Part shown: in pieces, positions 1 to 64,000 of the stretch
Numbering within the stretch: position 1 is the first letter of the stretch
Layout: every line of letters starts with the position of its first letter
NCBI GenBank assembly: GCA_003576905.1
Contig: QEVG01000007.1
Coordinates: 62,001-126,000, forward strand
DNA: 64,000 bases
Direction of reading: 5' to 3'
Origin: Planctomycetota bacterium
GTDB taxonomy: Bacteria > Planctomycetota > Phycisphaerae > UBA1845 > UTPLA1
The notes under the pieces: generated by a model
The model's database searches: none
Told to the model about the DNA's origin: nothing
The model's input: the letters and a program-made list of their open reading frames with translations, nothing else
Made by a program: the position numbers and the translations under genes

Positions 1-252
1 CCACGGAACAACCCCCATGAGTATCGACACGAGTATCGCGCAGGCATACACAACGATGACCGACCCGACCGCCGTGCCCCGGATCAACATGAATGCGGGC
101 AGTTGAAGAAGGACGATCCATACCAGCGTGAAGAAAATGACCAGGCGGACAATGCGGCTGACCAGCCCCGTAATCCGGATCGGAACCTCGATCACCTCCG
201 GTCCGGCCGCCGAGGCATCGTTGAGCGCCTGCTGATCAATGATCTGGGGCAC
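1..252 (-). CDS. Partial small membrane protein, N-terminal part
   Basis: The reading frame runs off the left edge of the window, so only about 84 N-terminal residues are visible. A GTG start at 252 is preceded by GGAG at 8 bases. After a polar N-terminus (begins VPQIIDQQ, with the initiator read as Met) come two hydrophobic stretches separated by a short basic turn, so it is probably an inner-membrane protein with at least two transmembrane helices. I do not recognise the family and the C-terminus is missing. Confidence 0.5.
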   Translation of the reverse strand, partial: MPQIIDQQALNDASAAGPEVIEVPIRITGLVSRIVRLVIFFTLVWIVLLQLPAFMLIRGTAVGSVIVVYACAILVSILMGVVPW

Positions 253-370
253 GACCCCGGCTCCGCGCAAAGTGGGGATGCGGGCGGCCCGACGAGCGTG
301 ACGGGCAGAGCATCCCCTGTTCAACCACCCATTTTAGCGGGCGCTGCCGGCGCATGTCCCGCCTGTGGCA

Positions 371-1402
371 TCACGCCCCCGGGCGGCGCAGCAGCGTGTA
401 GTGGGCGAACAGGTCCTTTTCCAGGTTCATCCCCGACTCACCGGCGTCCCAGCCGAACGCATGCGCCATCGCCCGTACGGCCTTCGAGTCATCGACGTCA
501 AACGCCACGACCTCAAACCCCGCCGACTCCAGCATCTTCCGCGGAAACGGACACCGCCCGTCCGCCCAGGGAATGTACGGCTTGTCCGACGGCGCGGGGG
601 CCGGGCAGATGTTGTAGATCATGAAGTGCCCGCCGGGCTTCAGGGCGTCAAAGAGAGCCTTGACGAATGCCTCTTCGCTGACACCTAGATCGATCAGCAT
701 GCGATTGTCCACCTCGCGCTCGGGGTGGAGGTAGCCGTTCTTCAGCGTGTTCTTGGAAAGAATCAGGTCGTAGCCGCCGCCGACGGCCCGCGCCGCGGCC
801 TCCTGGGGCCAGCGGCCATCCACAAGCGTCACGCGTCCGCGCGTCGTTTCGCCGATGCGCACGTCACCCTGATCCTCGGGCAGGCTGTACAGCGCCGGCA
901 GAAACGGATCCACGTCGACCCCCACCGCATCCGCCCCGCAGAGCGCCATCAGCCGAAGGTGCCCCACCGTGCCATAGCCGTAGTCGAGCACGCGCTTTCC
1001 CGCGAATGAGGACACTCCCGCCCGGCCGAGAAGTTCGATTGGCCGGACATACGCCAGCGGCGTGCCGTACTTCGTCGTGTAATAAAGGCCGGCATTCACG
1101 GAGACCTTTGTCAGCTTCTCGCGCTCGGCCTCGTGCATCCTCTCCACGGCGGCCGCGCTGTGATACCTGCGCTCCGCGTCACGATACAACGTGCGCGTCG
1201 CGGGCATCGGCAAATCGGCCACGCGATCCAGAAACCGCCTTGCAAGCTCGGACTCGACCAGCGGCCGCACCGACGCTGCTTCGTACCGAAGCTTCTCAAG
1301 AATGTTCTCATCCCTGGCTTCCGGCGCGCCGGCATGCCCCGCGGGCGCAAACAACAAGCCGCATACCGCCGCCGTGAAAAAAATCCCTGCGGTTCCGCGC
1401 AT
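371..1402 (-). CDS. Class I SAM-dependent methyltransferase with a signal peptide
   Basis: 343 residues. A motif I glycine loop (VLDYGYGTVGHL) is followed by an acidic end of strand 2 (GVDVDP), and later DLILSKNTLKNGY and a KPGGHFMIYN motif, the usual Rossmann methyltransferase order. The first 24 residues are a typical Sec signal peptide ending AGHAGA. Export is unusual for an enzyme that needs cytosolic SAM. AGGAG lies 7 bases before the ATG. The substrate cannot be inferred. It follows the CNNM gene on the same strand, with a T-rich hairpin between them. Confidence 0.75.
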   Translation of the reverse strand: MRGTAGIFFTAAVCGLLFAPAGHAGAPEARDENILEKLRYEAASVRPLVESELARRFLDRVADLPMPATRTLYRDAERRYHSAAAVERMHEAEREKLTKVSVNAGLYYTTKYGTPLAYVRPIELLGRAGVSSFAGKRVLDYGYGTVGHLRLMALCGADAVGVDVDPFLPALYSLPEDQGDVRIGETTRGRVTLVDGRWPQEAAARAVGGGYDLILSKNTLKNGYLHPEREVDNRMLIDLGVSEEAFVKALFDALKPGGHFMIYNICPAPAPSDKPYIPWADGRCPFPRKMLESAGFEVVAFDVDDSKAVRAMAHAFGWDAGESGMNLEKDLFAHYTLLRRPGA

Positions 1403-1413
1403 GTGATTCTCCT

Positions 1414-1442
1414 AAAAAAAAGGGACCGGCCCGCCACCGGCT
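1414..1442 (-). terminator. Possible intrinsic terminator after the CNNM gene
   Basis: On the minus strand a short CCGG/CCGG stem is followed by CCC and eight T, immediately before the AGGAG ribosome site of the methyltransferase gene. The stem is weak, so this may be a partial terminator or attenuator. Confidence 0.35.
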
Positions 1443-1494
1443 CGAGCGACCCGCCGCATTTTCAAACGGCCCGCCGACGCCGTGCATTCGCGCG

Positions 1495-2562
1495 TCAGGA
1501 GGGATTCCGCTTCGACTCGCCCGGTATCTTGCCCACCAGCGAGCCGAGGATGTCTTCAAGCGTCACGATGCCCAGGTCGGGACCGTCCCCCTCGCGAACC
1601 ACAGCAAGATGCCGTCGCCGTCGCCGCATTTCGGTCAGGGCGTCCACCAGGGGCAGATCCGGGTCGAACACCAGTGGCTCATCCGCCACGTCCTCCATGA
1701 TGAGCGTGTGCGCCGCATCCAGCGCGAGGACGTGAAGCAGCGCCTTGATGTTCACGATACCCGTGACGCGCCCGCTGCGGCCGTCGCGGATCGGCCAGCG
1801 CGTATAGGGCCAGTCCGTGATGTTTCGGGCCACTTCCTCCACCGTGGCATGGGCATCGAGCGCGCCGACGCGGCTCATGGGAATCGTGACATGGCGCACC
1901 ACCATGTCCGCGAAATCGAACGCCCGGCGCAGGATGTCTCCGTGCTGTTCGTGAAACTCCCCCGCCGCCTCGGCGCGGTCGACCAGCATTTCAAGCTCTT
2001 CCTCCGAGTGCACGGGCTCCACGATCTGCACGTCTCCCAGCCCGAATGTTCGCGTAATCGCATTCCCCATCCGGTTCATCACGAACACCAACGGCGCACA
2101 GACAACGCGGGAAAGGGCCACGGGCCGGGCGACCGCCACCGCGATCTGCTCCGTATATTGAAGAGTCAGCGCCTTGGGCAGGAGCTCGCTGAGCACGACC
2201 GTAAAGAGCGTCACGAGGATCATTCCCAGGGCCAACGCCAGCGGCCGCGCCACGGTCATCGGCAACACGACCTTCAGCGGCGAGAGCGCTCCGACAATCA
2301 GTTGAGTCATCGCCGGCTCGGCCACGGCGCCGAGCAGAAGATTCGTCCCCGTGATGCAGATCTGGATCGCGGCCAGCGAACCGCTCATGTCCGCCTTCAG
2401 CCGGCCCAGCACCCGTGCAACCGCGTGCCCGTCCGACTTCATCTCTTCGATCCGCGTCGAGCGGATCGTCACAACGGCGTATTCCGACGCGACGAAGAAC
2501 GCGTTAATGCCCATCAGCACGGGCACGAGCAAGAGCTGGTAGAGGAGCGTCGATTCCAACAT
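1495..2562 (-). CDS. CNNM/CorC-HlyC family membrane protein with CBS domains
   Basis: 355 residues. The N-terminal half is a CNNM (DUF21) transmembrane domain with about four hydrophobic segments and the family signatures NAFFVASEYAVV and VVLSELLPKALTLQY. The C-terminal half (about residues 200-350) is a CBS pair ending in VTLEDILGSLVGKI. Members are proposed magnesium/divalent-cation transporters or efflux regulators. There is no HlyC/CorC C-terminal domain, so it is a short form. The start is the first in-frame ATG; its ribosome site is weak. Confidence 0.85.
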   Translation of the reverse strand: MLESTLLYQLLLVPVLMGINAFFVASEYAVVTIRSTRIEEMKSDGHAVARVLGRLKADMSGSLAAIQICITGTNLLLGAVAEPAMTQLIVGALSPLKVVLPMTVARPLALALGMILVTLFTVVLSELLPKALTLQYTEQIAVAVARPVALSRVVCAPLVFVMNRMGNAITRTFGLGDVQIVEPVHSEEELEMLVDRAEAAGEFHEQHGDILRRAFDFADMVVRHVTIPMSRVGALDAHATVEEVARNITDWPYTRWPIRDGRSGRVTGIVNIKALLHVLALDAAHTLIMEDVADEPLVFDPDLPLVDALTEMRRRRRHLAVVREGDGPDLGIVTLEDILGSLVGKIPGESKRNPS

Positions 2563-2634
2563 ATACCGCCGATCATACGATAGCGGAGTGGCGTCTGCCC
2601 AATACAGGGGAAATACGCCGCAGCCTTCGCGCTT

Positions 2635-3309
2635 TCAGGCCGGACCGGGCACACCGCCCCGGCCGATCCGCCGGAAAGCAACGAGATTTCGACCGTTGTC
2701 GTGGCGGATGACGTACCCATAGGCCCCGGCCATCCAGTCCATCGTGCGGCGCGAATAGAAGGCCACGTGCGTGGGATCGCGCGGATAGTGCCACTGCGCG
2801 AAACTCTCCGGGCCGCGATGAAACTCCGTCATGACGATCAGCAGCCCGCCGGGAGGAAGCACCTCGCAGATACGCCGCATTTCGTCGGCGGGCCGGTCAA
2901 AATGCTCAAACACCTCGGTCGAGACGACTGCGTCAAACGGACCGGCCATGTCGACCGTCGCCGCGAAATAGGGATCGAAACCGACCGCGTCAAACCCGGC
3001 CCGCTGGAGCAGCTCGACGAGGACCGGCCCCGGCCCGCAGCCGAAATCAAGGACGCGCCGTGCCCCGGCGGCGTGCGCCTTCAGGACCCGCAGGACCTCC
3101 TCCAACCGCGCGACGTATCCCGCGTTGGCGAGCGTGTTCTCGTGCAGCGCGTAGCGCGCACGCGCCAGGTCCGGCGGGAGATGCCATTTATGAGGCACCA
3201 TGATCAGGTCGCATGTGCCGCATTGCCGGTACTGCCGCCCGTGCAGATGCCCCAGGCCGCGCGTGGAGGCCCCGCAGAGATGACATGCACTGGGGTCCGG
3301 GTCGGGCAT
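2635..3309 (-). CDS. Zinc-ribbon class I SAM-dependent methyltransferase
   Basis: 224 residues from the ATG at 3309, preceded by GGAGAGG. The N-terminus has two CxxC pairs (CHLC, CGTC) forming a zinc ribbon. The methyltransferase core follows: RVLDFGCGPGPVL (motif I), AVGFDPY, then STEVFEHFDRP, and PPGGLLIVMTEF. This fusion is typical of methyltransferases that act on sugars or cell-surface glycans, but nothing here identifies the acceptor. The frame is open upstream of the chosen start, but that stretch lacks a ribosome site and conserved-looking sequence. Confidence 0.75.
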   Translation of the reverse strand: MPDPDPSACHLCGASTRGLGHLHGRQYRQCGTCDLIMVPHKWHLPPDLARARYALHENTLANAGYVARLEEVLRVLKAHAAGARRVLDFGCGPGPVLVELLQRAGFDAVGFDPYFAATVDMAGPFDAVVSTEVFEHFDRPADEMRRICEVLPPGGLLIVMTEFHRGPESFAQWHYPRDPTHVAFYSRRTMDWMAGAYGYVIRHDNGRNLVAFRRIGRGGVPGPA

Positions 3310-3582
3310 CGGCGGGGTCCTCTCCCGGTGTTTTAGCCCGCCGGGCCAAATCGGTGTGTGGTTTCCAGCCAGGAATCCTGCGTTTCCCAGCGGGCACAGC
3401 GGATTGATCACCAGGGTCCATCCCTGGTTCCGCACTTTGCCAAGACACAGCGGCCACCAACCCTCGCTCGGGCGAAGGGTTGCGTCCGAAAATATCGTTT
3501 TCCCAAGCAAATCACTGGCCGTTCGTCTAACCATACGACCCTTCGAACCTTAACGATAATACAATATTTCGTGAAGAAACCG

Positions 3583-3611
3583 TTGACACCCACAACATCT
3601 TGGGGTATTAA
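3583..3611 (+). promoter_or_regulatory. Sigma-70 promoter of nrdJ
   Basis: A perfect -35 box TTGACA (3583-3588), a 17-base spacer and the -10 box TATTAA (3606-3611). Transcription would begin near 3618, giving a leader of about 260 bases before nrdJ. Few other promoters in this GC-rich window match the consensus so well. Confidence 0.75.
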
Positions 3612-3661
3612 GTTACTTGTCCTCAAGTCGTCCTTGGGGGCCACCCGAAATTCAATCCAAT

Positions 3662-3727
3662 GCCTGCAGACGAGCGGGCCCGAGACCGGGCTATCCCGTA
3701 ACGGGGCTTTTTGTCGTCTCAGCAGGC
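3662..3727 (+). ncRNA. Candidate structured leader RNA (three-way junction)
   Basis: GCCTGC (3662-3667) pairs with GCAGGC (3722-3727) and AGACGA (3668-3673) with TCGTCT (3714-3719), a 12-bp stem with a CA bulge. It encloses two hairpins, GCCC/GGGC (3678-3691, loop GAGACC) and CCCG/CGGG (3695-3705), the second followed by TTTTT. The element lies in the predicted nrdJ leader. The loop region resembles a B12 box, but I could not find the other conserved cobalamin-riboswitch elements. Confidence 0.5.
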
Positions 3728-3836
3728 CGGATTGGTTCTGGCGGCGATTCTCGCAAGGGTCGAGTACGAAAATTCGGAATCTATCCGGTCGGCGCTCGGA
3801 GGGTGATCGGGCTTGACGGCCGGTTCTATGGCGCGA

Positions 3837-3859
3837 CCGATTCGCCGCCGGCGAATCGG
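3837..3859 (+). repeat. Perfect 10-bp hairpin before nrdJ
   Basis: CCGATTCGCC and its exact complement flank a 3-base loop. The hairpin ends 27 bases before the preferred nrdJ ATG and 10 bases before its GGAG, so it could affect translation initiation or act as an operator. Confidence 0.6.
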
Positions 3860-3886
3860 CATTGAATTCGGAGAATGGTGCGTATC

Positions 3887-6538
3887 ATGGTCACTCTCTC
3901 GACGGATCGAATCAGCTTTCGCGACACGGACGTCGCAATGCCCTCCCGGTACAACGAGTTCGGCCTTACGGAAAACGCCCTGCGCGTCCTGCGCGCCCGG
4001 TACCTCGAAAAGAACGAGTCCGGCCAGTGCACGGAAACGCCCGACGACCTCTTCGAACGGGTCGCCCGGGTCATGGCGGATGTCGAGTTCAAGTATGGCG
4101 CGAGCGAAGCTTGTCGCAGCGAGTGGAAGACGCGCTTCAAGCGGCTCATGACTTCGCGCAAGTTCATGCCCAACAGCCCCACGCTCATGAACGCGGGTCG
4201 CTCAATGGGCATGCTGAGCGCGTGCTTTGTCCTGCCGGTGCCTGACTCGATCGACGGCATCTTTGACTCGATCAAGCACACCGCCCTCATTCAAAAGGCC
4301 GGCGGCGGCACCGGTTTCGCCTTCGACGCCCTTCGGCCCACCGGCGACTACATCAAGTCCAGCGGGGGCACGACCAGCGGACCAATCAGCTTCTGGCGGG
4401 CCTTCAGCGAGGCCACCAACGCGATCCAGCAGGGGGCGTTCCGGCGCGGCGCGAACATGGGCATGATGTACGTCCACCACCCGGACATCCTCAAGTTCCT
4501 CCACGCCAAGCAGGACCTCGGCCAGTTCACCAATTACAACATCTCCGTGAAGGTCACGGACGAGTGGATGGACGCCTTCCTGAAACAGCCGGACTCGCCG
4601 CACCTGACACGAAACCCGCGCAATGGCCTGGAGTTCTACATCCCGCGCGACGTGCGCATCGCGGATTACAGCATCAAGGATCTCATTCCCGCCGAAACCT
4701 ACGACGGACGCACGCCCGTCTATACCCGGCGCGAAATCTGGGACATCATCATCAAGCACGCCTGGCAGACCGGCGAGCCGGGAGTCGTATTCATCGATCG
4801 CATCAACGAGGCCAACCCCACGCCGCACGTCGGACGCATCGAGGCGACGAACCCCTGCGGTGAGCAGCCGCTTCTGCCCTACGAAGCCTGCAATCTCGGC
4901 AGCATCAACCTCGGACTGTTCATCAAGGACGCTGGCACCCCGGATGCCGATATCGACTGGGATTCGCTACGCGAGTGTGTGCACGAGTCCGTCCGCTTCC
5001 TGGACAACGTGATCGACGCCAACAACTATCCGCTGCCGCAGATCGATGACATCTGCAAGGCCAATCGAAAGATCGGCCTCGGCGTCATGGGTTTCGCCGA
5101 CGCCCTTTACAAGCTCGGCGTGGCCTACAACTCCGACGAGGGCGTCGCCTGGGGCGAGCGCCTGATGAAATTCGTCAATGACGAAGCCCACAATTATTCA
5201 GAGAAACTTGCCAACGAACGTGGCAACTTCCCGAACTGGGCCAACAGCATTTGGGACACGCAGTATCGGCGTCCCATGCGGAACAGCGCGGTGACGACGG
5301 TCGCCCCGACCGGGACGATCAGCATTATCGCCGACTGCTCCGGAGGCGTTGAGCCCATGTTCAGCCTTGCCTTCTATCGCAACGTCCTGAAGGGACAGGA
5401 GGAGGGCAAGACCCCGATGATCGAGAGCAACGAGACCTTTGAGCGCGTTGCCCGGGAACGGGGATTTTACAGCGAGGGACTGATGGACCAGATTGCCAGG
5501 GAAGGCACCCTCGCTCATATTGACAACCTCCCCGATGATGTGAAGCGCGTCTTCGTGTGTGCCCACGACATCACGCCGGAGTGGCATATTCGAATGCAGG
5601 CGGCCTTCCAGAAGCACTGCGACTCATCGATCAGCAAGACGATCAACTTCTCCCACGACGCCGACGCGTTCGACGTGGAGAAGATCTACCGCATGGCCTA
5701 CGACCTGCGCTGCAAGGGCGTCACCGTCTATCGCGACGGCTGCCGCTCAAGCCAGCCGATGGCCCTGGCGGACTCCGAGAAAAAGCACCAGGAGATGAAG
5801 GCCAAGGGATCGACGGGTCCGACGGAAGAAGTGATCGAAGTGAAGGTCGAAGGCGAGAAAAAACGCATCACGACGGAGACAAACCTCTTCGGCGAGCGGA
5901 TCACCGAGGTCCGCAAGACCGCCGTGACGCTCGAACCGCGCGAGCTGCCCAGCATCACCAGCGGCATCCGCATTCGCCAGCAGACGCCGTTCGGCAATAT
6001 GCACGTTCAGATCACCGTGGATCCGATCGAAGAGCGCGAGCAGGAAGTCTTCGCCCAGCTCGGCAAGGGAGGCGACATCGCCACCAGCGACCTCGAGGCC
6101 ATCTGCCGGATGATCAGCCTCTGGCTTCGCGCCGGCGGACGTCTCAGCCACGTGATCAAGCAATTGTCGGGCATCGGTTCGTCCCTCCAGATTCCCACCA
6201 AGGACGGCCGCATCATGTCACTGGGCGACGGCCTGGCGCAGGCCCTGAAGAAGTACACCCGCGCCAAGGAACGCTTCGGCCTGCGCGCCCTTCTGCTGGG
6301 CGAAGTCGATCCCTCCGAGATCGACACCGGGCGGAGCTCCAAGAACGGCAACGGAAACGGATCGAACGGCGGTCACGGCGAGGATGTCACCGTCATGGTG
6401 GGAAGACTGGCCGAAGCAGCCTCGCCGCTCGATGCCCCCCGCGATTCATACAAGCTCAAGTGCCCGGAGTGCGGCAGTGTGCTGGACACGGGCGAAGGCT
6501 GCACGAAGTGCCATAGCTGCGGCTATGCACACTGTTGA
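3887..6538 (+). CDS. nrdJ: Vitamin B12-dependent (class II) ribonucleoside-diphosphate reductase
   Basis: 883 residues. It reduces ribonucleotides to deoxyribonucleotides using adenosylcobalamin to make the thiyl radical, independent of oxygen. Family landmarks seen: SACFVLPVPDS, the KAGGGTGFAFDALRP loop, the active-site NPCGEQPLLPYEACNLGS block, and VTTVAPTGTISIIADCSGGVEP. After a linker, the C-terminus carries CPEC...CTKCHSCGYAHC, a zinc-binding/redox-active tail that re-reduces the active site. The start is uncertain: GGAG (3870-3873) is 13 bases before the ATG at 3887 but only one base before an in-frame ATG at 3875. No other nrd genes are adjacent. Confidence 0.95.
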   Translation: MVTLSTDRISFRDTDVAMPSRYNEFGLTENALRVLRARYLEKNESGQCTETPDDLFERVARVMADVEFKYGASEACRSEWKTRFKRLMTSRKFMPNSPTLMNAGRSMGMLSACFVLPVPDSIDGIFDSIKHTALIQKAGGGTGFAFDALRPTGDYIKSSGGTTSGPISFWRAFSEATNAIQQGAFRRGANMGMMYVHHPDILKFLHAKQDLGQFTNYNISVKVTDEWMDAFLKQPDSPHLTRNPRNGLEFYIPRDVRIADYSIKDLIPAETYDGRTPVYTRREIWDIIIKHAWQTGEPGVVFIDRINEANPTPHVGRIEATNPCGEQPLLPYEACNLGSINLGLFIKDAGTPDADIDWDSLRECVHESVRFLDNVIDANNYPLPQIDDICKANRKIGLGVMGFADALYKLGVAYNSDEGVAWGERLMKFVNDEAHNYSEKLANERGNFPNWANSIWDTQYRRPMRNSAVTTVAPTGTISIIADCSGGVEPMFSLAFYRNVLKGQEEGKTPMIESNETFERVARERGFYSEGLMDQIAREGTLAHIDNLPDDVKRVFVCAHDITPEWHIRMQAAFQKHCDSSISKTINFSHDADAFDVEKIYRMAYDLRCKGVTVYRDGCRSSQPMALADSEKKHQEMKAKGSTGPTEEVIEVKVEGEKKRITTETNLFGERITEVRKTAVTLEPRELPSITSGIRIRQQTPFGNMHVQITVDPIEEREQEVFAQLGKGGDIATSDLEAICRMISLWLRAGGRLSHVIKQLSGIGSSLQIPTKDGRIMSLGDGLAQALKKYTRAKERFGLRALLLGEVDPSEIDTGRSSKNGNGNGSNGGHGEDVTVMVGRLAEAASPLDAPRDSYKLKCPECGSVLDTGEGCTKCHSCGYAHC

Positions 6539-6550
6539 CGCACTTATCCC

Positions 6551-6573
6551 TCACGAGGGAAAAGCCCTCGTGA
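6551..6573. repeat. Hairpin after nrdJ
   Basis: TCACGAGGG and CCCTCGTGA form a perfect 9-bp stem with a 5-base loop just after the nrdJ stop. There is no T-run, so it is probably an mRNA-end stabiliser ahead of the real terminator at 6622. Confidence 0.6.
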
Positions 6574-6621
6574 ATTAAGGTCAGGAGCCGGTTTGAGGCA
6601 ACACGGCTTCTTTCCCCTCCG

Positions 6622-6668
6622 GAAAGCGTCGGGCATTCCCAGAGGATCCCGGCGCTTTCTTTGTTTTT
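6622..6668 (+). terminator. Intrinsic terminator of nrdJ
   Basis: GAAAGCG-TCGGG (6622-6633) pairs with CCCGG-CGCTTTC (6648-6659), followed by a T-rich tail to 6668. It ends the nrdJ transcript and separates it from the sigma-factor gene. Confidence 0.75.
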
Positions 6669-6822
6669 ACCGCCCTCGCGCGGCAGAACCCTTCGCCGCC
6701 AAAACTAAGCCGAACCTCCTGTGCGCATAACATGCTGTCACCGCGGCAGTTACACAACACTTCGGCAACGCCCCGCAGTCCGCTCGAACTTCCTCCGCGC
6801 CGACGGCGATAATTCTGACAGT

Positions 6823-7464
6823 ATGACCCGACGCGACTCGTCTAATTCCTTCGAGGTGGACGTGATAACGGCCGAAGCCCCCGAGGAGATCGACCACGCC
6901 CTTATTGTGGCCGCGCAGCGCGGGGAGCGCCGCGCGCTCGACTCCTTTGTTCGGCGCAACGACCGCTGGGTGCGCGGCGTCGTCTATGCCACCTGCGGCA
7001 ACGGCGCGCAGCTCGACGACGTCGTTCAGCATGTATGGACCCGCGTATGGGAACAGCTTGGCACCCTGGCCGACCCCGCGCGATGGCGCGGCTGGCTCTA
7101 CGCCCTTGCACGAAACGCGGCGATCGACGCCGGCACGCAGGCGACGCGGCGGCGCAAGCGCCAGGTGCCGCTCGACCAGGCCGCTGTCCGAGCCGCGGTC
7201 GACTCCGAGCCGGCCCTGCGGCTGATACGTGCTGAACAGGAGAAACGAACGCTTGCCGCCATCAAGGGTCTCCCGGAAATCTACCGCGAGCCCTTCGTGC
7301 TGCGGCATCTTCAGGACTGGAGCTATGCCCAGATCGCCGAGGCCCTGGGCATGCCGGTCGATACCGTGGAAACGCGACTGGTCCGGGCACGCCGCCTGCT
7401 TCGCCAGGCGCTGTCCGACGGTCGCTCGGGGGATGGACGGAATGACCATGAACGACATGCATGA
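6823..7464 (+). CDS. ECF-type RNA polymerase sigma factor
   Basis: 213 residues from the ATG at 6823. Region 2 is at about residues 25-90 (ALDSFVRRNDRW, LDDVVQHVWTRVWEQL, RWRGWLYALARNAAID) and region 4 at about 140-195 (LPEIYREPFVLRHLQDWSYAQIAEAL, then VETRLVRARRLL, the helix-turn-helix). It has no region 1.1 or 3, as expected for an ECF factor. Its end overlaps the next gene by 23 bases, an anti-sigma-like protein, so the pair is probably translationally coupled. An upstream GTG would add 34 residues that look non-conserved; no clear ribosome site supports either start. Confidence 0.8.
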   Translation: MTRRDSSNSFEVDVITAEAPEEIDHALIVAAQRGERRALDSFVRRNDRWVRGVVYATCGNGAQLDDVVQHVWTRVWEQLGTLADPARWRGWLYALARNAAIDAGTQATRRRKRQVPLDQAAVRAAVDSEPALRLIRAEQEKRTLAAIKGLPEIYREPFVLRHLQDWSYAQIAEALGMPVDTVETRLVRARRLLRQALSDGRSGDGRNDHERHA

Positions 7465-8035
7465 CATCTATTCCGGCGTAAACGATCGCGTTGAGCGTCT
7501 GATCAACCGACGGCTCGACGGCGAGATCAGCGCGGCCGACAACGCGGAGTTGAACGAAGCCCTCGATTCCAGTCCCGCGGCGCGGCGCATGCTGGCGGAC
7601 TACGAGCGACTCGACGCGACCGCGGCGCGCGTGCTTACGTATGACTTCGACAAGGCGAAGACGGCGGCCCGACCCCGGCAGCACGGCGGCTTCAGGCTCG
7701 CCGCCGCCGGCGCGGTCCTGGCGGCGGCCGCCGTCGTCGCCCTGTCGTTTCTGCCCGATCTCTTCAGGGCCGCGGGTCGCTCCGGCAGCGCGGGCGACGT
7801 CGTCGTGGCTCCGAATGCCCCCCTGTTCCGCGGCGAGGAATCGCCGCGCGGCGGATTTGTTCCCCAGTTCGTGGATTACGCCGACATCGACTACATGCCG
7901 CAGGAGCGGCTTGAGGATGTCTATCGCGATGTGATCGGCGTCCGGGCCAAGGATCGCAATAACAGGGACGTGATTTACATCTTCGAGCGAAACGCTCAGA
8001 ACCGGCGCATCGTGCCGATCACCGCGGACTTTTAG
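7442..8035 (+). CDS. Membrane-anchored anti-sigma factor-like protein
   Basis: 197 residues. The cytoplasmic N-terminus (INRRLDGEIS..., SSPAARRMLADYERLDA) resembles the ZAS-like domain of anti-sigma factors but lacks the HxxxCxxC zinc residues. One transmembrane helix follows at about residues 85-105, then a roughly 90-residue periplasmic tail. The start has GGGGGA 8 bases upstream and overlaps the ECF sigma gene. By position and layout it should bind that sigma factor and release it on an envelope signal. This is inferred from context, not from strong motifs. Confidence 0.65.
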   Translation: MTMNDMHDIYSGVNDRVERLINRRLDGEISAADNAELNEALDSSPAARRMLADYERLDATAARVLTYDFDKAKTAARPRQHGGFRLAAAGAVLAAAAVVALSFLPDLFRAAGRSGSAGDVVVAPNAPLFRGEESPRGGFVPQFVDYADIDYMPQERLEDVYRDVIGVRAKDRNNRDVIYIFERNAQNRRIVPITADF

Positions 8036-8215
8036 CGACAGGAATCGCCCTGCCGAGCAGTCTACCTTCTGGACCGCTGAACGCGGAAAGCCGTCGGCGG
8101 CGGGGCGTGTCGAGACCGAATGCAGGAAGCGCGAGCCTGCTTCAGGAATACGGCCGGGAGATAAACGGCGCGAAACACCGCCGCTCCGGCCGGCAGAATT
8201 GAAAGGGAGTAAACC

Positions 8216-9532
8216 ATGTTGCTGATTCCAACCGCCATCTTGTTTTCGACGGGACTCGTCGTCCCGCGGGCGGCCGTCGTAGATGCCGACCCGGCGGCAT
8301 CGCCTTCCGGGGCCGTGCATGTCGTCATGGTCGCCGCAGAAGGCGATGACGACGCCCCCCGAATCGTCAAGCTCGCGCCCGGACAGGCGCCGGCCGGCGG
8401 ACAGGGCAATGTCATCGCGCTCCGCGCCCCGATCGACGGCAGCGGACAAAGCGCGCCGACGGTCAAGATGCGCATGCTGCATCCCGGCGCTCCGGCTGCG
8501 GATCTTCCGGCCGGGGGTCCCTGGATCGGCGTCCAGTTCGGCCCGGTGCCCAAGGCGCTTTCCGCGCACCTGAATCTCACCGCCGAATCCGGACAGATGG
8601 TCCTGAATGTGGCCGAAGGCTCGCCCGCGGATCTGGCAGGGCTCCAGCAGTACGACGTCATTACCACGATCGATGGAAAGCCGGCTCCCTCGGACATGAG
8701 CGTGTTTCTCGATGTCGTGCGAGGCTTTGCGCCCAATGAGACTCATGTCTTTACGGTGCTGCGCGGCAGCCAGCAGATTCAGGCCAACCTCACGGTTGCT
8801 GCGCGACCCGCGCCTGATGCCATGCCTAAGTTCAAGTACGAGTCGGGCGTTGAGGAATTCTCGCAGGGGCGCGTCTTCGGCCGCGGCGGCCTGATGGAAA
8901 AGGACGACACCGGAAACTGGGTCTTCAAGGGTTTTGATGCCCAGAACCCGCCGGACTTCTTCAAGTCGCTGCCCGGTGTGATGGACCTCGACTTCGATCT
9001 CATGATCCCGCACGGCGACGGCCAGAACGGAATCTTCCTCCACAAGACGAACGGCGAGGAAATTCGAATCACGACCGACGCCAACGGCCAGGTCACGGTG
9101 ACAAAGACCGTCGAGGAAAACGGCGTCAAGAACACCACCACTACGACTTACGCCTCGCGAGAGGAGTTTGAGCAGAAGGAGCCCGATCTCGCAAAGAAGT
9201 TCTCGTGGAATGCGGGCGACCACACGATCCACATTTTCGGCGGCGACGGCGCGGTTCCTCACTTCAAGTTCTTCGACATGAAGCTTGACGAGGACATGGA
9301 AGAGATGCTCCACGAGCACCTCAAGCAGCTTGGCGAAGGGCACGCAGCCCTTTTCGCCGGCCGCCCCCTCACCCGGTTCGAGCTGACCCCAGACGGCAAG
9401 ATCAAGGTCATCACACGGCAGGGTGAGGACGAACTCACCGAGACGTTCGACAGCGCCGCCGACCTGGAGGCCCGCCGGCCCGATTTGTACCAGAAGTACC
9501 AGCGATTTTCGGAGCGAACCGGCCGGCCCTGA
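8216..9532 (+). CDS. Exported PDZ-domain protein
   Basis: 438 residues. A short hydrophobic N-terminus suggests export. A PDZ domain spans about residues 100-200 (WIGVQFGPV, VLNVAEGSPADLAGLQQYDVITTIDGKP). The rest is rich in acidic and Thr residues and has no protease triad, so it is a PDZ scaffold rather than a DegP-type protease. GGGAG lies 6 bases before the ATG. It follows the ECF sigma/anti-sigma pair, so a role in envelope-stress sensing is plausible but unproven. Confidence 0.7.
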   Translation: MLLIPTAILFSTGLVVPRAAVVDADPAASPSGAVHVVMVAAEGDDDAPRIVKLAPGQAPAGGQGNVIALRAPIDGSGQSAPTVKMRMLHPGAPAADLPAGGPWIGVQFGPVPKALSAHLNLTAESGQMVLNVAEGSPADLAGLQQYDVITTIDGKPAPSDMSVFLDVVRGFAPNETHVFTVLRGSQQIQANLTVAARPAPDAMPKFKYESGVEEFSQGRVFGRGGLMEKDDTGNWVFKGFDAQNPPDFFKSLPGVMDLDFDLMIPHGDGQNGIFLHKTNGEEIRITTDANGQVTVTKTVEENGVKNTTTTTYASREEFEQKEPDLAKKFSWNAGDHTIHIFGGDGAVPHFKFFDMKLDEDMEEMLHEHLKQLGEGHAALFAGRPLTRFELTPDGKIKVITRQGEDELTETFDSAADLEARRPDLYQKYQRFSERTGRP

Positions 9533-9628
9533 GCTGCCTGAAAAAAGGCGCGTGAGACGCGGCCTCCGGCGTCGCTAATCAACTGGAGACGCGCGTCTCC
9601 CATTAACCACGACTCCCACTCCACCCTG

Positions 9629-9672
9629 CTGATGGGTCGGCCCCGCACGGGACCGGCCCATCAGCGTTTTTG
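9629..9672 (+). terminator. Intrinsic terminator after the PDZ gene
   Basis: CTGATGGG (9629-9636) pairs with CCCATCAG (9657-9664), with further CGG/CCG pairing inside, followed by TTTTT. Confidence 0.8.
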
Positions 9673-9822
9673 TTGCCCATCCCGCACCGTTCCACGACAG
9701 TCCACGGGCAATTCCGTCGCCTCGAACTTGTCCGGGCACATCGCCCGTGGACTGCGCCGCGCAGACGGACACGAGCCATGCTGATGGCATTGACCGCCGG
9801 CCCCGTTCGCAGGTCCCGGCGA

Positions 9823-9888
9823 TAAAAACGGAAAACGGCCGCGAGCGGTCGCCGAACCCATGACGGATTCGGCTCGGCTCACGGCCGT
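9823..9888 (-). terminator. Intrinsic terminator of the divergent sigma-factor gene
   Basis: On the minus strand a 12-bp stem with one G-U pair (9877-9888 with 9835-9846) encloses a second paired segment and is followed by TTTT and TTTTT runs. A separate ATCAGGCG/CGCCTGAT hairpin sits at 9901-9919, between the gene and this terminator. Confidence 0.7.
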
Positions 9889-9929
9889 CGGTTACCATAC
9901 ATCAGGCGGCTCGCCTGATTACGTCTTTG

Positions 9930-10940
9930 TCAGGCCGCGAGGAAATCCTCCTGGAGTTTCATTCGCAGCTTCTGCAGGGCGCGGTTCTGAATCTGTCGCA
10001 CCCGTTCCTTTGTCACGCCGATCAGCAGGCCGACCTGCTCCAGGGTCTTCGGACCTTCGCCTTCCTGGCCTTCGACCTGGCCAAGGGCGAACCGGGCCTG
10101 GATCACCTTGGCCTCGACCTCGTTCAGATCGGCCGAGTTATGAGCCAGGATGCCGCGCAGCTCATCGACGCACTGGGCTTCGGTTTCGACCCGCAGCAGC
10201 TCGAGATGATCGCTGCGCTCCATCGTCGGATCGAACTCCGCCGGGAAACGGCCGCGATACCGGCTGCTCCGCATCGCCACGCGCGAAAAGCTCTTGAGGA
10301 TCGCCCGGCAGGCGTACGTGCTGAACTTGAATCCCCGGCCGCAGTCGAACTTGTCGACGCTGCGAAGCAGGGCCATGTTGCCTTCGCTGATCAACTCGGC
10401 GTAGTCCACCGATCCGAGCCGGGTCCGCTTGGCCATCGCCAGCACCAGCGGCACGTTCGCCTGGACGATTTCGCACCGGGCCGTCATCGCCTGCGAGTGC
10501 CAGAAGAGCAGCTCCTTTGCCGCCTTGATCGTCAGGCGGCGCGCGGCGCACGACTGGAGGATCTTCATCATCCGGAACCGGGCATAGTTCAGCCGAAGGA
10601 ACAGACGCCGCTCCTGTTCCGTCGTGAGGGTCGAGGCCGGCATCGCCGAATGGTCGGTCGGATGCGTCGTATCGAGGGCGTTGCACCAGACCCGCGTGGC
10701 ATCGAACCCCGCGCCTACATCGGCGAAAAGCTCCTTGGCGACGCCGCTTCGGTGAAACGACTCGTGATCGAGATACTCGATGGGTTCGGAGAGAATCCGC
10801 CGCAGCCGCAGCCGGTCATCCTGGCTGAGCTTGTCTAGCATGCCGGGCTGAGGGATTCGCGCCGAAGGCGTGAACGTCACCCGAGCCGGCGTGGCGTCAT
10901 GTACGTCATGGATCTCGTGCTGCGCGTCCTGTCCGATCAT
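9930..10940 (-). CDS. Divergent sigma-70 family RNA polymerase sigma factor
   Basis: 336 residues with regions 2, 3 and 4. Region 2 has VQANVPLVLAMAKRTRLGSVDYAELISEGNMALLRSVDKFD and FKFSTYACRAI. Region 4 ends in TLEQVGLLIGVTKERVRQIQNRALQKLR, the usual DNA-binding helix-turn-helix. The N-terminal 90 residues are unlike RpoD region 1. The size suggests an alternative group 2/3 factor. GGGAG lies 8 bases before the ATG. Long AT-rich DNA precedes the gene, and its transcript ends at a strong terminator, so it is probably monocistronic. Confidence 0.85.
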   Translation of the reverse strand: MIGQDAQHEIHDVHDATPARVTFTPSARIPQPGMLDKLSQDDRLRLRRILSEPIEYLDHESFHRSGVAKELFADVGAGFDATRVWCNALDTTHPTDHSAMPASTLTTEQERRLFLRLNYARFRMMKILQSCAARRLTIKAAKELLFWHSQAMTARCEIVQANVPLVLAMAKRTRLGSVDYAELISEGNMALLRSVDKFDCGRGFKFSTYACRAILKSFSRVAMRSSRYRGRFPAEFDPTMERSDHLELLRVETEAQCVDELRGILAHNSADLNEVEAKVIQARFALGQVEGQEGEGPKTLEQVGLLIGVTKERVRQIQNRALQKLRMKLQEDFLAA

Positions 10941-11552
10941 GGTTCCGCTCCCGCGGCCTCCTGGGGCCGCTGGGCCGTTGCGATCGCAAGACCTTCAAGG
11001 CGGGGATATGTCGCGCGGTCTCCACGTACCGCCTGGACGCGACGCGCCTTCGGTCCTGCAGACAACGGCTCTAGTTGCAGCTACTTATGCTTGGGCTCGC
11101 ACAGATGCTCGCTCTTAGCCATCTGTCCAAGCCATCGGGCCTGCCAATACAGACCCGATGTCGGGGGGGAGCTTGGGTTGCTGACAAAGTGGAATATAGC
11201 ACAGGAATTGGAGTAGGCAAATTGCGGCTAACGATAAACAATAACAGAAAGTGGACGACAATTCTCTGATTTAACATAACTAAAATATAGAAAGCATCTT
11301 ACGAATCGCAAATTCCGAGAAAAAATAATGCAGCTTCATATTACTAAAAGTTATAACCAGAGTTGTAACACCTTTGATGTGCGCTGACCGCTTCCATAGG
11401 CTGGAATCGCGGCTAGATTATGGGTAATTGTGTGGAAATTTTACCCATACACATCGGGTATTCCGATGCCGACCACATTGCCCGGCGGTCTTTCGAACGG
11501 AATTGCGGCTCGGAACCAGTCCTTCTCATAAACCCGGCTCCGGCCCCGTCTA
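10941..11552. other. AT-rich intergenic region
   Basis: These 612 bases hold no convincing gene. About 11,190-11,400 is strikingly AT-rich compared with the rest of the window. It lies upstream of the minus-strand sigma gene and downstream of the pseudo-receiver gene. It probably contains promoters or a protein-binding region. Confidence 0.5.
11420..11448. repeat. 8-bp inverted repeat in AT-rich DNA
   Basis: ATGGGTAA (11420-11427) and TTACCCAT (11441-11448) are perfect inverted repeats 13 bases apart, an operator-like arrangement (about 21 bases, two helical turns, between centres). Confidence 0.5.
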
Positions 11553-11939
11553 TTACCGTGGGGGAAGGAACTTGGCCAGAAGTGCAAACGTGGATTCCGA
11601 GCGTACCGACGCTTTTCCAAACCCCCGCTCCGCCCCCGCCGCCACCGCCCTTGCCTGCGCATCCTCGTAATTGCTGATCATCATGATCGGAATGTCCCGA
11701 AGGGCCGAATCGGCCTTGGCGGCGATCACAAGATCTTGCCCCTCGCTCCCGTCCGCAAAAACCAGCCGGTTCACGAGAACGAGGTCGTACCGATTCTGCC
11801 GCAACCGGGCCAGAGCATCCGGGACGAACATCACCCGATCGATCCGAACGTGGAAGCGTTCTGTCAGCATATGGGAAATCATGCCATGGTCCGGGTCGCA
11901 GTTGCCGACATCGAGAACATGAGCGGGGCGATTAGCCAT
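11553..11939 (-). CDS. Receiver-like protein lacking the phospho-acceptor aspartate
   Basis: 128 residues, a single CheY-like fold. Acidic residues Asp15/Asp17 are followed by strand 3 YDLVLVNRL, where Asn57 replaces the usual phosphorylated Asp. A conserved-type lysine (GFGK, Lys109) and IPIMMIS are present. AGGAG lies 8 bases before the chosen ATG; a longer frame lacks a ribosome site. It probably acts as a phosphorylation-independent (pseudo) receiver. No kinase or output domain is adjacent. Confidence 0.7.
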   Translation of the reverse strand: MANRPAHVLDVGNCDPDHGMISHMLTERFHVRIDRVMFVPDALARLRQNRYDLVLVNRLVFADGSEGQDLVIAAKADSALRDIPIMMISNYEDAQARAVAAGAERGFGKASVRSESTFALLAKFLPPR

Positions 11940-12124
11940 ATCGATACTCCTGCGGTGCCGCCCGGCGTTGCCGGAGCACGGGGTGGCGGTAAGATTTCCG
12001 ATTCTCCCATCGGCCCCGGAAACGGCGGACCGTCCGCGAAATAGCGGCATTATAGTCCCGCCCGTGCCGGCTCCCGAGATCAGGATGCCGTCCAGCGTCG
12101 CGGAGTTACCGACCGGAGTGAAAA

Positions 12125-13309
12125 ATGCAGCTTTCCGACCGCGTCCGACAGATCAACGAATCGGCAACGCTCGCGGTAAGTGCCCGGGCATCTGAAATGC
12201 AGCGGGCCGGCGTGGATGTCGTCGGATTCGGCGCGGGCGAGCCGGACTTTGACACCCCCCGCCACATTATCGATGCCGCCAAGCGCGGACTCGACGCCGG
12301 GCATACCCGATACGCCAAACCCACCAGCGGAACTCCTGAAGCGCGGGCGGCCGTCTGCACGAAGTTCAAACGGGACAACGGACTGACGTACGCGCCGGAC
12401 CAGGCGATTGTGACGGTTGGAGCGAAGGAGGCGCTGTTTCTCGGCTTCGCGGCCCTGCTCAACCCCGGCGATGAAGTGATCCTGCCGGCGCCGTACTGGG
12501 TCAGCTTTCCCGAGCAGGTCCGCTTCTGCGGGGGTGTGGTCGTACCCGTCATCGGCAGCGAAGCCGATGGCCTGCGCATCCGCCCCGAACAGCTCGCCAG
12601 CGCGGTAACCCCGCGAACGCGCGTCGTGGTCTTTAACAGTCCGTCGAATCCCGGGGGGTTCGCCTATTCGCCCGAGGAGACGCGCGCGATCGCGGCGGCA
12701 CTGTCCGGCCGGGATATCATCGTCTTTTCCGACGAGATGTACGACTGCCTTCGCTTCGGCGAGCGGCGGGAGCACCTGAGCTTCGCGGCGATCAGCCCCG
12801 AGTGGTACGAGAAGACGGTTACCTTCAACGCGGCCAGCAAGTCGCACGCGATGACCGGCTGGCGCGTCGGCTATGCGGCGGGGCCGAAGTCGATCATCAA
12901 GGCGATGGCCACGATTCAGTCGCATACGACGAGCGGCACGGCGACCTTCATCCACGATGCCCTGGTCGAGGCGCTGGCGGGCAATCAATCGCACGTCGAG
13001 CAGATGCGCCAGGAGTTCGAGCATCGCGGCGTCCACATGCACCGGCGGCTCACGGCCCTGGCCGGCGTCACCTGTGTCAAGCCGGACGGGGCGTTTTACT
13101 GTTTCCCGAATGTGTCGGGCACGTTCGCGCGACTGGGTGTCCGCAACTCGGGAGAGTTCTGCCGAAAGGTTCTGGAAGAGACGCACGTCGCCCTCGTGCC
13201 GGGCGAGGCCTTCGGCATGGACACCCACGCGCGCCTCTCGTTTGCCACCGGAATGCAGACGATCGACAAGGGCCTCGACCGCCTCGAAAAGCTGCTCGGA
13301 CGCAAGTAA
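12125..13309 (+). CDS. aspC: Aspartate aminotransferase, class I PLP enzyme
   Basis: 394 residues. It transfers the amino group between aspartate and 2-oxoglutarate, with pyridoxal phosphate. Family features: VGFGAGEPDFDTP near the N-terminus, NSPSNPGG before the middle, and the PLP-lysine motif NAASKSHAMTGWRVGYA (class I, subgroup I-beta/gamma). GGAG precedes the ATG by 6 bases. It appears monocistronic. Related I-beta enzymes can also use prephenate, so substrate range is not fixed by sequence. The symbol denotes the activity only. Confidence 0.85.
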   Translation: MQLSDRVRQINESATLAVSARASEMQRAGVDVVGFGAGEPDFDTPRHIIDAAKRGLDAGHTRYAKPTSGTPEARAAVCTKFKRDNGLTYAPDQAIVTVGAKEALFLGFAALLNPGDEVILPAPYWVSFPEQVRFCGGVVVPVIGSEADGLRIRPEQLASAVTPRTRVVVFNSPSNPGGFAYSPEETRAIAAALSGRDIIVFSDEMYDCLRFGERREHLSFAAISPEWYEKTVTFNAASKSHAMTGWRVGYAAGPKSIIKAMATIQSHTTSGTATFIHDALVEALAGNQSHVEQMRQEFEHRGVHMHRRLTALAGVTCVKPDGAFYCFPNVSGTFARLGVRNSGEFCRKVLEETHVALVPGEAFGMDTHARLSFATGMQTIDKGLDRLEKLLGRK

Positions 13310-13449
13310 TCCTCCGGCTTACAGCCCCGAGCCTGAGTCGAGCCTACGTACCCCTTCAAGACCGGAGTGCATGGCGCGGCATCGGCCGTCTGATTGTGCG
13401 CCGGCGGCATGCGCCCCCTCCCCGATGCCGGCCCTTGCGGCGACTGCCG

Positions 13450-14052
13450 TTAACACCGCTCGTACTTCCAGTTTCTTTTCTTTCCCTCCGCCATCCATGC
13501 CACCGCCGTCGCCACACGCTTGGCGCGCGTCTCCTCGCGCCGGGCCTCGGTGATCCACTCGACGTACTCCCGCCTGCAACTCGGGGCGAAGGCCTCGAAC
13601 GTCTCCGCGGCGCGCCGGTTCCGGGCCAGCGCCGCCGCGAGGTCCGCGGGGGTCTTGGGCGGCGGCTTCTTCGTCTTCGATCGCACTATCGCCGGGATGC
13701 CCGCGTCCGCCAGGGCCATGGCCTCCTTCACCAGCTTCGCGAACAGCGCTTTGGACGGAAGGTCCTTCACGCTCGTCATCCGCCCGCACTGACCCATCGC
13801 CTCCTGGCCGCCTCGGGCCTTCACCTTGCCCTGCATGGCCTTGTGCCAGAAGCCGAACGTGCAGTGCGCCTTGAACGCCGCCATCCCGCAGAGGATTCCC
13901 TTGTACAGGAACGACGGCATGCCCCATTTCAGCGTCTCCTCCACGGCCGGGCACGCCGCATGCACGCGCTTTCGAATCTCCGTCAGGATCGGCCTCGCAA
14001 ACGGTTGGGACTTGGCAATGTACGCATCCACGCGCGGGTCCTTCTGGGGCAT
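13450..14052 (-). CDS. YdeI/OmpD-associated family protein (DUF1801 plus OmdA)
   Basis: 200 residues. The N-terminal half matches the DUF1801/YdhG-like fold (ILTEIRKRVHAACPAVEETLKWGMPSFLYKG). The C-terminal half is the YdeI/OmpD-associated domain (IPAIVRSKTKKPPPKTPADLAAAL, FEAFAPSCRREYVEWITEAR). The function of this family is poorly known; it has been linked to bacteriocin protection. GGAG is 7 bases before the ATG at 14052. It appears to be a lone gene. Confidence 0.8.
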   Translation of the reverse strand: MPQKDPRVDAYIAKSQPFARPILTEIRKRVHAACPAVEETLKWGMPSFLYKGILCGMAAFKAHCTFGFWHKAMQGKVKARGGQEAMGQCGRMTSVKDLPSKALFAKLVKEAMALADAGIPAIVRSKTKKPPPKTPADLAAALARNRRAAETFEAFAPSCRREYVEWITEARREETRAKRVATAVAWMAEGKKRNWKYERC

Positions 14053-14145
14053 GGTCAATCTCCTACGCGATCAAGTCGACATGACACTCCCGATTTCAAA
14101 GGATACCGTACCGGCGCGGCAGAAGTGAAGTGCGCGCCCCCAAAG

Positions 14146-17043
14146 TCAGCGGTCAAGCAGGGCATCGATAAGGCCGGATACGTCCTCGAAGCCGAGTCGA
14201 CGGTCGCCGCTGAAATCAGCGCGGCAGACGCGGTCCGCCGAACGATCGTCGTTCAGAACCGTGCTGACAAATACCTGAAGGTCCAGGGCATTCACTCTTC
14301 CATCGAGGTTGATGTCGCCATCGGCGCGGCCCGCGAGGCAGGGGACATCGAGCCGCGCGGGGCGGCTTGCAACCTGTCCACAGGCATTCGACACGATCAC
14401 GTCGTAGTCGCCTTGGTCCGCCGGATTGACGGCGGCGATTCGAAGCCGAGATGACTGCGCGCCGACGACACGACCGTCATCCGCAAGCGGCACCCCGTCG
14501 CGCCGCCACTGATAGGCCAGATTTTCGGAGCCGTCCGCCTGCACGTCGAACAGCGCCGACTCGCCGTCCCGTTTCCACAACGAACCGGGGCTTTGCCAGA
14601 TGTACGGCGTTTTCAAGCCATAACGAGCGATTCCCTCCGCCGATTGCCCCCCGAATGCGTCAAACAATCCTCCCACAAACAAGCCCGATGCATTCGGCCC
14701 GGCGCCGTCTTCATCAAAGACTGCGAGCGCTCTGACGGTTGGAGTAAAGCGTCGTGTCGCAATACCGACAATCAGCCAATCTGTGCCGTCCCATCGCAGA
14801 AGTCCGAACTGGTACCCGTCGATGTTTTCAGCCAGCGCGTATAACGCGATCGGGGCTGCGCCCTCGCCGTCCTCATCGAAAACCGCATATGCCGTCACCT
14901 GAACAAACGGGTCCTCGTCATTGTATATCTGGTCCCATTCCGCGCCGTTCCATCGAAGGATCCCCCAAAGAGTGACGCCATCCTCCATTGTAAGATAACC
15001 CGAGGTATACAAGCTGCGAGGATGGGGGCCTTCCGTATCATCATCGTAGACGATCATCGCACCCGCGTGCCCACCGACCACGTCTCCCACCCGCGACCAG
15101 CTATAACCATCCCAGCGCGCGATGCCGCCCGTTTGAATCCCGCCTGCTGTTTCAAAATAGCCGGCGACGAAGAGACGCGCGCCACCGGGATCACTCTCAT
15201 CCTCGTCCCACTCCACCATCGCGGTGACGGAAGGGTAATAGTCGCTGGAAACTCCCTCACCGAGGTTGGTCCATGCCGTACCGGTCCAGTGGGCAATCCC
15301 GGCGCACGGCGCGCCGTCGACAGTTGAGAATGACCCTCCGGCGTAAAGACCGGGCGACAACGCTCTCCCATCCCCCTGCACGCCGGCCAGACATCGAATC
15401 TCACCATCGAACACGAATTCAGCGGCTTCGCCCTGGCTGCTCAGCCGAATCCATGACTGATCGCGCAACGCCGCGACTTCACTACTGTACTCGCCGCCCT
15501 CAATCCTGCGGTAGCCGGCCACGGCGAGACAGTCGTGAGCACAAACGGCGGGCTCCGGGAATTTGCACATTGCATTGATGGCATGCATGCCTAGGGAAAT
15601 TGGTCGCCATTCGTAACCGTTCCACCTGGCCACTCCCGGAGAGACGACGCCCCCCGCCCCTGAAAAATTACCGCCAGCGTACAACTCGGCGGCTTGCGGC
15701 CCTTCTCCATCGGAGTCAAACGAGATAAGCGATGTTACTTCGGATTTGATGCCCTTGCCCAGTGAAACCCAGTCTTCCCCATTCCACGTCCCGACGGAAT
15801 ATGATACGTAGTTCTGTTCATCGAGGTAGCCTCCGGCAAGAACGCGGGGCGGTCGCCCTCCTTCTCCGTCGTCATCGAATGAAACAAAGTCCTTTGCATA
15901 CACGTAAGGGCCGTCGGCGCTTCCCATCGCTGACCATTCATTTCCGTTCCAGACCCCTACACCATTCGATTCGTGCCGGGGATCAAAACGAAACCATCCG
16001 CCTGCAGTCAGGGACGGGGAACCGAAACCCGCCGCCACATGGTCAAGGACCTTCAATACTTGTATCTCAGACAAACCGGACAGGGGTATGGGCGTTTCGA
16101 TCTCCTCCCACGCGGCGCCGTTCCATCGTGTAAAGTGATTGAGCGCCGTATCGCCGGAGGAAGTCAAGTGCCCCGCGGCGAACAGCCTCGCCAGACCGGG
16201 ATAATGGCCATCCATGTCGAAGACGCACAGTGACTTGACTTCGCTCGACAGGCCGGCACCGACCTGAGTCCACGCCTGTCCATTCCATCGCGCTATTCGC
16301 TGTATCTCCATGCCGTCCATCCAGGAAAAATCTCCTCCCGCATAGAGCGCGGCCCCGAGGGGGCCGGTTCCATCCTCATCCAGAACCGCAAGCGAATAAG
16401 CGTTCGAGTGGCAAGTCCCTTCACCACTTCCTACAACAGTCCAGTTAATGCCATCCCACCGGGCGACCATTCGACAGTAATGGGAATCTCCCACCTCAAA
16501 CTGACCACACCCAAACAGGCATTTCGTCATCGGCCCGGCGCCGTCCTCGTCGAACACGATCAAATCGTAGACGATACCCGCGAGACCCTGCCCCCCAACC
16601 CCGACCGACGTCCATTCGGCTCCATCCCATCGGGCGACGTCGTCAACGAATGTTCCGCCAATTCGTCCGAAATCGCCAGCCGCAAAGAGTCGTGGCGGGG
16701 CACCACCCTCACCATCCTCGTCAAACACTTCCAACGTCCGAATCCTCGACCAGCCCGGTTCCACGCCAAACCCGCCACCTACAGATGTCCAGCGCATGCC
16801 ATCCCATCGGGCGATTCCATAAAGCGAGGAATTTGAAGGGGTGCCACAGTAGCCGGCCGCGAAAAGACAAGGGTCTCTCGGGCCCGGCCCGTCCTCATCA
16901 AACACGAGAAACGATTCCACACCTCCCAACAGGTCGTTGAACCGAAACTGGTCCGACCACCCCGGATCGCATTGGCCCATGAGTTCCTGAGGTGCAAAGT
17001 TGATGCAGCACAACGCCGCCAGAAATGTTGATCTGAGCGCCAT
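14146..17043 (-). CDS. Large exported beta-propeller repeat protein with dockerin-like tail
   Basis: 965 residues. It has a signal peptide, then about 12-14 repeats of roughly 55-60 residues built on LFAAGDF, IARWDG and WTSVG elements, each followed by an FDEDGxGP acidic turn. These resemble delta-60/kelch propeller blades. An Ig-like segment (QGDYDVIVSNACG) follows, then two EF-hand-like motifs (DINLDGRVNALDLQ, DFSGDRRLGFEDVSGLIDAL) of the dockerin/type I family. Such tails are common on secreted planctomycete proteins. AAAGGAGG lies 7 bases before the ATG at 17043. Function unknown; a cell-surface or adhesive role is likely. Confidence 0.75.
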   Translation of the reverse strand: MALRSTFLAALCCINFAPQELMGQCDPGWSDQFRFNDLLGGVESFLVFDEDGPGPRDPCLFAAGYCGTPSNSSLYGIARWDGMRWTSVGGGFGVEPGWSRIRTLEVFDEDGEGGAPPRLFAAGDFGRIGGTFVDDVARWDGAEWTSVGVGGQGLAGIVYDLIVFDEDGAGPMTKCLFGCGQFEVGDSHYCRMVARWDGINWTVVGSGEGTCHSNAYSLAVLDEDGTGPLGAALYAGGDFSWMDGMEIQRIARWNGQAWTQVGAGLSSEVKSLCVFDMDGHYPGLARLFAAGHLTSSGDTALNHFTRWNGAAWEEIETPIPLSGLSEIQVLKVLDHVAAGFGSPSLTAGGWFRFDPRHESNGVGVWNGNEWSAMGSADGPYVYAKDFVSFDDDGEGGRPPRVLAGGYLDEQNYVSYSVGTWNGEDWVSLGKGIKSEVTSLISFDSDGEGPQAAELYAGGNFSGAGGVVSPGVARWNGYEWRPISLGMHAINAMCKFPEPAVCAHDCLAVAGYRRIEGGEYSSEVAALRDQSWIRLSSQGEAAEFVFDGEIRCLAGVQGDGRALSPGLYAGGSFSTVDGAPCAGIAHWTGTAWTNLGEGVSSDYYPSVTAMVEWDEDESDPGGARLFVAGYFETAGGIQTGGIARWDGYSWSRVGDVVGGHAGAMIVYDDDTEGPHPRSLYTSGYLTMEDGVTLWGILRWNGAEWDQIYNDEDPFVQVTAYAVFDEDGEGAAPIALYALAENIDGYQFGLLRWDGTDWLIVGIATRRFTPTVRALAVFDEDGAGPNASGLFVGGLFDAFGGQSAEGIARYGLKTPYIWQSPGSLWKRDGESALFDVQADGSENLAYQWRRDGVPLADDGRVVGAQSSRLRIAAVNPADQGDYDVIVSNACGQVASRPARLDVPCLAGRADGDINLDGRVNALDLQVFVSTVLNDDRSADRVCRADFSGDRRLGFEDVSGLIDALLDR

Positions 17044-17586
17044 TGAAGAGCCTCCTTTCACTCGGAACCGCCGTGCGATACTGGCGTGAGATCATTTTCC
17101 TGCCTGCACAAACCGAGAGTCGGCTACATCGCAGCGAGACCCCATGAACGGTACGCGTCGAAATCAGCACACAATCTTCGACTTGTCAGCACGGGGCGCA
17201 ACCTCGCGAACACGAGGATTCTCCGCACATCCGCGCCGCATTCTCGCGCGCGGAATCCATGCACACGCGGCCGATCGCGAATCAACGCAAGTCAACCGCT
17301 TTCGCGAGCGAAAAAGAGAGGATCAAGAAGTGGGAAAAGAGGGCAGCCAATGAGCCCAAGTATGATGATGACAAAGGACGAAAAAAAAAACGCCTGCCCA
17401 GTACTCACCGCTTGGTGACCATCTCCTGTCACTTCGCGCACTTAAAGTATACTCCATGAATGCGCTGGAGGCAACATAGAACCCCCGAAATACGAGGCAT
17501 ATTGCCGAAACACCCGCCTACCGGCGAGCCACGGGTAAAGACGCCCCGTGGCCCGATCGACAGGGGCCCGGTCACGGTGCGAACGC
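17044..17586. other. Intergenic region, no gene seen
   Basis: These 543 bases hold no supported gene. A run of ten A at 17381-17390 (T on the minus strand) and a GCCACGGG/CCCGTGGC hairpin (17528-17552) lie downstream of the Bax-inhibitor gene and may help end its transcript. Confidence 0.45.
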
Positions 17587-18330
17587 CTACCGCCGCAGCT
17601 GCATCAGCAGCCGCAGGACGTAGTAGAACATCATCGCCACGGACGCGAACAGCGCCAGGGCCGCCCCGACGTAGCGGTCTTCCGGATAGTGGTGGAGGAT
17701 GTTCGACGTGTCGTACAGGATCGCCCCGCCGGCCAGGGCGATCATGGCCACCGAGAAGAAAACGCCCAGCTCAAAGCCGAAGACGACGGCCGCGACAATC
17801 GCCACAAACGCCGCGATGCCGCCCCACATGAGGATGCTCCGAAGAAACGAGAAGTCCTTCCGAGTGCCATAGACGACCAGCGTTAGCCCGGCGAAGCCGA
17901 CCAGCGTGCACAGCGCCGCGCTCTGGATCACGCCGGGGAAGAACTGGTTGGCGATAAAAAGCAGCGGCACGAAAATCAGCGCCTCGGCCACGACGAAAAC
18001 GCCAAGGGCCAGGTACTGCGCCCCGAGCGACCCCGCCGAGTTGGCGATGTGCGTCGCGCCCCACGAGACGAGCACGAACGCGCCGAGAACCAGCAGCCAC
18101 GCGCGGCCGCCGATGAAAACCGACGAAATCCGCGCCGCCAGGTCGGTCGAAAAGATCGCCGCCTCGATGCCGGTAAAGAGCAGAATCGCCCCGAGCAGGT
18201 GCAGGTACGTCTTCATGATAAACGTACTGCGATCCGCCACGGCGATCGGCATGGCAAACTCGCCGGTGCCGTTGTCAAATGCAACCCGATCATTTATGCG
18301 ATAGTCATTTCGTCGAACAGGATCGTTCAT
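17587..18330 (-). CDS. Bax inhibitor-1 / YccA-like membrane protein
   Basis: 247 residues with about seven hydrophobic helices after a 40-residue cytosolic N-terminus. The C-terminal part (GGAILYDTSNILHHYPEDRYVGAALALFASVAMMFYYVLRLL) is typical of the BI-1/UPF0005 family, where the conserved Asp residues act in pH-sensitive calcium leak in characterised homologues. AAGGAG is 8 bases before the ATG at 18330. Its exact role in bacteria is uncertain. No operon partner is obvious. Confidence 0.8.
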   Translation of the reverse strand: MNDPVRRNDYRINDRVAFDNGTGEFAMPIAVADRSTFIMKTYLHLLGAILLFTGIEAAIFSTDLAARISSVFIGGRAWLLVLGAFVLVSWGATHIANSAGSLGAQYLALGVFVVAEALIFVPLLFIANQFFPGVIQSAALCTLVGFAGLTLVVYGTRKDFSFLRSILMWGGIAAFVAIVAAVVFGFELGVFFSVAMIALAGGAILYDTSNILHHYPEDRYVGAALALFASVAMMFYYVLRLLMQLRR

Positions 18331-18477
18331 GGCCCAGTCTCCTTGCAAAGCGATTAGAATAGGTCCGTACGCCTATGTATCGGCAGTATAGCCGAACCCC
18401 GGCAAAGGTTCACCCTCATGCCCGCCGCCCGGTACGGCCGGCCCGCCGCGGGCGGGGCAAACGCCCGGTATTGACAC

Positions 18478-18804
18478 ATGGCTCCCCAGCCGGAATTCGT
18501 GTCCGAGCCCCTGACGCCCGACGCCGGCACCTTCGATGCCCTCGCCATGTCACAGGGCCGGCCGGGACTTCCGACGGGCTTCACGTGGCGTGAACGGCAT
18601 TACGCCATCGCCGAAGTCATCGAAGAATGGAAGGTCAGCGAGCGGGAGTTTCACCGTCGCGGCGAGGCGTACTATCGAAAGCACTTTTGGAGAGTCCGCA
18701 CCGATACCGGTGAGATCATGACGCTCTACGCCGTGCGCAAGACCAAACGCGGGCTGGACCCCAGAAAGCGCTGGTGGCTCTACGCAATTGAACCGGCGAA
18801 ATGA
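18478..18804 (+). CDS. Small DUF6504-like protein
   Basis: 108 residues, soluble and charged. The segments FTWRERHYAIAEVIEEWK, YYRKHFWRVRTDTGEIMTLYAV and RWWLYAIE follow the pattern of DUF6504 proteins. The function is unknown. No clear ribosome site is seen before the ATG. It overlaps nothing and looks monocistronic. Confidence 0.6.
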   Translation: MAPQPEFVSEPLTPDAGTFDALAMSQGRPGLPTGFTWRERHYAIAEVIEEWKVSEREFHRRGEAYYRKHFWRVRTDTGEIMTLYAVRKTKRGLDPRKRWWLYAIEPAK

Positions 18805-18873
18805 TTCCAATCCGAACGGCACGGGATTGTCCGGGCTCAACGAATCGGCCCCGCCCCGCACGGCACCGCATTC

Positions 18874-20115
18874 TTATTCGGGATTCTCAAACCAGACGAT
18901 CGCGTCATTAGCCGTACTTGTCGCGCGCAGCGGCGCAACCAGGTCCGGGCGGCCGTCGGCATCAATATCTCCGAGGGCGATGCGCTGAACCGTCTCATTG
19001 ATGTCGTCGATGTTGTTCTCGAGCCACTGTGCCGTCTGCGTCTGACCGGGCGTGGGCATGAACCACCGAAGCGTCGTCGGCGTGTTGGTCCCGACGACGA
19101 CGTCCGGCTGGCCGTTGCCGTCGAGGTCCGCCGCCCTGGCATCGAGCGGCAGCGCCGACGTGTACTGCGTGAGCAAAAAGCCGGCGCCTGTCCACGCGGC
19201 CGTCGCGTCGACCGGGCGGACGTACCAGCCGATCTGCCGGCCGGGCTGATTCACCGCAAGCACGTCGGTCCGCCCGTCGACATTGAGGTCTGCCGTGATG
19301 ACGCGCGAGGCGGCGGCGAGATTGCCGATGGTGAACTTCGACCAGGCATCGGTCTGCGGATTGGACGGGTTGCGATACCAGGCCACACGGGCGGAGGATT
19401 CGTCGACGGCCGTCGAGATGACGTCGGTCTTGCCATCGCTGTTGAAATCGTCGAGCGCCACGCCGGCGGCGTTTGTCCGCGTCGTCGCGTCGATATCAAT
19501 GCGCAGCCAGCCGGTGCCGTTGGTGATGTTTGAGGCGGGACTGCGAAACCACGAGACGCGGCCCGGTCCCGCGAGCGCGGCGACAATATCGAGGCCGTTT
19601 GCTCCGTCGATGTTGCCGATGGCCACGTCGGCCCACTGACCGAACCCCGCGCCCTCCGACTCGGCGATCACCGAAAGCGTCCAGCCGGCGCTGTTCCGCG
19701 GATCGGCCGGGCTGTGCAGGTAAACAATCTGTCCGTTGCACGCCGCGACGATGTCAACGTGCGTGTCGCCGTCGAGGTCGCCGAGGGCCAGGGCGGTCAC
19801 TCCGGCCAGCTCGGCGCTGCTCGCCACCTGCACGGCGGTAAAGCTGTCCACCGCCTCCTGGAAAAAGATAAACACGGCGGGGTTGCTCGCCCCTTCGCCG
19901 GCATAGGCGGCCACGACGTCCAGATTCGTATCGCCGTCGACGCGCGCCGTCGTGACAAAGGACGGCCGGACGGCCGCGCCGGTGTTGATCGTGCGCCGGA
20001 CCCAGTCGGCGGTCCGCGGATAGCCGGTTCCACCGCCCGGCACGAGGCAGGTCATCCCGGCGGACGGGAAGGCGGAGAGAATCATCAGCATCGCAAAAGA
20101 AACGGGGCGTCTCAT
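18874..20115 (-). CDS. Exported FG-GAP/VCBS repeat protein
   Basis: 413 residues. A signal peptide is followed by about seven repeats with the calcium-binding blade motif DLDGDTHVDIV, DFNSDGKTDVI, DLNVDGRTDVL, DLDGNGQPDVV and DIDADGRPDLV, spaced by about 55 residues, which should form one seven-bladed propeller. There is no catalytic domain or dockerin tail. A Cys at about residue 23 could be lipidated, but the lipobox is poor. It is divergent from serS. Confidence 0.75.
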   Translation of the reverse strand: MRRPVSFAMLMILSAFPSAGMTCLVPGGGTGYPRTADWVRRTINTGAAVRPSFVTTARVDGDTNLDVVAAYAGEGASNPAVFIFFQEAVDSFTAVQVASSAELAGVTALALGDLDGDTHVDIVAACNGQIVYLHSPADPRNSAGWTLSVIAESEGAGFGQWADVAIGNIDGANGLDIVAALAGPGRVSWFRSPASNITNGTGWLRIDIDATTRTNAAGVALDDFNSDGKTDVISTAVDESSARVAWYRNPSNPQTDAWSKFTIGNLAAASRVITADLNVDGRTDVLAVNQPGRQIGWYVRPVDATAAWTGAGFLLTQYTSALPLDARAADLDGNGQPDVVVGTNTPTTLRWFMPTPGQTQTAQWLENNIDDINETVQRIALGDIDADGRPDLVAPLRATSTANDAIVWFENPE

Positions 20116-20354
20116 CCCATGGCTCCGGAGATTCGGCCGTGGTCGGGCGAGGTTTTGGACCGGGCCGCTGTGGCGATCATAGCAGTATACTCGGCGAATC
20201 GGGCAGCGCCGCTTTGCACCGCCCGGAAATCACTTATTATCCACTCGGGAAGGGGCGGCCCGCCGAAACCGGCGTGGCCGGAACCTGGCACGGGGGCGAC
20301 CGCGCCCCGTGACCCGGAGAATCCGCACCCCCGACCGTCGGAGCGACGCATTCC

Positions 20355-21692
20355 ATGATCGACATCAAGTTCATCCGCGACAATCTCGACGCCGTCCGCG
20401 CCGCGATTCACAACAAGAACAGCACCTGCGACCTCGACCGGCTGATCGCCGTGGACGATCGGCGCCGGAAGATTCAGCAGGAGGCGGACGCCCTGCGTGC
20501 AAAGAGCAACGAACTCTCCGCGCAGGTGGGCCTCTTTAAGAATCCCAAGAGCAAGTGGTACCAGGAGGCGGTGGCGAAGGGAACGAGCCCGGACCAGATC
20601 AGGGCGGAGGGCGACAAGCTTCAGGCCGAGTCGGCCTCGATCAAGCAGCGAATAAAGGAACTCGAAGACGAGGAGAAGGTCGTCGCCGGAGAGTTCCAGA
20701 ACCTGATGCTCACCGTTCCGCAAGTGCCATCGGCCAGGACTCCGATCGGGAGGAGCGCCGAGGACAACGTAGAGGTCCGCCGCTGGGGCGAGCCGCGGAA
20801 GTTCGACTTCAAGCCGAAGGATCACGTTGAACTGGGCACGGCCCTCGGGATTCTCGACATCGAGCGGGGCGTCAAGCTGGCCGGCACGCGCAACTACCTC
20901 CTGCGCGGCGCTGGTTCGCTGCTGCATCACGCCGTGCTCCGGCTGGCAATGGACGTGATCATCGAACGCGGCTTCGAGCCGATCACCGTGCCGATCCTCG
21001 TGCGCGACGAAATGATGTACGGCACCGGGTACTACCCCGGTGGAGAGGAGCAGGCCTACCGGTGCGAGCGCGACGCCAAGAGCCTCGTCGGCACGGCGGA
21101 GGTTTCGCTCACGGCGATGTACGGCGACGAGATTCTCGACGAAGCCATGCTGCCCGTGAAAGTTGCGGCGGTATCCACGTGCTTCCGTCGCGAGGCCGGC
21201 GCCGCGGGCAAGGACACCTACGGCATCTATCGCATTCACTTCTTCGACAAGGTCGAGCAGGTTGTATTGTGCCGGGCGGACGAGGCGGAGGGCGAGAAGT
21301 TTCACCACGAGATCATCGCGAATGCCGAGATCGTGCTGCAGAAGCTGGAGCTGCCCTATCGCATCCTCTCGGTCTGCACCGGGGACATGGGGCAGGGCAA
21401 GGTGGAGATGTACGACATCGAGACATGGATGCCGAGCCGCAACAGCTATGGCGAGACCCACAGCGCAAGCCGCTTCGGCGAGTTCCAGGCCCGGCGTCTG
21501 AATCTTCGCTACAAGGGCGCGGACAAGAAGACGCATTTCTGCCACACTCTGAACAACACGGTGATTGCCAGCCCGCGAATTCTCATTCCCATCCTGGAGC
21601 AGTATCAGAACCCCGACGGCAGCGTGACAGTGCCGAACGCGCTGCGGACCTACATGAACGGGTTGGAGCAAATCGGCGCGCGCACCGCCTGA
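20355..21692 (+). CDS. serS: Seryl-tRNA synthetase
   Basis: 445 residues. It charges tRNA-Ser with serine. The N-terminal long coiled-coil arm (about residues 25-110) is followed by the class II catalytic core with motif 2 FRREAGAAGKDTYGIYRIHFF and motif 3 NNTVIASPRILIPILEQYQN, where the common GR is replaced by SPR. Length matches the family. GGAG is located before the ATG. Preceding genes are divergent, so it has its own promoter. Confidence 0.95.
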   Translation: MIDIKFIRDNLDAVRAAIHNKNSTCDLDRLIAVDDRRRKIQQEADALRAKSNELSAQVGLFKNPKSKWYQEAVAKGTSPDQIRAEGDKLQAESASIKQRIKELEDEEKVVAGEFQNLMLTVPQVPSARTPIGRSAEDNVEVRRWGEPRKFDFKPKDHVELGTALGILDIERGVKLAGTRNYLLRGAGSLLHHAVLRLAMDVIIERGFEPITVPILVRDEMMYGTGYYPGGEEQAYRCERDAKSLVGTAEVSLTAMYGDEILDEAMLPVKVAAVSTCFRREAGAAGKDTYGIYRIHFFDKVEQVVLCRADEAEGEKFHHEIIANAEIVLQKLELPYRILSVCTGDMGQGKVEMYDIETWMPSRNSYGETHSASRFGEFQARRLNLRYKGADKKTHFCHTLNNTVIASPRILIPILEQYQNPDGSVTVPNALRTYMNGLEQIGARTA

Positions 21693-21719
21693 GGAAATAC
21701 TCCAGTACGGGATGAAAGA

Positions 21720-22193
21720 TCAGCGCATGCGGGCGCGAATGGCCTCAAGTTCCCTGGCCGCCTGCAAATCCATCGCCCGGCCCAAAGTGCGCTTAGAGAC
21801 TATCAGCGCGTCAATTGATAGGACACGGCACGGCATTCCCCCGACGGTCATTGTAACGGATTGACCGGCGACCCGGTCGAATGTTCCCAGCCCGGTCAGT
21901 TCGCTCAGACAATCCACCAGACCCCAGTCAGTAAGTAAATAGATTGCGGTACGTTGGGAGCTCTACAGGGTCGAACGGGACCTGTGGCTGACGCGGAACC
22001 ATTCGCCATCTCGGATTCAAATCCCGAAGCGCTTCCAGAATTCGAGAGACATTAGCCGCGGCTAACGAACAGCATACATCGAGGTCTTCGGAACGACACT
22101 CGATCTATGCACCGCGCCGGCCATTTCGCCGACGAGAACGAAGTCGACGTTACTCGCCAGCAAGCGTTTCAGAATGTCGAGGGTCGAACCCAT
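21720..22193 (-). pseudogene. Decayed nucleotidyltransferase-like gene (two frameshifts)
   Basis: Three frames together spell a typical MNT/AbiEii-like nucleotidyltransferase. The start at 22193 (MGSTLDILKRLL..., FVLVGEMAGAVHRSSVV) shifts after VV to a frame reading EDLDVCCSLAAANVSRILEALRDLNPRW, and a second shift near 21,930 restores LLTDWGLVDCLSEL to the intact C-terminus ending RELEAIRARMR. Its start overlaps the small partner gene. The mutations could be biological decay or assembly errors. Confidence 0.65.
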
Positions 22194-22392
22194 AGAATTC
22201 AGTTCCGGCCACCCGTAATGCCCGACCCAGTTGCAGGGCCTGGTCATGGCGGTGCAGACGCTGCTCCGGCGTCAGGCTGAGCAGGTACTCAACCTCGTTC
22301 ATGTCGATTCCGTTGTCGACTGCCGCCTGCCACGTATCGGGCGCGGCCGGACCTCCCGGCGACGCTGTATCGCGTGCATTGTCCATGTTCAT
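22150..22392 (-). CDS. Small partner protein of a nucleotidyltransferase
   Basis: 80 residues, acidic and helical, ending near YGFDPRHSETLAGE. The core NGIDMNEVEYLLSLTPEQRLHRHDQALQLGRAL resembles small proteins that are encoded immediately before nucleotidyltransferase-like genes. Here it overlaps the broken downstream gene by 44 bases. Function unknown; possibly one half of a toxin-antitoxin-like pair whose second half is lost. Confidence 0.6.
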   Translation of the reverse strand: MNMDNARDTASPGGPAAPDTWQAAVDNGIDMNEVEYLLSLTPEQRLHRHDQALQLGRALRVAGTEFYGFDPRHSETLAGE

Positions 22393-22490
22393 GGAAGGAT
22401 TCTAACGCGCTTCGACGGCCCGGCATCAGCGCAATTCGCCGGCGACACTATGCGATAACTGCCCCTCCATCGGACCGTGGCGAATGCCGC

Positions 22491-23822
22491 TCATATCGCC
22501 TTGAGCGCCGCGGCCAGTTCGGAGGTCAGGTCGTGCCAGTCCTCAAGGCCCACACTGAGGCGGATGCCGCCCGGCGCCAGCCCGTCGTCGGCCTTTCGCT
22601 CCGGCGGCAGGGCGGCGTGGGTCATGGTGTAGGGACACTCGATCAGGGTCTTGATCTGCCCCAGCGAGACCGCCAGCGTGATGCAATACGAGTTCTGGGC
22701 GATCCAGTCGATCAGCCGCTCCCCGGGATTGTCCATGGGCGAAGCCTGTCGAAGCTGGAAGTAGATCATCGAGCCGGGCGAAAAGTGGCCGGATTCGTCG
22801 GTCATCTGCGCCTTGGCCAGCTCAAACTGCGGGAAGCTGGACAGCCCCGGATACCGCACCATCTCAACTTTCACGTGTCCTTCGAGAAACCGCGCGATGT
22901 GGTGGGCGGACTTCTGATAGTTGGCCATGCGCGCGGCGAGCGAGGGCAGTCCATAGACCAGCGGGGGCCACGCGCTCTTGGGCGAGAGGCAGCCGCCGAA
23001 GTCCTTTCGATACAGGACCAGTGGATCGTGCAGCGATCGAGGCCCGCACACGACGCCGCCCAGATCCGTACCGAAGCCTCCGATCGCCTTCGTCAGCGAC
23101 TCTACAACGACATCCGCCCCAAGCGCGATCGGCCGCTGGCAGAAAGGGCTTGCGAACGTGTTATCGACGACGATCCAGATGCGTTCCTCCTCGCGCCGGG
23201 TCTTGTTGATCATATCTACTTCGCGGCGCACCGCGGCAATGTCGATGAGCTGCATGTCCGGGTTGACCGGCGTCTCGAAGTACACGACGCGCGTGTTGGG
23301 CAGGACCGCGTTGGTCAGCGAGCCTGTCTCTACAAGGTTTACGAAACTGGAGTCCACGTGATTGCGCGGCAGCCAGTTGGTCATCAATGAATAGGTGCAG
23401 CCATAGAGCGTCCGGTGGCTCACGATATGCCGGCCCGAAGGCGCGAGAATGCCCAGTGCCGCGCTGATCGCCGCCATTCCGCTGGCGAAGCAGACCGCGC
23501 ACTCCGACCGCTCCGCCACCGCCAGTATCTCTTCGAGCATGCCGCAGGTCGGCTCGTCCAGCCGGTCGTAAATGTAGATCGGCCCGCGCTCCTGGCTGTC
23601 CGGCGACAGGTGCCCGAACTCCACGAAACCCTGGGCCCCGCGCCGCGCCGAATCGAGCCGGAACGTCGCGCTGGAAGTCATCGGCGGCACGACATGATGG
23701 TCGTAGTCCCACTTCCGCGTCCGCCCCACGCCGTGAATCAGCCGGGTGCGCGCGGCTTTCTGCGACTCCTGCGGATAGGGTTCAGCCGGATTTTCGCGCT
23801 TGGGTTCAAACTCTTCCTTCAT
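22491..23822 (-). CDS. Cys/Met metabolism PLP-dependent enzyme (cystathionine/methionine lyase family)
   Basis: 443 residues. It is a gamma-family PLP enzyme: CFASGMAAISAAL and WIVVDNTFASPFCQRPI precede the PLP lysine in VVESLTKAIGGFGTD. The C-terminus has LSVGLEDWHDL. Family members cleave or form C-S bonds in cystathionine, homocysteine or methionine; sequence alone does not fix which. It overlaps the upstream DUF4405 gene by four bases (ATGA) and so belongs to the tail of the hydrogenase-associated transcript. Confidence 0.85.
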   Translation of the reverse strand: MKEEFEPKRENPAEPYPQESQKAARTRLIHGVGRTRKWDYDHHVVPPMTSSATFRLDSARRGAQGFVEFGHLSPDSQERGPIYIYDRLDEPTCGMLEEILAVAERSECAVCFASGMAAISAALGILAPSGRHIVSHRTLYGCTYSLMTNWLPRNHVDSSFVNLVETGSLTNAVLPNTRVVYFETPVNPDMQLIDIAAVRREVDMINKTRREEERIWIVVDNTFASPFCQRPIALGADVVVESLTKAIGGFGTDLGGVVCGPRSLHDPLVLYRKDFGGCLSPKSAWPPLVYGLPSLAARMANYQKSAHHIARFLEGHVKVEMVRYPGLSSFPQFELAKAQMTDESGHFSPGSMIYFQLRQASPMDNPGERLIDWIAQNSYCITLAVSLGQIKTLIECPYTMTHAALPPERKADDGLAPGGIRLSVGLEDWHDLTSELAAALKAI

Positions 23823-24517
23823 GGCGCGCGCTCCCTCTTTTGCTGGTCCTCCGACAGGGCGGCGGCGACGGATTCCCGCGCCTCCGCCATCGAAAACCCG
23901 TATTCATTGCGAAGCCGGCCGAGCCTGGCATTCGCGGACACTTCCTGGGGCACGCCGAGCAGCGACCGAAGCCGCGCCGGTTCGATCCCTGTGGCATCGG
24001 CGATATCGCCGAGGGTCATCGAACCCCGAAGGTGAAACTCGGTACGCTCACCGCCGCCGCGGCCCTCGTGAACGGAAATCACCTCAGAACCGGCAAATGA
24101 GTGATCCGTCCCGCCCGCTCCGCCGCGCCGGACCGACGCGTTCGCCACGAACAGAAACGCGGCGATGACCAGCGCAATCCCGGTTAGGAAGCCCGCTCCC
24201 GCGGCATTCTCCTTCCATCGTGCCGGCGCATGCGACCGCGGCATCCGGTCCCAGAGCCTCCGCGTGAGCGCACACACCCAGGCCCAGTGCAGCGCGACGT
24301 GTACCGCCAGCAGCGTGGCAAGCCCGATCGCAATGTAGAAGTGGACATCGCCCCAGTCGTGCCGCGTCCCGCGCCACAGCTCCCATCCGCCGCCGCCTCC
24401 CCGGCCGCCGGTCCCTGGCACAAGGACGTATTCGAGGATAAGTCCCGTGCAGATCAGGGCGAGGATCGCGACGAACGTCAGGAGGTCAACGAGATAATTC
24501 AGACCGGCGCGGCGCAT
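23819..24517 (-). CDS. DUF4405/cytochrome b561-like membrane protein
   Basis: 232 residues. Two or three N-terminal transmembrane helices hold histidines in HDWGDVHFYIAIGLATLLAVHVALHWAWV, consistent with haem b ligation. A further helix lies at about 108-126. The soluble C-terminal domain (about 150-225) has LGDIADATGIEPARLRSLLGVP and RLGRLRNEYGFSM, a helical module seen with such membrane proteins. It could link hydrogen-derived electrons to the membrane, but this is inference from its place after the hydrogenase genes. Confidence 0.65.
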   Translation of the reverse strand: MRRAGLNYLVDLLTFVAILALICTGLILEYVLVPGTGGRGGGGGWELWRGTRHDWGDVHFYIAIGLATLLAVHVALHWAWVCALTRRLWDRMPRSHAPARWKENAAGAGFLTGIALVIAAFLFVANASVRRGGAGGTDHSFAGSEVISVHEGRGGGERTEFHLRGSMTLGDIADATGIEPARLRSLLGVPQEVSANARLGRLRNEYGFSMAEARESVAAALSEDQQKRERAP

Positions 24518-24595
24518 GAGACAGACTCCTTGCTGAAGGCCGCCGAATCGCTCGTCGCCCGGCCGCCGCGTTTCGCGCCGCCGCGGTCCGGCTGA

Positions 24596-25306
24596 TCAGG
24601 CGATGATCCCCCGGACGCGCAGGGCCGTCATGATCACCTCCGCCGCCAGCGGACCGGTAAACTGCTCCATGTTCAGGATCAGGTCGTGCCGCGTCTGCTC
24701 GCTCGCTTCGATGTGAAAATGGTGGCGGATGAATCGCGCGCGCTCGTGCTCCAGCTCCTCCACCTCGCGCACGGCCTTTTCAAACGTCAGCTTCTTCTGG
24801 CACGCCCAGGCCTTGATGCAGTAGTCCCGTGTGGCGGTCACGCGCACGCGCAGCCCGGCGTCGCGGGGCAATATGAGATCCGCCGCGCGCCCGACAAAGA
24901 TGGCGTGTCCCTTTCGCGCGAGCGACAGCATCGTCTCACAAAGGCGCCGGAAGTACTCATCGCGGCCTTCGCGCGCAGCCGACATGCCGCCCAGGAAATC
25001 CTCGAGCCAGTTCGAATCGCGCTCGTCCATGGCCTCATACAGTTCGCGCCGCCACGTCTCGTCGCCCGCCATGGCCTGCAGGATCTCGCGATCGAAAACC
25101 GGCCAGCCCAGGCGAAGATTCAGGATCGACGCGATCTCCTGGCCCGGAAGCCCCACGGCCCGCGACAGGGCGATGAAATGCTCGACCTGGCGGCCGCCCT
25201 CGCGGGGCGCCGTAGCGGTCTGATGGCGCGAAATCTCCCAGTTCCGCATCTGACGCTCGACAAACCGGCTGATATCGGGGGACTCAGTCTTGGCGCTTGT
25301 GGCCAT
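24596..25306 (-). CDS. Cytidylate kinase-like family protein
   Basis: 236 residues from an ATG preceded by AGAGGAGG. It resembles the cytidylate-kinase-like family (PF13189-type): an early motif GLPGQEIASILNLRLGWPVFDREIL, then HAIFVGRAADLILP, RVRVTATRDYC and a C-terminal helix. The usual P-loop is degenerate (no GxGKS seen), so kinase activity is uncertain. A good RpoN promoter match sits 31-46 bases upstream, linking it to the hydrogenase regulon. Confidence 0.7.
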   Translation of the reverse strand: MATSAKTESPDISRFVERQMRNWEISRHQTATAPREGGRQVEHFIALSRAVGLPGQEIASILNLRLGWPVFDREILQAMAGDETWRRELYEAMDERDSNWLEDFLGGMSAAREGRDEYFRRLCETMLSLARKGHAIFVGRAADLILPRDAGLRVRVTATRDYCIKAWACQKKLTFEKAVREVEELEHERARFIRHHFHIEASEQTRHDLILNMEQFTGPLAAEVIMTALRVRGIIA

Positions 25307-25336
25307 GGGGCACCTCCTCTGGGGCAAGGAACAACC

Positions 25337-25352
25337 AGCAATTCGCGTGCCG
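25337..25352 (-). promoter_or_regulatory. RpoN (sigma-54) promoter of the cytidylate-kinase-like gene
   Basis: The minus strand reads CGGCACGCGAATTGCT, matching TGGCACGNNNNTTGCW except for the first base, with GG-N10-GC spacing. Transcription would begin near 25,326, about 20 bases before the start codon. Confidence 0.65.
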
Positions 25353-25522
25353 GTTGGGTTGGGACGGGCGCCGCGGCGGTCGGTCGAAATGATGCTGTCG
25401 TGACGCCGATCCCGAAGAGCCCGCCTGCCAGAATCATAGGCGCGTGACTGATCACAAAACCGCCCGGAACCGCTGCGATGCACGCCGGTCCGGATCGCGC
25501 GTAACCGGTTCGTTACCGTCCG

Positions 25523-26179
25523 TCACAGGGCACCGAGACTCAGCGCGTGCTTCATGATCCACGTGGCAAGCTCGTCCACACCCTTTCCCGAGCGTGCGCT
25601 TGTCTCAAGAATGCGCATGGCCGGGTTGACCCGCAGGAGGTCGCGGCGCGCCTGGGCCATATCAAACGGTACGAAGGGGAGCAGATCGCACTTCGTAATA
25701 AGCGTTAGCGCCGCATCTCGGAAGAGCAGCGGGTACTTGGAAGGCTTGTCGTCGCCTTCCGAGACGCTCAGGGCACTGATCCGGAGGTGTTCGCCCAGGT
25801 CGAAATTCGCCGGGCAGATCGGGTTGCCGACATTCTCGATAATCAGCAGATCGATTCCGGCCGGCAGTTCGTCCAGCGCACGCTGCACGTGCGTCGCGGT
25901 AAGGTGACATCCGCCGTCGGTCAGCAGCTGGATCACCGGGACATCCAGCCGGGCGATGCGCTCGGCATCGCGCGTCGTGGCCAGGTCCCCCTCGAGGACC
26001 GCCGCGCGCAGTTCGCCCCTGAAGATAGGGAGAACGGCTTCAAGGATGGCCGTCTTACCGCTGCCCGCGCCGCCGAGCAGGTTGATGCACGTGACGTGGC
26101 GTTCGTCGAACCACAGGCGGTTCTCCGTCGCCGCGTCGTCGTTCTTCTGAAGCACGCGCCTGAGAACCCTGATCTCCAT
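25523..26179 (-). CDS. hypB: Hydrogenase nickel-incorporation GTPase HypB
   Basis: 218 residues. It delivers nickel to the hydrogenase large subunit with HypA, using GTP. Seen: P-loop LLGGAGSGKT (about residue 35), the metal site region GGCHLTATHV, IENVGNPICPANFDLGEH and the TKCD guanine motif (ITKCDLLPF). The N-terminal His-rich stretch of some HypB proteins is absent, so it has no nickel-storage tail. It lies 39 bases after the malic enzyme gene. Confidence 0.92.
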   Translation of the reverse strand: MEIRVLRRVLQKNDDAATENRLWFDERHVTCINLLGGAGSGKTAILEAVLPIFRGELRAAVLEGDLATTRDAERIARLDVPVIQLLTDGGCHLTATHVQRALDELPAGIDLLIIENVGNPICPANFDLGEHLRISALSVSEGDDKPSKYPLLFRDAALTLITKCDLLPFVPFDMAQARRDLLRVNPAMRILETSARSGKGVDELATWIMKHALSLGAL

Positions 26180-26218
26180 CGCCGGCCTCCCGTTTTCCGA
26201 TCAGCACCCTCCACGCCG

Positions 26219-27919
26219 CTAGACATACGACGCGTAGTCCGGATACCACATGTGCTGCCGAACGACGACGTCGATCTGCTCCTCGGGGATCAAGCGGCCG
26301 ATGTTTCTTCGCCGTGCCTCGCGGATGACATTCCCGGCGATGCGCCGGCTGACCTCGCGAAGCATGCTCTGGTCGGGATAGATCGCCCCGCACTTGAGCC
26401 GTTCCGGCGACACCATCTCCGCCAGCGTGCGCGCGGCCACGAGGAAGATCTCGTCGGTCACCTCGCTCACTTCCGAAACGATGCAGCCCAGGCCGATGCC
26501 CGGGAAGACGAAGGCGTTGTTTCCCTGGCCGAACACGTGTGCCTGTCCTTCGTATTCGATCGGCGGGAACGGACTGCCGGTCGCGACGATGGCCCGGCCG
26601 CTGGTCCACTGAAGCGCCTCGCTCGGCGTGCATTCCGCCTTTGAGGTCGGGTTCGACAGCGGCAGGATGACCGGTCGATCAACGTGCTTGGCCATCTCCC
26701 GGACGATTTCCTCGTTGAAGGTGCCGGCCTTGGCCGTCACGCCGATCAGGATGGTCGGCTTGATGTGCCGGATCATCTCGAGCAGCGAATACGAGTCGGC
26801 CCCGGTCAGGCCGTAATGGGTCATGGCCTTCCGGCTCAGGGCGAACTCCTTCTTGTGCGGATCATCGACGATGCGCCCCTCGAAAATCAGCCCGTGGGTG
26901 TCGGCGATGGCCTGCGCCTGATTCACGCGTTCGACCGCGTTTTCCTCAGACAGCATCGCCGCCCGAATCAGCCGCGCAATCCCGATGCCGGCATTTCCGC
27001 CTCCGGCATACACGATGCGCTGATCGCTAAGCCTTCCGCCGGTGATCTTCATGGCCGCCATGATGCCGGCCAGAGTGACGCTCGCCGTGCCCTGAATGTC
27101 GTCGTTGAAGCTCGGCACCCGGCGGCGGTACCGGTCGAGCAGGTTAAACGCCGTGTGATGCCCGAAGTCCTCCCACTGAATCAGTGCGTGCGGAAAGACC
27201 TCCTTTACGGCTTCGACGAAGGCCTCGATGAAGTCGTCGTATTCCTTGCCGCGAATGCGCCGATGGCGATAGCCGAGGTAGCACGGATCATTCAGCAATT
27301 CCGCGTTGTTGGTGCCGACGTCAAGGCTGATCGGCAGGCACAGCGTCGGATGGATGCCCGCCGCCGCCGTGTAGAGAGCCAGTTTTCCGATCGGGATCCC
27401 CATGCCGCCCGCGCCCTGGTCGCCCAGGCCCAGGATCCGCTCGTTGTCCGTCACGACGATCAGCCGAATGTCCGGGTACGGCACGTTGCGAAGCATCTCC
27501 GGGATGCGGTCCATGTCATCGGGCGTGATCCAGACGCCGCGGCGCTGGCGAAAGATGTGGCTGTACTGTTGGCACGCCCGGCCCACCGTCGGCGTATAAA
27601 CGATCGGCAGCAACTCGGGCATATTCTCAACGACCACCCGGTAGAAGAGCGTCTCGTTGCGATCCTGAAGCGCGGCAAGACCGATGAACTTCTCGAGGTC
27701 ATCGCTCTTCGCCCGAAGGTGTTCCAGCTCAAGGGCGACCTGCTGCTCGATCGTCAGGTGCGCCGGAGGCAGCAGCCCGCGCAGGCCGAGCCGATCGCGC
27801 TCGTCCTGCGAAAAAGCCGCGCCCTTGTTGTGGATGGGGTCGCGCAGCAGTTCCACGCCGTGAAAAGGCGGCTGGGCGACATTGCGTTTGGTTTCCTTTG
27901 GTTCCGTGACGCCGATCAT
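26219..27919 (-). CDS. maeA: NAD-type malic enzyme
   Basis: 566 residues, the full length of the large SfcA/MaeA type. It oxidatively decarboxylates malate to pyruvate and CO2, or runs in reverse. Seen: [37 protein letters not shown], the metal-binding [31 protein letters not shown], and the dinucleotide loop [14 protein letters not shown]. Its start overlaps the hypA stop by four bases, and hypB follows after 39 bases, so it is embedded in a hydrogenase-maturation operon. Cofactor choice (NAD or NADP) is not certain by eye. Confidence 0.9.
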
Positions 27920-28296
27920 CGAACTCCTCCACCTGCAAGCGCAGTCTCGTCGTGTTCCTCGACATCCAGGGATATCAGTTCAAGTTCATCGCCGCCCTCG
28001 AGGCAGGTCGCGTCGGCGCCGCACGTGGGACACCCCCACTCGTAGCCGTACGCGTCGAAATGATGTCCGCATCCGGGGCAGGCGAGCCGCACAGGCATCG
28101 TCACGATTTTCAGTTCTGCGGCCTCGCATGGTGTGCCGGCCGCCACCATCTCGAAGGCTGTGCACATGAGCTCCGGGTCGATCTGGCGCAGGATGCCGAC
28201 GCGGCAGGTGATCGAGCTAATCCGCGACGCGCCGACCGCCCGCGCCTCCTCACAGGCTGCCTCGATCATGCCGGTCGCAAGCGAGAACTCATGCAT
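27916..28296 (-). CDS. hypA: Hydrogenase nickel-incorporation protein HypA
   Basis: 126 residues starting MHEFS; His2 and Glu3 form the conserved nickel site. A zinc domain with CPGC and CPTC pairs lies at about residues 73-95. It hands nickel to the large subunit with HypB. The start overlaps the protease gene by eight bases, and its end overlaps the malic enzyme by four. Confidence 0.92.
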
Positions 28297-28804
28297 GACA
28301 CGTCTCCTGCGCGGAGCGCCACGCGGCAATGTCCTTTTCGATTACCGCGACGGCCTCCGGAATTGCCCGGGCCACCGCGGGCGACACCTCCTCGCCATAG
28401 CCGCAGTCTTCAGCGGTGATCGCGTAGATCCAGACGTCGCGCGGAAGGTCGCCGATCTCTTCGGCGAGTTCCAGCGCGAGGTCAACGCTCAGCGTGTGCG
28501 TGTCCGTCCGGCAGCGCGTGCGGAGGTGCTCCTTGTGCTCCCAATAGTCCATCCGCGCCACACTGCCCGGCGGATGCCCCACCGCCGAACGCGCGGCGTC
28601 AGCGATGACCAGCAGGCGAATATCGCCCAAGACCGCGGGAATGTCGGTACCAGGCGCCTCCGTGACGATCACGCGGCACCCGGCCGGCGGAAGCCGGCCG
28701 ATCATCCCGGCCACCATCAGCCCCGCTTGGTCGTCGCGGCGCAGCCATCGCCCGCAGCCGACGAGGGCGATATCGGGCTCGTACGGATGTGCCGGGCTGG
28801 CCAT
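28289..28804 (-). CDS. Hydrogenase maturation protease (HyaD/HybD/HycI family)
   Basis: 171 residues. This endopeptidase removes the C-terminal extension of the large subunit after nickel insertion. The family motif near the N-terminus reads ALVGCGRWLRRDDQAGLMVA (usual form GxGNxLxxDDxxG; Asn replaced by Arg). A second conserved Asp is in LLVIADAARS. GGAG is 7 bases before the ATG at 28804. An RpoN-type promoter precedes it. Its likely target is the hydA product, which ends CATHFLDVAWDE. Confidence 0.85.
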   Translation of the reverse strand: MASPAHPYEPDIALVGCGRWLRRDDQAGLMVAGMIGRLPPAGCRVIVTEAPGTDIPAVLGDIRLLVIADAARSAVGHPPGSVARMDYWEHKEHLRTRCRTDTHTLSVDLALELAEEIGDLPRDVWIYAITAEDCGYGEEVSPAVARAIPEAVAVIEKDIAAWRSAQETCHA

Positions 28805-28830
28805 GGCGATTCTCCGTCGCCCATTCATCC

Positions 28831-28846
28831 TGCAAGCGGCATGCCA
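28831..28846 (-). promoter_or_regulatory. RpoN promoter of the protease-hypA-mae-hypB genes
   Basis: The minus strand reads TGGCATGCCGCTTGCA, one mismatch in TGGCAC, with GG-N10-GC spacing. Transcription would begin near 28,820, about 16 bases before the protease ATG. Confidence 0.6.
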
Positions 28847-28986
28847 TCAGAAAGGAGATTCGCGAGCCACCCAGCGCCGCGGAATGCCCGTTTCTCGGGG
28901 CTGGAAACGGCTCCGCGCAGAGATCCACTCCATACATGGCCCTTGCAGGACGGAATTATCCGGCGGCGCGCCGCAGAGTGACCGAG

Positions 28987-30294
28987 CTATTCATCCCACG
29001 CCACGTCGAGGAAGTGCGTTGCGCACGAAATACACGGGTCGTAGGCTCGAACCAGCATCTCCAGCTTCAGCGTCATCTCTTCACGGCCGAGGCCGGACGT
29101 GAGCAGCCGAGGGACCATCTCGCGCATGTCTTCCTCGATGTTGGCCAGGTTCTGACCGGTCGGGATGATGAGGTTTGCCCCCTCGATGCGATGGTCCTTG
29201 TCGACCGTGTACTCATGAACAAGAAGCCCGCGCGGAACTTCGGCAAGCCCAACGCCCGTGCCGTGGCGCGTCGGAGTCATAAGCGGCTCGACCTTCATGC
29301 CGCGTGTCAGGAGTTCGTCGATGATTTCGATGGACGCCTCGACGCAATGCACCGACTCGACGAGCTGCGCCGTGTTGTTGTGGAAGGGGTTCTCGCAGAT
29401 CGGCTCAAGTCCCAGGTCGCGCGCCGTCTGCCGCGCGATCGGATGAAGCTGGGAATGGTTGTTGTTGAACCGGGCCAGCGCGCCGACGGCATACGTCGGC
29501 GAGTTGGGCGACCGGCAGTGCTTCGCCGCCGAGTGCTCGACGATCGACTCCATGATCCGCTTTCGATAGTCCGCGGCCTTCGTCGGCCTCGGGTCGAGGG
29601 TCGACACGATGTCCCCATCGTAAAATGCGTACTCGCCGTTGTCCGTCTCCTTCAGCGAGACGTACTCGGTCTTCCGGCACAGATCGGGAACCTTGAGCGT
29701 TGAAAAGAGCTTCGCCGTCTCGCGCAGGTCCGCCCGCGCATCCTCGAGCCGCCGCTTGAGCCCGATGAGTTCCTCGTCGGGCGGAACATGGCTCATGCCG
29801 CCGACATGGAGGGCGATGGGGTGGATATGCCGGCCACCGACGACTCCGCAGATATCGTTGGCCAGCTTCTTCATCCTCAGCGCCCTCCGAACGACGTCGG
29901 GATGGGTCTTCGCCAGCGGAATAACCGAACCCACTCCGACGAAATCAGGAACGGCGAGGAAGTACAGGTGGAGAAAGTGGCTCTGCAACTCCTCGCCGTA
30001 GAGGATCAGCTTTCGCAACAGCACGGTCTGCTCGCTGGGCACGATCCCGCAGGCCGCCTCGATCGCCTTCACGCTCGCCGTGGTGTGCCCGACGCTGCAA
30101 ATCCCGCAGATGCGGCAGGTGATGTGCGGGGCCTCGTAGTATCTGCGCCCCCGCAGAAACGCCTCAAAGAACCGCGGGCTCTCCACGATCGCAAGCTGGA
30201 GCTGCGTGATCTCGCCGTCGCTCACCCGGACGCGAATGTTCCCGTGTCCCTCGACGCGGGTCACATGTTTGACATCGATGGTGACGTTCTTCAT
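28987..30294 (-). CDS. hydA: Group 3b [NiFe]-hydrogenase large (alpha) subunit
   Basis: 435 residues. It carries the NiFe active site. The N-terminal ligand motif is RICGIC (61-66) and the C-terminal one DPCISC (419-424), followed by ATH and an eight-residue tail (FLDVAWDE) that the maturation protease should remove after His427. HVTRVEGHGNI at the N-terminus is typical. With HydD, HydG and HydB it forms a cytosolic NAD(P)H-coupled hydrogenase/sulfhydrogenase. The gene overlaps hydD by four bases. Confidence 0.93.
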   Translation of the reverse strand: MKNVTIDVKHVTRVEGHGNIRVRVSDGEITQLQLAIVESPRFFEAFLRGRRYYEAPHITCRICGICSVGHTTASVKAIEAACGIVPSEQTVLLRKLILYGEELQSHFLHLYFLAVPDFVGVGSVIPLAKTHPDVVRRALRMKKLANDICGVVGGRHIHPIALHVGGMSHVPPDEELIGLKRRLEDARADLRETAKLFSTLKVPDLCRKTEYVSLKETDNGEYAFYDGDIVSTLDPRPTKAADYRKRIMESIVEHSAAKHCRSPNSPTYAVGALARFNNNHSQLHPIARQTARDLGLEPICENPFHNNTAQLVESVHCVEASIEIIDELLTRGMKVEPLMTPTRHGTGVGLAEVPRGLLVHEYTVDKDHRIEGANLIIPTGQNLANIEEDMREMVPRLLTSGLGREEMTLKLEMLVRAYDPCISCATHFLDVAWDE

Positions 30295-31076
30295 GGAAGG
30301 TCCGCCTCCTGCCAGGCGCCGAACAGCCGGAAGTCGTCGAGCACGTCCTTCAGCGAGACGTTATACTGCTCACGAAGATTCACGCCCGCCGCCGCCACGG
30401 CCTCCTTCGAGACGATTCCGCGGCAGCCCTCGCACTTCGAGCCGAAGGTCGGACAGATCGCGTTGCACCCGGCCCGCGTCACCGGACCCAGACAGATAAT
30501 GCCCTTTTCGTACAGGCAGAGATTGCCCCGCTTCTTGCATTCGACGCAGACGGCGAAGTCCGGCAACGTAAACGTGCGACCCGCGAGGAGGCTGGTGACG
30601 AAGGAGAGAAACTCCTCCTTCACCATCGGACAACCGGGCAGCGCGTAGTCCACCTTCACCACATCCGAAATCGGCCTGGCCTTCGTCGTCGGAAACCACT
30701 CGGCGCGCTCCCCGTACACGTACCTCCGATACTCGGCGACGTCGCCGTTGCCGGCCACCGGCGGCTCCGCCTCTCCGGCCGCGCCTTGGTAGTGTTTCAG
30801 CGTGTTGATGCCGCCCAGCGCCGCGCAGGAGCCGATGGCAACCAGGATCCTGCACTTGTCCCGGAAGTGCCGCACTTCCTTCTCGTCCTCGGACGTGGAG
30901 ACCGCCCCGTCGACGAAGCCGATGTCGATGTTCCAGTCCTTCTCCGTCATGCCCTCGCGGAAATTGACGATCTCCACCGCGCCGAGAAGATCAAGCAGCT
31001 GGTCCTCCAGCTCAAGGATCGCAAGCGAGCATCCCTCGCATCCCGTCAGACTGAAGATGGCGATCCGTGGTTTCAT
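30291..31076 (-). CDS. hydD: Group 3b [NiFe]-hydrogenase small (delta) subunit
   Basis: 261 residues from the ATG at 31076, preceded by AAGGAG. It carries Fe-S clusters: proximal site TGCEGC (Cys13, Cys16), GSCAALGG and LPGCP, then CVECKKRGNLC and the C-terminal CLGPVTRAGCNAICPTFGSKCEGC. No Tat signal is present, consistent with a cytosolic enzyme. It overlaps the 76-residue unknown gene upstream and hydA downstream, each by four bases. Confidence 0.92.
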   Translation of the reverse strand: MKPRIAIFSLTGCEGCSLAILELEDQLLDLLGAVEIVNFREGMTEKDWNIDIGFVDGAVSTSEDEKEVRHFRDKCRILVAIGSCAALGGINTLKHYQGAAGEAEPPVAGNGDVAEYRRYVYGERAEWFPTTKARPISDVVKVDYALPGCPMVKEEFLSFVTSLLAGRTFTLPDFAVCVECKKRGNLCLYEKGIICLGPVTRAGCNAICPTFGSKCEGCRGIVSKEAVAAAGVNLREQYNVSLKDVLDDFRLFGAWQEADLP

Positions 31077-31303
31077 CGCCGCTCTCCTTGCACCACGCCG
31101 GAATAGACAAGCGGAACAAACGCGCTGACGCCGGGCGGGATCAGGAAGATCGGCATCGGCGCACAGACATATGTGCCGCCCTCGACCTCCGGCGCTCCCT
31201 TTCCTGCTGCGCGGCGGGGCGCCCCCCGCACGCGCCTCGCGCCGCCCTTCGGCGGCCCTGCGGCGCTTCGATGCCTCGACGTCCGATCGCTTCGACGCTT
31301 CAT
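31073..31303 (-). CDS. Small unknown protein embedded in the hydrogenase operon
   Basis: 76 residues: a basic, Arg/Gly/Ala-rich N-terminal half and a hydrophobic C-terminal half with CAPMPIFLIPPGVSAFVPLVY. I do not recognise it. The support is structural: the ATG overlaps the hydG stop (ATGA), GGGAGG lies 8 bases before it, and its stop overlaps the hydD start by four bases, exactly filling the gap. High GC makes chance frames common, so it could still be spurious. Confidence 0.55.
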   Translation of the reverse strand: MKRRSDRTSRHRSAAGPPKGGARRVRGAPRRAAGKGAPEVEGGTYVCAPMPIFLIPPGVSAFVPLVYSGVVQGERR

Positions 31304-32187
31304 TCCACCGCCTCCCGCATGCCCTTGAGCTGGCCGTACTTGAAAACCGGCCCGTCAATGCACACATAGACGTGGTTGGCCTGGCAGTGCCCGCACTTGC
31401 CCACGCCGCACTTCATCCGCCGCTCGAGCGAGCAGTAGATGTTTCCCTGCGGGATGCGCCGGGCGAGCACCTCGATGACGACGAATTTGAACATGACCGG
31501 CGGACCGACGATCACCACGACCGTCTGGTCCGGATTGAGCTTCGAAAGGTCCTTGAAGAGCGTCGTGACGACGCCGACCTTTCCGCGCCACTGCGGATCG
31601 GGCCGATCCACGGTGATGGCGAGATTGACGTCCTTGCTCTCCCGCCAGCGGAGCAGGTCATCCTTAAAAAGCAGTTCCTTCGGCTCGCGGGCGCCGTAGA
31701 GCAGGTGAAACTGCCCGAATCGCGGCCGCTCGTCGAGGATGTACTGGATCAGCGACCGCAGCGGGGCCATGCCCAGGCCGCCGGCGATCATCAGAATGTC
31801 CTTGCCGTGCATCTCGTGGGTGTCGAAGCCGTGGCCCAGCGGCCCCCGGATACCGATGGTGTCTTTTTCCTGAAGCTCGTGCAGCCGATTGGTGACGCTG
31901 CCCACCCTTCGAATGCACAGCTCGAACGTGTCCGGGCGGGTCGGCGAGGAGCAGATCGAGATGGGACACTCGCCCACGCCAAGCATCGAAACCTGGACGA
32001 ACTGGCCCGGCTGCTGATTCAGGCGGCTCCCGTCGAGGAAGCCCAGCTCGAACAGCTTCTCCATTTCAGTGAGCGGGGTGATCCGGATAATCCGCGCGGG
32101 CTGCGGGATGTACAGGCTGGACTCGTGCGCGCTCGATGCTCGCGGCGGGGGCTCGTGCAGAATCGTGGATGATCGGCGGCCGCTCAC
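31300..32187 (-). CDS. hydG: Group 3b hydrogenase gamma subunit (FAD/NAD(P) reductase)
   Basis: 295 residues. A ferredoxin-NADP reductase-like fold: FAD-binding region ISICSSPTRPDTFELCIRRVG, nucleotide-binding motif MIAGGLGMAPLRSLIQYIL, and a C-terminal 2Fe-2S site CSLERRMKCGVGKCGHC. It passes electrons between NAD(P)H and the Fe-S chain. It begins two bases after hydB and overlaps the small unknown gene. Confidence 0.92.
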   Translation of the reverse strand: MSGRRSSTILHEPPPRASSAHESSLYIPQPARIIRITPLTEMEKLFELGFLDGSRLNQQPGQFVQVSMLGVGECPISICSSPTRPDTFELCIRRVGSVTNRLHELQEKDTIGIRGPLGHGFDTHEMHGKDILMIAGGLGMAPLRSLIQYILDERPRFGQFHLLYGAREPKELLFKDDLLRWRESKDVNLAITVDRPDPQWRGKVGVVTTLFKDLSKLNPDQTVVVIVGPPVMFKFVVIEVLARRIPQGNIYCSLERRMKCGVGKCGHCQANHVYVCIDGPVFKYGQLKGMREAVE

Positions 32188-32189
32188 GG

Positions 32190-33239
32190 TTATGCCTCCT
32201 CGGCAAGCTGGTTATAAATCTCCACGGAGTTGATCTTCGCGGTGCAGGCCCGGTCGCATCGGGCACATCCGACGCAGCCCGCAAGCCCGGTCCGCTGGCG
32301 AACCCACTTTGCCTTGCGATAGATCCGGTGCCGCAGCCGCGACGCCGCCCTGGGCCGGAAGTTGTGTCCTCCCGCCACTTCGGCGAAGTTCTTCAGGTGG
32401 CAGCCGTCCCACGTACGCTCCCGCCGACCCGTCGTGCCCGACAGGTCGGATTCATCATAGATGTTGAAGCAATAGCAGGTCGGGCACGACAGGTTACAGC
32501 TGCCGCAGGAGTAGCATCGCCTTGCGGTCGCCTCCCAGAGAAGGGAGTCATAGGATCGATCCAGTAGCTCGGGCAGATCGTTGGCATGCATTCGCAGATG
32601 CCTCGGAAACGCCGCCGCCTTCTCGCGTTCGTATTGCTCAAACGCCCGCTCATCGGCCGCCGTGGGGATCGCGCCGCGCCGGCTGTAGAGAATCCAATCA
32701 CGTCCGGCGTCACTGCCGAACATCACGCCGAAGGTCGTGTCGTCGCGCCCGTCGCGGTGGAGCGGATAGAGCATGACGTCGAATCCCTCGATGGCCGAAT
32801 GTGTCCCCATGTCGGCACAGAACACGCCCTCCGTGCAGGGCGTTCGACAATCCACACCGACGATGAGCGTGTGCGACCGCCGCGCCAGGTAGTGCGCGTC
32901 GCGATGATCCTGCTCAAACACACGGTCCAGGAGCCGGATCGCGTGTATGTCGCACGGATGAACGCCGACGAACGCCATCGGCCGGACATCAAGCACCGGC
33001 TTCGCCGTGAACGTGTGATCGAATCGATTGAACGTAAAGAGCGTCTCGGTGGGCGGAAAGAGAAACGCCCGCGGGCCGTAGACACAGTAGTTAAACGACA
33101 GGTCGAGCGTTCCGACGTCCGCGACTTCTTCATAAAAGAAATGGTTCTCGCGGCGAACCGGACCGATGATCCGGCGTTTCCGGGCCAACTCCCCGACAAG
33201 GGTGAACAGATCGCGCTGTGCAAGCATCCGATCGAGCAT
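32190..33239 (-). CDS. hydB: Group 3b hydrogenase beta subunit (two [4Fe-4S] clusters)
   Basis: 349 residues. The N-terminal 220 residues are the HydB/AsrA-like domain, with FVGVHPCDIHAIRLLDRVF. Two ferredoxin-type clusters follow: CYSCGSCNLSCPTC and CVGCARCDRAC. It links the reductase subunit to the small subunit. GGGAGG lies 6 bases before the ATG and a strong RpoN promoter match sits 37-52 bases upstream. It is the first gene of the structural set. Confidence 0.92.
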   Translation of the reverse strand: MLDRMLAQRDLFTLVGELARKRRIIGPVRRENHFFYEEVADVGTLDLSFNYCVYGPRAFLFPPTETLFTFNRFDHTFTAKPVLDVRPMAFVGVHPCDIHAIRLLDRVFEQDHRDAHYLARRSHTLIVGVDCRTPCTEGVFCADMGTHSAIEGFDVMLYPLHRDGRDDTTFGVMFGSDAGRDWILYSRRGAIPTAADERAFEQYEREKAAAFPRHLRMHANDLPELLDRSYDSLLWEATARRCYSCGSCNLSCPTCYCFNIYDESDLSGTTGRRERTWDGCHLKNFAEVAGGHNFRPRAASRLRHRIYRKAKWVRQRTGLAGCVGCARCDRACTAKINSVEIYNQLAEEA

Positions 33240-33275
33240 TGTCGCCTCCCGGCATCCGCCTGCGCCATTTCAGCC

Positions 33276-33291
33276 AGCAATCCTCGCGCCA
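33276..33291 (-). promoter_or_regulatory. RpoN promoter of the hydrogenase structural genes
   Basis: The minus strand reads TGGCGCGAGGATTGCT: one mismatch to TGGCACGNNNNTTGCW, GG-N10-GC spacing. Transcription would begin near 33,265, 26 bases before the hydB ATG. Confidence 0.7.
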
Positions 33292-33347
33292 CAATTTCGC
33301 GATTCGCGGGCCGATTCCGACGTGCCCGCAGGCCGAAAAATCGCCCC

Positions 33348-33365
33348 GTGCGGACTTTTACGCAC
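33348..33365. repeat. GTGCG inverted repeat upstream of the hydB promoter
   Basis: GTGCG (33348-33352) and CGCAC (33361-33365) lie 8 bases apart, about 83-100 bases upstream of the predicted RpoN start, where an enhancer-binding protein could bind. It overlaps the end of the sensor kinase gene. Confidence 0.4.
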
Positions 33366-34833
33366 CAAGCGTGCCTTTTTCCGCCCAGGTGGCGGCCGAC
33401 GACGGCGTGTCAGCGACAAGCGGGAATGCCACGCGCACGCGCGTGCCACGCCCGGGCGCGGATTCCACGTTGACGCGGCCCTTCGCCTGCTCCACCACCG
33501 CCTGCACGATCGACATTCCCAGCCCGCTGCCGGGGATGTCGGCCAGAATCGCCTCACTTCCCCGGCGGTACGGTTCAAAAAGGTGCGCGCGCGTCGCTTC
33601 CGTCATTCCCATGCCGGAGTCGAATACCTCAATCACCGCCGCGCCACCATCGACGCAGTGCGAAACAGTGACATCCCCACCGCCGGGTGTGTACTTGATC
33701 GCGTTATCCAGGAGGTTGGCGAGACAGTCGGCGAGGTCGGCGGCATCCACGCGCACCAGGCCCGCCTGTGCCGGACCCGCCGAGCGCTTCAGCGTGACAC
33801 CCTTCTGCCGTGCGATCGGGGCATAGCGATCGCACACCGCCTGAAGGACCGCAACCGCGTCCGTCCGCGCGGCGGCGTGCCGGTCGGCATCCAGGTCCTG
33901 CATTCGCGCGTAAACGAGAAGATCCGTCACCTGCCCGATTCCCTCCCGGCAGCGCGCAACGATCCGATCGTACAACGTGCGAACCTCTCCCGCCGGAACC
34001 AGCCCCTCGCGAAGCAGGCTGACCTGCGTCTGAATCGCGGCGAGTGGTGTCTTGAGCTGATGCGCCGCGGTCCGCATGAACATCGCCTTGCGCTGCTGGA
34101 GCGCCGAGATCGCCGCTTTCGATTCGCGCAGGGCGCAGATCGCCTGGGCAAGGTTGCGCTCGTGCGACGCCACCCGCGCCACGATTCGGAGCATGAAATA
34201 GAGCATGCCGAAGATGCTGGTTGACGTGATGAATATCGCGCAGAACACAAACCCCGGCTGTTGATGGAGCCGCAGGTCAGGCAGCGCCGGCAGAAAGGGA
34301 TAATGCGGCGTAAGAAACTCCGCCAGCTCGCCGAAGGCCATCAGCGTGTACAGGAGAATCGCCCAGAAGGCGTGAACAAAGACCTCGCGCGCGGTGAGCA
34401 GCAGGGCGGCGATCGCCACGTGGAACAGGTAGAACATCGCCATCGGATTCTCGACGCCCCCCGAGTATCGCAGGAGCAGCGTCAGCGCGAAGAGATCGAC
34501 CGCGATCTGCGCATTGGCCAGAATCGAGGCGCCGCGTACGCCGTCGATCCGGTCCGTTTCGCCCTCGCGAACGCGCTTTCGCAGACCGCTGGTACACAGG
34601 ACCCAGACGATGTTGATGGCGGTAAGCCCCACGATGACGACAAACAGCTGCAACGGCCGCCGCGCCGGCCGCGACAGGACCGCGTCGATCGCCAGCGCGC
34701 CGACGCAGCAGGCCAGCATGATCCATCGAAGGTGAATGAACCACTTGAGCCGCACAAACGACAGCAGCGTCTGCGCGCGGTAACCGCGGGCCTGATCATC
34801 GCCCGAAGGGGCCATTTCCGGCGCCGCGGACAC
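33358..34833 (-). CDS. RegB/PrrB-like sensor histidine kinase
   Basis: 491 residues. Six hydrophobic helices fill about residues 32-220. Between them, LRYSGGVENPMAMF (GGVENP at 125-130) matches the quinone-sensing GGxxNP motif of RegB/PrrB redox kinases. The phospho-acceptor box is AAHQLKTPLAAI (His258). The ATPase domain has LANLLDNAIKYTPGG, VFDSGMGM and GSGLGMSIVQAVVEQ. It is 12 bases after its response regulator gene and lies between maturation and structural genes, so it probably adjusts hydrogenase expression to redox state. Confidence 0.85.
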   Translation of the reverse strand: MSAAPEMAPSGDDQARGYRAQTLLSFVRLKWFIHLRWIMLACCVGALAIDAVLSRPARRPLQLFVVIVGLTAINIVWVLCTSGLRKRVREGETDRIDGVRGASILANAQIAVDLFALTLLLRYSGGVENPMAMFYLFHVAIAALLLTAREVFVHAFWAILLYTLMAFGELAEFLTPHYPFLPALPDLRLHQQPGFVFCAIFITSTSIFGMLYFMLRIVARVASHERNLAQAICALRESKAAISALQQRKAMFMRTAAHQLKTPLAAIQTQVSLLREGLVPAGEVRTLYDRIVARCREGIGQVTDLLVYARMQDLDADRHAAARTDAVAVLQAVCDRYAPIARQKGVTLKRSAGPAQAGLVRVDAADLADCLANLLDNAIKYTPGGGDVTVSHCVDGGAAVIEVFDSGMGMTEATRAHLFEPYRRGSEAILADIPGSGLGMSIVQAVVEQAKGRVNVESAPGRGTRVRVAFPLVADTPSSAATWAEKGTLGA

Positions 34834-34845
34834 GTCGCTCCCTCC

Positions 34846-35247
34846 TTACTTGTGGACGGCCGAAAACGCGCGCCTTACCGACTCCCGCAGGCCGGCCGGG
34901 TCGAACGGCTTGTCGATGAAACCCTCGGCCGGCAGATAGTCGCTGCCCTGCTCGGCGGCGAAGTTCATCCCGGTCCGCTCGGCGATTGCCGAGAGAAAAA
35001 CGATTGGAATCTCGGACAGCGCGTCATCCCGTTTCATCTCGTAGGCAAGGTGAAAGCCCTCCGACGGCTCCGTCAGCATCACATCCAGGAGAATGAGGTC
35101 CGGCCGGATGCGCCGCGCCGCGTCCAGCCCGGCCGGGCCCGTCAGGGCCGATTCGATCCGATACCCCTCCGGCTCCAGGACCCTTCGGACCGCGTCGTGT
35201 ATGTCGCGGTCGTCGTCGATCAGCAGGATGGTCTTCGGTGTCGCCAT
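34846..35247 (-). CDS. Single-domain response regulator
   Basis: 133 residues, one receiver domain only. The acidic pocket is IDDDRDIHDAV, the phospho-acceptor is Asp in LILLDVML (about residue 55), and the conserved Lys is in FIDKPFD. It has no DNA-binding or AAA+ domain, so it cannot itself activate RpoN promoters. It is cotranscribed with the RegB-like kinase and may pass the signal on to another protein. Confidence 0.88.
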   Translation of the reverse strand: MATPKTILLIDDDRDIHDAVRRVLEPEGYRIESALTGPAGLDAARRIRPDLILLDVMLTEPSEGFHLAYEMKRDDALSEIPIVFLSAIAERTGMNFAAEQGSDYLPAEGFIDKPFDPAGLRESVRRAFSAVHK

Positions 35248-35274
35248 GATGATTCACTCCGTCTCCGGCCGATC

Positions 35275-36312
35275 TCAGCAGATTCGCGGCAGCTCTTCCC
35301 CGTAGGGACGTTGAACGATTCGGCGGCCGCCCGCGCGCGTCCGCAGTTCCACCAGCGGCGGCTCGGCGTCGGTTACGCGCCCGACGATCGCGGCCTCCCG
35401 GCCCAGCGGGTGGTCCTGCATCGCCTTGATCGCCTTCGCCGCGTCTTCCCGGCGCACCACGCAAACCAGTTTGCCTTCGTTGGCCACCGTCAGTGGATCG
35501 AGCCCGAGCATCTCCGCCGCGTGACGCGCCGTCGGCGAAATCGGTATCGCCGCCTCGTTGATCTCAATGCTGTACCCCGATCGCAAACACATATCCGCGA
35601 GCACGCCCGCCACGCCGCCGCGCGTCGGATCGCGCATGAACTTCACGTCCGCTCCGCTCGCCGAAAGCGCCGAGATCAGGTCCGCCAGCGGCGCCGCGTC
35701 GCTCCGCAGGTCGGAGTCGAACGCGATTCCCGCCCGCACCGACATGATCGTCAGCCCGTGGTCGGCGATCCGCCCGCTGAACAGAATCACGTCACCGGAC
35801 TCCACCCGCTCGGTCCCCAGCCGCAAGCCGGGTCGCAGACGGCCGATTCCCGCGGTGTTTAGGAACAATCCTTCATTCCCGCGGCGCTCGATCACTTTCG
35901 TGTCGCCGGTGACGATCGGCACCCGTGCCTCCCGGGCGGCCCTTGCGATGGACGCGACGACGCGGTCGAGCACGTCCAGCGAGAGCCCCTCCTCCATGAT
36001 GACGCCGAGCGAAAGCCCGAGCGGCTCCGCCCCCATGACCGCAAGGTCGTTTACCGTACCGCACACCGCGAGCCGACCGATGTCGCCCCCCGGAAACTCC
36101 AGCGGGGTCACGACATAGGAATCCGTGGTGAACACGACGCTCTGATCGGACCCGATCGGCACGATCGCACCGTCCGCCAGCGGCGCCAGCGCGGGATTGT
36201 TGATCCGGGGCAGGAAATGCGCCTCAATCAATTCCGAGGTCAGTTCGCCCCCGCCGCCGTGAGCCAGCATCACGCGATCCGAAACCCGGCTGGAGATGTG
36301 TGTCGCGGTCAT
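35275..36312 (-). CDS. hypE: Hydrogenase maturation protein HypE
   Basis: 345 residues from the ATG at 36312, preceded by GGAGG. It dehydrates the carbamoyl group on its C-terminal cysteine to make the cyanide ligand of the NiFe site. Seen: MLAHGGGGELTSELI, DSYVVTPLEFPGGDIGRLAVCGTVNDLAVMGA, MRDPTRGGVAGVL, and the terminal PRIC with the essential Cys. It overlaps hypD by four bases. Confidence 0.95.
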   Translation of the reverse strand: MTATHISSRVSDRVMLAHGGGGELTSELIEAHFLPRINNPALAPLADGAIVPIGSDQSVVFTTDSYVVTPLEFPGGDIGRLAVCGTVNDLAVMGAEPLGLSLGVIMEEGLSLDVLDRVVASIARAAREARVPIVTGDTKVIERRGNEGLFLNTAGIGRLRPGLRLGTERVESGDVILFSGRIADHGLTIMSVRAGIAFDSDLRSDAAPLADLISALSASGADVKFMRDPTRGGVAGVLADMCLRSGYSIEINEAAIPISPTARHAAEMLGLDPLTVANEGKLVCVVRREDAAKAIKAMQDHPLGREAAIVGRVTDAEPPLVELRTRAGGRRIVQRPYGEELPRIC

Positions 36313-37418
36313 GACCCACCTCCAATCCGCACGGCCGCGCGCCCGGCGCTTTGTCCGTTGTACTTGTACCATGCCGCGCACGTGCCCTCACTGCTCACCA
36401 TGCACGGCCCGACGGGCGACAGCGGTGTGCATCCGTTCGCGAAGAGGGGACATTCCCCCGGCTCGACAAGCCCTTGAATGACCTCGCCGCACCGGCACGC
36501 CGGATTGTCATCGTCCTCGCCCAGCGCGATTCCAAATCGCTCGATCGCATCGAAGCGCCGATAGGCCGGAGCCAGCTCGAGCCCGCTCGCGCTTATCTCC
36601 CCCAGGGCACGCCAGGGCGCATCCGCCTTGACAAACACCTGACACATCAGCCGCTGGGCGACCGCGTTGCCGGCATCCGAGACGACCGCCTGGTACACGT
36701 TCTCCAACCTTGCCTCCTCGCGCGATGCCTGGCGCACCAGGCGCGCCAGCCCCTCCAGCATCTGCGCCGGTTCGAAGCCCGCCACGACGCACGGCTTGCA
36801 ATAGACCTCGACGATGGGTCGATAGGCCTCGGCCCCGATGATCGTGCTGACGTGACCCGGACAGAGAAAGCCGTCCAGCCGTGTTTCGCCCGCGTCGAGC
36901 AGGGCGCGCATCGCCGGAACCACCCGCTTGTGGCACATCAGCACGGCAAAATTCTCCAGCCCCCGGCGCTCCGCCGTGATCACTGCGGCGGCCGTCGCCG
37001 GCGCGGTCGTCTCAAAGCCGACCGCAAGGAACACGACGGTCCTTTCCGGGCATTCCGCCGCGATATCCACCGCGGTCAGTGCAGACGTCACGACGCGGAT
37101 ATCCGCGCCGTCGGCCCGCGACGATTCCAGGCTCCCCGACCGGCCCGGCACGCGAAGCATGTCGCCATAGGTCGCAATGAGGACACGCGGCCCGCGCGCC
37201 AGCTCGATCGCGGCGTCAATGTGCCGTTGCGCCGTCACGCAGACGGGACACCCCGGACCGCTGATGAGCCGGATGTTGTCGGGAACGAGCGCCCGCAGGC
37301 CGTTTCGATAGAACGAGACCGTGTGCGTTCCGCACACCTCCATGAATCGAACGGTCCGACCCAGCCGCACCGCAGAGTCACCAAGTCCTTCGGCAATATC
37401 TTGCAGGCGCGGGGTCAT
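36309..37418 (-). CDS. hypD: Hydrogenase maturation protein HypD
   Basis: 369 residues. With HypC it assembles the Fe(CN)2CO unit. Seen: EVCGTHTVSFYRNGLR, LISGPGCPVCVTAQRHID, ETTAPATAAAV, LCPGHVSTIIGAEAYRPI and GFEPAQML, all HypD signatures, plus the C-terminal [4Fe-4S] cysteines (CRCGEVIQG... CPLF). It overlaps hypE and hypC by four bases each. Confidence 0.95.
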   Translation of the reverse strand: MTPRLQDIAEGLGDSAVRLGRTVRFMEVCGTHTVSFYRNGLRALVPDNIRLISGPGCPVCVTAQRHIDAAIELARGPRVLIATYGDMLRVPGRSGSLESSRADGADIRVVTSALTAVDIAAECPERTVVFLAVGFETTAPATAAAVITAERRGLENFAVLMCHKRVVPAMRALLDAGETRLDGFLCPGHVSTIIGAEAYRPIVEVYCKPCVVAGFEPAQMLEGLARLVRQASREEARLENVYQAVVSDAGNAVAQRLMCQVFVKADAPWRALGEISASGLELAPAYRRFDAIERFGIALGEDDDNPACRCGEVIQGLVEPGECPLFANGCTPLSPVGPCMVSSEGTCAAWYKYNGQSAGRAAVRIGGGS

Positions 37419-37678
37419 GACGAATCCGCCGTTCCAAGCTGCGGCTCAAGGGTCTCTGCCAATTCGGGGCCGTAGGACTGTTTCAGGTAGTCCCACGTCG
37501 TGAGCGCCTCGCTCTCGTCGATCGTCGCGATGCAGAAACCGGCGTGCACGAGGACCCATGCGCCGGGCCCTGCCTCCGGCGTCAGCACGCGGCACACCCG
37601 CAGGCGGTTTCCCTGCATGTCGACCAGGGCGTCATCATCCTGGCATTCGAGAATTCGCGCTGGAACGGCGAGGCACAT
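37415..37678 (-). CDS. hypC: Hydrogenase assembly chaperone HypC
   Basis: 87 residues starting MCLAVPARI; Cys2 is the conserved metal ligand after Met removal. Also seen: WVLVHAGFCIATIDESEA, the usual C-terminal signature. An ATGATG lets translation start one codon earlier, but Cys at position 2 favours this start. The hypF stop overlaps the start. Confidence 0.94.
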   Translation of the reverse strand: MCLAVPARILECQDDDALVDMQGNRLRVCRVLTPEAGPGAWVLVHAGFCIATIDESEALTTWDYLKQSYGPELAETLEPQLGTADSS

Positions 37679-38859
37679 CATCGGCCCCCTTCCAGCCGGG
37701 CCGTCGCCACGACCGCCTGGCCCAGTGCAATTCCGGCATCCCCCACGGGAGACCGCTCGGGCAGAAGCACGGCAAAGCGGCGCCTTTCCAGAAGCGCCCG
37801 TGTCTGGTCGCGCAGCAGCCGGTTCGCGAAACAGCCGCCGGAAAGCACGACCGTAGAGATCGCATTCCGCTCGGCGGAAATCTGCGCTGCGGCCGCAAGC
37901 ATTCGCGCCACCGTCTCGTGAAACCGCGCCGAGATCACCCGTGGGTCCTCCGCACGGGTGACATCCCGCACAATCGCCCGGATCATCGGCGCCAGCGACA
38001 TGAGCACGCCGTCGCGGCCGACCGTCGTCTGATACGGATAGGGGCTCACCGGCTCTGCCAGCGCGATGCGCTCCAGCGCCATCGCGGCCTGAGCCGGGCG
38101 GTCGTTGTGATCGCAAAGCCCGAGCAGAAAGCTCACGCCGTCGAATACGCGACCAAGGCTCGACGTGGGCGGCGCGTTGATCTCGGTGCGCGAAAGCCGG
38201 CGCATGACGTCCATCTGGTCGGCCGGAACGCGTTCAAACGGGGCGAGGTCCTCGCACCGGCCCACTGCCTGCTGCACCAGCGCGAACGCCGATCGCCAGG
38301 TGTCGATGGCGGCGGCGTCTCCGCCCAGCAGCGGGAAGTACTCCAGGTGCCCCGTGCGCAGGTACTCCGACGCCGTGCAGTACATGATCTCGCAGCCCCA
38401 GGCGGCGCCGTCGTCGCCGAAGCCGATCCCGTCGCAGCAGATTCCCAGCACCGGGCCCGGGTGCCGCCGCTCGGCCATCACGCTCGCGATGTGTGCGTGG
38501 TGATGCTGGACGGCGATCAGCGGCAGCCCGGCCTGCCGCGCGTAATGCGTTGAGAGATAAAGCGGGTGCAGATCGTGCGCGATCACCGCCGGCGAAAAGG
38601 ACGCGCTCCGCGCCGCCGCGTCAATCTGCGCGCGAAACGCGCGGTACACGCTTGGGTCCATCAGGTCGCCGACGGATCGGAAAAGCAATGCCCTGTCGCC
38701 TTCGCAGAAACAGGCTGATGATTGCCGCTCGGCCCCCACGGCCAGGATCGGCGCCGCCGACCTCCGCACAAGTTCAAATGTCTCGGCCTCTCCGATGCCG
38801 CGCACCTCAGGGGGGCCGGCGGCGGCTGCGGACACCGATTTGCGGACGGGACTGGACAT
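37678..38859 (-). CDS. hypF: HypF C-terminal (Kae1-like carbamoyltransferase) domain, stand-alone
   Basis: 393 residues, about half the normal HypF. Present: ILAVGAERQSSACF, the metal-binding HDLHPLYLSTHYA and QHHHAHIASV, GICCDGIGFGDDG, STVVLSGGCFANRLL and GDAGIALGQAVV, i.e. the full Kae1-like domain that moves the carbamoyl group to HypE. Missing: the acylphosphatase, zinc-finger and YrdC-like domains; no other frame in the window supplies them. GGAG precedes the ATG at 38859; an upstream ATG at 38916 falls inside the predicted RpoN promoter, so it is excluded. Confidence 0.85.
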   Translation of the reverse strand: MSSPVRKSVSAAAAGPPEVRGIGEAETFELVRRSAAPILAVGAERQSSACFCEGDRALLFRSVGDLMDPSVYRAFRAQIDAAARSASFSPAVIAHDLHPLYLSTHYARQAGLPLIAVQHHHAHIASVMAERRHPGPVLGICCDGIGFGDDGAAWGCEIMYCTASEYLRTGHLEYFPLLGGDAAAIDTWRSAFALVQQAVGRCEDLAPFERVPADQMDVMRRLSRTEINAPPTSSLGRVFDGVSFLLGLCDHNDRPAQAAMALERIALAEPVSPYPYQTTVGRDGVLMSLAPMIRAIVRDVTRAEDPRVISARFHETVARMLAAAAQISAERNAISTVVLSGGCFANRLLRDQTRALLERRRFAVLLPERSPVGDAGIALGQAVVATARLEGGR

Positions 38860-38911
38860 CGAACCCTGCTCCTGCGACGAAGGCGAAAACTTGGCCTCCG
38901 CAGGAGCGTGA

Positions 38912-38928
38912 TGCAAGATCGGTGCCAG
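38912..38928 (-). promoter_or_regulatory. RpoN promoter of the hypF-hypC-hypD-hypE genes
   Basis: The minus strand reads CTGGCACCGATCTTGCA: TGGCAC and TTGCA with GG-N10-GC spacing, the best sigma-54 match in the window. Transcription would begin near 38,901, about 42 bases before the hypF ATG. Confidence 0.75.
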
Positions 38929-38953
38929 GGCGCCCTACCGCCGCAAATCAAAC

Positions 38954-38965
38954 GTGCGGCCGCAC
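38954..38965. repeat. GTGCG palindrome upstream of the hypF promoter
   Basis: GTGCGGCCGCAC is a perfect 12-bp palindrome about 53-64 bases upstream of the predicted RpoN start. The half-site GTGCG recurs in the hydB upstream region, so it may bind the same regulator. Confidence 0.4.
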
Positions 38966-39230
38966 TACGACCGCTCGCGCCGCCGATTTCGGACCCCGTC
39001 TCCCGCCCGTGCGGAATAATCGCCCCGTCCCTGCGAAAAATCCCGTCACACCGATTCCTGAAATGTGATCGTTACCGCTCGATCAGGCAACCGGCTCCGC
39101 GCAGCCGCTGGCCCCCGACCCATGCAGTGACTTTGCAGAGCTGTGCCGTTTCCGTAAACTCCCGCCGGTTGAGCCGGGGATTTCATCCTTTTCGGTGCGA
39201 TTCGAAACTCCCTCGCGAAGGAGTGCGACA

Positions 39231-40583
39231 GTGATCAGTGTCAACACCGCGGACTTTGAGGTCGGCATCATCGGCGGAGGTCCGGCCGGCGCGGCGACCG
39301 CCGGCTATCTCGCCAAGGCGGGGATTCCGTGCATCGTCCTCGAACGGGAGCTCTTTCCCCGGCCGCACATCGGTGAGTCGTTCGTACCCGCCACTACGCG
39401 TGTCCTCCGCGAGCTGGACTTCATCGACGAAATGGAGCGCGCGAAGTTCCCCAAGAAGCTGGGCGCGGTGTGGACGGCGAGCGCGAAAGCGCCGACCTAT
39501 CACCACGACTGGGGCGAACTTCCGCCCGACAATTTCACCGACATCCGCTTTGAGGAGCGCCCGCAGGAGGGCGTGGACCGGCGCTACACCTACCACGTGG
39601 ACCGCGGCAAGTTCGACCTGCTCTTCCTTCAGCACGCGCACAAGCTGGGCGCGTCGGTCTACGAGGGTGTAAACGTCACCCATGTCGATCTCGAGGCCGA
39701 GCCTTTCCCGCGCATGTATTTCAAGATGGGCGCCAAGGAGATGTTTGTCTCCGTCAAGATGGTCATCGACGCGTCCGGCCGCGACACGCTCGTCGGCAAT
39801 CAGCTGCGCATCAAGATCAAGGACCCGGTCTTCAACCAGTTCGCGTTTCATACCTGGTTTGAAGGATTCGACCGTCGCGACCCGTCCCACCCCGACAAGG
39901 CCGACTACATCTTCATTCACTTCCTTCCGCTGACCAACTCGTGGATCTGGCAGATTCCGATCACCGACACGGTCACCAGCATCGGCATCGTCACCCAGCG
40001 CCAACACTTCCCCAAAACGCGCGAGGAGCGCGAAAAGTGGTTCTGGGATTGCATCCAGAACCGGCCCGACGTTTACGAACGCCTCCGAGAATCGGAACGC
40101 ATCCGCCCCTTCAAGGAGGAGGGCGACTACAGCTACGCCATGAAGCAGATCTGCGGCAATCGATGGGCGCTCGTGGGCGACGCCGGACGATTCGTCGATC
40201 CGATCTTCTCCAGCGGCGTCAGCATCGCCATGAACGGCGCGCGGCTCATTCAGGCCGATATCCGCCGCGCAGCCGAAATGGGCGACTACGCCAAGCCCAG
40301 TTTCGAAACCTTCGAGCGCACCATGCGCTGGGGCACGCGAAACTGGTACGACTTCATCACCATGTACTACCGGCTGAATGTGCTCTTCACCATGTTCATT
40401 CAGGACCCGCGCTACCGGCTCGACGTGCTCAAGCTCCTCCAGGGCGACGTCTGGGATGAGGAAACTCCCGAAGTCCTCCGCCACATGAAGGAAATCGTCA
40501 CCACCGTCGAACAGAACCCCAATCACGTCTGGCACAGGCTGCTGGGCGACCTCACCTGCAAGGAGTTCAAACCCTCGTTCTGA
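39231..40583 (+). CDS. Flavin-dependent halogenase-like oxidoreductase
   Basis: 450 residues from a GTG preceded by AAGGAG at 7 bases. FAD-binding GGGPAG (15-20), PHIGESFVP (46-53), a KKLGA segment (75-79) and WIWQIP (238-243). WxWxIP is the motif that marks flavin-dependent halogenases and separates them from monooxygenases; later GNRWALVGDAGRFVDPIFSSG binds FAD. The substrate is unknown. It precedes a condensation-domain protein by about 50 bases, suggesting a two-gene pathway to a small modified metabolite. A geranylgeranyl-reductase-like role is the alternative. Confidence 0.75.
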   Translation: MISVNTADFEVGIIGGGPAGAATAGYLAKAGIPCIVLERELFPRPHIGESFVPATTRVLRELDFIDEMERAKFPKKLGAVWTASAKAPTYHHDWGELPPDNFTDIRFEERPQEGVDRRYTYHVDRGKFDLLFLQHAHKLGASVYEGVNVTHVDLEAEPFPRMYFKMGAKEMFVSVKMVIDASGRDTLVGNQLRIKIKDPVFNQFAFHTWFEGFDRRDPSHPDKADYIFIHFLPLTNSWIWQIPITDTVTSIGIVTQRQHFPKTREEREKWFWDCIQNRPDVYERLRESERIRPFKEEGDYSYAMKQICGNRWALVGDAGRFVDPIFSSGVSIAMNGARLIQADIRRAAEMGDYAKPSFETFERTMRWGTRNWYDFITMYYRLNVLFTMFIQDPRYRLDVLKLLQGDVWDEETPEVLRHMKEIVTTVEQNPNHVWHRLLGDLTCKEFKPSF

Positions 40584-40632
40584 CGGACCCGGTGAGACGG
40601 CCCGCGACTCCGCTCCCGGCTCGGTGCCCCTC

Positions 40633-41973
40633 ATGCCGCAGGTCGACCGACAGACTCTCAACGCCGCCGACCGGCTCATGCTCGTCGCGCACAACGGCCT
40701 GCGCGGCGTCGGCCATGCCGGCTTTATCTGCCAGACCCACGCCTGGTTGACCGGAAGGGTCGACGCGCCGCGACTGCGCGCCGCCCTGGCCCGCCTGCAC
40801 CGCCGCTACCCCGTGATCACCTCCCGCCTCGAGGATGCCGGTGGAAGGTCAGTTCCCTGCTGGAGGTTTCGCCGCGACGCGCCGCCCACTCTTCACGAAT
40901 CGACCCGGGCCGAGTCCGGCGAGGCCGCCATCTGGGCTTATGCTGCGCGGCTGTTCGAGCAACCGCTCGATCTCGAACGCATGGATCCGATCTCGTTTCA
41001 CCTGCTTCATCTTCCCGACGACCGCGACGTGCTCGTCCTCGTCTTCAGCCACGTGCTCATGGACGGCAAGGCGCCGGAGTTCGCGCTCAAGGAACTCGAC
41101 CGCTTCTTTCATGAGGAGTCGCCGGATGATGACCCGCCGTCCGACTCCGAACCCGCCTCCGACGGCGACGAGATGGCCGCGCACCTGTACCGTTTCGACG
41201 CGCGACGCCGCCGCCGCGCGGCGTGGAACGTCATCAGGAGCCACATTCGCGTGCCGCAGCGCCCCGTGATCATGACGCCCCCGGAAATGAAGAACTGGCT
41301 CGGCAGTCCATACGGAATCTGCGTCCGCCGACTCGACGAAGCTCAAACGGATGTCCTTATGCAGCGCATCCGGAGGCTGTGTGGCTTTGCCAACCCCACG
41401 CCGGCGCTTGTCGCGGCGGCCTTCCGCGCCGTTGCCGCGCGGTCGCCCGTCAAGCAGACGGCGCGTTCGCTTTTTCAGACCGATCTGCCGCTCAACCTCC
41501 GCCCGCCCGGTCGCACGGAGCCCATCTTCCGAAACTTCATGTCCTTCGTGCAGATGAGCGCGCGGAAATCACACCTCGCCGACCGCGACGACGCCACGCG
41601 CATGTTCAACGCCCAGCTCCGTGACCAGATTCGCCGCGGCATCGACCTTGGCAACCTCCAGATGATGCATGTCATGGCTCCCCGTGCGAACATGCTCCGG
41701 AAACACATCATCGCCAGAATGAAGAACCAGCCCTTCACCCTCGGCTTCGGTTTCCTCGGACCCGTCGCTCCCGGGCTCAATCGGATCTTCGATCAGGATG
41801 TACGCTGGTTGTACAGCCTCAACTCCGCGATTTCGCCGCCGGGCGTCACGCTTCAGGCCAATCAGTCCGGAAACGGCCTGAACATCATGCTGACCTGGAT
41901 CGAGTCCGCCGTGCCCCGCGCCACCGCGGTTGAACTGGTCGACCGGGTCATTGACGACCTCACGCGCCCATGA
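40633..41973 (+). CDS. Condensation-domain-like acyltransferase
   Basis: 446 residues. It has the fold of NRPS condensation/PapA/alcohol-acetyltransferase proteins: an N-terminal half with the catalytic motif FSHVLMDG (His140, Asp144, Gly145) and a C-terminal half with the DLPLNLRPPGR and GFLGPVAP segments. It would join an acyl group to an alcohol or amine. No carrier protein or adenylation domain is nearby. The start is uncertain (GTG at 40624 or this ATG; no strong ribosome site). It probably forms an operon with the upstream flavoenzyme. Confidence 0.7.
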   Translation: MPQVDRQTLNAADRLMLVAHNGLRGVGHAGFICQTHAWLTGRVDAPRLRAALARLHRRYPVITSRLEDAGGRSVPCWRFRRDAPPTLHESTRAESGEAAIWAYAARLFEQPLDLERMDPISFHLLHLPDDRDVLVLVFSHVLMDGKAPEFALKELDRFFHEESPDDDPPSDSEPASDGDEMAAHLYRFDARRRRRAAWNVIRSHIRVPQRPVIMTPPEMKNWLGSPYGICVRRLDEAQTDVLMQRIRRLCGFANPTPALVAAAFRAVAARSPVKQTARSLFQTDLPLNLRPPGRTEPIFRNFMSFVQMSARKSHLADRDDATRMFNAQLRDQIRRGIDLGNLQMMHVMAPRANMLRKHIIARMKNQPFTLGFGFLGPVAPGLNRIFDQDVRWLYSLNSAISPPGVTLQANQSGNGLNIMLTWIESAVPRATAVELVDRVIDDLTRP

Positions 41974-42003
41974 TTCTTTCGCCCAAACGTCCCGGACCGT
42001 GAC

Positions 42004-42035
42004 GCCCGCACGGGTCCAGCTCCCGGGCCTTTTTA
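42004..42035 (+). terminator. Intrinsic terminator of the flavoenzyme/acyltransferase pair
   Basis: GCCCG (42004-42008) pairs with CGGGC (42024-42028), followed by CTTTTT, 30 bases after the acyltransferase stop. Confidence 0.55.
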
Positions 42036-42154
42036 TCAGACGCGCCGTTCGCGTCTTCAAGTCGCCCGGCCACTGGTGCGATCTTCCCTATTAAGCGCGC
42101 CGCGGTTCGACAGTCGGGGATTGTCGTCGTGGGCGGGCCATTCGAGGACATCCC

Positions 42155-43489
42155 ATGCCCACGTCCACGCAGCAGAAAGTCTCCCCCTCCACCGTGAACG
42201 GCCAGGTCGTCGTCAAAGACCTTTCCCACAAGGCCCACGAGACCAAACCCCCGGCCCACCATGTGAACTTCAACCGCATCACCGACGAGCAGTTCCAGGC
42301 CGCGGCGGATCACATGAAGCTCGAGCCTGACATCCAGATGCTCCTCCGCACGCCGTATCGCGAGCTGATCGTGCAGATTCCCGTCCGCATGGACGACGGG
42401 CATCTCGAACTCTTCCACGGCTATCGCGTGCAGCACAATGCCGTGCGCGGCCCGTACAAGGGCGGCCTGCGATTCCATCCCGAAGTCGACCTCAACGAGG
42501 TGCGCGGCCTGGCGGCGCTGATGACCTGGAAGACCGCCCTTGTAGATATCCCATTCGGCGGCGCCAAGGGCGGCGTCACCTGCGACCCGACGAGAATGTC
42601 GCGCCGCGAGCTTCAGACCCTGACACGCGGGCTGACCCAGAAGATCGACATGTGCCTCGGCGTGTATCGCGACATCGCCGCGCCCGATGTGAACACCAAC
42701 GCCCAGGTCATGGCCTGGATCATGGACGAATACGGCAAGAAGCACGGCTACACGCCCGCCATCGTCACCGGAAAGCCGGTGAACCTCGGCGGCAGCCTCG
42801 GCCGCGAAGCCGCCACGGGCCGCGGCACCATGATCATCACGCGCGAGGCGTGCAGGGCATTCGGTATCGACCTGAAAAAGTCCACGTTCGCGATACAGGG
42901 GTTTGGGAACGTCGGCTCCTGGACGGCCCGGCTCCTTCACGAACTGGGCGCGAAGATCGTCGCCGTCTCCGACGTGCACGGCGGCATTCACGATCCCCGC
43001 GGACTCGATATTCCCAGGGTGTGCGAACATCTAAAGTCGACGGGCAGTGTACGGGGCTTTCCGGGGGCGAAGGACGTATCTAATGCCGAATTGCTGACAC
43101 TCAAGGTGGATGTGCTCATCCCGGCGGCCCTGGGCGGAGCGATCGATCACCAGAACGCCGAGGCAATCGAGGCCAGGCTGATCATCGAAGCCGCCAATTC
43201 GCCCGTGACGCCCAAGGCCGACACGACCCTTCGCCGGCGCGGTATCGCGGTCGTGCCCGACATTCTCGTCAATGCGGGCGGCGTGACCGTGTCGTACTTC
43301 GAGTGGGTGCAGAACCTCCAGCAGATTCGCTGGGACGAGCCGCACGTGAACGCGGAACTCGAGAAGCGAATGCTCGCCGCCTGGCAGCAGGTGCATCGCA
43401 TCTCAACCGAGCAGAAGCTCCCCCTCCGCGTTGCGGCCTATGTCGTCGCACTCGAACGCGTCGCCGAGGCCACGCGACAGCGCGTGTGA
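42155..43489 (+). CDS. gdhA: Glutamate dehydrogenase (Glu/Leu/Phe/Val family)
   Basis: 444 residues. It interconverts glutamate with 2-oxoglutarate and ammonia. Seen: PYKGGLRFHPEV, the substrate lysine region WKTALVDIPFGGAKGGVTC, AAPDVNTNAQVMAWIMDEY, the nucleotide fold FAIQGFGNVGSWTARLL, and GGVTVSYFEWVQN. Length and motifs fit the hexameric short form. GAGGA precedes the ATG. It stands alone, between two terminators. Confidence 0.93.
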   Translation: MPTSTQQKVSPSTVNGQVVVKDLSHKAHETKPPAHHVNFNRITDEQFQAAADHMKLEPDIQMLLRTPYRELIVQIPVRMDDGHLELFHGYRVQHNAVRGPYKGGLRFHPEVDLNEVRGLAALMTWKTALVDIPFGGAKGGVTCDPTRMSRRELQTLTRGLTQKIDMCLGVYRDIAAPDVNTNAQVMAWIMDEYGKKHGYTPAIVTGKPVNLGGSLGREAATGRGTMIITREACRAFGIDLKKSTFAIQGFGNVGSWTARLLHELGAKIVAVSDVHGGIHDPRGLDIPRVCEHLKSTGSVRGFPGAKDVSNAELLTLKVDVLIPAALGGAIDHQNAEAIEARLIIEAANSPVTPKADTTLRRRGIAVVPDILVNAGGVTVSYFEWVQNLQQIRWDEPHVNAELEKRMLAAWQQVHRISTEQKLPLRVAAYVVALERVAEATRQRV

Positions 43490-43523
43490 CGCGCCGGCAG
43501 CAGAGTCAATCCGATGATTCGAC

Positions 43524-43559
43524 GGGGCGGTCGTCCTCAATGGACGACTGCCCCATTTT
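43524..43559. terminator. Bidirectional terminator between gdhA and the HAF protein
   Basis: GGGGC-GTCGTCC pairs with GGACGAC-GCCCC (one internal mismatch) around a TCAAT loop, followed by ATTTTC on the plus strand. The two genes converge here. Confidence 0.65.
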
Positions 43560-43581
43560 CATTGGAGAATATGACTTCATA

Positions 43582-44799
43582 CTACTCGCAGCCTCCTGCA
43601 AGCAGGCAAGATACAAAGTTCGACAAGTCGGCCAGACTGACAATCCCGTCGCCCACGTCCGCCACGTCACCCGCGCAGATCGCTCGCGGCGTGGCCGATC
43701 CCGATACGGCGTCCAGAAAAGGCTGAACATCAAGCCCGTCCACCGCGCCGTCGCCGCTGACATCTCCCTTGAGGCAGCTTACCGGTGTCAGCATGACGGC
43801 TCTCTGGAATCCAAACCGCACGCCTTCGCCGACGATTACTCCGGAGTCATTAAGGCCGGATGCGCGCGAAAGCGTCCAGCCCGCGCCGGAGGGTATCAGC
43901 GCATTCAGGTCCTCAAGGACTCCCTGCCGCCAGCGAAATGCCCGCGAACCGGAACACCCCACGACTACCCCGGCCGCGTTGATCCCGTATGCGTAACTGA
44001 AATCGTCCCCAAGGACTCCAAGATCCGTGCGGGCGGTGACTGACCCGCCCGCGTCCACCTGAAACAGGCAGGCATGGTGAAAGCCGGCCTCTGTTTCCGT
44101 CCAGCCTGCGATCTGTCCGAAATCATTGATATCCGCCGCGGAACTGTCCCCTCCCGGTGTCCCCATCAGCGACCCCAGATCGCGCGGCACGCCGCCAATC
44201 CAGAGACAGGCACGCACGGTAACGTCGTCCGGCAAGAAGGACTGGCCAACGATTCGACCCGCCGAGTCGACGGCATACGCCTCGCTGTAACTGCCTCCCA
44301 GGGTGCCAAGATCCGCCAGCACGCCGCCTGACCATTGAGCGGCATGATTCACCAGAAGCCCCCCGCCGGTAAGCTGGGTCTGATGCCCGACGATTATTCC
44401 TGCGGCATTGATGCCGTGCGGAGAAAAATCGCCCAGGGGAGTAAGCACGCCCTCGAGCCATTCAAATGCATGGGCCTGGAGTTCGCCGTAGTTGTAGGAA
44501 ACACCGACGACATGGCCGGCGTCGTTGACGCAGTTCGCCATGCTTTGTGAATCCACGCCGACAGTTCCCAGATCGACCGCCCCCAGATCCCAGAACGCCG
44601 CGTGATAATTTGCATCCGCTACCGTCGATAAGCCGACAATCTGTCCCGATTCATTCAGGCCCGTCGCCGAACTGGTCGGGCCTCCGAGAGTGCCAAGGTC
44701 CGTAACGAGATACTCATAGGTTTCCGCCCGTGCCGTTCGTCCCACCGACGACAAGAGGACCAGTCCTAGAGTCAATTGAGCCATCATTCGCGTGTACAT
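43582..44799 (-). CDS. Exported HAF-repeat protein with dockerin-like tail
   Basis: 405 residues. A signal peptide is followed by about seven HAF repeats (DLGTLGGPTSSATGLNESGQIVG and variants every 45-50 residues). The C-terminus has two EF-hand-like motifs (GDVSGDGAVDGLDVQPFLDAV and a second ending VSLADLSNFVSCLL) of the dockerin/type I kind. GGAG lies 7 bases before the ATG. The likely role is cell-surface display; the function of HAF repeats is not known. Confidence 0.75.
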   Translation of the reverse strand: MYTRMMAQLTLGLVLLSSVGRTARAETYEYLVTDLGTLGGPTSSATGLNESGQIVGLSTVADANYHAAFWDLGAVDLGTVGVDSQSMANCVNDAGHVVGVSYNYGELQAHAFEWLEGVLTPLGDFSPHGINAAGIIVGHQTQLTGGGLLVNHAAQWSGGVLADLGTLGGSYSEAYAVDSAGRIVGQSFLPDDVTVRACLWIGGVPRDLGSLMGTPGGDSSAADINDFGQIAGWTETEAGFHHACLFQVDAGGSVTARTDLGVLGDDFSYAYGINAAGVVVGCSGSRAFRWRQGVLEDLNALIPSGAGWTLSRASGLNDSGVIVGEGVRFGFQRAVMLTPVSCLKGDVSGDGAVDGLDVQPFLDAVSGSATPRAICAGDVADVGDGIVSLADLSNFVSCLLAGGCE

Positions 44800-44863
44800 G
44801 ACCGTGCTCCATGTTTGCAAGATTCAACGCCCCTCGCTTTCGATGTCCGATTCATCCGGCGAT

Positions 44864-46081
44864 CTAATCGTCGTCCGTCAACCGGTGAGGGAACGGATCC
44901 GACGGCACTTCGCTGTGGCATACGGTGCAGGTATCGATTCTGCCCGGATGCCCCTGCGCGACCATGGCCTGAAGATTGTCAGCCGCGGTGATTGTCGGAG
45001 TGACGGCATGCGGGCTGCCATGACATGCCGCGCACATGATTCCCCGGTGCCCTCTCGACTCCTTGTAAAGCTTGCCGGGCTCCTCAAACTCCCAGGTGGG
45101 GTGCTCCGCCTGATGGCAATCGGCGCACAAGGGTTCGTCCAACCACGGTCGACGGGTCGGACTGCCTACTGCCAGCATCGAATCATGGCAATCGACGCAG
45201 GACATGCCGCGGGACAGGTGAACATCCCGCTGACAGAGAGTTCGCACGCCGGGATGACACGCGTAACACTCGTTCTTGAGCCCGGCCATGGCCATGCGGG
45301 GGGCATGAGAAGTGTGCATCGCAGATGAAAAATTGGACACACCAGGCTGCCCGGGCGCGCCAAGCGCCGGATCGGCATGACAGCCGGCACACAGAACGGG
45401 CTTATTCAGTTCAAGCTGTGTACCGTGCAGTCGATCATGAGCACGCAGAATATCTGTCGCGGTGGAAACGTTCGGCGTGTTATGGCACAGATGGCAGCTT
45501 ATCTCCCAGGACACAGGAACGACAACCTGCGTCGTGCCCATGGTTACGCCGTTTTTCTTCGCCGTGATCGTCGCAAGGGGATAGGGGTTCTCACGTCCAT
45601 TGTCCTCGATCGGCGTAATGGGAATTCCCGTTACCGAATAGTCATTCCCGCCGGGGGTTCGCGTCATCGGTCCCGACAATCCATGGCCGGTCAGCCCGAC
45701 ATTCGGAGCAAGGTTCACGCCGAGCAGCGCATTCGCGTAAGTCCAGAAGTTCGTCTTGTCCGCGGATCGTGTGTTGGTGGGAATCACGAAATGCATTGAA
45801 ATGCCGCTCGTCACAATCTCCGGCGACCCGTGTGTTCGATCTATGACCTGCGCGTGCAGGTTGTTAAAGGGCGGCAAGATGAGCAACTCGGAGCAATCCT
45901 GGTTCATGCAATGCATGCCAAGATCATTAAAACCAAGCACCGTGTAGGGCGTATCAACGACGCGCGGCGCCGGCTCCTGTGCGTTTAAACGTGAGCCTCT
46001 TGGCCCAGGACAAAGGGTGGCACCAGCCACCACGGCGACCAGGGCGCAGCGGCACGTTTCTCGATGGTGGGTATCACGCAT
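44864..46081 (-). CDS. Heptaheme c-type cytochrome
   Basis: 405 residues from an ATG preceded by AAAGGAG. An N-terminal signal peptide directs it to the periplasm. The first 200 residues hold no haem (TPYTVLGFNDLGMHCMNQDCSELL) and resemble a ligand domain. Then seven CxxCH motifs follow: CHLCH, CAGCH, CYACH, CVDCH, CADCH, CAACH and CTVCH. It should bind seven haems and carry electrons outside the cytoplasm. The redox partner is unknown; it shares strand and closeness (about 65 bases) with the HAF gene downstream. Confidence 0.85.
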   Translation of the reverse strand: MRDTHHRETCRCALVAVVAGATLCPGPRGSRLNAQEPAPRVVDTPYTVLGFNDLGMHCMNQDCSELLILPPFNNLHAQVIDRTHGSPEIVTSGISMHFVIPTNTRSADKTNFWTYANALLGVNLAPNVGLTGHGLSGPMTRTPGGNDYSVTGIPITPIEDNGRENPYPLATITAKKNGVTMGTTQVVVPVSWEISCHLCHNTPNVSTATDILRAHDRLHGTQLELNKPVLCAGCHADPALGAPGQPGVSNFSSAMHTSHAPRMAMAGLKNECYACHPGVRTLCQRDVHLSRGMSCVDCHDSMLAVGSPTRRPWLDEPLCADCHQAEHPTWEFEEPGKLYKESRGHRGIMCAACHGSPHAVTPTITAADNLQAMVAQGHPGRIDTCTVCHSEVPSDPFPHRLTDDD

Positions 46082-46632
46082 GACAATCTCCTTTCGACGC
46101 TCGCCCGAAGCGCTGAATCTGTTGCCTGTCAGCGATCTCATTGAGTTCGCGAAACACGCAACGCAGAAAAAATTCGGGCTCGATTCGAACGAGAACGGGG
46201 CATTCAACGTGCCACTCAGGCGCGCGGGGAAATTATTCCCGAAGCGAAGGCTTGATCGGCGATTCAAGGGAGCTGGCAAGCGCCGACGCGCCCGCGCGAG
46301 TTGGCGGCGGCGACGTGCCGCGCCCCGGAGTAGTTGCGTGCACACGGGCAGCGCGGGAAGCCGCACACTCGTTGGGTCTATACTTCGCACTGGAAGAAAC
46401 GGTGGAAACGCACGATGAAGTCAGAGGCTTCGCGCCACGCTCTGTGTAAGCCCGGGCATTCGCCATGCATGGCTGGCTCTTGCCGAACTGAGAATCTCTT
46501 AATTCGGCAGAAACAAAGAAGTGTCAGACCGGCGGATGCTCGTAGCCAGGCCCCTGGGGCAGGTCGCGCGGCCTCGATTGCCTGGCATGTTGATCTTGGA
46601 GCAATCAATCAAACGTGTTATAATATTCACAA
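46082..46632. other. Intergenic region with a promoter, no gene
   Basis: These 551 bases separate the minus-strand cytochrome and the plus-strand small protein. The right end holds a good sigma-70 promoter (46596-46624). I see no supported gene in the rest. Confidence 0.5.
46596..46624 (+). promoter_or_regulatory. Sigma-70 promoter directly before a start codon
   Basis: TTGGAG (46596-46601), a 17-base spacer and a perfect TATAAT (46619-46624). The predicted start of transcription (about 46,631) is within two bases of the ATG at 46633, implying a leaderless or nearly leaderless mRNA. Confidence 0.65.
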
Positions 46633-47040
46633 ATGTATCTCCGCTCTGCACTCGTCTGGCTCCTTGTTCTCTACCCCGCCCTCGCACGACCAGCAGGGGC
46701 TGAGCAGCAGCCGCGCCCGGATTCCGCCCTCCCCGCGTCTTGTCCGTTTGTCGCGGTGAATGGCGGCGCATGCTGCATGTGGCTCTGCGGCGAGACGCAA
46801 CCCGGCGAGGTTATCTTCTGCTGTGCCCAACCTGTGGACCAGCCGCCGGTACAGCGCCCTACCGTTCCTCCGTACAAGCTCGCTGAGCGCCGCCTTTCGG
46901 CCGATGTTGAACTGGCCAACCAGCCCTGTCGCGAAGCCGCCGCCGACGCCGTCCAATCTGCACGGCCGCAGGTCTACGATCATCCGGCCAACCTGCCCGG
47001 CCGCAGCGTTCACGCGCTCCTCTGCCTCTGGCTGAATTGA
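46633..47040 (+). CDS. Small exported Cys-rich protein of unknown function
   Basis: 135 residues. A clear Sec signal peptide (MYLRSALVWLLVLYPALARP, then AGA). The mature part has several Cys residues (NGGACCMWLCGE, IFCCAQP) and Pro-rich segments, but no domain I recognise. There is no ribosome site; the predicted transcript begins almost at the ATG. The opposite strand is also open, so the call rests on the signal peptide and promoter. Confidence 0.5.
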   Translation: MYLRSALVWLLVLYPALARPAGAEQQPRPDSALPASCPFVAVNGGACCMWLCGETQPGEVIFCCAQPVDQPPVQRPTVPPYKLAERRLSADVELANQPCREAAADAVQSARPQVYDHPANLPGRSVHALLCLWLN

Positions 47041-47293
47041 ATCGCGCGCCGTGGTCCACGTGCGCGCGCGCCACGCGCGGCAACGCTTTTCCGCACGCGA
47101 ACCGCTTTGCAATGCTCCATCACAAGACCCTCCCGAACAGCTTTTCCCTTGGCTTCCGCGTTCGGGAATCAACTATTGCGTGAGTCATTTGACATGAATG
47201 CGCAGCGCCGCTCCGTCGGGGCGCCGGTGCTTCCGGCTGCCGCAGACATCGGTGCGTGTGCGAACGATGATTGATACACTTGGAGTACAAACC

Positions 47294-47632
47294 ATGAACT
47301 GGAAACTGGCATTGATCTTCAGCCTCGTGGGGACCGGTCTCATCGGCCTCACCGTCGCCTTCGCCCCGGCCTCCGGCCGGTCGGCCGAGGCGGCGGAGTG
47401 CTGCGACGCCGCCGTCGAATGCTGCGACGTCGCGTGTGACCCTGATGACTGCGTCACCTGTGACGAAGAAGAGTGCGCCGAGATCTGCAAGGACAACGAC
47501 AACTGCTGCGTCGTCGTCTGCTGCGATCAGTCGGCCTGCCAAGAAAAGGACGCCTGCAAGGCCCCGGCGAAAGGCGCGGGCTGCCCATCCGCCGCGACCT
47601 CGTGCGGCAAGGCGCCCGTGAAGAAGTCATAG
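47294..47632 (+). CDS. Very Cys-rich small exported protein
   Basis: 112 residues from an ATG preceded by GGAG. A signal peptide (about residues 1-30) is followed by a mature region with 17 Cys, many in CC pairs alternating with acidic residues (ECCDAAVECCDVACD, CDEEECAEIC, NCCVVVCCDQSAC). This suggests metal binding or heavy disulfide bonding, as in metallothionein-like or cysteine-knot proteins; I do not know the family. A strong terminator follows, so it is a single-gene transcript. Confidence 0.65.
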   Translation: MNWKLALIFSLVGTGLIGLTVAFAPASGRSAEAAECCDAAVECCDVACDPDDCVTCDEEECAEICKDNDNCCVVVCCDQSACQEKDACKAPAKGAGCPSAATSCGKAPVKKS

Positions 47633-47655
47633 CCCGACGGGCATTGACGCTGTGC

Positions 47656-47699
47656 GTGGCCGGGTCGCTCCCATTCGGGCGGCCCGGCCCACTTTTTTT
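47656..47699 (+). terminator. Intrinsic terminator of the Cys-rich protein gene
   Basis: GTGGCCGGG pairs with CCCGGCC-CAC (one bulge), followed directly by seven T. Confidence 0.75.
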
Positions 47700-47746
47700 G
47701 AGGGATGATCGAGCGGTCCGCGCGACGACGATTGCCGCCATCCACG

Positions 47747-49765
47747 TCATAGCGCGTCGATAAACGCCTGTACGTCCAGCCCGTTCACCGCGCCGTCCTT
47801 GTTTGCGTCCGCCGGGCACGAAATCGTGCCGTTTAGAACGGCCTCCACGAAGGACGGCAGGTCATTCAGGTTCGTCACCCCGCTGCAATCCATGTCGCCG
47901 CCGAGGATACCCGGACACGCCGGAAACTCGCATTCGTCGGCGATCATGTTGCCGTTGCAGTCGCTCGCGGTGCAGACGTCGATCACGCCGTCCTCGTTGC
48001 AGTCGAGCATCGGATTGCCCGCGATGTCGCAGCTGTCCGGCGTACCGTTGAAATCGCAGTCCGGGTCCTCATTGCTTGAAATGTCGCATGCGTCGGGTAT
48101 GCCGTTTACGTTGCAGTCCGGATCGCATCCGCTCATGCAGAAAAACGGCCCGCCCGGAGCCGGGCTGCCCGCCGCGATTTCGCATTCATCAGGGATAAGG
48201 TTCAGATTGCAGTCCGGGCTCATTGAAAGCGCGACGTCGCATTCGTCCGGCACGCCGTTCGCGTTGCAGTCCGCCGAAAAACCGCTGTCGATGTCGCAGG
48301 TATCGGGCCGGCCGTTGAAATTGCAGTCCGGATCGCAGGCGCTCGTGCAGAAAAACGGCCCGCCCGGAGCCCCGCTGCCCTGCTCGATCTCGCAGACGTC
48401 GAGCCGGCCGTTCGTGTTGCAGTCCCGCATCGGAACCGCCGCGATGTCGCACGCGTCCGGCGTGCCGTTGGAATCGCAGTCCGGGTCGCAGGCGTCCAGG
48501 TTTCCGTTCAGGTCACAGTCGAGCGAGGGGTTGCCCTGAATCTCCACGTAGTCCGGAACCGAGTTGTCGTCGCAATCAACCGGAGCGGGCGACGGCCCCA
48601 CGATCATCACGCTTACGCTCGTTGCCGGACCGGGCTTGAAGAGTCCGAGCGAGATGTTCGCATTCGGGATCGGCGGCGCGTTCGAGACAAAACGGAAATT
48701 ATAAAGCGTTCCCCAGCGCAGCGCGTTGGCGTTCGCATTCACCGCGTACGGCACGGTCTGCCACGACAGCGCGCCGCCCGCCCGCGACGACGGCCAGTCT
48801 GCAAGGTCGTATGGCTCTCCGCTGTGATAGTCCACGTCGTGGAAACCGATCGAGTGTGCCGCTGCGTTTGCGTCCAGCGGCACGGAGAAGCTCCCGACGC
48901 TCCGGTCGCAGTTCAGGTTGTGCAGCGCGTACTCGTAGCTCCAGAAGCCCGTTCCCAGGTCCGTCGCTTTCGCGGCGAGATACAGCCTCCCGTCGCCGGG
49001 CACGTTCACCGCGACAACCACCACGCTCGGGTCGGAAAACTGCCACGCAAAAATCGCCGGCGCCTGCTGCACCGTCGACCCGGTCAGGCTGACGGTGAAC
49101 ACGTCGGTCGACGGCTCCGCGACCATCGCCTCCTGATGCGACGCGTTGTTGAAGCCGTTGCCCGACTGGGCGTCGTCCGGCGTTACGTACTGCCCTTCAA
49201 GAAAATACCGCGCGCCGGCGTTCAGCGACGGGCGCAAGTCTGCGTCGTGCACCTGAATGCGACGTCCGATGGTCGCGGGCGCCGGCGGGCCGCCGAAGGG
49301 ATAAGGAAAGACGCCGGTAAACGCGTTCACCTCCGAGCGCGGTCCCAACAGAAACTGGTTGCCGTTCAGCCCGGCCTGGTACGGATCATGGCACCCCGGT
49401 CCGAGGAGCTGCGAGTTGTCCGGGTCGATGCATGTGCCGCACAGCCCGCTCTCGTTAGTCGAGCCGAACGCGTGCTTGAGCCACGACATGCCGATCTGCT
49501 CAAAGCGCCCGTCGCGCAGCCGGTACAGATTCTGAGCGATCACCGGATGCAGGCTGGTGTCGGCGTCCCAGAGGAGATTGGTGTCACCGATGTTGCATGA
49601 TATGGTGCCGACCGCGTACGCCGTGATGTCGCCCACCCGGCCGAAGCGCTGTACGCCCGAAAGCTGACCCACGATCACGTCCGGACCCGCCGCGAAGGCC
49701 GCGCCCGGAAGCGCTGCCAGCGCGCAGCACAAAGTCAGAATCGCCCGAACCGCGGGGAACGCCAC
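47747..49765 (-). CDS. Exported DCN-repeat protein with dockerin-like tail
   Basis: 672 residues from a GTG preceded by GGAGG at 8 bases; this start gives a perfect signal peptide (AFPAVRAILTLCCALAAL). A 350-residue N-terminal domain of unknown function is followed by about twelve calcium-binding-type repeats such as DCDSNGTPDACDI, DCNFNGRPDTCDI and DCNVNGIPDACDI, then DMDCSGVTNLNDLPSFVEAVL and DANKDGAVNGLDVQAFIDAL, a dockerin-like pair. Such repeats are abundant in planctomycetes. Within the gene a block coding GAPGGPFFC/GSPAPGGPFFC is duplicated. Confidence 0.75.
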   Translation of the reverse strand: MAFPAVRAILTLCCALAALPGAAFAAGPDVIVGQLSGVQRFGRVGDITAYAVGTISCNIGDTNLLWDADTSLHPVIAQNLYRLRDGRFEQIGMSWLKHAFGSTNESGLCGTCIDPDNSQLLGPGCHDPYQAGLNGNQFLLGPRSEVNAFTGVFPYPFGGPPAPATIGRRIQVHDADLRPSLNAGARYFLEGQYVTPDDAQSGNGFNNASHQEAMVAEPSTDVFTVSLTGSTVQQAPAIFAWQFSDPSVVVVAVNVPGDGRLYLAAKATDLGTGFWSYEYALHNLNCDRSVGSFSVPLDANAAAHSIGFHDVDYHSGEPYDLADWPSSRAGGALSWQTVPYAVNANANALRWGTLYNFRFVSNAPPIPNANISLGLFKPGPATSVSVMIVGPSPAPVDCDDNSVPDYVEIQGNPSLDCDLNGNLDACDPDCDSNGTPDACDIAAVPMRDCNTNGRLDVCEIEQGSGAPGGPFFCTSACDPDCNFNGRPDTCDIDSGFSADCNANGVPDECDVALSMSPDCNLNLIPDECEIAAGSPAPGGPFFCMSGCDPDCNVNGIPDACDISSNEDPDCDFNGTPDSCDIAGNPMLDCNEDGVIDVCTASDCNGNMIADECEFPACPGILGGDMDCSGVTNLNDLPSFVEAVLNGTISCPADANKDGAVNGLDVQAFIDAL
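48130..48410 (-). repeat. Internal duplicated block within the DCN-repeat gene
   Basis: Near-identical stretches of about 35 bases at 48,135-48,170 and 48,348-48,383, both coding APGGPFFC, lie about 213 bases apart. They mark a recent duplication of several DCN repeats. Confidence 0.55.
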
Positions 49766-49917
49766 GCTCCAGTCCTCCGGATTGCAACATCTCATATTAT
49801 GCCTGTGAATTTCGCCAAACAACCGCACGAACGGGCGATAAGCGCGCTGCACGGAGTTAATCGCTTCCCCCCCAGAGGGTTGTGCGCCGTGCGATTTTCC
49901 GCCGGGCCGTCGATGGG

Positions 49918-52900
49918 TCAATCGGCCCCGGCCACATAACCGACGATCCGCGAGCCATCGAGCAGAATGATCGCCTGTTCCCGGAAACAGATGCCCCCGA
50001 AGATTCTCGTGGGCTCCGTCAAGAGCCGACCGTCCCGGCCGGGATCAAGCGGCGACCCCTTTACCACCGAATCCAGAAGCCGGCCGGACTCCCGGTCATA
50101 CCGGCTCACGCGGAAGCGCGGCCCTGCCGGAGCCTGCTCACCCTCCGCCGATGCCGGCTCCGCGCCGCGGGCCCCGTCCTCGTCCTCACCCCCGCGCCCG
50201 CGGCGCGTTTCAAGCGGGCTCACGGTGATTACCGCATCGGCGGTGATCCGCGGCGCCTGCACCTTTAGCGCGCCGCGGCAGGAAACATCCCAAAGCGTTC
50301 GTCCGTCGGCTTTGTCAAGACACTGCAACCGATCGCCGGCCGCAACGTACACCGCGCCGCCCGCCTGCTGCGCCCACATTCCCTGATCCGCGCGCGGCCC
50401 GACCGGCTCGGACTGCCAGCACCTCCGGCCGTCGGCGAGGTCGTACGCCTCGATCCGCCGTGCGTCCGTGCTGACATACAGCGCGTCACCGTCGATCTGA
50501 AGAGTCGGCAGAAAAAAGTGCTCCGGCGCGGAGATCGTCCACTCGGCCTTGCCCCCCTCCATGTCGATGCTCGTAATCGCCGTCGTGCGCACCAGCAGCA
50601 ACCGGTGCCGCCGCGTCAGTATCAGGGAGTGCAGCGGCCACGCATCCGGAGGATTCACGACGCGGACCTCCCGCCCGTCGTCCGCGCTGACCGCCCGCAC
50701 ATACAGCTCGGCGCCCTGCCACGTCGCGTAACACACATACCGGTCATCGGCGGCGATCGGCGCGGTCAGCGGCGCCTTGGACTTCAGCGACCAGCGGACC
50801 CCGCCGTCCTCCAGCCCAAGGCACACGATCTCCCCCCGGTCCGACGCGAGGTAAAGGCGATCGCCGCTCAGGACATGATGCGCCCAGGCGGGAACGGACT
50901 CGGGATCGACGGTCGGATCGTCCTCGGGCTCCTCGCCGTACTTCCAGGCCGCCTGTCCGCTCGTCCGTGTCAATGCAATGACGCTCGACGCCGTCACGAA
51001 GAAATACCGCGACGCGTCCATCCCCACCAGCAAGGGCTGCGAAGCCAGCGCGAACGGCCTCGGCCAGCGGCTGCGGCCCGTCCCCGGAATCCGGCAGTCG
51101 ATCTGGCCCGCCGCAAAAGTCACCAGCGCGTCCCATGACGTCTCCGGCGCGTCCGGGTACAGCGGCTCCAGCGCCGCCACCCGGTCCGACATCAGCCGCT
51201 CATAGCTGATCGCCGCGGGCGAAAGCCGGATCGCCATGGACGGCGGCGTAAAGTCGCGCCCGCCCAACCGCGCGCGCCGGTACTCCTCAAAGCCGACGCC
51301 CCGACCCTCCATTTCAAATCGCGCGTCCGGAAAATCCCGCTGCCCGCGCGCCAGCCATGCGTCCGCGTCCGCCGGCCGATCCGCCGCGAGCAGGCAGTCG
51401 GCCAGCTCGTGAATCAACGTCGCCCGGTCCGCCGTTCGCCGATCCGCCAGGGCCATGCGGTACGAGTGAACCGCCGCTTCGAGGTCACCCTCCTCCCGCA
51501 TCAGCCGCGCGTGAACCGGAAGCGCCTCGCGCGCCGCGCGGCTGTTAGGAAACGCTTCAGCCACCTCCATGACTGCGGCCGGACTACGCTGGGTTCGGGC
51601 GATCTGAAGCCGCTCACCCGCCCGCTTCTCGGTCGCCGCGTACACTTCCGACCCCCTCCGGCGAATCAGCTCCCCGATCCATCTCGCCGCAAGTCGGCCT
51701 GCCGCATCTCCGGCCTCTCGCGACGGCGCCGCGTCGGAGTCCTCCCCGTCCCCGCGCTCAACCGCGTTCTCGGAAGGCGCAAGTCGCATGGCACTTTCCG
51801 TGATCGGGTGTCGTCGCAGGGTCGGGTCCGTCAGAACCTGCTGATAGGCGTCCACCGCCTCCCCGAAACGCCGGTCCAGCACCAGGGCCCGGGCAAGCTG
51901 AAACCGCTGAACGATCTGTTCTTCCGTCGATGACGTGCACTGCCCGGCCATGCGGTACAGCTCGATCGCCGCGGATATCCCGCCCGCGGCTGGTGCCGTC
52001 GTTCGCGGCAACACCAGCGCATCCGCGAACCCGGTCAGCGCGGCATGCAGCCGCCGGCGCGTCTCCTCGTCCGTCAGACGCGCAAATCCGCCCGCACGGC
52101 GCACGGCCTCGTTCACCGCATCAAGCCCGCGGTTCATCTCCCCCGATTGAAACGCCAGCTCGGCAAGCGCGAGGGCGGCGAACGGATCGTTCGGGCCGGC
52201 CTCAGAGCGTCGGGTCAGCAGTGCGAACGCGTCGTCGCGACCCACCAGCCCATAGAGAAGGCTCGGCGCGGCGACAACGAGCTGATCGCTCAGCGGGAGC
52301 AGGTTCCCCGCGTGGTTGATCGACCAGTGATGAACCCGCGGCGCTCCGCCGTCCAGCGGGTACAGGAGCAGCGCCCGGTCGGTTGGAACCAGCACGCCCG
52401 ATTCCGTCAGCGCGCCGCGCCCGAAAAGCTGCCCCACCTCCAGCGGCCGCTCCCATCCGACCCCTCCCGCCGCAAGGTCGTAACAGACGATCGACGAGCC
52501 CGCGGCGTAGAGCAGGTCGCCGGAGATGCCGATCAGCGTCTGCGGGGTCTGAAGCACGTCACGCCCGATCCGCCGCAGCACACGCCCGTCATCCTGCGCG
52601 AGAACCAGTACGTCCGTCCGATCGAGCGGCATGTACACCACGGCGCTCTTCCAGCAGATCGGGGGTTGGTAGTTCCACGATCGGATCGGCTGCCCGGCGC
52701 GCTCCACGCCGCCGAACGACTCCGACTCGCGGTCCTGCTCCGTCTCGTACGTCGATATCCACGCCGTACGCCACAGCGACGACGAAACCGCCGCGAGGCT
52801 GCCGAGATTCGTCTGCACGAAAATCAGATCCCCGCTCGCCGCCGGGTGCGCCAGCGTCGCCCGCCGATAGCCGTAGCTGCCCGTCGCCGCCTCGCCAAGA

Positions 52901-54342
52901 TGAATCGAATCCATCAGGCGACCGCTTTCGGGATCCAGGCGCAACAGGTAGCACGCCTCAAAGCCGAAGCCCTTGCGCCGCCGCCCGATCGCGTACAGCC
53001 GGCCGTCGTGCATGATCGGCGCGCCATCCAACGCTGCCTCCTCAAACGCCGTCGCAAAATCCGCAAGATCGCTCCGCCAGATAAGCCGGCCGGTCTTGCC
53101 GTCCAGGCACACCAGCGCCGCGGCCAGTTCGTCGTCGCCTTCGCCCACGCCCGGGCGCACCGTCTCAAGATTCACGTACAACCGGCCCTCGTGAAACAGC
53201 GCCGTGAAAAACGGCGGTATCGTCTCGTCGTGCAGCCAGATCGGACTCCGCTCCAGGGGCTCCCGGATTCGGTACGTCCACGCAGGCCGGTCCGCTGCGC
53301 TCGGATCGATCGCCCACACCGCGTATTGATCGTGCACAAAGATCAGCCCGTCGCCCGCGACCGGCATCATCGCGAGCAGGCGCCCGCTTTGCACCGCCCG
53401 CGTGTACGCGTCGAACAGGCTCGGCTCGCCCGCGATCGCCTCGGCGTCCTTCGCCTCCTGCTGCGGCTCGAAACCGGAGAACTTCCAGATGCGCGCCTCG
53501 GGCATCGTCTCGAACCGATACACGCCGTTTCGATGGGAATTGCCGCAGAACACGGACGGCGTTGCCGCGGCCGAGTGCCTTGCGCCCTCCGCCGAGACGC
53601 GCTGCACCTCAGCCAGAAACGCCCCCAGTGTCCTCCGCGCGCCGCCCCAGGGCACCTCCGGCCCCGATGCGCCGCCGCCGTACTTCTCGATCAGCGCCGC
53701 AAGTTCGCCCGGCTCGCCCGACCGCGCCGCGAAAACCGCCGCCTTTGCCCGCCAAAGCGCTTCGTGCCCCCCGCGGTCCGGGTGAAATGCCAGCAGCCGC
53801 TCGTATGCCTGCCGCGCGGTCGTGAAATCACCGCGCTCGGCGGCGCACTGCGCAGCGAGGTCGAGTGCCGTAGCGCCTGCACTCGCCGGAAACCACTCAT
53901 CCGCGATGCGCAGCAGCGCCGAACAATCGGCGCGGTCCCGCGCCGCCGCCAGTGCCTCGGCCGCCGGCGCCTCAAAGGCCCCGCGCCACGCGGCGAGCCC
54001 CTCCGCCGGCCACGCGCAGATCCGGCGCGCGACGTGTTCCCGGATCGACACGTACCGATCCGGCTCGATCGCCATGACGTGCCGCCCGTGCGTTCGCCCC
54101 AGTTGCTGCAGTGCCACCGCCGCCGCCAGCCACTGCCCATCCCCCTCAAGCCCCGCGATGCGGTGCAGCGTCTGTTCGGCCTCGAAGCTGGTATCGACAT
54201 ACGCCGAGCGCGGCGAAGTGTTCTCGGCCCCCGCCGCGGCCGGACCCGCCGCGCCGGGCGGAAGCGCCGCCTCCCTGTCGACCTGACCGAGCGGCAGGAC
54301 CGATAGAATCAGCGCGCACGACGTTAAATACGAGCTAGGCAC
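49918..54342 (-). CDS. Very large exported PQQ-propeller/TPR protein
   Basis: 1474 residues. A signal peptide is followed by TPR-like helical repeats (about 50-230), a first PQQ-like beta-propeller (about 270-680) with blades of type LLWRSDLADF, AGQPIRSW, GDLLYAAGSSIVCYDL, further TPR-like helices (about 700-1030), and a second propeller (about 1050-1440) with AWKYGEEPE, LYLASDRGEIVCLGLEDGGVRWSL, LYVSTDARRIEAYDLADGRRCWQS and GRTLWDVSC. This architecture is common in planctomycetes; the function is unknown. Start GTG, with AGGG before it. Confidence 0.75.
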   Translation of the reverse strand: MPSSYLTSCALILSVLPLGQVDREAALPPGAAGPAAAGAENTSPRSAYVDTSFEAEQTLHRIAGLEGDGQWLAAAVALQQLGRTHGRHVMAIEPDRYVSIREHVARRICAWPAEGLAAWRGAFEAPAAEALAAARDRADCSALLRIADEWFPASAGATALDLAAQCAAERGDFTTARQAYERLLAFHPDRGGHEALWRAKAAVFAARSGEPGELAALIEKYGGGASGPEVPWGGARRTLGAFLAEVQRVSAEGARHSAAATPSVFCGNSHRNGVYRFETMPEARIWKFSGFEPQQEAKDAEAIAGEPSLFDAYTRAVQSGRLLAMMPVAGDGLIFVHDQYAVWAIDPSAADRPAWTYRIREPLERSPIWLHDETIPPFFTALFHEGRLYVNLETVRPGVGEGDDELAAALVCLDGKTGRLIWRSDLADFATAFEEAALDGAPIMHDGRLYAIGRRRKGFGFEACYLLRLDPESGRLMDSIHLGEAATGSYGYRRATLAHPAASGDLIFVQTNLGSLAAVSSSLWRTAWISTYETEQDRESESFGGVERAGQPIRSWNYQPPICWKSAVVYMPLDRTDVLVLAQDDGRVLRRIGRDVLQTPQTLIGISGDLLYAAGSSIVCYDLAAGGVGWERPLEVGQLFGRGALTESGVLVPTDRALLLYPLDGGAPRVHHWSINHAGNLLPLSDQLVVAAPSLLYGLVGRDDAFALLTRRSEAGPNDPFAALALAELAFQSGEMNRGLDAVNEAVRRAGGFARLTDEETRRRLHAALTGFADALVLPRTTAPAAGGISAAIELYRMAGQCTSSTEEQIVQRFQLARALVLDRRFGEAVDAYQQVLTDPTLRRHPITESAMRLAPSENAVERGDGEDSDAAPSREAGDAAGRLAARWIGELIRRRGSEVYAATEKRAGERLQIARTQRSPAAVMEVAEAFPNSRAAREALPVHARLMREEGDLEAAVHSYRMALADRRTADRATLIHELADCLLAADRPADADAWLARGQRDFPDARFEMEGRGVGFEEYRRARLGGRDFTPPSMAIRLSPAAISYERLMSDRVAALEPLYPDAPETSWDALVTFAAGQIDCRIPGTGRSRWPRPFALASQPLLVGMDASRYFFVTASSVIALTRTSGQAAWKYGEEPEDDPTVDPESVPAWAHHVLSGDRLYLASDRGEIVCLGLEDGGVRWSLKSKAPLTAPIAADDRYVCYATWQGAELYVRAVSADDGREVRVVNPPDAWPLHSLILTRRHRLLLVRTTAITSIDMEGGKAEWTISAPEHFFLPTLQIDGDALYVSTDARRIEAYDLADGRRCWQSEPVGPRADQGMWAQQAGGAVYVAAGDRLQCLDKADGRTLWDVSCRGALKVQAPRITADAVITVSPLETRRGRGGEDEDGARGAEPASAEGEQAPAGPRFRVSRYDRESGRLLDSVVKGSPLDPGRDGRLLTEPTRIFGGICFREQAIILLDGSRIVGYVAGAD

Positions 54343-54545
54343 GAAGCACCCTGATCCCGTGTCTCCTTATCGAATGATATGGCCCGCGATTGGCAAAGAA
54401 ATGGACGGATATCCGCCGAGCCGGGCGCTCGCGGCGCCCACCCACACAGACCTTCAGGCCGGTAAACGCCGTTCTGGCAGGCGTGCCCACTGATGTAAAG
54501 TGCACTCAGCCGACCCAGGACGCGCAACGGCGCGTATTCCCGCCG

Positions 54546-55175
54546 CTACTCGTCGTCCGGCGCGCGATCGTCTTCGTCATCCTCGTCGCGTTCTTCTTCA
54601 AGCGCCGGACCTCCCCGCGTCGCGCCGTTCCTTCGAAGGTAGTTCGCAAGTTCCCGGGCGTTAGACTCGGCAAGATCCACATCCTCGGTGCGCGCCGCCC
54701 CGCTCTTGGTCACGACCTGGACGCGCCCGTACTCGCCGCCGTCCGCGCGCAGCGTGTAGAGCACGACGGAAAAGCGCTCCGGCATGATCGTCGTGATGCC
54801 GCCGCGGTGGTACCACAGAATCTCCGATTCGATGGTCAGCGTCGGCGAGCCGCCCTTGAACGGAGCACGCGAGGCGCGAATAAGCACTTCTTCCAGCTTT
54901 GCCGCCAGTTGCGACGAGAACTCGCTGCTCACCAGGCCGCCCAGCTTTGTCCGCGGCGGAATGATCTGCACGCCGGCAAACCGGCCGTAGTCATGGCCCC
55001 CGGTGCCCGGCACCGGGGATGCGTCGGAATCCGCTCCCTTCACCTCCGCGAGCGTTCTGCGCGTCAGCGTCGCGCACCCCGTGCACGAGGACGCAAGCAG
55101 CGCCGCACCGCAAACCCACACCGTCGCACGCACGGCCGCCCACTGGGGGGCCTCAAGCCGAATACCCGAAATCAT
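54546..55175 (-). CDS. Lipoprotein of unknown function (DUF4410-like)
   Basis: 209 residues from an ATG preceded by GGAG at 8 bases. The N-terminal helix ends in a lipobox-like LLASSCTGC. The core (AGVQIIPPRTKLGGLVSSEFSSQLAAKLEEVLIRA, TLTIESEILWYHRGG, AGG-type acidic segments) resembles DUF4410 lipoproteins. The C-terminus is strongly acidic (EEERDEDDEDDRAPDDE). The function is unknown. It lies downstream of the cysteine desulfurase and the glucan genes on the same strand. Confidence 0.65.
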   Translation of the reverse strand: MISGIRLEAPQWAAVRATVWVCGAALLASSCTGCATLTRRTLAEVKGADSDASPVPGTGGHDYGRFAGVQIIPPRTKLGGLVSSEFSSQLAAKLEEVLIRASRAPFKGGSPTLTIESEILWYHRGGITTIMPERFSVVLYTLRADGGEYGRVQVVTKSGAARTEDVDLAESNARELANYLRRNGATRGGPALEEERDEDDEDDRAPDDE

Positions 55176-55250
55176 GAGTGACACTCCGCTGGCTCTCCGA
55201 TTGAACACACTCCGATGGACGGCAACCGCCCGCCCGCGCGCAGACGGGAG

Positions 55251-56408
55251 CTACCCCGTGACCGCGCTGAGCGACGCCAGCCGCTTTACCACCGAAACGA
55301 TGACGCCGACGGCCTCGTCGATCTCCTCTTCGGTCGTCTCGCACGACAGGCTCAGCCGAACCGCGCCATGGGCGATCCGCTCCTCGATCCCCATCGCCTT
55401 AAGCACATGCGACGGCTCGAGCGAGCCGCTGCTGCACGCCGACCCGCTCGACGCGCATACGCCCTGCTCGCTCAGGGCGATCAGAATCGCTTCGGCCTCC
55501 AGCGACTCGAAACCGATGTTTGTCGTGTTCGGCGTTCGATGCTCCCGGTCGCCGATGACGCGGGCAAACGGGACCTGCCCCGTCACGCCGCGCTCCAGCC
55601 GGTCGCGCAGCGCTGCCACGCCCTGCCACGTGCCGCCCGCCAGCCGCTCGGCCGCCAGCCGCGCCGCCGCGCCGAATCCCACGATCGCCGGAACGTTCTC
55701 CGTGCCGGGCCGGATGTCGCGCTCCTGGTGCCCGCCGACATGAACGCTCCGCAGCCGGGCGCGCCGTCCGACATACAGCGCCCCTGCGCCCTTCGGGCCG
55801 TGAATCTTGTGCGCCGAGAGCGTCATCAGCGCCGTTCCGAGGCCCGGCGCGTCGATCGGCAGCTTCCCCGCCGCCTGCACCGCATCGACATGCAGTGGCA
55901 CGCCCCGCGCCGCGCAGATCTCCGCGCACGTCTCGACTGGGAGGATTACGCCCGTCTCGTTGTTCGCGTACATGATGCTGGCAATCGCCGTATCGTCGTC
56001 CAGCGCGCGTTCCAGCCGGGCGGGGTCAAGCCGACCGAACGGGTCGACCTCGAGAAACGTGACACGGTAGCCTTCCCGGACCAGCCGCTCGCAGAGTCCG
56101 TGCACCGCGACGTGCTCCACCGCCGTGGTCACGATGTGCCGCTTCGTCGGTGCCGCCGCGAGTGTTCCGAGAATCGCCAGATTGTCCGCCTCCGTGCCCC
56201 CGCTCGTGAACACGATATCGCGGGGCCGCGCGCCGATCAGCGCCGCCACCTGCTCCCGCGCCGTCTCCACCGCGTGCCGCGCCGCCTGTCCCGCCCGATG
56301 AAGGCTCGACGGATTGCCGAACTGTTCGCGCCAATACGGCTCCATCGCCGCAAAGACTTCCGGCGCGACCCGGGTCGTTGAGTTGTTGTCGAGATAGATG
56401 GTCCGCAC
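55251..56408 (-). CDS. Cysteine desulfurase (NifS/IscS family)
   Basis: 385 residues. It removes sulfur from cysteine with PLP to build Fe-S clusters. Seen: YLDNNSTTRVAPEV, FTSGGTEADNLAILG, the PLP lysine in LSAHKIHGPKGAGALYVG, and the catalytic Cys loop CASSGSACSSGSLEPSHVL. No iscU or iscR is adjacent. It would supply the Fe-S proteins of this window, including the hydrogenase, but so would any housekeeping copy. The family is divided among IscS, NifS and SufS types; this looks like the group I (IscS/NifS) type. Confidence 0.92.
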   Translation of the reverse strand: MRTIYLDNNSTTRVAPEVFAAMEPYWREQFGNPSSLHRAGQAARHAVETAREQVAALIGARPRDIVFTSGGTEADNLAILGTLAAAPTKRHIVTTAVEHVAVHGLCERLVREGYRVTFLEVDPFGRLDPARLERALDDDTAIASIMYANNETGVILPVETCAEICAARGVPLHVDAVQAAGKLPIDAPGLGTALMTLSAHKIHGPKGAGALYVGRRARLRSVHVGGHQERDIRPGTENVPAIVGFGAAARLAAERLAGGTWQGVAALRDRLERGVTGQVPFARVIGDREHRTPNTTNIGFESLEAEAILIALSEQGVCASSGSACSSGSLEPSHVLKAMGIEERIAHGAVRLSLSCETTEEEIDEAVGVIVSVVKRLASLSAVTG

Positions 56409-56456
56409 GATGGGATTATATCGCGCGACGCGGACCGGGGGACGGTCGGCCCGCTC

Positions 56457-57629
56457 CTACTTGGCACGGCTCGCGATGTTGTCCAGCACGTTCATGAAGT
56501 TGATGTAGCTGTCATAGGGCGATTCGTAGGGGTTGAAGTACTTGTGCACGTCGCCGTCGGCGAAATACTTCGTGCACATGTAGTAGTAATGGTCCGAGGT
56601 CAGCAGCCGCCGCCAGTCGTGCAGAAGCTCGGGGTCCTTCTTTTCCTTCACCGCCGCTTCGAGGGCATACGCTTCCTGAAGCGCGTTCGACTGCATCGCG
56701 TTTCCCAGCCACGCCGAAAGGTCCCGCTCCGTGTCGGCCCAACTGATAAGGTGCGGGCAGTCAAACTCCCCCACCGGATCATACGCCGCCGCCACCTCCG
56801 ACGGCTTCTTGAAATTGTTGTCGTGATTGATCCCCATCACCGCCCCCGGCATGTGATAAAGGAACTCGAAAATGCCCGTCTCCGTCCACTGGTGCTCGCC
56901 GAAGGTCTCGTAGTCCATGAACAGGTTCACCGTGTAGCCGTTCCCGTTCACATGGTTGACCCACTGGGCGAACTTCTCCGCGGTCAGCGGCCATTCCGAC
57001 CAGCTCCGGTTGCCGAACCGGAACGCGATGTCGTCCGACAGGCGGTAATTCTTCAACAGCACGCGGATGTCCGCGGTCGGCGGGCGATAGACATAGTTCG
57101 GCGAGCGATAGCCGAGAATGTGATCCGCGCCCTCGGCGATGATCGCCCGGTAGCCCATGTGCGCGGCCGCGGCGGCGACTTCGTTGTTGTAGATCAGCTC
57201 CGTGTTGCGGAAGACCGTGCTTTTCTGGCCGAACAGGTCGTGGATCTTCTTCTGCTGAAGGGCGACCTGCTCCTCGAACTCACGCCGCGAATAGAGAAAC
57301 GCCAGGCTGTGGTAATAGGTCTCCGCCAGAAACTCGACGCAACCCGTTTCATTGAGCCGCCGGAAGCTGTCCAGCACCTCCGGGCAGTAGCTCTCGAACT
57401 GGTCCAGGACGACGCCGGTCAACGCATACGAACAGCGAAAACGCCCCTCGTGGACGCGGATCATGTCGAGAATGCACTGGTTCGCCGGCAGGTAGCATTT
57501 CGTCGCCACTTTCCGGCAGATCTCCGAGTTCTTGTAGTCGTCGAAGTAATTGTGGTCCGCGTCGAAGATCGAATAACGGCGCAGCCGGTACGGCTGATGA
57601 ACCTGGAAATAAAAACAGACGGACGCCAT
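56457..57629 (-). CDS. Glycoside hydrolase family 57 (alpha-amylase-like)
   Basis: 390 residues. Family 57 markers: FYFQVHQPYRLRRY at the N-terminus (region 1), FRNTELIYNNEVAAAAAHMGYRAIIAEG (region 3, nucleophile Glu) and LFMDYETFGEHQWTETGIFEFL (region 4, acid/base Asp). It acts on alpha-glucans such as glycogen. It lies one base from a GT4 glycogen-synthase-like gene on the same strand, so both probably form a glycogen synthesis and remodelling operon. Confidence 0.9.
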   Translation of the reverse strand: MASVCFYFQVHQPYRLRRYSIFDADHNYFDDYKNSEICRKVATKCYLPANQCILDMIRVHEGRFRCSYALTGVVLDQFESYCPEVLDSFRRLNETGCVEFLAETYYHSLAFLYSRREFEEQVALQQKKIHDLFGQKSTVFRNTELIYNNEVAAAAAHMGYRAIIAEGADHILGYRSPNYVYRPPTADIRVLLKNYRLSDDIAFRFGNRSWSEWPLTAEKFAQWVNHVNGNGYTVNLFMDYETFGEHQWTETGIFEFLYHMPGAVMGINHDNNFKKPSEVAAAYDPVGEFDCPHLISWADTERDLSAWLGNAMQSNALQEAYALEAAVKEKKDPELLHDWRRLLTSDHYYYMCTKYFADGDVHKYFNPYESPYDSYINFMNVLDNIASRAK

Positions 57630-57630
57630 C

Positions 57631-58989
57631 TCAGGCTGCCCCCTTCCGTGCGGCGATGGCCTGATTGTAGACGTCTACGCAGTGCTGCGCCGAGTCCTTC
57701 CAGGTCAGCTTCTGGATCTCGAAATTCCCGTGCTCCCGAAGCGTCGCCTGGAGCGGCGGGTGGCGAAGGACCGCCACGATCTTGTTCGCCATCTCGTTGA
57801 TGTCCCAGAAATCCACCTTCAACACGTGCGTCAGCACCTCGGAAACGCCGGACTGCTTGGAGATCAGCACCGGCACGTCGTGCGACAGGGCCTCCAGCGG
57901 GGCGATCCCGAACGGCTCGCTCACCGACGGCATCACGTACAGGTCCGCCATCTTGTAGATCCGCGCGACGTCATTGCCCCGCAGAAACCCGGTAAAGACG
58001 ACCTTCTGCCCGATCCCCAGTTCGGCGGCCAGCTCGATCATCCGTTTGGTCATGTCGCCCGTGCCGGCCATCACGAACCGCACGTTCTTGTTGAATTCCA
58101 GCACCTTCTTCGCCGCGGCGAGAAAATACTCCGGGCCTTTCTGCATCGTGATGCGCCCCAGAAACAGCACGATCTTCTCCTCCTTACCGATCGGCGGGAG
58201 CGCTTCGTAGCCGTTTCCGTTGTTGTCGATCGCGTTGTACACGACCTCGACCTTGTGCTCCGGTACGCCGTACCGGCTTGTCACGATGTTCTTGGTCAGC
58301 GTGCTGACCGCGATCACCCGGTCCGCCGCGTGCATCCCCTCGCGCTCGACGTCGTAAATCCGTTGATTGACGTGCTCCCCGCTCCGGTCAAATTCCGTCG
58401 AGTGAATGTGCACCACCAGCGGCTTGCCAAGGGCCCGGGCCACCGCGATCCCCGCCGGGTACGTCATCCAGTCGTGCGCGTGCACCACGTCGAAGCTCTC
58501 TCCCCGCGCCAGGATCACCGCGATCTCCGCGTAGCGCTGCGCCTCGCCGAACATGTCTCCGCCATACTGACCCGGCGAAAACCCCCCGCGCGGCCCGCTG
58601 AGAATGGACATCGGAACATTTACAGAGGCCGCCTCGCCCGCGCCCCCGCCGCCCCCGTGCGGCTGAACCATGATCTCGCTTCCGCCGGTGATTACGGCCT
58701 CGGTGCGCGGATCGGGTGAAACATACGGTTGCAGGGTCGATGGAATCGCCCGGAATTCGACATTCTGAAACTCGCGGAGCGTGTAGGAGCGGTAGGCGGC
58801 CAAGGCCTGTTGCGCAGTGGGCGTTTTGAGCGTGACGTGCGTCGACACCGTTCCGGCGATCGGCTGCGGCAGAACGAAGATGACGTGATGCCCGAGTTCG
58901 GACATCGCCTTCGTCAAGCCGTAACAGGCCGTACCCAGCCCGCCGCTGATGAACGGCGGGAATTCCCAACCCAGCATGAAGATGTTCAT
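57631..58989 (-). CDS. Family 4 glycosyltransferase (glycogen synthase-like)
   Basis: 452 residues, GT-B fold. Seen: MNIFMLGWEFPPFISGGLGTACYGLTKAM (donor/acceptor N-domain, glycogen-synthase-like start), HAHDWMTYPAGIAVAR, LFLGRITMQKGPEYFL, and the catalytic EPFGIAPLEALSHDVP (E-x7-E). It probably elongates alpha-1,4 glucan from a nucleotide sugar. It is the first gene of the pair with GH57, and 385 bases of unassigned DNA separate it from the next gene upstream. Confidence 0.88.
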   Translation of the reverse strand: MNIFMLGWEFPPFISGGLGTACYGLTKAMSELGHHVIFVLPQPIAGTVSTHVTLKTPTAQQALAAYRSYTLREFQNVEFRAIPSTLQPYVSPDPRTEAVITGGSEIMVQPHGGGGGAGEAASVNVPMSILSGPRGGFSPGQYGGDMFGEAQRYAEIAVILARGESFDVVHAHDWMTYPAGIAVARALGKPLVVHIHSTEFDRSGEHVNQRIYDVEREGMHAADRVIAVSTLTKNIVTSRYGVPEHKVEVVYNAIDNNGNGYEALPPIGKEEKIVLFLGRITMQKGPEYFLAAAKKVLEFNKNVRFVMAGTGDMTKRMIELAAELGIGQKVVFTGFLRGNDVARIYKMADLYVMPSVSEPFGIAPLEALSHDVPVLISKQSGVSEVLTHVLKVDFWDINEMANKIVAVLRHPPLQATLREHGNFEIQKLTWKDSAQHCVDVYNQAIAARKGAA

Positions 58990-59374
58990 GACGCCCTTGC
59001 GCCTTCCTCCGAGCTTCTCACGCCGCCGCGACGCGCGATTTCCTCGCGGCGGGACAGTTTAGGCAGGACCGCTCTCACCCCGGCGATCGTGGATTGACCG
59101 CCCCGGGACCTTTCTTCCCGGAAGCGAGCCTCGATACACGGTCGTGGTCGCGCATGCCGTAGACTTGGTGAGTCCGGCAGGTACCGAACCGCGGTTTCCT
59201 CGCGTCGTCAGAGGTCGTGATACCTGCGGATGTCCCTTGAGCCTGGCAAGTTCTGCCCTCAGGCGGCGGCCGTGAACTTCGGCGAGAAAGTGAACTCGGC
59301 AGGGCCTGCCTGAAGCCCGGTAAGTATGGGTAAGGGGATGGCGGATGTCAATCAGATTTCACAAGCGGTGGGAT
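58990..59374. other. Intergenic region with several inverted repeats (candidate RNA)
   Basis: These 385 bases hold no gene. They contain hairpins at 59,103-59,121 (CCGGGA/TCCCGG), 59,156-59,178 (GCCG-GACT/AGTC-CGGC), a 7-bp long-range pair GCAGGTA (59,177-59,183)/TACCTGC (59,221-59,227), and GGCAGGGCCTGCC (59,298-59,310). Direct repeats GTGAACT sit near 59,272 and 59,290. A structured RNA or a long leader of the GT4 gene is possible; strand is not known. Confidence 0.4.
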
Positions 59375-60286
59375 TCAATCCGATTTGGGCGTTTCGACGG
59401 CTTCGCGATCCGGCTGCTTGTGGCGTTTTTCGCAGAGCGCCATGCATTCGCGGTTTTCGCGCAGCGCCGCCTCGTGGCTATCACACAGGTCTTGAAGGGC
59501 GGCCGCCAGAATCGAAAGAAGCTTGTCAGAGTTTCCCGGTCGATCAGGATGGGGTCCGTAAAGCGCACAGGCGAGTTCGGTTCTCCTCTTGTGCGTTTCA
59601 CGGCTTTCATTCAGGAGCGTTCGGTATCTCTGCGCACATTCCCACTTGCAGTCGTTGAACGGCGAGCGGACTCTGGCCGAGCGCGGATTCTTAAGGCCGC
59701 GTGAAATGGAAGACTCCGTAGCGTCGACCGGTCCCGCCCGTGACGTCGGTTGAATGAGCGCGATACCCTTAAAGTCGGGCACCTTGAAACCGGGGACACT
59801 CTTGGCATTCCCCGCATTCGGGTCTTCATTCGCAATCAGGCTGTAACCAATCGTGGTCCGGCCATCGTGCCACTCCACGAGAGCGATTGTGCCGAGGATG
59901 GACCGGTCGTCGCCCACTGACCCTTCGGGGGCCTTCCAGAGGTAGAGTCGGACATCCGACGCGGGATGTGCTCGTGCGAACTCACGGAGAGGATGGGTCC
60001 ACGCCGTCACTTCGCCTCGGAATTCCGCGAAGAGGTAAACACGCTGCCAGTCGCCCTCCAGCAGGGTTGCGAGTTGGGAATCAGCAGGGTCCTCGCTCAC
60101 GATCTGGGTAAAACCACCGTCCTTGAAAACCTCACCCCAGACTTCCATGTGTACGGACGTCCCGGCGGTGCCGTCGCTAAGTAACAGCGTTGACGCCCCC
60201 GAGGGAATCGATGGTGCCGGCTTGGCGGGTTCGATTTGCAGCGAGGGTGCGAAACTTGCAAGTATAAGTAACGTCCGAGGAAACAT
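59375..60286 (-). CDS. Exported Cys-rich protein, tandem paralogue 1
   Basis: 303 residues from an ATG preceded by AAGGAGG. A signal peptide is followed by a 170-residue domain (VYLFAEFRGEVTAWTHPLREFARAHP, GTIALVEWHDGRTTIGYSLIAN, VPDFKGIALIQP) and a helical Cys tail with a pattern CKWEC...C...C...CMALC. The neighbour at 60385-61257 has the same layout and spacing (SILGTIALVEW versus AVLGTTAITLW; FKVPDFKGIAL versus TFPDFAGIQI). I do not recognise the family. Confidence 0.65.
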   Translation of the reverse strand: MFPRTLLILASFAPSLQIEPAKPAPSIPSGASTLLLSDGTAGTSVHMEVWGEVFKDGGFTQIVSEDPADSQLATLLEGDWQRVYLFAEFRGEVTAWTHPLREFARAHPASDVRLYLWKAPEGSVGDDRSILGTIALVEWHDGRTTIGYSLIANEDPNAGNAKSVPGFKVPDFKGIALIQPTSRAGPVDATESSISRGLKNPRSARVRSPFNDCKWECAQRYRTLLNESRETHKRRTELACALYGPHPDRPGNSDKLLSILAAALQDLCDSHEAALRENRECMALCEKRHKQPDREAVETPKSD

Positions 60287-60384
60287 CCATTTCCTCCTTC
60301 CCAGAAAACCACTCATGAGGCGAGCTCGCAGCCGGCGCGCGAGCCTTCAACTTGTGCCTGTCCATCGCATACTCTTGAGAACGA

Positions 60385-61257
60385 TCAGGGTGCGGGCTGC
60401 GTCGATGGACCAGGCACAATCCGACCCTTGCACCACTGGATGCAGCGATTGTATCGGTGCAGAGCCGCACTCACGCAGTTTGCATAGTCCTGGGCGGCCT
60501 CAATGAGGCATGCCGCATATTGAGCCGGATCGCCCGGGTCATCCTCCGTTGGCCCATACGTATCATTGCAGTATCCAGTATGAGTGCCAACGTTCGTCGA
60601 GCAGGTCCCCATTTCCGTCACGAATGTATTCACGCACGTTGTCTGGCAGGGATCCGGCGAGAGCTGGACTATCTGAAGAACTCCTTCGGTCACGGTTTCG
60701 GTGTAAGAGGCGATTGGTTTTAGCGTGCCAATCTGAATCCCCGCGAAATCAGGAAATGTGTGATTGGGCGTGGTGTGTGCGCGAACGTTCTCGGCCAATG
60801 GATTCGCGGCAAGGGAATACGCCGTTGTGGTCATACCATTTCGCCAGAGTGTTATGGCAGTTGTCCCCAGAACGGCCTCGCCCTCCGCTGTTGGTTCGCC
60901 ATTATCGCGCCATGTAAAAATCTCGACACCGCGATTGGGATGAGTAGCCGCGTACGTCCGCAGCGCCCCGGCAAAGCTGGGTTCCGAAACCGATTTCCGG
61001 CGGAGGACGACAACACGGCACCAGGGTTCGCCATTCAGCTTCGACATGAAGTCGGCTTCCGTTGTTGAAAAGAGCAGCGAGCAATTATTCGCGGCAGCGA
61101 CACCCTGCCATAGGACGGCAAGCGGAACCGCACCAACGGATCGATCATTGAAAACGAGGTAGGTGGTTTCTCGATTAGGAATAGCTTGTCCATATGTCAC
61201 AAATGGAATAAGGCCCATTGAAAAAAACGCGAATAGACCGGGTCTTCCGATTGACAT
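60385..61257 (-). CDS. Exported Cys-rich protein, tandem paralogue 2
   Basis: 290 residues from an ATG preceded by AAAGGAGG. A signal peptide is followed by the same domain as the downstream paralogue (LRTYAATHPNRGVEIFTW, GTTAITLWRNGMTTTAYSLAAN) and a Cys tail with CQTTC, GYCNDTYGP, AACLIEAAQDYANCV and CIQWC. The tail Cys spacing is conserved between the copies, suggesting a disulfide-bonded helical hairpin. Divergence between the copies is large, so the duplication is old. A G12 tract lies about 80 bases upstream. Confidence 0.65.
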   Translation of the reverse strand: MSIGRPGLFAFFSMGLIPFVTYGQAIPNRETTYLVFNDRSVGAVPLAVLWQGVAAANNCSLLFSTTEADFMSKLNGEPWCRVVVLRRKSVSEPSFAGALRTYAATHPNRGVEIFTWRDNGEPTAEGEAVLGTTAITLWRNGMTTTAYSLAANPLAENVRAHTTPNHTFPDFAGIQIGTLKPIASYTETVTEGVLQIVQLSPDPCQTTCVNTFVTEMGTCSTNVGTHTGYCNDTYGPTEDDPGDPAQYAACLIEAAQDYANCVSAALHRYNRCIQWCKGRIVPGPSTQPAP

Positions 61258-61335
61258 GATGTCCTCCTTTCTGAACGCCTTCATTCTATCCGTTGCAGCC
61301 TAATACGGAAAAAACGAGTGGGAAGAGCGTACCCC

Positions 61336-61347
61336 GGGGGGGGGGGG
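61336..61347. repeat. G12 homopolymer tract
   Basis: Twelve consecutive G (C on the minus strand) lie 5 bases past the stop of the 331-residue unknown gene and 79-90 bases upstream of the Cys-rich paralogue 2 start. Such a tract could change length by slippage and alter promoter spacing, or may be a sequencing weak point. Confidence 0.8.
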
Positions 61348-61351
61348 AATG

Positions 61352-62347
61352 TCAAGGTTTTCTTGAAGATGTGATGGGCGGTGAAACCTTCAAAGCCTGT
61401 TTGTCAGGATTACCCACAAAAGGGCTCGCCATCTTTCCAAGCACCCATTCCGTCCACGTTTCCTTTCCGCTGTCCAGGTGCGACGTGATCGCGTCGAAGT
61501 ACGGCCGCGAGGCCTCGTCGAGGCAGGAGATGGCCCCCTGCTGCTGCACGCGGTGGATTGTCTCACCGTACGATTGAAAGATCGTCTCGGAGAGCGCGTC
61601 CGCCGTAGCGTTGCCGACCGCGAAGGCGGCGCCGACGGCTTTGCCCGCCGTCTTCTCCAGGTCCAGGGTCATCAGGCCAACGATCGATTCCACCGCGACC
61701 CCGTCCCGCCGGGCGATCGACTCCATCTTTGCCCAGAGATTGTCCATGCGCGGCAGAAGGTCCGTCGCCCCCTTGAACACACCCGCGTACCCCCGCGTCA
61801 GATCGTCGCGCAGCTTCGTCAGCGAATCGACATCCACCGGCGGCAGGTCGAACACCTGCGCGGTGTCCTTGCCCGCCCGGCCCAGGGCGGTGAGCAGGTC
61901 GTCGATCTCCCGTACCTCGGTCTCCGCGCTGATGACACCTTCGGCCTTCAGTTCCTGCACGAGCATTGATAGGTACACCTTCGAACCCTGAGCCATATCG
62001 CTCAAAAACGCGAACACCCAGAGCGGCGAAAGGTGCATCGCGAACAGCCCCGCGGCGTTGATGACGTTGCCCGCCAGCGCCCGCTGCACGAAGTTCTCCG
62101 GCAGCGTCGCCTGCTGCCCGGCGGGGTACGCCCCCTGCACCTCGGCCACCTTCTCAATGAAGAACCGCTGCGCGTTCCCGATCATCGCCGTGTAAGCCGT
62201 CGTGCGCCGGAGCGGCTCGGGAATGAGCGTGTCGGTCAGCAGCTTCGACGCCCCGCCCACCGCCGCCGCCGCCGACCGAACCAGCCGCTCCGGAAGACTC
62301 AGCGTATAGCCGAACGCCCTGAACATGTCGTTGAATGAGAGCGCCAT
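61352..62347 (-). CDS. Conserved-looking protein of unknown function
   Basis: 331 residues from an ATG preceded by GGAG. Mostly helical, with one clear hydrophobic segment (about 95-115, AGLFAMHLSPLWVFAFL) and amphipathic helices (LLTALGRAGKDTAQVFDLPPVD, VVESIVGLMTLDLEKTAGKAVGAAFAVG). Its ends are polar. I do not recognise it; a membrane-associated or granule-associated (phasin-like) role would fit but is speculation. It is followed at once by a G12 tract and two exported paralogues. Confidence 0.6.
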   Translation of the reverse strand: MALSFNDMFRAFGYTLSLPERLVRSAAAAVGGASKLLTDTLIPEPLRRTTAYTAMIGNAQRFFIEKVAEVQGAYPAGQQATLPENFVQRALAGNVINAAGLFAMHLSPLWVFAFLSDMAQGSKVYLSMLVQELKAEGVISAETEVREIDDLLTALGRAGKDTAQVFDLPPVDVDSLTKLRDDLTRGYAGVFKGATDLLPRMDNLWAKMESIARRDGVAVESIVGLMTLDLEKTAGKAVGAAFAVGNATADALSETIFQSYGETIHRVQQQGAISCLDEASRPYFDAITSHLDSGKETWTEWVLGKMASPFVGNPDKQALKVSPPITSSRKP

Positions 62348-62458
62348 GTGAATCTCCATATCACGACTTGTGCGTCCGGCCGGGATTATCCCCTGTGAGC
62401 CGGTTAGAAAACGCGCTCCGGATTCTAATCACCCGCCCATTCGCCGAACGGCATGCCG

Positions 62459-63328
62459 TTAATTCAATTGATCCGCGGCCGGAAGAAACCATTCCTCCCC
62501 CCACGCCAGCCGCCCGTGCAGAAACAGCGCCCCGATTGCCACCGGCGCGATCAACCCGCACGACTTGATGAACGGCACGATCGCATCCGGCTCATTTGCC
62601 AGTGACACAATGTCGTCGTGTTCATCGCACGCTTCGGCCTCGTCCCAGCGCCGGTACAGCTCATCCGCCGTCAGATTCAGCCGCGCCTCGAACAGCATCT
62701 CCGGCTGGTGGATCTCCTTGTCGCGGATCATCCCGACGCATGCGAACTCACTCAGCTCCCGCCGCGAAAGCCCCAGCTCCTCCGTCAGCTCCCGCGCCAC
62801 GCTGGCAAACGCGTCAATCGAGCCGTCCGCCGCGCGGTCCGCGGCCTCCAGCGCGCCCCCGAACGTATGCACGTGCGCCGCGTGAAACGACACCCGGTCC
62901 GACCGCCGCCCGTAACAGATACGGTTGTCCACCGTCAACAGCGTCGCCGTTGTGCCCACTGCATTAGAAAACATCTCCCAGCCGTACTTCGACAGGTGCC
63001 GGCCCCCGAAGAGGTTCGTCCCGACAAAGTCCCGGTAACACGTCGGCCCGACCGTCAACTCGAACACCTCCTCGTCCGCGCCCGAGCCACCTCCGGCCCG
63101 CTGAATCGCATGACCGACATATCTGAGCAGTTCGCCGTTAAACAGAACGCGATTCGTTCCCTGCGCCAGCCGAAGCTGCCGCTGCCACTCCGCCTCGATC
63201 GCCGCATCCAGTTCCGCCGTCGACGGACGTGGACGCGCGTCGAATCTCACCCGCACCTTGTCCGGGCGAAACCACCCGCAGGCCAGTATGTCGAACGGCA
63301 GGGCGCCCATACCCGTACTCATAATCAT
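62459..63328 (-). CDS. Nudix-superfamily protein (NUDT22-like)
   Basis: 289 residues. A Nudix box is seen at about residues 155-185: FGGALEAADRAADGSIDAFASVARELTEELGL, which keeps the G, REL and EE core with a longer insertion. The N-terminal domain (VGPTCYRDFVGTNLFGG, SKYGWEMFSNAVGTTATLLTVD) resembles the pattern of NUDT22-type nucleotide-sugar hydrolases. The substrate is uncertain; a UDP-sugar is a guess from that likeness. GGGAG lies before the first ATG of three in frame. Confidence 0.7.
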   Translation of the reverse strand: MIMSTGMGALPFDILACGWFRPDKVRVRFDARPRPSTAELDAAIEAEWQRQLRLAQGTNRVLFNGELLRYVGHAIQRAGGGSGADEEVFELTVGPTCYRDFVGTNLFGGRHLSKYGWEMFSNAVGTTATLLTVDNRICYGRRSDRVSFHAAHVHTFGGALEAADRAADGSIDAFASVARELTEELGLSRRELSEFACVGMIRDKEIHQPEMLFEARLNLTADELYRRWDEAEACDEHDDIVSLANEPDAIVPFIKSCGLIAPVAIGALFLHGRLAWGEEWFLPAADQLN

Positions 63329-63559
63329 GCCGGCTCCCTCTTCACAATTCCGGACCGCCGCGAAATCTAACCCCGTCCCATGCGTCCGTCCCCTTCCAGG
63401 CTCAGGAGATTCAGGGACGAATTACCCCGTCCGCCCGATTCTTGTCAAAAGCACGTGGCGGCGAGTATATTTATGTAGCCTGAGGGTGGGTGACATACCC
63501 GGCTCCGGCAATCATCCCCCGCCGTCCAGGACCCTGCCTCGCCGAAGGACGAACAAACC

Positions 63560-64000
63560 ATGACTCCCGCAATCAAGCCCTCTGCGTCGCCCGCGCGCCG
63601 CTCGTCGGTCGCACGAGCCCTCGGTCTTCTGCTCGCGCCCCTGGCCCTCATCGCCATCTGCGGAGGCTGCAACACGGGGCCCGCAGAGCAACAGAATAGC
63701 GGCGCCTCCGGCGAGTTCGGCGCGCCCGTCGGCTCCCCTGCGCCGCAGGCCGACGGCGCCCTCGGCGCAGCCGATGCCGCCGCCCGCGAAATCGAGGAAG
63801 CGGACGTCGTCAAGGTCGTCGGCGACAAGGTCTACGCGCTGAACAGGTACAAGGGCCTCTTCATCATCAGCGTGGCCAACCCCAACGCGCCGAGCATCCT
63901 CGGCAAGCTCGACCTCCGCGGCCGCGGTGTCGAAATGTACGTCGTTGGCGCGCAGGTCTTCGCCCTTCTTTCCGCCGATTACTATTTTCCTTATATCGAA
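63560..64000 (+). CDS. Partial beta-propeller lipoprotein, N-terminal part
   Basis: The window ends inside this gene; about 147 residues are visible. The signal peptide (ARALGLLLAPLALIAICGGC) ends in a lipobox-like Cys. The mature region starts with an acidic linker, then REIEEADVVKVVGDKVYALNRYKGLFIISV, LGKLDLRGRGVEMYVVGAQVFALL, matching proteins with a C-terminal beta-propeller domain (Beta_propel type). The function is unknown. It faces the divergent Nudix gene. Confidence 0.75.
   Translation, partial: MTPAIKPSASPARRSSVARALGLLLAPLALIAICGGCNTGPAEQQNSGASGEFGAPVGSPAPQADGALGAADAAAREIEEADVVKVVGDKVYALNRYKGLFIISVANPNAPSILGKLDLRGRGVEMYVVGAQVFALLSADYYFPYIE

Follow-up and report, generated by a model that had tools for sequence, protein, structure and literature searches.

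The full-length HypF protein starts from carbamoyl phosphate, converts it into carbamate, adenylates the latter in its YrdC-like domain, and channels the resulting carbamoyl-AMP, a labile intermediate, to its Kae1-like domain, where the carbamoyl group is loaded onto a cysteine of HypE (PMC6022934, PMC9654439, in their accessible text). In t6A synthesis each of the two modules is a protein of its own, with TsaC producing the acyl-adenylate independently of TsaD (accessible text of PMC6022934 / PMC9654439). TsaD/Kae1, served by a free-standing TsaC/Sua5, possesses the same fold as the protein described below and follows the same logic, of a separate YrdC enzyme feeding an acyl-adenylate to a Kae1 transferase, although TsaD acts on tRNA and its sequence similarity to our protein is weak. 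The TobZ/NodU O-carbamoyltransferases also combine Kae1-like and YrdC-like chemistry through carbamoyl-AMP, with the domains fused in reverse order and with hydroxyl groups as targets; here they are of interest as a possible donor, distinct from HypF itself.

Truncated versions of HypF are already known. One example is HypF1 of Cupriavidus necator, encoded between hypB and hypC in the hyp1 operon of pHG1, a protein of 394 aa termed "an unusually truncated version" (PMC5350229). Further examples, of 391 and 393 aa and of the same architecture, are encoded by the plasmids searched of, respectively, C. taiwanensis and Acidovorax temperans, the gene order in all three being hypA-B-F-C-D-E. In the accessible text of the work cited, HypF1 did not replace hypF in an E. 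coli hypF mutant, its synthesis being unconfirmed (PMC5350229), while at a lower temperature it no longer lowered hydrogenase activity, in which its authors saw a possible function, with E. coli's own HypF present. It has been proposed to depend on carbamoyl adenylate, and the source of the activated carbamoyl group for a truncated HypF is a question already raised in print with regard to HypF1 (PMC9100943, accessible text). In addition, as we read a table covering 600 HypF genes near hydrogenases, the YrdC domain is present in 97% and the zinc-finger and acylphosphatase domains in 96% (PMC12727194), implying that a few HypF proteins devoid of these domains are in print already, unremarked in the accessible part of that source. 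What is added here is a lineage in which no HypF besides the short form was found, probably of more than one origin and with sequence marks of its own.

The gene in question belongs to a [NiFe] hydrogenase cluster within the window (the whole 64-kb stretch of planctomycete DNA analyzed; Table 1), and its product is of the HypF1 kind, a Kae1-like domain alone, of about 390-400 aa, encoded inside a hyp operon. It is approximately 37% identical to HypF1; unlike C. necator, which also carries a HypF2 of 807 aa, the genome harboring the window has the short form as the only HypF found. Pfam recognizes HypF_C at residues 35-130 and HypF_C_2 at residues 139-381, and otherwise weak TsaD similarity (33.6 bits), the scores for the two Kae1-like domain models being 99.2 bits versus a cut-off of 23 (PF17788) and 235.7 versus 27 (PF22521). 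The NCBIfam hypF model (TIGR00143, a full-length equivalog) returns 251.3 bits, below its curated cut-off of 466.1, a score that takes more than the last HypF domain to reach; the match covers positions 388-740 of the 741 in the model, and the alignment to the 761-residue HypF 3vth covers residues 392-752. The TsaD model TIGR03723 scores 40.5 bits, below its cut-off of 296.1. The AlphaFold model of the protein has a mean pLDDT of 91.8 (residues 1-20 are below 50), and the structures it matches best are chains of HypF, led by the HypE-HypF complex 3vti with a TM-score of 0.88 (by query length). The C-terminal Kae1-like domain, the catalytic residues and the operon context are thus held in common with canonical HypF (3vth/3vti; 3tsp of E. 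coli), while the acylphosphatase, zinc-finger and YrdC-like domains of the latter are missing, neither Pfam nor a profile of HypF N-halves detecting them in the protein. The initial annotation, which had described this hypF as encoding the C-terminal carbamoyltransferase domain only, is borne out by the agreement of Pfam, the 3vth alignment and the NCBIfam positions.

Table 1. Features of the hydrogenase cluster and of the region upstream of hypF (positions in the window)
Feature	Position	Strand	Basis or remark
Short hypF, encoding the Kae1-like carbamoyltransferase domain alone (393 aa)	37678..38859	minus	ORF, Pfam, NCBIfam, structure matches
RpoN (sigma-54) -24/-12 type promoter site, TGGCACCGATCTTGCA	38912..38927	minus	pattern match
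hypC, starts MCLAVPARI, ATGA overlap with hypF stop	37415..37678	minus	start placed by hand
hypD	36309..37418	minus	PF01924, E 1.8e-141
hypE, C-terminal PRIC kept	35275..36312	minus	start placed by hand at internal ATG overlapping hypD end
Response regulator receiver protein	34846..35247	minus	domain match
Histidine kinase, PilS-like membrane part	33358..34833	minus	domain match
Sulfhydrogenase-like (presumably group 3b) beta subunit	32190..33239	minus	below curated cut-offs
FAD/NAD-binding subunit, presumably sulfhydrogenase gamma-like	31300..32187	minus	domain match
[NiFe] hydrogenase small (delta-like) subunit	30291..31367	minus	below NCBIfam cut-offs; true start probably inside frame
[NiFe] hydrogenase large (alpha-like) subunit	28987..30294	minus	below NCBIfam cut-offs
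Hydrogenase maturation protease	28289..28828	minus	domain match
hypA	27916..28329	minus	domain match
hypB	25523..26179	minus	TIGR00073 over cut-off

The hypF frame is open throughout, with an ATG at 38859 and AGGAG upstream of it. The match to what we take to be the RpoN consensus, TGGCACCGATCTTGCA, is the single one in the 64-kb window, with 0.04 expected, and 4 of 100 shuffled sequences contain a match; an alternative upstream start, TTG at 38916, would sit within this predicted site. The missing N-half, of about 1.1 kb, has no space upstream, because a divergent FAD gene begins at 39195, 335 bp from the hypF start, and the claim that the promoter region leaves no room for the missing part stands. 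A sequencing deletion at 38,860, which had been named as one of the findings that could overturn the truncation, is rejected, as is a frameshift there, since relatives carry the same short form and the upstream region is occupied by the promoter and the divergent gene. The window hypF is therefore a genuine transferase-only HypF rather than an artefact. The divergent genes themselves (39195-41973, plus strand) encode a tryptophan-halogenase-like FAD enzyme and a protein weakly similar to a condensation domain.

From 38859 down, the minus strand carries hypF-C-D-E, a two-component pair, four hydrogenase subunits, which we assign, presumably, to a sulfhydrogenase-like enzyme of group 3b, the protease, hypA, malic enzyme and hypB. 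The malic enzyme gene (26219-27919) sits between hypA and hypB of the hydrogenase cluster. Comparing 26 loci with the short form against 11 other loci, no partner gene widely conserved beside the short hypF was found: the clusters present at 10 or more of the 26 loci, to which annotation was applied, are hypF/C/D/E/A/B, the hydrogenase subunits, the protease, the two-component pair, and frames that overlap these genes or run antisense to them, clustering having been done on crude stop-to-stop frames. The C-terminal end of HypE is PRIC at 23 of the 26 loci, the other three being two from which no HypE was obtained and one fragment.

As to a second HypF or a stand-alone N-half, both are rejected for the window genome (4.71 Mb in 65 contigs, 97.2% complete) on the basis of genome-wide searches for HypF_C_2, zf-HYPF, PF01300 and the N-half. 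HypF_C_2 has a single match at E <= 1e-15, zf-HYPF has none over its cut-off (one sub-threshold match of 13.9 bits), and PF01300 (YrdC) identifies one domain, at C43:55986-56552. A profile built from 22 HypF N-halves detected no N-half in this genome, matching only an acylphosphatase-like stretch (the first 60 profile positions) and TsaC. Thus the search that the initial annotation had called for, of a free N-half or a second hypF, came out in its favor, and its statement that the domains making carbamoyl-AMP are missing from the gene and from the window can be extended to a HypF N-half genome-wide.

The initial annotation had also called for a search of related genomes for the same split form, which is indeed frequent there. 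Among 392 genomes of the phylum, 97 of the matches listed span the HypF_C_2 domain, and 6 of these lie in frames shorter than 560 aa, two of them cut by contig ends (G267, G211), one near a contig end (G279) and three internal (in the window genome, G000; in G073; and in G039, as an additional copy). Of the 114 genomes in the order to which the window belongs, 75 match the HypF search and 68 rows span the domain: 24 are short frames that begin and end within the contig, 38 are frames 696-934 codons long, and 6 that contig ends cut or that were ambiguous (G432, G437, G475, G410, G425, G411) did not enter the short count. The short form is thus found in 24 of the 62 resolvable members of the order, including two single-contig assemblies (G499 and G500). 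N-half pieces were found on other contig ends for G410, G411 and G425. Five of the six genomes cut or ambiguous, having a portion of the N-half either within the frame or at the end of a different contig, entered the trees and residue counts as full-length, with G475 omitted. Among the 80 loci listed from a scan of 84,980 species, the only internal short frames were those of two order members (L163, L168). A literature search on HypF together with Phycisphaera and NiFe found nothing. Two other variants were observed. The 696-codon HypF frame of L038 (G426) matches the N-half profile only from position 124 and seems to be missing just the acylphosphatase domain, and L102 (G039, outside the order) combines a full-length HypF with a second, short and diverged copy.

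An N-half could exist in such genomes and be missed, through an assembly gap or through divergence past detection. The window genome is incomplete and split into 65 contigs, the profile could overlook an N-half that had diverged very far, and the short frame of G442 begins 44 bases from a contig end, its upstream side lying outside the contig. However, the profile search of 48 genomes found a HypF N-half in none of the 24 short-form genomes of the order, the single-contig G499 and G500 included, the top score, 39.9 bits, belonging to a TsaC, while all 16 genomes with full-length HypF used as controls were recovered at E 5.6e-124 to 1.2e-182. Of these controls, 11 were themselves represented in the profile; the remaining five, absent from it (G394, G421, G426, G431, G445), were recovered at E 5.6e-124 to 6.5e-174. 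We consider a missed N-half exceedingly improbable. An acylphosphatase-like match outside hypF, scored by the N-half profile only, does not discriminate between the two groups, occurring in all 24 short-form genomes and in 15 of the 16 controls.

Our trees point to more than one origin of the short HypF in the order, which we regard as probable. A careful tree made by maximum likelihood from 46 transferase domains, 24 of which are short and 22 not, requires four changes of the short label; its well-supported branches force at least three changes of form, and a single change is not seen in any of 200 bootstrap trees. Such a count does not separate gain from loss, so that three changes could equal one gain and two losses, but regaining the N-half would need refusion. 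The clade of the window HypF is mostly its own family, the near relatives including the full-length protein of G501 (weak support, 86/27 and 88/83), while the second clade, comprising 13 short forms (80/93), is placed elsewhere, as is the short form of G406. G499 and G500 join the other short clade in two quicker trees and that of the window in the careful tree. In a quicker tree that included rows from outside, HypF1 of C. necator joins the second short clade and not the window's, but its branch there was flagged as being too long for trust. The tree and residue counts omitted duplicate loci, partial matches and loci L104-L162, and the careful tree further omitted G073, the second copy of G039, HypF1 and ten distant full-length rows.

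Some of the short forms have long end branches (1.42 in G412, 1.3 in G406 and 1.03 in G423, versus a median of 0.49), and these, along with the apparent inactivity of HypF1 in E. coli in the accessible account of that experiment, are what could be expected of a decaying system, with HypF inactive or repurposed and the hydrogenase poorly matured. This we find very unlikely: the hyp genes, the catalytic residues and the PRIC ends persist across many genera, and the short frame is open and conserved in 24 genomes.

The residues themselves were compared between 27 short forms (24 from the order, G073, the second copy of G039, and HypF1 of C. necator, with HypF2 left out of the counts) and 138 comparison HypF proteins (31 from the order, 29 from the phylum and 78 others, some cut by contig ends). 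The HxxxH...Asp motif, named as catalytic in the literature (PMC6022934 / PMC9654439, accessible text), is maintained in the short forms, with H119 and H123 present in 27 of 27 and D374 in 26. Two other positions differ. At position 62, within the SxHxGDL stretch, 131 of the 138 comparison proteins have His and 7 have Tyr or Phe, versus none of the 27 short forms, five of which (G441, G451, G446, G448 and HypF1) have a His one position later, making the exact register of position 62 uncertain there. At position 375, adjoining the metal-binding Asp, Gly is found in 132 of the 138, while in the short forms Ala is found in 19 of 27 and Gly in 2. HypF1 shares both features, with Ala after the metal-binding Asp and without the conserved His. 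As the full-length members of the order (L091, for example) keep both His and Gly (31 of 31), these marks must have arisen repeatedly if the truncations did.

The repeated change of Gly to Ala beside the metal-binding Asp, and the loss of a His or aromatic residue kept in 138 of 138 comparison proteins, could also mean that the short HypF has been remodeled so that carbamoyl phosphate, or some other donor, serves it directly, with no adenylating partner needed, and the finding of no widely conserved partner gene adjoining hypF would agree with this. However, the core nucleotide and metal residues of Kae1 are kept, lost contacts to the missing half account equally well for the residue changes, and we know of no member of the Kae1 family that uses carbamoyl phosphate directly. 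Such direct use appears to us improbable. The short HypF is almost certainly a stand-alone transferase; it is a genuine, probably functional HypF cut down to its transferase module, and no other HypF was found in its genome. It would keep only the last step, the carbamoylation of the HypE cysteine, taking ready-made carbamoyl-AMP from another protein, as TsaD takes threonylcarbamoyl-AMP from free TsaC. That carbamoyl-AMP is supplied in trans we consider likely, although its lability and the channeling in full-length HypF, as described in the accessible text of the papers cited above, argue against free diffusion. The simplest reading, by analogy, would be that the short HypF is back to the separate-module arrangement of t6A synthesis.

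Which protein may act as the supplier is less certain. TsaC is the natural candidate, because it is the only PF01300 gene left in the window genome. It is a 430-aa protein (L001:1006-2298; G000:C43) in which the YrdC domain is joined to a low-molecular-weight (tyrosine) phosphatase domain, and its gene adjoins an rpiB-like gene (named from the translation). In the proposed scheme, this protein would make carbamoyl-AMP either with ammonia or carbamate replacing threonine or starting from carbamoyl phosphate. In a search of 49 genomes, exactly one PF01300 gene over the cut-off, of the TsaC type, was present in 21 of the 24 short-form genomes. Nothing in its sequence marks TsaC as adapted to HypF: comparing 24 with 23 genomes, no TsaC residue or fusion clearly marks those with the short HypF, and tsaC is unlinked to hypF, being on a different contig in 22 of 24 genomes and far apart in the two single-contig ones. 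It also counts against TsaC that HypF1, its synthesis unconfirmed, did not replace hypF in E. coli, a host with a PF01300 protein (accessible account). Overall, we put TsaC as the main source of carbamoyl-AMP at slightly short of an even chance.

Low-molecular-weight phosphatases split acyl phosphates, and the phosphatase fused to TsaC is a possible preadaptation. It is not evidence for a role of TsaC, because the fusion is equally common in genomes with full HypF or with none found; the motif pattern is present in 46 of 47 TsaC proteins, that of G441 aligning over the domain without matching the pattern. A literature search on low-molecular-weight phosphatases splitting acyl phosphates returned nothing related by title.

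A second source of carbamoyl-AMP could be an O-carbamoyltransferase of the TobZ/NodU type, whose C-terminal YrdC-like domain (Carbam_trans_C, PF16861) makes carbamoyl-AMP from carbamoyl phosphate and ATP. This had not been considered in the initial annotation, which had proposed a separate YrdC-like partner such as TsaC/Sua5; that proposal holds inasmuch as TsaC is the sole PF01300 gene left, and it is incomplete inasmuch as the TobZ-like source is also present. PF16861 is found in the window genome (G000:C33:59909-60487) and in 22 of the 24 short-form genomes of the order, versus 1 of 14 control organisms, and enzymes of this type do go through carbamoyl-AMP made from carbamoyl phosphate (PMC6022934, PMC9654439, accessible text). 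However, it is also common in genomes with full-length HypF (12 of 16), TobZ-type enzymes possess a Kae1-like domain and a channel of their own (same sources), and the gene is not beside hypF, being on other contigs, 35 kb off on the same contig (G459), or further away in the single-contig genomes. As a necessary partner it is rejected, no TobZ-like protein having been found in G440 (97% complete), G495 (87%) and G073 (79%), all with a short HypF. Nor do G440 and G495 have a second PF01300 gene, so that no YrdC-type enzyme besides TsaC was found in these two genomes, the latter being 87% complete. We hold a TobZ-like supplier to be unlikely. In general, a carbamoyltransferase gene of the TobZ/NodU type occurs in 34 of the 41 genomes searched.

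The explanation we prefer, of a working transferase-only HypF with carbamoyl-AMP coming from another protein and, less certainly, from TsaC, is one that, taken as a whole, we judge to be evenly balanced between right and wrong. In its favor are the Kae1-only architecture, the kept catalytic residues, the PRIC end of HypE, the intact operon, the recurrence of the form and the lack of a detectable N-half. A more far-reaching scenario can be drawn, in which the four-domain HypF machine was dismantled more than once in one planctomycete order, its front half discarded and the work passed to TsaC of t6A synthesis; the fused phosphatase could stand in for the lost acylphosphatase, hydrogenase cyanide and tRNA modification would share one adenylating enzyme, and the lost His and the Gly-to-Ala change would be traces of the switch, from channeling inside HypF to supply by an outside protein. 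This scenario in full we regard as rather doubtful. If TsaC does act in this way, metallocofactor assembly, too, would be fed by a universal enzyme of tRNA modification. While the longer HypF2 of C. necator blurs a test of where the carbamoyl group comes from, the 24 genomes with only the short form found make the question clean, with two candidate suppliers now named along with their presence and absence, and with two sequence marks of the switch offered.

As a general supplier, a second PF01300 gene is rejected, as among the short-form genomes only G496, G499 and G500 have one, along with G493 and G502, in which the search at E up to 1e-15 found no HypF. In these five genomes (L134-L138: G499, G500, G496, G493, G502) the second gene is the higher-scoring one and does not encode the phosphatase motif, while the fusion of TsaC to the phosphatase is general among the order genomes examined.
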